Below are positions 1-14,101 of a stretch of DNA of 14,101 nucleotides, one piece after another. A program made the translations under genes and the position numbers. Below the pieces are notes generated by a model that did no database searches, was not told where the DNA came from, and was given only the letters and a program-made list of their open reading frames with translations. This DNA comes from Ardenticatenaceae bacterium (lineage in GTDB: Bacteria > Chloroflexota > Anaerolineae > Promineifilales > Promineifilaceae): NCBI GenBank assembly GCA_020634495.1, contig JACKBR010000085.1, positions 1-14,101 of the forward strand. Direction: 5' to 3'. How positions within the stretch are numbered: the first letter of the stretch is position 1; every line of letters begins with the position of its first letter.

Positions 1-189
1 TGAAGCCCAAACTCGCAGCCCAAAACCCGCACCGCCAATAAAAGCCCCTGCCAGCAGGCGGGGCATCGTCACCCGAGCATAGGGGTCTACCCACACGAGT
101 ACAAACCCGAGGAAGGCAATAACATTGCCAATAACAACTCGGTTCTCATAGAGCTTTTCTTGTAATGTTGGGCTAGAAGAGTTTGTCAT
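1..189 (-). CDS. Partial small membrane protein (N-terminal 63 residues)
   Basis: An ATG at 189 opens a frame that stays open for 63 codons to the left edge, so only the N-terminus is present. The translation begins MTNSSSPTLQEKLYENRVVI. It then shows a hydrophobic stretch (about residues 19-34, IGNVIAFLGFVLVWVD) and a second, glycine-rich one (about 46-58, LLAGAFIGGAGFGL), which suggests a small protein with at least two membrane helices. No convincing Shine-Dalgarno precedes the ATG (upstream reads AACGAAACT), so the start is uncertain. The gene lies 87 bp downstream of the lipoprotein gene on the same strand and could be the last member of that operon or a separate unit. I do not recognise a family from this fragment. 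Confidence 0.55.
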   Translation of the reverse strand, partial: MTNSSSPTLQEKLYENRVVIGNVIAFLGFVLVWVDPYARVTMPRLLAGAFIGGAGFGLRVWAS

Positions 190-276
190 AGTTTCGTTTA
201 TAGCCCAGGCAGATTTTTTTCGACAGAAAATTTACTGCCGAAAAACCTGTCAGGACTGCTTAACTCCTATCTTTGT
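190..276. other. Intergenic gap with A/T-ended inverted repeat
   Basis: This 87-bp gap separates the lipoprotein stop (TAA at 277-279) from the partial membrane-protein gene. It contains an inverted repeat: the arm at 216-226 (tttttcgacag) pairs with 235-245 (ctgccgaaaaa) around an 8-nt loop, giving 11 pairs with one G-U or mismatch depending on strand. It is not a canonical intrinsic terminator, because the T run precedes the stem rather than following it on either strand. It could be an operator or an RNA-stabilising 3' hairpin. No other signal was found here. Confidence 0.4.
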
Positions 277-2280
277 TTACTGAAATGAAATTGCTTGCAA
301 AATAGGCGTCACTGACCCGTCTGAAGTAAACAGGACGCGGTAGCGGACGGTGCCATTTAGCTCTGTGTCTGTTAAAGGGATACTGTTCTGGCCATCTCGC
401 AACTCAAAGCGGCCGTTTTCTACCCAGCTCTCCCCTTTATCCGAGGTTTCTAACTGTTCTAGCACCAGCACCAAACTTGTGCCTTCCGGAATTTCAACCT
501 GATAGTCAATCTCCTGCCACACATGTCCTGCTTCGGTTACATAAGCAGAAGAAACAAGCTGACCTTTAGCAACGTAGGCATCGGGATTGTCATAGGTTGG
601 TACAGCTAAACTGCCATGCGACATATGATCTCCGCCATCTGGCGACCCTACGACAATGGAGCCATAGCTGATTTGACCAGGCAATGTGGTAAAATTTGCG
701 CTGTCGTAAAAATTAGCGCGGTCGCCCGTTCCTTCGTAAATGCGGACAGGCCGGTAAGGCTGGCCAAAATCCCCCAATTGGCTAAATAAAATATCCAAAA
801 TACCGTCGCCATTATAATCTGTGACGGTACTTCCTTGTGACGCTTCCGTTGCCAACGGCAGACGGTTATCATCTGAAAAACCATCTGCCCCACCCCAATA
901 AATGTAGCTGTAGGGGTATTCAGGCTTGCCAACGTAAAGATAGGTTCCTGTCACGCTAATGATCAAATCGAGCCAGCCATCCTGATCCAGGTCGGCTACA
1001 GAAACGGCACTGCCGCCATCTGTGGCTAAATCAGTGCGGTTGTCTACAGAATAACCAGCGGTGCTTCCCCAATATACAAAGGTGTCTGGCAAAGGCGGCA
1101 GAGCAAAACTGCCTGCGTTGGCAAAAACAATATCGGGGAACCCATCCTTATTAAAATCGGCCACTTTGACGCCTGTTGCACCTTTGGTAGGCAGTTCAAT
1201 ACGTTGCTCTGCTGAGAAACCTTTCGGACCACCCAGGTAAATATAGCTAGGTGGCCAGTTGTAATCTTGCCCATAATCTAGAAGCTCATCCACCGGTGGG
1301 AAACCGGCTGAATTGGAGAAAACAATATCCAACCAGCCATCTCTGTTCATATCGTGTATTACCAGTCCGCCAACACCATGGGTTTCAAGCTCGGTACGAT
1401 TATCGGCTAAATACCCGTCTGGCCCGCCCCAATAAATTAAACTGGGTGGAAAAGGAAAGGTGTAATCGCCCAGGTTGGCAAAAACAACATCCGGGTAGCC
1501 GTCTTTATTTAGATCGCCAACGGCCGTTCCCGTGGCAGCATTGGTGGGTAATGAAACAAAGCGATCTCGCTGGTACCCATCCTGGGTGCCCCAATAAATT
1601 CGGCTGTTGACATAAGGCGGATGAAACTCGCCGCCGCCAGCCATCGCCAGATCAAGAATGCCATCAAGGTTTAAGTCCATCGCTGCAATGCTGCTGGGTC
1701 TTTCACCGGGAATGCCTGTTGTCCTGTTTTGATCATACCCATCTGGCCCGCCCCAATAAATTTGGGCATCAGGCATGGTATGGTCTTCATTACTCAGCCG
1801 GATTTGGGCAAACGGTGCGTCGATGAATTCATAGTTGCCCGAATTGGCAATAATAATGTCTGTATAGCCATCATTATTTAGATCGTTGTTTAGGGTAGCA
1901 GACGCTGCATCCAAATGGCTCAAAGCCAGCGTGCCGTCCTCAAGGCGTTGCAGTCCGGCGGTAAAATTATAACCAGCTTCATTTTCTGCCCTAACAAACC
2001 CTGGCCCATCAGCCCAGCTTGTCTGGTTCCAGCTGAGTGTGTTTGAAACGGCCGTTGAATCAACTTCACTTTCCGTCGAATCGGCAACACTTTCTGCTGA
2101 ATCAACCACACTGTCTGTTGAGTCAATGACATCTTCGGCCGTATCGACAATACCATCCGTTGAATCGACGAACGTTTCTGGCTGAGCTGCTTCTTCAACA
2201 GCGCCATCTGCCTGGCAAGCAGCCAGCCATACTAGGCCCAACACAACTAAAAGTAAAATCATTATTTTTCGAGAAAACAT
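277..2280 (-). CDS. Lipoprotein with seven FG-GAP/VCBS-type propeller repeats
   Basis: Predicted exported lipoprotein of 667 residues. The N-terminus has a charged start, a hydrophobic core and a lipobox LAAC with the lipidation cysteine at 22. Residues 38-79 are six tandem 7-residue units of the VDSTDxV type, probably a flexible stalk. Seven calcium-loop motifs of the DxNxDGxxD type start near residues 133, 202, 256, 310, 375, 430 and 488. Most blades also carry an IYWGGPDGY-like motif, so residues about 125-520 should form a seven-bladed FG-GAP beta-propeller. The C-terminal 140 residues look like an all-beta domain. A strong Shine-Dalgarno (GGAGGT, 2287-2292) lies 6 nt before the ATG. The gene starts 18 bp after the MacB-type ATPase stop, so it is probably the extracytoplasmic partner or binding subunit of that transporter. 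Such propellers usually bind proteins or glycans; the ligand is unknown. Confidence 0.88.
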   Translation of the reverse strand: MFSRKIMILLLVVLGLVWLAACQADGAVEEAAQPETFVDSTDGIVDTAEDVIDSTDSVVDSAESVADSTESEVDSTAVSNTLSWNQTSWADGPGFVRAENEAGYNFTAGLQRLEDGTLALSHLDAASATLNNDLNNDGYTDIIIANSGNYEFIDAPFAQIRLSNEDHTMPDAQIYWGGPDGYDQNRTTGIPGERPSSIAAMDLNLDGILDLAMAGGGEFHPPYVNSRIYWGTQDGYQRDRFVSLPTNAATGTAVGDLNKDGYPDVVFANLGDYTFPFPPSLIYWGGPDGYLADNRTELETHGVGGLVIHDMNRDGWLDIVFSNSAGFPPVDELLDYGQDYNWPPSYIYLGGPKGFSAEQRIELPTKGATGVKVADFNKDGFPDIVFANAGSFALPPLPDTFVYWGSTAGYSVDNRTDLATDGGSAVSVADLDQDGWLDLIISVTGTYLYVGKPEYPYSYIYWGGADGFSDDNRLPLATEASQGSTVTDYNGDGILDILFSQLGDFGQPYRPVRIYEGTGDRANFYDSANFTTLPGQISYGSIVVGSPDGGDHMSHGSLAVPTYDNPDAYVAKGQLVSSAYVTEAGHVWQEIDYQVEIPEGTSLVLVLEQLETSDKGESWVENGRFELRDGQNSIPLTDTELNGTVRYRVLFTSDGSVTPILQAISFQ
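2044..2169 (-). repeat. Six 21-bp tandem repeats encoding a heptad stalk
   Basis: Six imperfect 21-bp units lie in frame inside the lipoprotein gene. On the plus strand they follow a pattern like gttgaatcnacnacactntc. Each encodes a 7-residue unit such as VDSTDGI, VDTAEDV, IDSTDSV, VDSAESV, ADSTESE and VDSTAVS. The period equals seven codons, so unit number can change by slippage without breaking the frame. The position directly after the lipidated cysteine fits an acidic, Ser/Thr-rich spacer lifting the propeller off the membrane. Confidence 0.85.
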
Positions 2281-2298
2281 TTAATTACCTCCAGGGAG

Positions 2299-2982
2299 TT
2301 AACGGCCGTTCCTCAGCTCCATCAACCGCCCATCCACTAGTTCAAACCGGCGCTGCGGCTTGTCTATGAGTTCAGGTTGGTGGGTCACAATCACAACGGC
2401 ACACTTCTGCACACTATTCACAAATCCTGCCAATAACCGGATAATTTCTAAGCCCGTTTTGCGGTCCAGATTGCCGGTTGGTTCGTCAGCCAGAATAATA
2501 TCCGGCTGTTGTATCAAAGCTCGGGCAATGGCCACACGTTGCTGTTCCCCGCCAGATAATTGCGACGGCCGTTGCCCCATCTGCTGCTCCAACTCCACCG
2601 CTGCCAGCAGCGACGTTGCCCGTGCTTCATTTACAACGCTACCTGAAAGAATAAACGGCAACGTCACATTTTCTAGCGCTGTCATGTGACTCAATAAATG
2701 GCTTTGCTGAAAGACAAAGCCAATATGCTTGGCGCGTAGCTGGGCCAGCTCATTACTTGTCAGCGAGCTGGTGTCCTGCTCGTCAATGGTTAACCGGCCC
2801 GCACTTGGAGTATCCAGGCAACCCAGAATGTTCAGCAAGGTTGTTTTGCCAGACCCGCTGGCTCCTGTAATGACAACCAGCTCACCGGGACGAATGCACA
2901 GCGAAACATCAGATAAAGCCATTCTACCAACACCAGCCTGAGAATATATTTTGCTAATATTTTCGGCTCTAATTTGCGTCAC
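2299..2982 (-). CDS. MacB/LolD-type ABC transporter ATP-binding protein
   Basis: Cytoplasmic ATPase of 227 residues, the usual length of the MacB/LolD/FtsE-like class that drives FtsX-fold permeases. Visible motifs are Walker [10 protein letters not shown] (40-48), Q-loop Q92, signature [15 protein letters not shown] (142-156), Walker B ILADEP (163-168) with catalytic E167, D-loop NLD, and H-loop H201. [10 protein letters not shown] is characteristic of this subfamily. The start is GTG at 2980-2982, directly after the TAA of the fusion permease and preceded by GAGGTGG (2987-2993), so the two genes are translationally coupled. The obvious partner is the FtsX-type half of the upstream fusion protein, with the downstream lipoprotein as a possible accessory. 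MacB-type systems work by mechanotransmission rather than classical alternating access, so the output may be mechanical work on an extracytoplasmic domain. The substrate is unknown. Confidence 0.95.
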
Positions 2983-5900
2983 TTAGCCACCTCGCCGTAT
3001 CGCTTCCACGGGCTGCAACCGGGCCGCAACATAGGCCGGATAGCTGCCGCAACCCACTGTGATAAGCAAGGAAAAAACAAGCGCAAAAAGCAACAAATAA
3101 GGAGCAACAGGCAAGACAGAGACGCCGGCAATCCATTGCAACAACAGCAGCAGGATAAAGCCAAGCATGCTGCCCAAAACGGCGCTGATCAGGCCAATGC
3201 TGGCCGCTTCAGCCAAAAAGATGCGCATTACGGCCGTATCGCTGGCCCCTAGCGCCTTCATGATACCAATTTCATCAATACGCTCGCGGATTCCCACAAG
3301 CAGCATGTTGGCGACACCAATGCCGCTGACAATCAGCGTTAAAAGACTAATGACCGTCACAATAGCTGTAAATTGGGCCAGCAGCGTATCTACCTGGCTT
3401 AACAATCGCTGACTGGAAATAATGCTAAATTCAGTATTGGCGTGATGGGTATTAATAATAGTTTCTAGCTGCTGCGTCACCGTTTCTATGACGGCCGAAT
3501 CCTCCACTCGCACCTCAATGCCATCATAATAGTCACGCCCAGTGAATTTGGTCGCTTCGGCCAGCGGGGTATAAATCGTGATGTCCGGGCTGACAATGGT
3601 CTCCAGACGCCCGCGAATGCCGCCGACTTCATCCATCGTGCCCACCACCGTCATACGATTGCCATCGATCGTCAGCTCGTCACCAACTGAAAGGGGGCGG
3701 GCAAAAGCATCCTGGGCTACCGCGTACCCCACCACCACTTCATCTGGCGCTGATTCGGTTAAGAAACGGCCGTCTCCCATTTGGGCCACAGACACGTCTA
3801 AAAACGTCTCCGGTTCGACAAACTGCACAGTCATCTGCAAAGTTTGCCCATTGACGGTAACAGGTAAATCTTCCTGGGCGAAGGGTGAAGCCCCAATCAC
3901 CTGGGACAAGGAACTTATACCGTCTACATCGTCATCATCCAGGCGAGCCTTAGGCTGCACCCGCAACCCTTCCGTTGGTGGGCCAAAACGAACTTCAAGC
4001 TGATAAGGTAAAACCAGTAGGCGATTGGTGCCAAAGGTAGCAAAATCTTTTGTGAGTTGGTTACGGAAAGCCAGCGTTAGCGTAAGCGTAGCCCCAATCG
4101 CTGCTGTCCCCAACACCACCCCGGTGCTGGTTAGCACTGTACGCAAACGGTGCCGGCGTAAATTACGCACACCCAACAAAAACAAAGGTCGTTGACGGGC
4201 GACAACCACACCGAGCCAAGCTAACCCACCCAGAAAGACCGCCACCCCAACACCGCCCACGATTATTTGCCAGGTCAAAAATCTGGGTGATTCTGATTGA
4301 AAAGCTTGCGTCAGGGTGTGGGTTTGTCCTGTAACATCCAGATAAGTGACTTGCAGCGTGGGGTCCGTAGTTGGGATGGACTGGCTGAGACGGCTGCCAG
4401 CTTCGAGTTCATCAATTTGCCATTCCCAGTTGATGTCTGGCGCGGTTAATTGCAGAGAGCGGGCCGCATAACGGCCGTTATTCTCCACCCACAAACGCGC
4501 TTCATTTCTCCCCTCCGGCGTGAGCGTAAACGAAAGGTCAACCGGGCCACCCAGTGCCGGACCGCCCGCCACAGGTGTAGGCAATTGCTGATGGGTCACC
4601 TCGTACGAGGTGCAATCTTCAGCCAAAGATTGCTGCCGGTATTCGCCTAGTGCCAATAGTGGCCAGTGGGTAGCGTAGAGATCATTGGTGTAGGGGTCGA
4701 TGCCCAAAACTGTGTAGGCATTCCCAGGCCAATCACCGTCTTCAGTTTGAGTAGTAAGCAAATATTGCACACCCGCCACCAGAGCGGGATCATCCTGAGG
4801 TAGCCCAGCGGCCAACAAACCCAGTACACCCCAGGCTGTTTGCTCAGGCGTACTGGCAGCGGGGGCAGTGTAACTGATACCTCGACTTTGATCCCATGAA
4901 GAGAAGGCCTCGCCCCAACCACCATCCTCGTTTTGTTGATCGCGCAGCCAAGCCGCGGCCGTTTGCACAAACGGAGCCTGCCTATCGGCTTCTACATCAT
5001 GTAAGCCCACCAGGACGGCCGTTGTGCCATACAGATAGCTCAATCCCCAACGGCCGTACCACGATCCTTGTTCTGTTTGCGCCCGTTGTAAATAAGCAAT
5101 TGCCTGATCAATTTCCGGGTCACCGGCTGTGTAGCCCACAGCCCCCAGAGCAGAAAGAACATGGCCTGTCACGTCGGGAATGCTGGTGTCTTCAATACCT
5201 GTTGGCAGATCGGCGTCATTTTCCTGGTCGTCGTCTTGCAAAAAGGTAGCCCAGCCGCCATCTTCACCCTGCATAAAAAGCAGCCAGGCTTCTGCCTTTG
5301 CCACCGCGGTCTGCCGAGCGTATTCCGTGTGGCTGCTACGCCCCACCATTTGGCTCATGGCCAGCAATGCCAGGCTGGTATCGTCGCTGTCGGGGTAGAT
5401 AAGGTTATTGGCGTTATACGACCACCCGCCTGGTGCAGCCTCCGAAAGATCCAGACCGCCTGGTGATTGGGTAGAGACCAACCATTTGATTGTAGGCTGT
5501 AAGGCAGGATCACAGGCAGACACCCCTCCAGAATGCAAAGCTAATACGGCCAGGGATGTATCCCACACGCTTAATTCAAACGGCCGTAACAACCCATCCG
5601 GTAATTGTAAGGAGCGTAAGAAACGAAAGCCATCCTCAATTTGGGGCCGGTATGCGGTTCCATCCAGGTCGTGCAAGGCCATGATGGCAAAAAAAGTTGG
5701 GTATCCGGTAAACCAAGAACCGTCGGCCAATTGATGGGAAAGCAACCACGTTTCCGCTTTTTCCAACCCTTGACGCTCGACCAACGATAAATCATTGTTT
5801 TGATGAAGCGTTCGCAATACAGTCACTGGCACAAATCCTTCACGCCACCAGGGTGGGAAGGAGCGCATGGTTTCCGGCGGCGTCCCAGGAGCCAGCAATA

Positions 5901-6438
5901 GCTGCGTGTTAAATTGCGCCAAAGCCGGTCCATTCCAATCGCCTTTACCGAATAGAGCGTACATCGCCTGCACGAGCGGGTCTGCCGCCTCGATACCACC
6001 ATGCCGGGTTATATATTCTTGACCACTGGTGAAATCAACAGTTTCTGGTGATACTCCGGCTAATTCCAGTGCCAACAGGGCTGCGGCCGTATTCGATAAA
6101 CTCGCCGGGCTTTCAGCTACCGTTTGGCCCCATGTTCCCGTAGCATCTTGGCTTTCAGCCAGCCAGGTAATGGCCATATCGTAATAAGGCTGGTCAAAAA
6201 TACCCACATAATTGCTGGCAATGATGTAATAAGCCGTATGGCGGCTGGACATGGTAATGTTGCCAGCCCAATATCCAGTGGCGTGCTGCCTGGCGAGCAG
6301 GCTATTGATGGCCAGCTCAATGGCCTGGTCAACTTCATCGCCAGGCTGCGCCAGAGCTGACGAGCGGGCACCAAAGAACCCAATCAAGCACAGGACAGCT
6401 CCCAAAAAACGGAGAAAGATGGTACGGTGTTTCTTCAT
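2983..6438 (-). CDS. Exported squalene-hopene-cyclase-like domain fused to MacB/FtsX-type permease
   Basis: A 1151-residue fusion. Residues 1-30 are a signal peptide ending ALA-QP. Residues about 36-602 align block by block with squalene-hopene cyclase: QHATGYW near the start, VWDTSLAVLAL at 291-301, the class II acid motif YPDSDDT at 348-354 (D350, D352, D353), DVTGHVL (422-428), GSWYGRWGLSYLYGTTAV (458-475), STPEQTAWGVLGLLAAG (529-545) and WPLLALGEYR (592-601). QW-type motifs end at W57, W103, W242, W396, W460, W508 and W570. Residues about 630-715 look like a beta-sandwich linker. A helix (725-747) follows, then a MacB-type permease: helix 768-790, extracytoplasmic domain about 800-1015, and three helices near 1021-1048, 1078-1103 and 1111-1130, with the FtsX-like GIGVANMLLVGIRERIDEIG. 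The cyclase part would lie outside the cytoplasm. The ATG overlaps the methyltransferase stop (ATGA) and lacks its own Shine-Dalgarno, so it relies on coupling. Whether it cyclises or only binds an isoprenoid cannot be read from sequence. Confidence 0.92.
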   Translation of the reverse strand: MKKHRTIFLRFLGAVLCLIGFFGARSSALAQPGDEVDQAIELAINSLLARQHATGYWAGNITMSSRHTAYYIIASNYVGIFDQPYYDMAITWLAESQDATGTWGQTVAESPASLSNTAAALLALELAGVSPETVDFTSGQEYITRHGGIEAADPLVQAMYALFGKGDWNGPALAQFNTQLLLAPGTPPETMRSFPPWWREGFVPVTVLRTLHQNNDLSLVERQGLEKAETWLLSHQLADGSWFTGYPTFFAIMALHDLDGTAYRPQIEDGFRFLRSLQLPDGLLRPFELSVWDTSLAVLALHSGGVSACDPALQPTIKWLVSTQSPGGLDLSEAAPGGWSYNANNLIYPDSDDTSLALLAMSQMVGRSSHTEYARQTAVAKAEAWLLFMQGEDGGWATFLQDDDQENDADLPTGIEDTSIPDVTGHVLSALGAVGYTAGDPEIDQAIAYLQRAQTEQGSWYGRWGLSYLYGTTAVLVGLHDVEADRQAPFVQTAAAWLRDQQNEDGGWGEAFSSWDQSRGISYTAPAASTPEQTAWGVLGLLAAGLPQDDPALVAGVQYLLTTQTEDGDWPGNAYTVLGIDPYTNDLYATHWPLLALGEYRQQSLAEDCTSYEVTHQQLPTPVAGGPALGGPVDLSFTLTPEGRNEARLWVENNGRYAARSLQLTAPDINWEWQIDELEAGSRLSQSIPTTDPTLQVTYLDVTGQTHTLTQAFQSESPRFLTWQIIVGGVGVAVFLGGLAWLGVVVARQRPLFLLGVRNLRRHRLRTVLTSTGVVLGTAAIGATLTLTLAFRNQLTKDFATFGTNRLLVLPYQLEVRFGPPTEGLRVQPKARLDDDDVDGISSLSQVIGASPFAQEDLPVTVNGQTLQMTVQFVEPETFLDVSVAQMGDGRFLTESAPDEVVVGYAVAQDAFARPLSVGDELTIDGNRMTVVGTMDEVGGIRGRLETIVSPDITIYTPLAEATKFTGRDYYDGIEVRVEDSAVIETVTQQLETIINTHHANTEFSIISSQRLLSQVDTLLAQFTAIVTVISLLTLIVSGIGVANMLLVGIRERIDEIGIMKALGASDTAVMRIFLAEAASIGLISAVLGSMLGFILLLLLQWIAGVSVLPVAPYLLLFALVFSLLITVGCGSYPAYVAARLQPVEAIRRGG

Positions 6439-7463
6439 GCTGTCGATTTGGTAGCAATAATAAGCGAAGCAGGATTTCGTAAATGACGAACTTTTTGGGT
6501 TCGAAATCCTGCCTCGTCCAACCATTGCCGGATGGTCGTTTGTTTATATGTTTTGCCTTTTCCAAAAAAACAGCGCATCCCCAACGAAAATGAAGCTGAC
6601 CAGCCTTTAGCCAAACGGTCAGCCAAAAAGTCGGCGACGACCAGCGTGCCACCGGGAACCATAGCCTGGGCCAAACGGTGAAGAAGCTGTTGGTTTTGAG
6701 TCGGTGAGAACAGATGCAAAATGGAAAAGAGCAGCACAATGTCGTACCCTTCTCCCAATGAGTGTTGCCAAAAATCGCCTGGCTGGTAGGTTACACGATC
6801 TTGCACTGCCATTTCGACAGCTACCTCTTGCCCGATGGCAATGGCCGCGGGCTGGTCAAATACGGTTGCCTGGAGTTGCGGATACCTTTGGCAAAAAGAG
6901 CTGGCATACAGTCCGTGACTGCCGCCCAGGTCTAGCAGTCGCCGAGCCTGGGTAGGCACGGGAACATGAGCCAACACCTGGCCAACAGACATCCTGGCTC
7001 CATCACGCATGCCAAGTACGTAAAAGCGCCAACGGTCTGGTTTTTGGGCCAGGTAGGTTTGGTAGCTAGTGGGCAGCAAGCCGGTACGGGTTAGTTCAGT
7101 CAATGAGGTGGCCATGAAGGCGGCATCTTCCTGAAAGAGAACCATGTTGCTCAAGCTGGTGGGGGAGGTGCTGACAAGGTATTTTCTGGCCGTGCGGGTG
7201 TTTTGGTAACGGCCGTTTTTCACTTTGACATAACCAAATCCCTCCAAAGCATCCAACATCAATTGTAGCGTATCACCCTCTGCCTGAATCGTCTGAACAA
7301 TCTTGTCATATGGCTGTGGGGTACCCGCCAGCGCATCGAACACCCCCAGTTGGGTAGCAGAAATGATAATCCGGGCCTTCATCACCGGATCGGTCACATC
7401 CAGCAAGGGCTGGGGAACAACATCGAGCCAACCTAAAATTGCCAACAGGATAGACTGCCACAT
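6435..7463 (-). CDS. Class I SAM-dependent O-methyltransferase (Methyltransf_2-like)
   Basis: Predicted 342-residue methyltransferase. Residues about 20-100 form the winged-helix dimerisation region typical of bacterial and plant small-molecule O-methyltransferases (GVFDALAG, then LDALEGFGYVKVKNGRY). The SAM motif I is LLDLGGSHGLYA (176-187), followed by the ribose-binding acidic block VFDQPA (201-206), GDFW (229-232) and the post-motif YDIVLLFSILHLFSP (240-254). The C-terminus (TIRQWLDEAGF) is also typical. The start at 7463 is fixed by GAGGAG (7469-7474) five nt upstream, with the stop of the ABC-2 permease inside that spacer; a longer in-frame extension would overlap the permease gene and is unlikely. 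The stop overlaps the start of the fusion gene by 4 nt. The family methylates hydroxyl groups on aromatic, polyketide or isoprenoid-quinone-like molecules; the substrate here is unknown, but it is coupled to two transporters and a cyclase-like protein. Confidence 0.9.
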   Translation of the reverse strand: MWQSILLAILGWLDVVPQPLLDVTDPVMKARIIISATQLGVFDALAGTPQPYDKIVQTIQAEGDTLQLMLDALEGFGYVKVKNGRYQNTRTARKYLVSTSPTSLSNMVLFQEDAAFMATSLTELTRTGLLPTSYQTYLAQKPDRWRFYVLGMRDGARMSVGQVLAHVPVPTQARRLLDLGGSHGLYASSFCQRYPQLQATVFDQPAAIAIGQEVAVEMAVQDRVTYQPGDFWQHSLGEGYDIVLLFSILHLFSPTQNQQLLHRLAQAMVPGGTLVVADFLADRLAKGWSASFSLGMRCFFGKGKTYKQTTIRQWLDEAGFRTQKVRHLRNPASLIIATKSTA

Positions 7464-7465
7464 CT

Positions 7466-8239
7466 TTACTCCTCTTTTGCACTCACTCCCTTGATGAAGA
7501 CACGATGCGAAAGAAACAGAAAGACAGCGGCAACTGCCAGCACAACGCCCAAGCGCCACAGGTAATCGTTCCACCCCAAGCCATCGATTAAAACGGTGCG
7601 CATCGCTTCTACGGCGTAGGTAATAGGGTTAAACCGAGCAATGGTACGGATGAAGCGTGGCGCAAATTCGATGGGAAACAGTGCCGAACTCAGGAAAACG
7701 GGAGGCAAAATGAGCAGCTGTAAAAAGCCAATGAACTGTTCCGGAACAAAATTGATCATCATCATGGATAAGCTAATAAAAATAAGCTCGACGGCGACAT
7801 AAACAACAATGATCAGCGGGATTCCGGCAAGGCCCGTTACATTGTGCATGCCCATCAATGCGCCAACGCCCATAATAACCAGTGATTCAACAACACCAAA
7901 TAAGATAGTAACCGTGGCCTGACCCACAAAAATGGATGTCCGGGAAATAGGCGCCACCAAAATTTTGTCCAGGAAACCGTAATAACGGTGCCAGGTCAGG
8001 TTAAAACAGCTAATGAGTCCGCGGGCGACAGCATTCATCGCCAGGATGCCGGGGACGAGGAAGGTTGTGTAGTTGGGGGCAGGGAACCCAGGAAAACGAG
8101 CCAAGTTATAGAACATTGAACCAAAGAGGAGCAGCCATAAGATAGGATTAACGAATCCGAGAACGATAGGAACAGGATTTCTCCTAAGAAAGCGAGATTC
8201 TCGCCACATGATGGTGGGGGCATCTTTAAGTGCAGACAT
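7466..8239 (-). CDS. ABC-2 type (DrrB-like) transporter permease
   Basis: An integral membrane protein of 257 residues with about six predicted helices, the standard length and plan of DrrB/NodJ-type ABC-2 permeases. Family blocks seen are the amphipathic start WRESRFLRRNPVPIV, LVPGILAMNAVARG, the coupling segment RYYGFLDKILVAPISRTSIFVG, and the conserved ABC-2 signature region around ILPPVFLSSALFPIEFAP followed by ARFNPITYAVEAMR. The ATG lies immediately after the TAA of the DrrA-like ATPase gene with no spacer, so the pair is co-translated. It should form the membrane channel of a drug, lipid or polysaccharide exporter with that ATPase. The methyltransferase gene starts 2 nt after its stop, which suggests the exported compound may be methylated first. 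ACGGCCGT does not occur in this gene, unlike most of its neighbours. Confidence 0.93.
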   Translation of the reverse strand: MSALKDAPTIMWRESRFLRRNPVPIVLGFVNPILWLLLFGSMFYNLARFPGFPAPNYTTFLVPGILAMNAVARGLISCFNLTWHRYYGFLDKILVAPISRTSIFVGQATVTILFGVVESLVIMGVGALMGMHNVTGLAGIPLIIVVYVAVELIFISLSMMMINFVPEQFIGFLQLLILPPVFLSSALFPIEFAPRFIRTIARFNPITYAVEAMRTVLIDGLGWNDYLWRLGVVLAVAAVFLFLSHRVFIKGVSAKEE

Positions 8240-9202
8240 TTAATTCACCTCTTTGCCTAAATGATAGAAGAAGACGTCATCTAATGTGGGTTGTGTCAGG
8301 CTCAAAGCCTGAGGTACCAAGCTCAAACCATCCAACTTTTGTTTGACGACCAGAAGCGCATCGTTCTCGCCCGTGGTAAATAGTTTCAGGTGGTTGCCAT
8401 CCTGAACCATCTTGCGGATGCTGCTTTCTGTTTGTAGTGTTTTGGCGGTTTGGGCTACGGCCGTATCATCCTGCAAGGTAACATCCACAATGGCGGCCCC
8501 AATGCTGGTCTTTAGTTCTTGGGGTGTTCCCTTAGCAATAATTTGACCATTGTTGAGCAGTGCTACCTGATGGGCCAGTTTATCAACTTCCTCTAGAAAA
8601 TGGGTCGTGAGGAAAATGGTCATGCCCGCAGCTGGCAACTGTCGGATATGCGATAAAATGCGCTGCCGATGGGTGACATCAACCCCAGAAGTTGGTTCAT
8701 CCAGGAAAAGCACCTTGGGTTTGTGCAGTAGACCAGTCGCAATGTCCATCAATTTCCGCATACCGCCAGAATATTCCAGGGCGCGTTTGTCGGCGTCTTC
8801 CTTCAAGCCCACCAATTCCAACACCTCATCAATGCGCTGGGCCATCAACTCTTTGTCCATGTTGTAAAGTCGCCCTTGCAAAATAAGGTGTTCACGGCCG
8901 CTGAGCGCTTCATCGGCCTGGGCCTCTTGGGGAACATAGCCAATGGATTGGCGCACCTGCCTGGCCTGGGTGACGATGTCGTAGCCGTTGACAGTGGCCG
9001 TTCCTGAGGATGGCGCTAAAAGGGTGGTCAACATTTTCACGGTGGTTGTTTTACCAGCACCATTGGGGCCGATCAGGCCAAAGATTTGATTTTCTGCAAT
9101 GCTTAGATTCAGGTTTTTTACGGCCGTTTTCTCCTTATAACGACGTGTCAGATTGTTTATACTAACAATCGAACTCCTGGTTGATGATGTGTGGTTGTCC
9201 AT
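8240..9202 (-). CDS. DrrA-like ABC transporter ATP-binding protein
   Basis: ATPase of 320 residues. Motifs: Walker A GPNGAGKTT (45-53), Q-loop Q92 in GYVPQEAQADEALSGRE, signature YSGGM (144-148), Walker B VLFLDEP (164-170) with E169, D-loop SGVD and H-loop H201. The signature context reads YSGGMRKLMDIATGLLHKP rather than the more common YSGGMRRRLEIA. The C-terminal part (about 235-320) is the regulatory extension typical of DrrA, ending QPTLDDVFFYHLGKE. I chose ATG 9202 because AAGGAG (9207-9212) lies 4 nt upstream; a further in-frame start at 9238 would add 12 unconserved residues and lacks that signal. The gene follows the SPL-like gene by 45 bp and abuts its permease. Daunorubicin-type exporters and lipid exporters share this architecture, so the family alone does not name the cargo. 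Confidence 0.94.
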   Translation of the reverse strand: MDNHTSSTRSSIVSINNLTRRYKEKTAVKNLNLSIAENQIFGLIGPNGAGKTTTVKMLTTLLAPSSGTATVNGYDIVTQARQVRQSIGYVPQEAQADEALSGREHLILQGRLYNMDKELMAQRIDEVLELVGLKEDADKRALEYSGGMRKLMDIATGLLHKPKVLFLDEPTSGVDVTHRQRILSHIRQLPAAGMTIFLTTHFLEEVDKLAHQVALLNNGQIIAKGTPQELKTSIGAAIVDVTLQDDTAVAQTAKTLQTESSIRKMVQDGNHLKLFTTGENDALLVVKQKLDGLSLVPQALSLTQPTLDDVFFYHLGKEVN

Positions 9203-9247
9203 ATCACTCCTTCTTAAATGGTTTGATTCACAATTCATAGGCCTCGT

Positions 9248-10165
9248 TCAAATATTGAGTCCCAATTGTTTTGGCTCATCATCGGCGGGCGGTTCGTAAA
9301 GCATTTTGTCATATTGATCAATGCCGTATTTGGCGGCCATCTCAAACTGCATTTTTTTTACGGCCTTACTCATTTTGTAGGGTGGGTAATTTTTGGCATA
9401 TAACGATTTGTAATAGGGTAGCAACTCAGGATAAATCGTTTCCAGATAAGGCAAGAAGTAGTCACGAGCGCTGGCACGCATGGTAAGAATATCAGACAAG
9501 AAGTAGCTGGCACCTGCCTCGGCAGCCGCTCTGGCCACGGCATCCATGTGAGCCTCTGTGTCGGTAATTTTAGGGAAAACGGGTGCCATGAGAACGGCCG
9601 TTGTAATACCTGCTGCCGATAATTTAGAAATCATGTCAAAGCGGCGTTTAATGGTGCAGGTTGTCGGCTCCAATTTGCGTGTCAATTCTTCGTCTGTCGA
9701 GGTGATGGTTACCACCACATTAAGGAACAGTTCCTTAGCAAAATCAGTTAGCAAATCAAGATCATCCAAAATATGGTGCGATTTGGTAGTCAGCACAAGA
9801 GGGGTTTTGTATTCCCGAAACACTTCAATCATCTGGCGCGTGATGCGATATTGGCGTTCGATAGGCTGGTAGGGGTCGGTGACGGTGCCCATGTTCACCA
9901 GTTCGCGCTTCCAACTTTTTCGCCCCAGCTCCTTGCGCAACACTTCGGGAGCATTCACCTTGGCCAAAACGATGTGCTGGAACATCCCCATCGGCAGTTG
10001 TAAATATTCGTGCGAAGCTCGGGCATAGCAGTACCAGCAGTCATGCTGGCAACCCCGGTAAGGATTAGCCCCCCACTTGAAGGGCAATTTGGGAATGTTT
10101 AATTTGTATAAAATTGATTTGGCGATGTTTTCGCGCACATCAAGTTTAATTGTTTCTGAATCCAC
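9248..10165 (-). CDS. SPL-family (SplB/COG1533-like) radical SAM protein
   Basis: Predicted 305-residue radical SAM enzyme. The cluster motif is GCQHDCWYCYAR, with C39, C43 and C46 in this numbering (CxxxCxxC), preceded by the family hallmark WGANPYRG. Later blocks typical of COG1533 are TKSHHILDDLDLL, VTITSTDEELTRKLEP and AAGITTAVLMAPVFPKITD. It belongs to the superfamily of spore photoproduct lyase but is the generic branch found in many non-sporulating bacteria, so a photoproduct-repair role should not be assumed. The start is uncertain: GTG 10165 is preceded by AAGGGG overlapping the upstream stop (TAAGGGG) and matches where conservation begins. An alternative GTG at 10216 would overlap the toroid gene by 38 nt. 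The gene lies between a toroid protein and an exporter, which suggests a role in the same pathway. Confidence 0.85.
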   Translation of the reverse strand: MDSETIKLDVRENIAKSILYKLNIPKLPFKWGANPYRGCQHDCWYCYARASHEYLQLPMGMFQHIVLAKVNAPEVLRKELGRKSWKRELVNMGTVTDPYQPIERQYRITRQMIEVFREYKTPLVLTTKSHHILDDLDLLTDFAKELFLNVVVTITSTDEELTRKLEPTTCTIKRRFDMISKLSAAGITTAVLMAPVFPKITDTEAHMDAVARAAAEAGASYFLSDILTMRASARDYFLPYLETIYPELLPYYKSLYAKNYPPYKMSKAVKKMQFEMAAKYGIDQYDKMLYEPPADDEPKQLGLNI

Positions 10166-10178
10166 AACCTTGTTCCCC

Positions 10179-11177
10179 TTACTTTGTTTGATGCTGCTGT
10201 AGGCGTTGATGAGCACGAGCGATAACGAAGGTCACCCAGGGTGATGGTTGTTTCTTTTGCCCAAAATCGAAATCAGCGTAAGGTTTGTTAATTCCTTCTG
10301 TCTTAAAAGTGTGATCAGGCAGTTGTTTGTCGGTAACGCTGTTGAGCATATCGATAAAACGGCCGTCTGCCAGCGCCGACGGGAAATTAGAAAGAGTATC
10401 AATTGTTTTGAGAATTTGATGCTGTACAAAGGGATACTGCAATTTATTGAATGTAGAGCCCATGCCGAAGCCAACTGGCCGATAAGGTTCCTCGCGACGT
10501 TCCCATAGCATCAGAACATTTTCTACACCGCGTCGCACTGTTTTGCTGTCCCGCAAGGGGGGATTGGCAGCCAGAGCGCGCAAAACATTCACAGTACCAA
10601 AGGGGCAACTTGGCTCTTCAGCCCGCTCTCCGTGGGGCAGGTTTTTTTCGTTGGGGTGCCAGCCACCATCAAGCGTTTGCCACGCTTCAATGTAGTCGTA
10701 GGTTGCCTGTACGCGCGGGTCATCCAAATAACCATAACAGGCCAGGGCATAGGTCATCACATGAGAGATACAGATGTATGGCCGTTTATCCCAGCTCTTG
10801 GTATGGTCCATACCGCCATGCAAAAAACCAGGTGGATACGGGTCCTCTGCCTGAAGATCAAGCACTTTTTGAGAAATCTTTGCTATCCGTTCATCATCTC
10901 GCTTCAGGCCAAAATCAGCCAGCATTGCCAGCTTCCACAAGGAATCCTTGGGGTCATACGCCTTGCCAAGGCGCCGCTCTTGTGGCCACACTTGCAACGA
11001 CTCCAATAAATCTGCCACGCGTTCATGCTGCTGTAACCATTCATAAGCAGCCTGAACCTCTGGCGTGTCCGCCGATTGCCCCAACAAATCGAGGCGTGTA
11101 TTCAATACGACCCATGGTGCTTCTTGGGTCAGCAACCATTCAGTCAAGGTTACAGTAATTGGCAAAACACGATACAT
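10179..11177 (-). CDS. Terpenoid-cyclase-fold (alpha/alpha toroid) protein, prenyltransferase/squalene oxidase repeat type
   Basis: A 332-residue, probably cytoplasmic protein with no signal peptide or clear membrane helix. It has repeated helical hairpins of the prenyltransferase/squalene-oxidase fold: WKLAMLADFGL (81-91), SHVMTYALACYGYLDDPRVQATYDYIEAWQTLDGGWHP (138-175) with a QW-type QTLDGGW, and FGTVNVLRALAANP (193-206). The N-terminus (EWLLTQEAPWVVLNTRLDLLGQ) resembles a widespread uncharacterised group of such proteins. It is about half the length of a squalene-hopene cyclase and shows no DXDD motif, so class II cyclase chemistry is unlikely. ATG 11177 has AAAGGAG (11190-11196) at a long 12-nt spacing. 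It appears to be the first gene of the eight-gene operon, 13 nt ahead of the SPL-like gene. It might bind or chaperone an isoprenoid; that is inference. Confidence 0.8.
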   Translation of the reverse strand: MYRVLPITVTLTEWLLTQEAPWVVLNTRLDLLGQSADTPEVQAAYEWLQQHERVADLLESLQVWPQERRLGKAYDPKDSLWKLAMLADFGLKRDDERIAKISQKVLDLQAEDPYPPGFLHGGMDHTKSWDKRPYICISHVMTYALACYGYLDDPRVQATYDYIEAWQTLDGGWHPNEKNLPHGERAEEPSCPFGTVNVLRALAANPPLRDSKTVRRGVENVLMLWERREEPYRPVGFGMGSTFNKLQYPFVQHQILKTIDTLSNFPSALADGRFIDMLNSVTDKQLPDHTFKTEGINKPYADFDFGQKKQPSPWVTFVIARAHQRLQQHQTK

Positions 11178-11240
11178 AAAAGCATTCAGCTCCTTTGAAA
11201 CTTGTTCAATAAATTCAAGAATGTTTTCTGAAATTGCTCT

Positions 11241-11269
11241 TTAATAGTTCAACCGACTAGAAAATTCAA
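11241..11269 (-). promoter_or_regulatory. Candidate sigma-70-like promoter for the eight-gene operon
   Basis: On the minus strand TTGAAT (11264-11269) and TATTAA (11241-11246) are separated by exactly 17 nt. Each box matches the sigma-70 consensus at 4 of 6 positions. Transcription would start near 11234 and leave a leader of about 55 nt before the toroid ATG. In AT-rich DNA such matches can occur by chance. Confidence 0.35.
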
Positions 11270-11299
11270 CACAACGTTATCAAAAGAAGGCCGGAGCGT

Positions 11300-11330
11300 G
11301 AGGAACAGAAGATGTTTTTCTTCTGCCCTC
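11300..11330 (-). terminator. Hairpin downstream of the SnoaL-like gene, possible weak terminator
   Basis: Seven perfect pairs (cagaaga 11306-11312 with tcttctg 11319-11325, loop tgtttt) are extended across a small internal bulge by gagg 11300-11303 with cctc 11327-11330. It begins 12 nt after the SnoaL-like stop on the minus strand. The downstream T-rich run (TTCTTTTG) starts only about 12 nt after the stem, so it is not a textbook intrinsic terminator; partial termination or an RNA-processing hairpin is possible. Confidence 0.35.
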
Positions 11331-11342
11331 CATAGTACCTAT

Positions 11343-11804
11343 TTAAGTTGGGCCCTTAGGTCCCCTCGAGACATGTGTGGCATAAGCTTCCATATGACCT
11401 AGTTGCCGCATAAGTGCGCCAGAATCCGAATAGCTGGTTTCGCTGTAAATTTTGCCATCCTGAATCTCCAATATACTGCAACCATGCACCTCAGCCTCAC
11501 GACCACTCGCTTTGAAACCCATAAATGCTCCTTTTTGGGTGCCGTGTACACGCCATTGGAAAGCTGCGCGTCCCGTTTCGGCATCTATTACCGTGCCTTC
11601 AATGAACATAGTTGCATCTGGAAAGGCTCGGTTGTAAGCTTCATGGTATTGGCGTCGCTCAGCTTTTTGCATCTTCTGGTTCATGGCTCTGATTGCTAAA
11701 GAAACACTGTCGGCTGAGTGGAACCCTTCTATGGCTTCAACATCTTGTGAATTAAGCGCTGCTACGTATTTCTCGACAAACTGTTCTAACTCCTTTTTAT
11801 TCAT
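11343..11804 (-). CDS. SnoaL-like / NTF2-fold small protein
   Basis: A 153-residue protein of the SnoaL-like group within the NTF2 superfamily (cone-shaped alpha+beta barrel). The pattern is typical: helix LEQFVEKYVAALNSQDVEAIEGFHSADS (6-33), RRQYHEAYNRAFPDATMFIEGTVID (50-74), strand block AAFQWRVHGTQKGAFMGFKASGREAEVHGCSILEIQDGKIYSETSYSD (80-127) and a closing LMRQLGH. In family members the HG...EI.DGKI.E...Y.D segment lines the ligand pocket. Some are polyketide cyclases or epoxide hydrolases, but most are unassigned, so no reaction is named. ATG 11804 is fixed by a perfect GAAGGAGGT (11812-11820) at 7 nt spacing. The gene stands apart, with 114 bp upstream and 165 bp downstream, so it may be transcribed separately. 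ACGGCCGT is absent from this gene. Confidence 0.85.
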   Translation of the reverse strand: MNKKELEQFVEKYVAALNSQDVEAIEGFHSADSVSLAIRAMNQKMQKAERRQYHEAYNRAFPDATMFIEGTVIDAETGRAAFQWRVHGTQKGAFMGFKASGREAEVHGCSILEIQDGKIYSETSYSDSGALMRQLGHMEAYATHVSRGPKGPT

Positions 11805-11918
11805 GCTTTTGACCTCCTTCACATTCAAACGAATGAAACTGCACTCTAACAGGTGAAAATTTTGGTATTCTTGGTATTCAATGAAGTGCAATATAGTCAT
11901 TCCCAAAAATTTTTCTGT
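11805..11918. other. Gap upstream of SnoaL-like gene with tandem 9-mer
   Basis: A 114-bp AT-rich gap between the membrane-protein stop and the SnoaL-like start. It contains two back-to-back copies of ttggtattc on the plus strand (11862-11870 and 11871-11879). No clear promoter with good spacing was found, and there is no terminator-like hairpin after the membrane-protein stop. Read-through from the upstream pair therefore cannot be excluded. Confidence 0.35.
11812..11820 (-). promoter_or_regulatory. Perfect Shine-Dalgarno fixing the SnoaL-like start
   Basis: GAAGGAGGT on the minus strand, 7 nt before ATG 11804. It decides against the upstream in-frame extension to 11906, which uses TTG, has no ribosome binding site and adds 34 residues that do not resemble the family. 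Confidence 0.85.
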
Positions 11919-12473
11919 TCAAGGACGTCCGCTCCGGCCAACAAAGCGAGGATTGAGGGCGCATTTCACATTCAAACATTTTGCGCAAATACGTTGTTTA
12001 TGGAAGATCTGCCAGCTTAAGGCCAAGACCAGGAAGAGGACCAAGGCCCACCAACTTTTATAGATGAAGAGAAAAACTGGCGGATAAATACTGACGCCTA
12101 GCCACAGTAAAGGTACAACCAGGTCTTCCCCTAGCGTATAATCACCGCTGCGGGCCTTGAAAAAACGTTGGGCACACTGCCCGCCAGCCATGTAGCATCG
12201 TTTACCATAATACGGACATTTGGTGCAGGCCAGGTAAAGGTAAGTTATATAGGCAACCGGACCGAGAATGAAGTATACAACCCCAGCGACCAGATTGTTC
12301 CAGGTTACGGCCGTTGCCCCCACAACATACCAGGCTACCAGCCAGGGCAAGTAGATACGCATATCACGCTGGCTGTACTGCTGCACGGGAATGATATGGC
12401 GGTAGGGGTGTTGCGCAAGCGGCAGCTTACCTGGGATTTCTTCTAAGAATTGAGCAACGCGCCAAAGCTTCAT
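11919..12473 (-). CDS. Cysteine-rich four-helix membrane protein, unknown function
   Basis: A 184-residue protein I cannot name. Hydrophobic segments lie near residues 41-57, 60-81, 117-135 and 137-157, so four helices with both ends probably on the same side. Two cysteine clusters follow the helix pairs: CTKCPYYGKRCYMAGGQC, with C83, C86, C93 and C100, and CAKCLNVKC, with C163, C166 and C171. The spacing suggests metal or iron-sulphur binding at the membrane face, or a redox-active role. The gene begins 14 nt after the stop of the radical SAM gene; its Shine-Dalgarno AAGGTG (12481-12486) is 7 nt from the ATG and just overlaps the region of that stop, so the two are almost certainly co-expressed. 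A membrane partner delivering electrons or lipid to the radical SAM enzyme is a reasonable inference, not a demonstrated role. Confidence 0.85.
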   Translation of the reverse strand: MKLWRVAQFLEEIPGKLPLAQHPYRHIIPVQQYSQRDMRIYLPWLVAWYVVGATAVTWNNLVAGVVYFILGPVAYITYLYLACTKCPYYGKRCYMAGGQCAQRFFKARSGDYTLGEDLVVPLLWLGVSIYPPVFLFIYKSWWALVLFLVLALSWQIFHKQRICAKCLNVKCALNPRFVGRSGRP

Positions 12474-12487
12474 ACAAATTCACCTTC

Positions 12488-14059
12488 TCAGTCGGTACCA
12501 ATTTCGACTAATGGTATGAAGTTTTCCGGCTGCAACGATTTGATACCAACTGACGGCAGAAAAGAGCCCGTTAATTTGTTGCTCACCGACACATAATTGC
12601 CGGAGCCTATCTTTTTCTCAACCCCATGACGATAGAAAGTGTTATAGCTGCAAAAAGGAACCTGATTACCGTCGGGAACCAGGTAATGGATAGAGCATGT
12701 TTCTACTCGCTCCACATCAAAGTTCCACTTGTCCATATGATGAACGCAGCTCACCATCAGCACGTTATCAAGGTCGGCCATAGGGTCATGGGAGCCTTTG
12801 AAAAGGCTGTTAATGACTACTTCACGGAATACGGGGTTAGACACCTGGGTGAAGGCTCGCCACAACAATTTACCCGCGTATTTGAATTTGGTCAGAGAGC
12901 GGCGCATCCCTTTGCTAGCTTTGAGCGCCTTCGCCCCTTCATCCATCAGTTGCAGTATCGGCTCTACTTGAATGAGCTTACTAAGTGGGACAAGGCTGTT
13001 GTCTTTGGGATCAATATAGATGTAGGTAGCGACGTTGCAACAAGGATGGGTGTACAGTTTGTCTTGCTTTTGCTCGGTCAGCTGCTCGAAGAATTCGGCA
13101 ATAGGCAGCATAGCACCCACCGGATAAAAGTCACTCCGTTTGATAACGCCATCGGTTTGCTGTTCCAGATAATACATGAAGTCGTAGGGTGTGGAACGCA
13201 TCTTGTTGACATCAAATTGGGTGGCACGGCCGTAGAAGGTAAGCGTTTGGGCGACGACACGCTTAACCACGTGGCTATTGTGAGCAGCAAAGCGCATAAT
13301 ATCGCCTATTTCATGATCGTTGAGTCCTTTGGTGAGGGTGATAACCAACACGACGGTCAAGCCAGCTTCATGGGCAGCGTCGATGGCTTTTTGTTTTTGG
13401 GCAAATAGTTTGGCTCCCCGGTTGAATTTGTAAATTTCGTCGTCGAGGCCATCAAATTGCAGACCGATAGCATGCAGACCAGCCTGTTTGAGCTTGAGGG
13501 CATAGCCTTCTTCCCGGGCAAGCCGTAAGCCGTGGGTGTTGATTTCAATGCGGCCGTAGCCCATCTGCTTCGCTACCCCAATCATCTCCGGCAACTCATC
13601 ACGCAGTGTTGGCTCACCACCAGAAAACTGAACCGTAATGCGTTCAGGCGTACCTCGTTCTTTGAGCTGCTTGAGCATCCCGGCCACCTCGTCCACAGTC
13701 GGCTCAAATGTATTGGCCATATGCAGCCTTGATTCGGAAAAACAGATGGGGCATGTGAGATCACAGCGATTAGTTATATCAATCAAGGCAATCAGGGGGG
13801 AGCCACGATGCTCACGACAAGGGCCACAGTCACGCGGGCAGGATTTGTTGCGCAAACGGCCGTCTTCCGGCAAATGTTGAAAGCCCATAAGCTGCTTGTA
13901 ATTTTCTGCGTCAGACCAGTAGAGTGTTTTGAAATGGCCGTGCTCTGGGCACACCTTCACCATCATCAACTGCCCGTCCTGCTCAACCAGGCTTGCCTCA
14001 AGAATTTTGTCACAAACGGGGCATACGCTTTGCGTTTGGCGGATTGCTAATTGTTCCAT
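12488..14059 (-). CDS. Radical SAM protein of the Tes/MJ0619 (COG1964) family
   Basis: A 523-residue radical SAM protein. The N-terminal part has C13PVC16 and C37PEH, then CPRDCGPC (C74, C78, C81), and the SAM cluster motif CDLTCPIC (C99, C103, C106). FSGGEP (145-150) is the SAM-binding GGEP-type motif. C-terminal cysteines include C340/C341, C438, C455 and C470 within ETCSIHYLVPDGNQVPFCSYN, a block I recall from the Tes/MJ0619 family. Archaeal Tes joins lipid tails by carbon-carbon bond formation to make tetraethers; many bacterial homologues have no known product, so the name gives the family only. The cysteine pattern fits several iron-sulphur clusters. ATG 14059 lacks a strong Shine-Dalgarno. 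It leads the two-gene unit with the cysteine-rich membrane protein. Confidence 0.87.
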   Translation of the reverse strand: MEQLAIRQTQSVCPVCDKILEASLVEQDGQLMMVKVCPEHGHFKTLYWSDAENYKQLMGFQHLPEDGRLRNKSCPRDCGPCREHRGSPLIALIDITNRCDLTCPICFSESRLHMANTFEPTVDEVAGMLKQLKERGTPERITVQFSGGEPTLRDELPEMIGVAKQMGYGRIEINTHGLRLAREEGYALKLKQAGLHAIGLQFDGLDDEIYKFNRGAKLFAQKQKAIDAAHEAGLTVVLVITLTKGLNDHEIGDIMRFAAHNSHVVKRVVAQTLTFYGRATQFDVNKMRSTPYDFMYYLEQQTDGVIKRSDFYPVGAMLPIAEFFEQLTEQKQDKLYTHPCCNVATYIYIDPKDNSLVPLSKLIQVEPILQLMDEGAKALKASKGMRRSLTKFKYAGKLLWRAFTQVSNPVFREVVINSLFKGSHDPMADLDNVLMVSCVHHMDKWNFDVERVETCSIHYLVPDGNQVPFCSYNTFYRHGVEKKIGSGNYVSVSNKLTGSFLPSVGIKSLQPENFIPLVEIGTD

Positions 14060-14101
14060 CAGTTAAACTTTTACCCTCGCACCTGGTCAGGCTGACTTTG
14101 T

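Follow-up and report, generated by a model that had tools for sequence, protein, structure and literature searches.

The locus considered here raises the question of whether a class II terpene cyclase can be exported, attached to an ABC transporter and put to work on the outer face of a membrane. Ordinary squalene-hopene cyclases (SHCs) are taken to lie on the cytoplasmic membrane face, and class II polyprene cyclisation is, to our knowledge, catalysed by enzymes that have no signal peptide. In the window (the whole 14,101-nucleotide stretch of Ardenticatenaceae DNA that was analysed), one minus-strand gene at 2983..6438 encodes a protein of 1151 residues, P0001, that joins an SHC-like, predicted exported cyclase to a MacB/FtsX permease. 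Neither a cyclase-ABC-permease fusion nor an exported class II cyclase was found among the papers listed from 5.39 million open-access ones (the best 20 of 176 in the one listing that was cut short), outside which most subscription-only work lies; the preliminary description had likewise known of no enzyme of this design. Both halves of the fusion belong to known kinds; it is for their combination that no earlier account was found, and with it comes a real chance of a new kind of machine.

The fusion gene and its family

The gene starts with an ATG at 6438, ends with a TAA at 2985-2983 and is open for 1151 codons on the minus strand, the plus-strand reading of the same interval containing 40 stops. 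The coordinates given in the preliminary description were exact, though it named neither the strand nor the abutting ATPase gene, the single-strand run of genes or the neighbouring tetraether synthase, and the uninterrupted frame it reported across both halves stands, with no stop or frameshift between cyclase and permease. A further in-frame ATG occurs upstream at 6525; the ATG at 6438 overlaps the TGA of the upstream O-methyltransferase gene as ATGA and is directly followed by a signal-peptide-like stretch. Scans of the sequence for promoters (13 versus 14.0) and terminators (17 versus 16.9) gave chance-level counts.

At least 25 database proteins belong with P0001 among the matches listed (the best 120 of 224 and the best 120 of 291), from searches that scored only the 7995 and 7991 candidates sharing most words. 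Twenty-three of these are full length (1108-1232 aa) and have the cyclase-FtsX architecture. A chimera, frameshift or sequencing artefact is ruled out in practice by the recurrence of this architecture in those 23 proteins, at 33-97% identity and from several sources. Of the other two, P0024 (855 aa, contig 2968) begins within the cyclase; P0025 (788 aa, contig 3610) stops ahead of any permease domain and is a member by its tree position. Identity of the fusions to P0001 runs from 97% down to 33%; the matches listed after these are without a permease and span 28-51% of the query. One member, P0020, comes from a Pyrinomonadaceae (Acidobacteriota) metagenome-assembled genome, where it is named 'ABC transporter permease'. 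No relative appeared in two scans of genome contigs or in one scan of viral contigs, and a tblastn search of 72,556 plasmid records returned 765 matching records, none covering 80% of the query; the best 20 of these are confined to the cyclase part of the query, residues 22-610.

A tree of the cyclase C-terminal part, built by a quick method with midpoint root from 131 rows including 25 fusions (P0024 left out), places the fusions on one side of a single branch with support 100. The branch leading to P0026 is long (0.86), and both it and P0003 were flagged for letter make-up. With the midpoint root, the neighbours of the fusions are P0027 (727 aa) and P0039 (a subtilase plus SHC-like protein of 1113 aa), the joint grouping having support 100. 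Like the fusion cyclases, these two keep the DXDD motif; unlike the fusions, they have no permease domain and no hydrophobic N-terminus by the crude test described below. The N-terminal extension of P0027 has no Pfam match.

The cyclase domain and its pocket

Residues 31-610 (4609..6348, minus strand) are predicted to form a class II cyclase domain with the SHC fold. Pfam SQHop_cyclase_N scores 131 bits (best stretch 40-212) and SQHop_cyclase_C 283 bits (residues 291-602), both far over the curated cut-offs. The sequence blocks first noted by inspection were all located, with VWDT at 291-294, PDSDDT at 349-354, GRWG at 462-465 and the STPxQTAW block, as STPEQTAW, at 529-536. The catalytic-acid motif DXDDT (D350, S351, D352, D353, T354; 5377..5391, minus strand) aligns by sequence with D374-D376-D377 of Alicyclobacillus acidocaldarius SHC (AaSHC; 1sqc, 2sqc, 3sqc). 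The pattern D.DD[TS] is found in 26 of 26 fusions, and D350, D352 and D353 are kept in all 26, likewise in 105 of 105 SHC-like comparators. A QW pattern, Q-x(2-5)-G-x-W, looser than the published one, occurs at positions 51, 97, 236, 390, 454, 502 and 564. Reported SHCs are described as monotopic and as holding QW repeats, with DXDDTA marking the start of polycyclisation, in a paper whose title concerns a soluble SHC (PMC7232578). P0001 would in addition be held by its transmembrane helices.

The predicted model of the domain (580 residues, pLDDT 89.4, pTM 0.91) superposes on SHC at 1.9 Å over 552 residues, aligned to 2sqc residues 8-630. This coverage bears out the initial reading of a near full-length SHC homologue, and the structural comparison suggested at that stage leaves the DXDD motif, by sequence alignment, not misplaced. 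AaSHC residues 181-222, between two aligned stretches, have no counterpart in P0001. Class II drimenyl diphosphate and diterpene cyclases (7xq4, 5bp8) align over 463 residues, compared with the 552 for SHC. A non-catalytic complement-type toroid (TED_complement, 31 bits) was considered and rejected as the best label, given the 131 and 283 bits of the SHC models and an SHC fold that fits the whole domain. The hopene-cyclase equivalog model TIGR01507 scores 325 bits, under its cut-off of 431.1, and on that score the domain is filed as class II cyclase-like only, not as a hopene cyclase proper.

Twenty-five fusions were compared with AaSHC position by position. The equivalents of W169, W312, D313, D374, D376, D377, D447, H451, R488, W489, Y495, E535, G600 and Y612 are invariant in all 25; at the H451 position, where every fusion has His, the comparators have Arg in 83 cases and His in 22. 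Elsewhere in the pocket, E45 is replaced by Tyr or Phe, I261 mostly by small residues and Y420 by Phe, F365 is Tyr in 24 of 25, and F434-F437 is gapped, with Thr at 437 in one fusion. At the pocket end near F601-Y609, F601 becomes Ile or Leu, F605-L607 is gapped and Y609 becomes Asn, while Y612 is retained; Y583 may, as judged by eye, stand in for F605. These changed and gapped positions, together with the sub-threshold hopene-cyclase score, lead us to regard the domain as a class II cyclase that differs in substrate or product and probably does not make hopene.

Conservation was examined over two sets of pocket positions. The first, 29 positions based on the SHC literature and taken by us to line the pocket, omitted Y609 and the positions gapped in fusions, and had 17 invariant, compared with 109 of 551 columns. 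A wider set of 51 positions, 45 of them scorable (the six gapped ones, 434, 435, 437 and 605-607, cannot be scored), gave a mean entropy of 0.370 versus 1.033, with 25 of 45 invariant and none of 20000 random sets as low in entropy; neither pocket test separates the needs of catalysis from those of folding. Where the comparators conserve a column, 18 of 21 pocket positions are invariant in fusions versus 28 of 48 others, a modest excess. Between P0001 and its most distant relative, P0026, identity is 46% in the catalytic half, 29% in the cyclase N-half, 33% in the periplasmic core, 33% in TM2-4, 30% in TM0-TM1 and 19% in the beta-sandwich. The mean identity over every pairing among 24 members, however, is higher for the TM2-4 region (70%) than for the catalytic half (65%), and the conservation advantage of the cyclase holds at long range only.

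Predicted export, permease and ATPase

A putative signal peptide occupies residues 1-30 (6349..6438, minus strand), with an n-region MKKHR, a hydrophobic core at 6-24 and a cleavage site, placed by eye, at ...SSALA|QP. In a crude hydropathy test a strongly hydrophobic N-terminal segment was detected in 17 of 26 fusions versus 0 of 105 SHC-like comparators, in keeping with the preliminary assertions that this cyclase is exported and that ordinary SHC-like proteins have no signal peptide. Nine of the 26 have no such stretch as annotated: in P0020 an N-terminal extension precedes such a segment, which lies at 69-87, and the other eight start within or downstream of the segment or are truncated. 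The cyclase is followed by a predicted beta-sandwich linker at residues 635-712 (4303..4536, minus strand), also anticipated by the preliminary description, whose strands are seen in the full-length model and which is the least conserved part of the fusion. An extra transmembrane helix, TM0, then spans residues 724-748 in the model (hydrophobic core 729-747; 4195..4269, minus strand), and a TM0-like segment is present in 26 of 26 fusion rows.

Residues ~753-1151 (2986..4182, minus strand) make up a MacB/FtsX-type (type VII ABC) permease with a periplasmic core domain. MacB_PCD (90.6 bits, 767-993; cut-off 27) and FtsX (68.4 bits, 1029-1143; cut-off 25.5) both lie well over their Pfam cut-offs, which upholds the assignment of this half to the MacB type. 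Four transmembrane helices, with a large domain between TM1 and TM2, and a coupling-helix motif conserved across the fusions match the mechanotransmission transporters MacB, Streptococcus pneumoniae 5xu1 and LolCDE; unlike these, the fusion has a 600-residue cyclase, a beta-sandwich and an extra transmembrane helix ahead of TM1. The full-length model is weak (pTM 0.55) and does not give the mutual orientation of cyclase and permease. Over 24 rows, mean K/R content is 22% in the TM0-TM1 loop (where D/E is 0%), 21% in the coupling-helix loop and 19% at the C-terminus; in the three segments expected outside it is 10%, 9% and 1%. From the N-terminal segment, TM0, this charge pattern and what is known of type VII permease topology (PMC5985334), a location of the cyclase outside the cytoplasm is strongly inferred.

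The GTG start of a MacB/LolD-type ATPase gene (2299..2982, minus strand) directly follows the TAA of the fusion gene. Its product, matched by profile, has Walker A GASGSGKT and signature LSGGE, and a Walker B IILADE recognised by eye where a strict pattern did not match; scored in the window only, it reaches 240 bits with the LolD model (cut-off 307.75) and 211 bits with MacB (cut-off 966). No gene for the MacA adaptor or the TolC channel of a MacAB-TolC pump was found among the window proteins scanned. MacB-type permeases are described as using ATP to do work at the outer side of the membrane, as opposed to passing cargo across it (PMC5985334).

Gene neighbourhood and proposed mechanism

The fusion lies in a minus-strand run from 9238 to 277 whose successive gaps are 0, +2, -4, 0 and 18 bases. 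It opens with a DrrA-like ABC ATPase (8240..9238; TIGR01188, 321.6 bits over a cut-off of 312.45), a DrrB-like ABC-2 permease (7466..8239; below the TIGR01247 cut-off) and the O-methyltransferase (Methyltransf_2 plus dimerisation domain by Pfam; 6435..7463, ATG at 7463). After the fusion and its ATPase the run closes with an FG-GAP-repeat protein (277..2280; Pfam), by eye a lipoprotein (LAAC). Farther upstream on the same strand is a homologue of tetraether lipid synthase, Tes (12488..14059; NF045702, 486 bits over a cut-off of 450; 7tol, 385 bits). The upstream region also holds, again on this strand, an SPL-like radical SAM gene (named by eye; Pfam Radical_SAM), a weakly SHC-like protein of 332 aa, a SnoaL-like gene and a 184-aa protein without assignment.

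Among the best 120 of 2019 Tes matches, from a search that scored the 7997 candidates sharing most words, the 19 closest full-size homologues have 55-97% identity and the next full-size ones ~42%; P0151, a 74% match, is a 306-aa fragment, and the organism-named matches listed are archaeal. Tes homologues have been reported in bacteria and suggested for branched tetraethers (PMC8941075). Two of 475 pairings of a fusion with a near-Tes protein have longest contigs of identical size (27227 and 31836 bases), compared with 0 of 1805, 0 of 2475 and 0 of 9405 control pairs (0 of 13685 together), which suggests that fusion and Tes genes may share contigs in other lineages as well. The far-Tes control list comprised P0152-P0251 except P0201, 99 of 100 proteins, and P0201 has no length match with a fusion either; a third near-Tes pair, one base off (18153/18154), was not counted, and one-base differences occur in the controls too (0, 2 and 1 pairs). 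Any roles of the neighbouring methyltransferase, DrrAB and Tes alongside the fusion are conjectural.

Our preferred reading, which we hold to be reasonably probable, is of a membrane-tethered extracytoplasmic class II terpene cyclase on a type VII ABC permease, using the SHC mechanism with ATP-driven loading or lifting. It starts from the observed sequence and abutting genes, the predicted fold, the retention of catalytic residues and the conservation across the clade. The signal peptide would take the cyclase across the membrane, where the beta-sandwich and TM0 would keep it positioned over the permease. The permease itself would probably be a dimer and would pair with the ATPase of the next gene. 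The cyclase would draw a neutral polyprene from the outer leaflet or membrane midplane, D352, the central Asp of DXDD, would protonate its terminal double bond, and the chain would fold into rings inside the SHC-type cavity. Most likely, the periplasmic core domains, opened and closed at the expense of ATP (mechanotransmission), would feed substrate or lift the cyclised lipid out. There is no bar to class II cyclisation outside, since the acid of the enzyme itself suffices for it. Because prenyl diphosphates, the substrates of drimenyl diphosphate and diterpene cyclases, are made in the cytoplasm, the substrate is more likely a neutral isoprenoid carried in the membrane. We infer that the fusion is an active cyclase and that catalysis is likely to take place outside the cell; the identity of the substrate and the coupling of ATP to transport are conjecture.

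The remodelled pocket end and the score under the hopene-cyclase cut-off could also indicate that the SHC fold persists as an isoprenoid-lipid pocket, a cargo receptor or a sensor of the ABC machine that performs no cyclisation, and type VII permeases such as BceAB are described as serving in sensing (PMC5985334). A binding-only domain would have no need of a proton donor, however, and here the Asp triad and the H451 and W312/D313 equivalents do not vary, and no other region is as well conserved as the catalytic half when the two most distant members are compared; we judge such a pseudo-enzyme unlikely. Sensing or mechanical movement of the cyclase domain may nevertheless be alternative roles.

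SHCs need no ATP and reach their membrane substrate unaided, and an ordinary cyclase might merely be anchored to, or co-regulated with, an unrelated exporter whose ATP hydrolysis is uncoupled from cyclisation and product transfer. Mere anchoring would not call for a full type VII permease, though, and the fusion has been kept over a deep clade with its coupling-helix motif conserved and, in the window, an ATPase gene directly abutting it, all of which makes this a rather improbable account. Very improbable indeed is a cytoplasmic cyclase, in which the N-terminal stretch would not be an export signal or TM0 not transmembrane: the topology is a prediction from sequence and nine entries have no hydrophobic N-terminus, but the signal-like segments of the other 17, the comparators without any, the ubiquitous TM0-like segment and the strongly positive TM0-TM1 loop speak against it. 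Extending the preferred reading of a tethered extracytoplasmic cyclase, one may picture a machine of an altogether new category, an ATP-driven extracytoplasmic lipid-cyclising complex in which the transporter mechanically loads or unloads its covalently attached cyclase. Working in one pathway with the tetraether synthase, it would form rings in the isoprenoid chains of membrane lipids at the outer face of the membrane; this fuller picture we regard as tentative and unlikely to hold in its entirety.

The fusion raises the possibility that ring-shaped lipids are assembled outside the membrane in some bacteria. An exported, transporter-bound cyclase implies that a neutral isoprenoid reaches the outer face of the membrane and is transformed there, and the fusion offers a direct way to ask how bacteria shift hopanoid-like lipids from one leaflet or membrane to another. 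A link to the tetraether synthase, if there is one, would join cyclic isoprenoids with membrane-spanning lipids in uncultured bacteria, a connection relevant to where such lipids in sediments come from.

A further cyclase fusion

P0039 (1113 aa), a database protein, carries in a single chain a subtilase domain, a middle region and a squalene-hopene cyclase (SHC)-like domain. DCDD is present in the SHC-like domain, and a crude hydropathy test detected no hydrophobic segment at the N-terminus. In the midpoint-rooted tree of the cyclase C-terminal part, P0039 groups with P0027, a 727-aa SHC-like database protein without a permease domain, and the pair adjoins the clade of cyclase–permease fusions. 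P0039 is a further unusual cyclase fusion.

Gene organization and the 332-aa protein

All 11 named genes of the window lie on the minus strand (277-14059), separated by mostly tiny gaps (maximum 165 bases, before 11177), an arrangement suggesting that most of the window may constitute a single transcription unit. One of the encoded proteins, of 332 aa (10179-11177, minus strand), gave no match in a Pfam scan, and the models for squalene cyclase recognize it only weakly, with E-values near 6e-4 to 7e-4; it is possibly a small alpha/alpha toroid. As called, its gene overlaps by 38 bases that of the SPL-like radical SAM protein, named by eye.

The tetraether lipid synthase homologue and its neighbor

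A 184-aa protein (11919-12473, minus strand), in which cysteine pairs and hydrophobic stretches are visible by eye, had no match in a Pfam scan. Its gene follows, after 14 bases, that of a tetraether lipid synthase (Tes) homologue (12488-14059, minus strand). Among the best 120 of 2019 matches, the Tes homologue shares 55-97% identity with 19 close full-size relatives, below which identity falls to ~42% and the organism-named matches are archaeal. The Tes homologue is possibly a bacterial gene for a membrane-spanning lipid.
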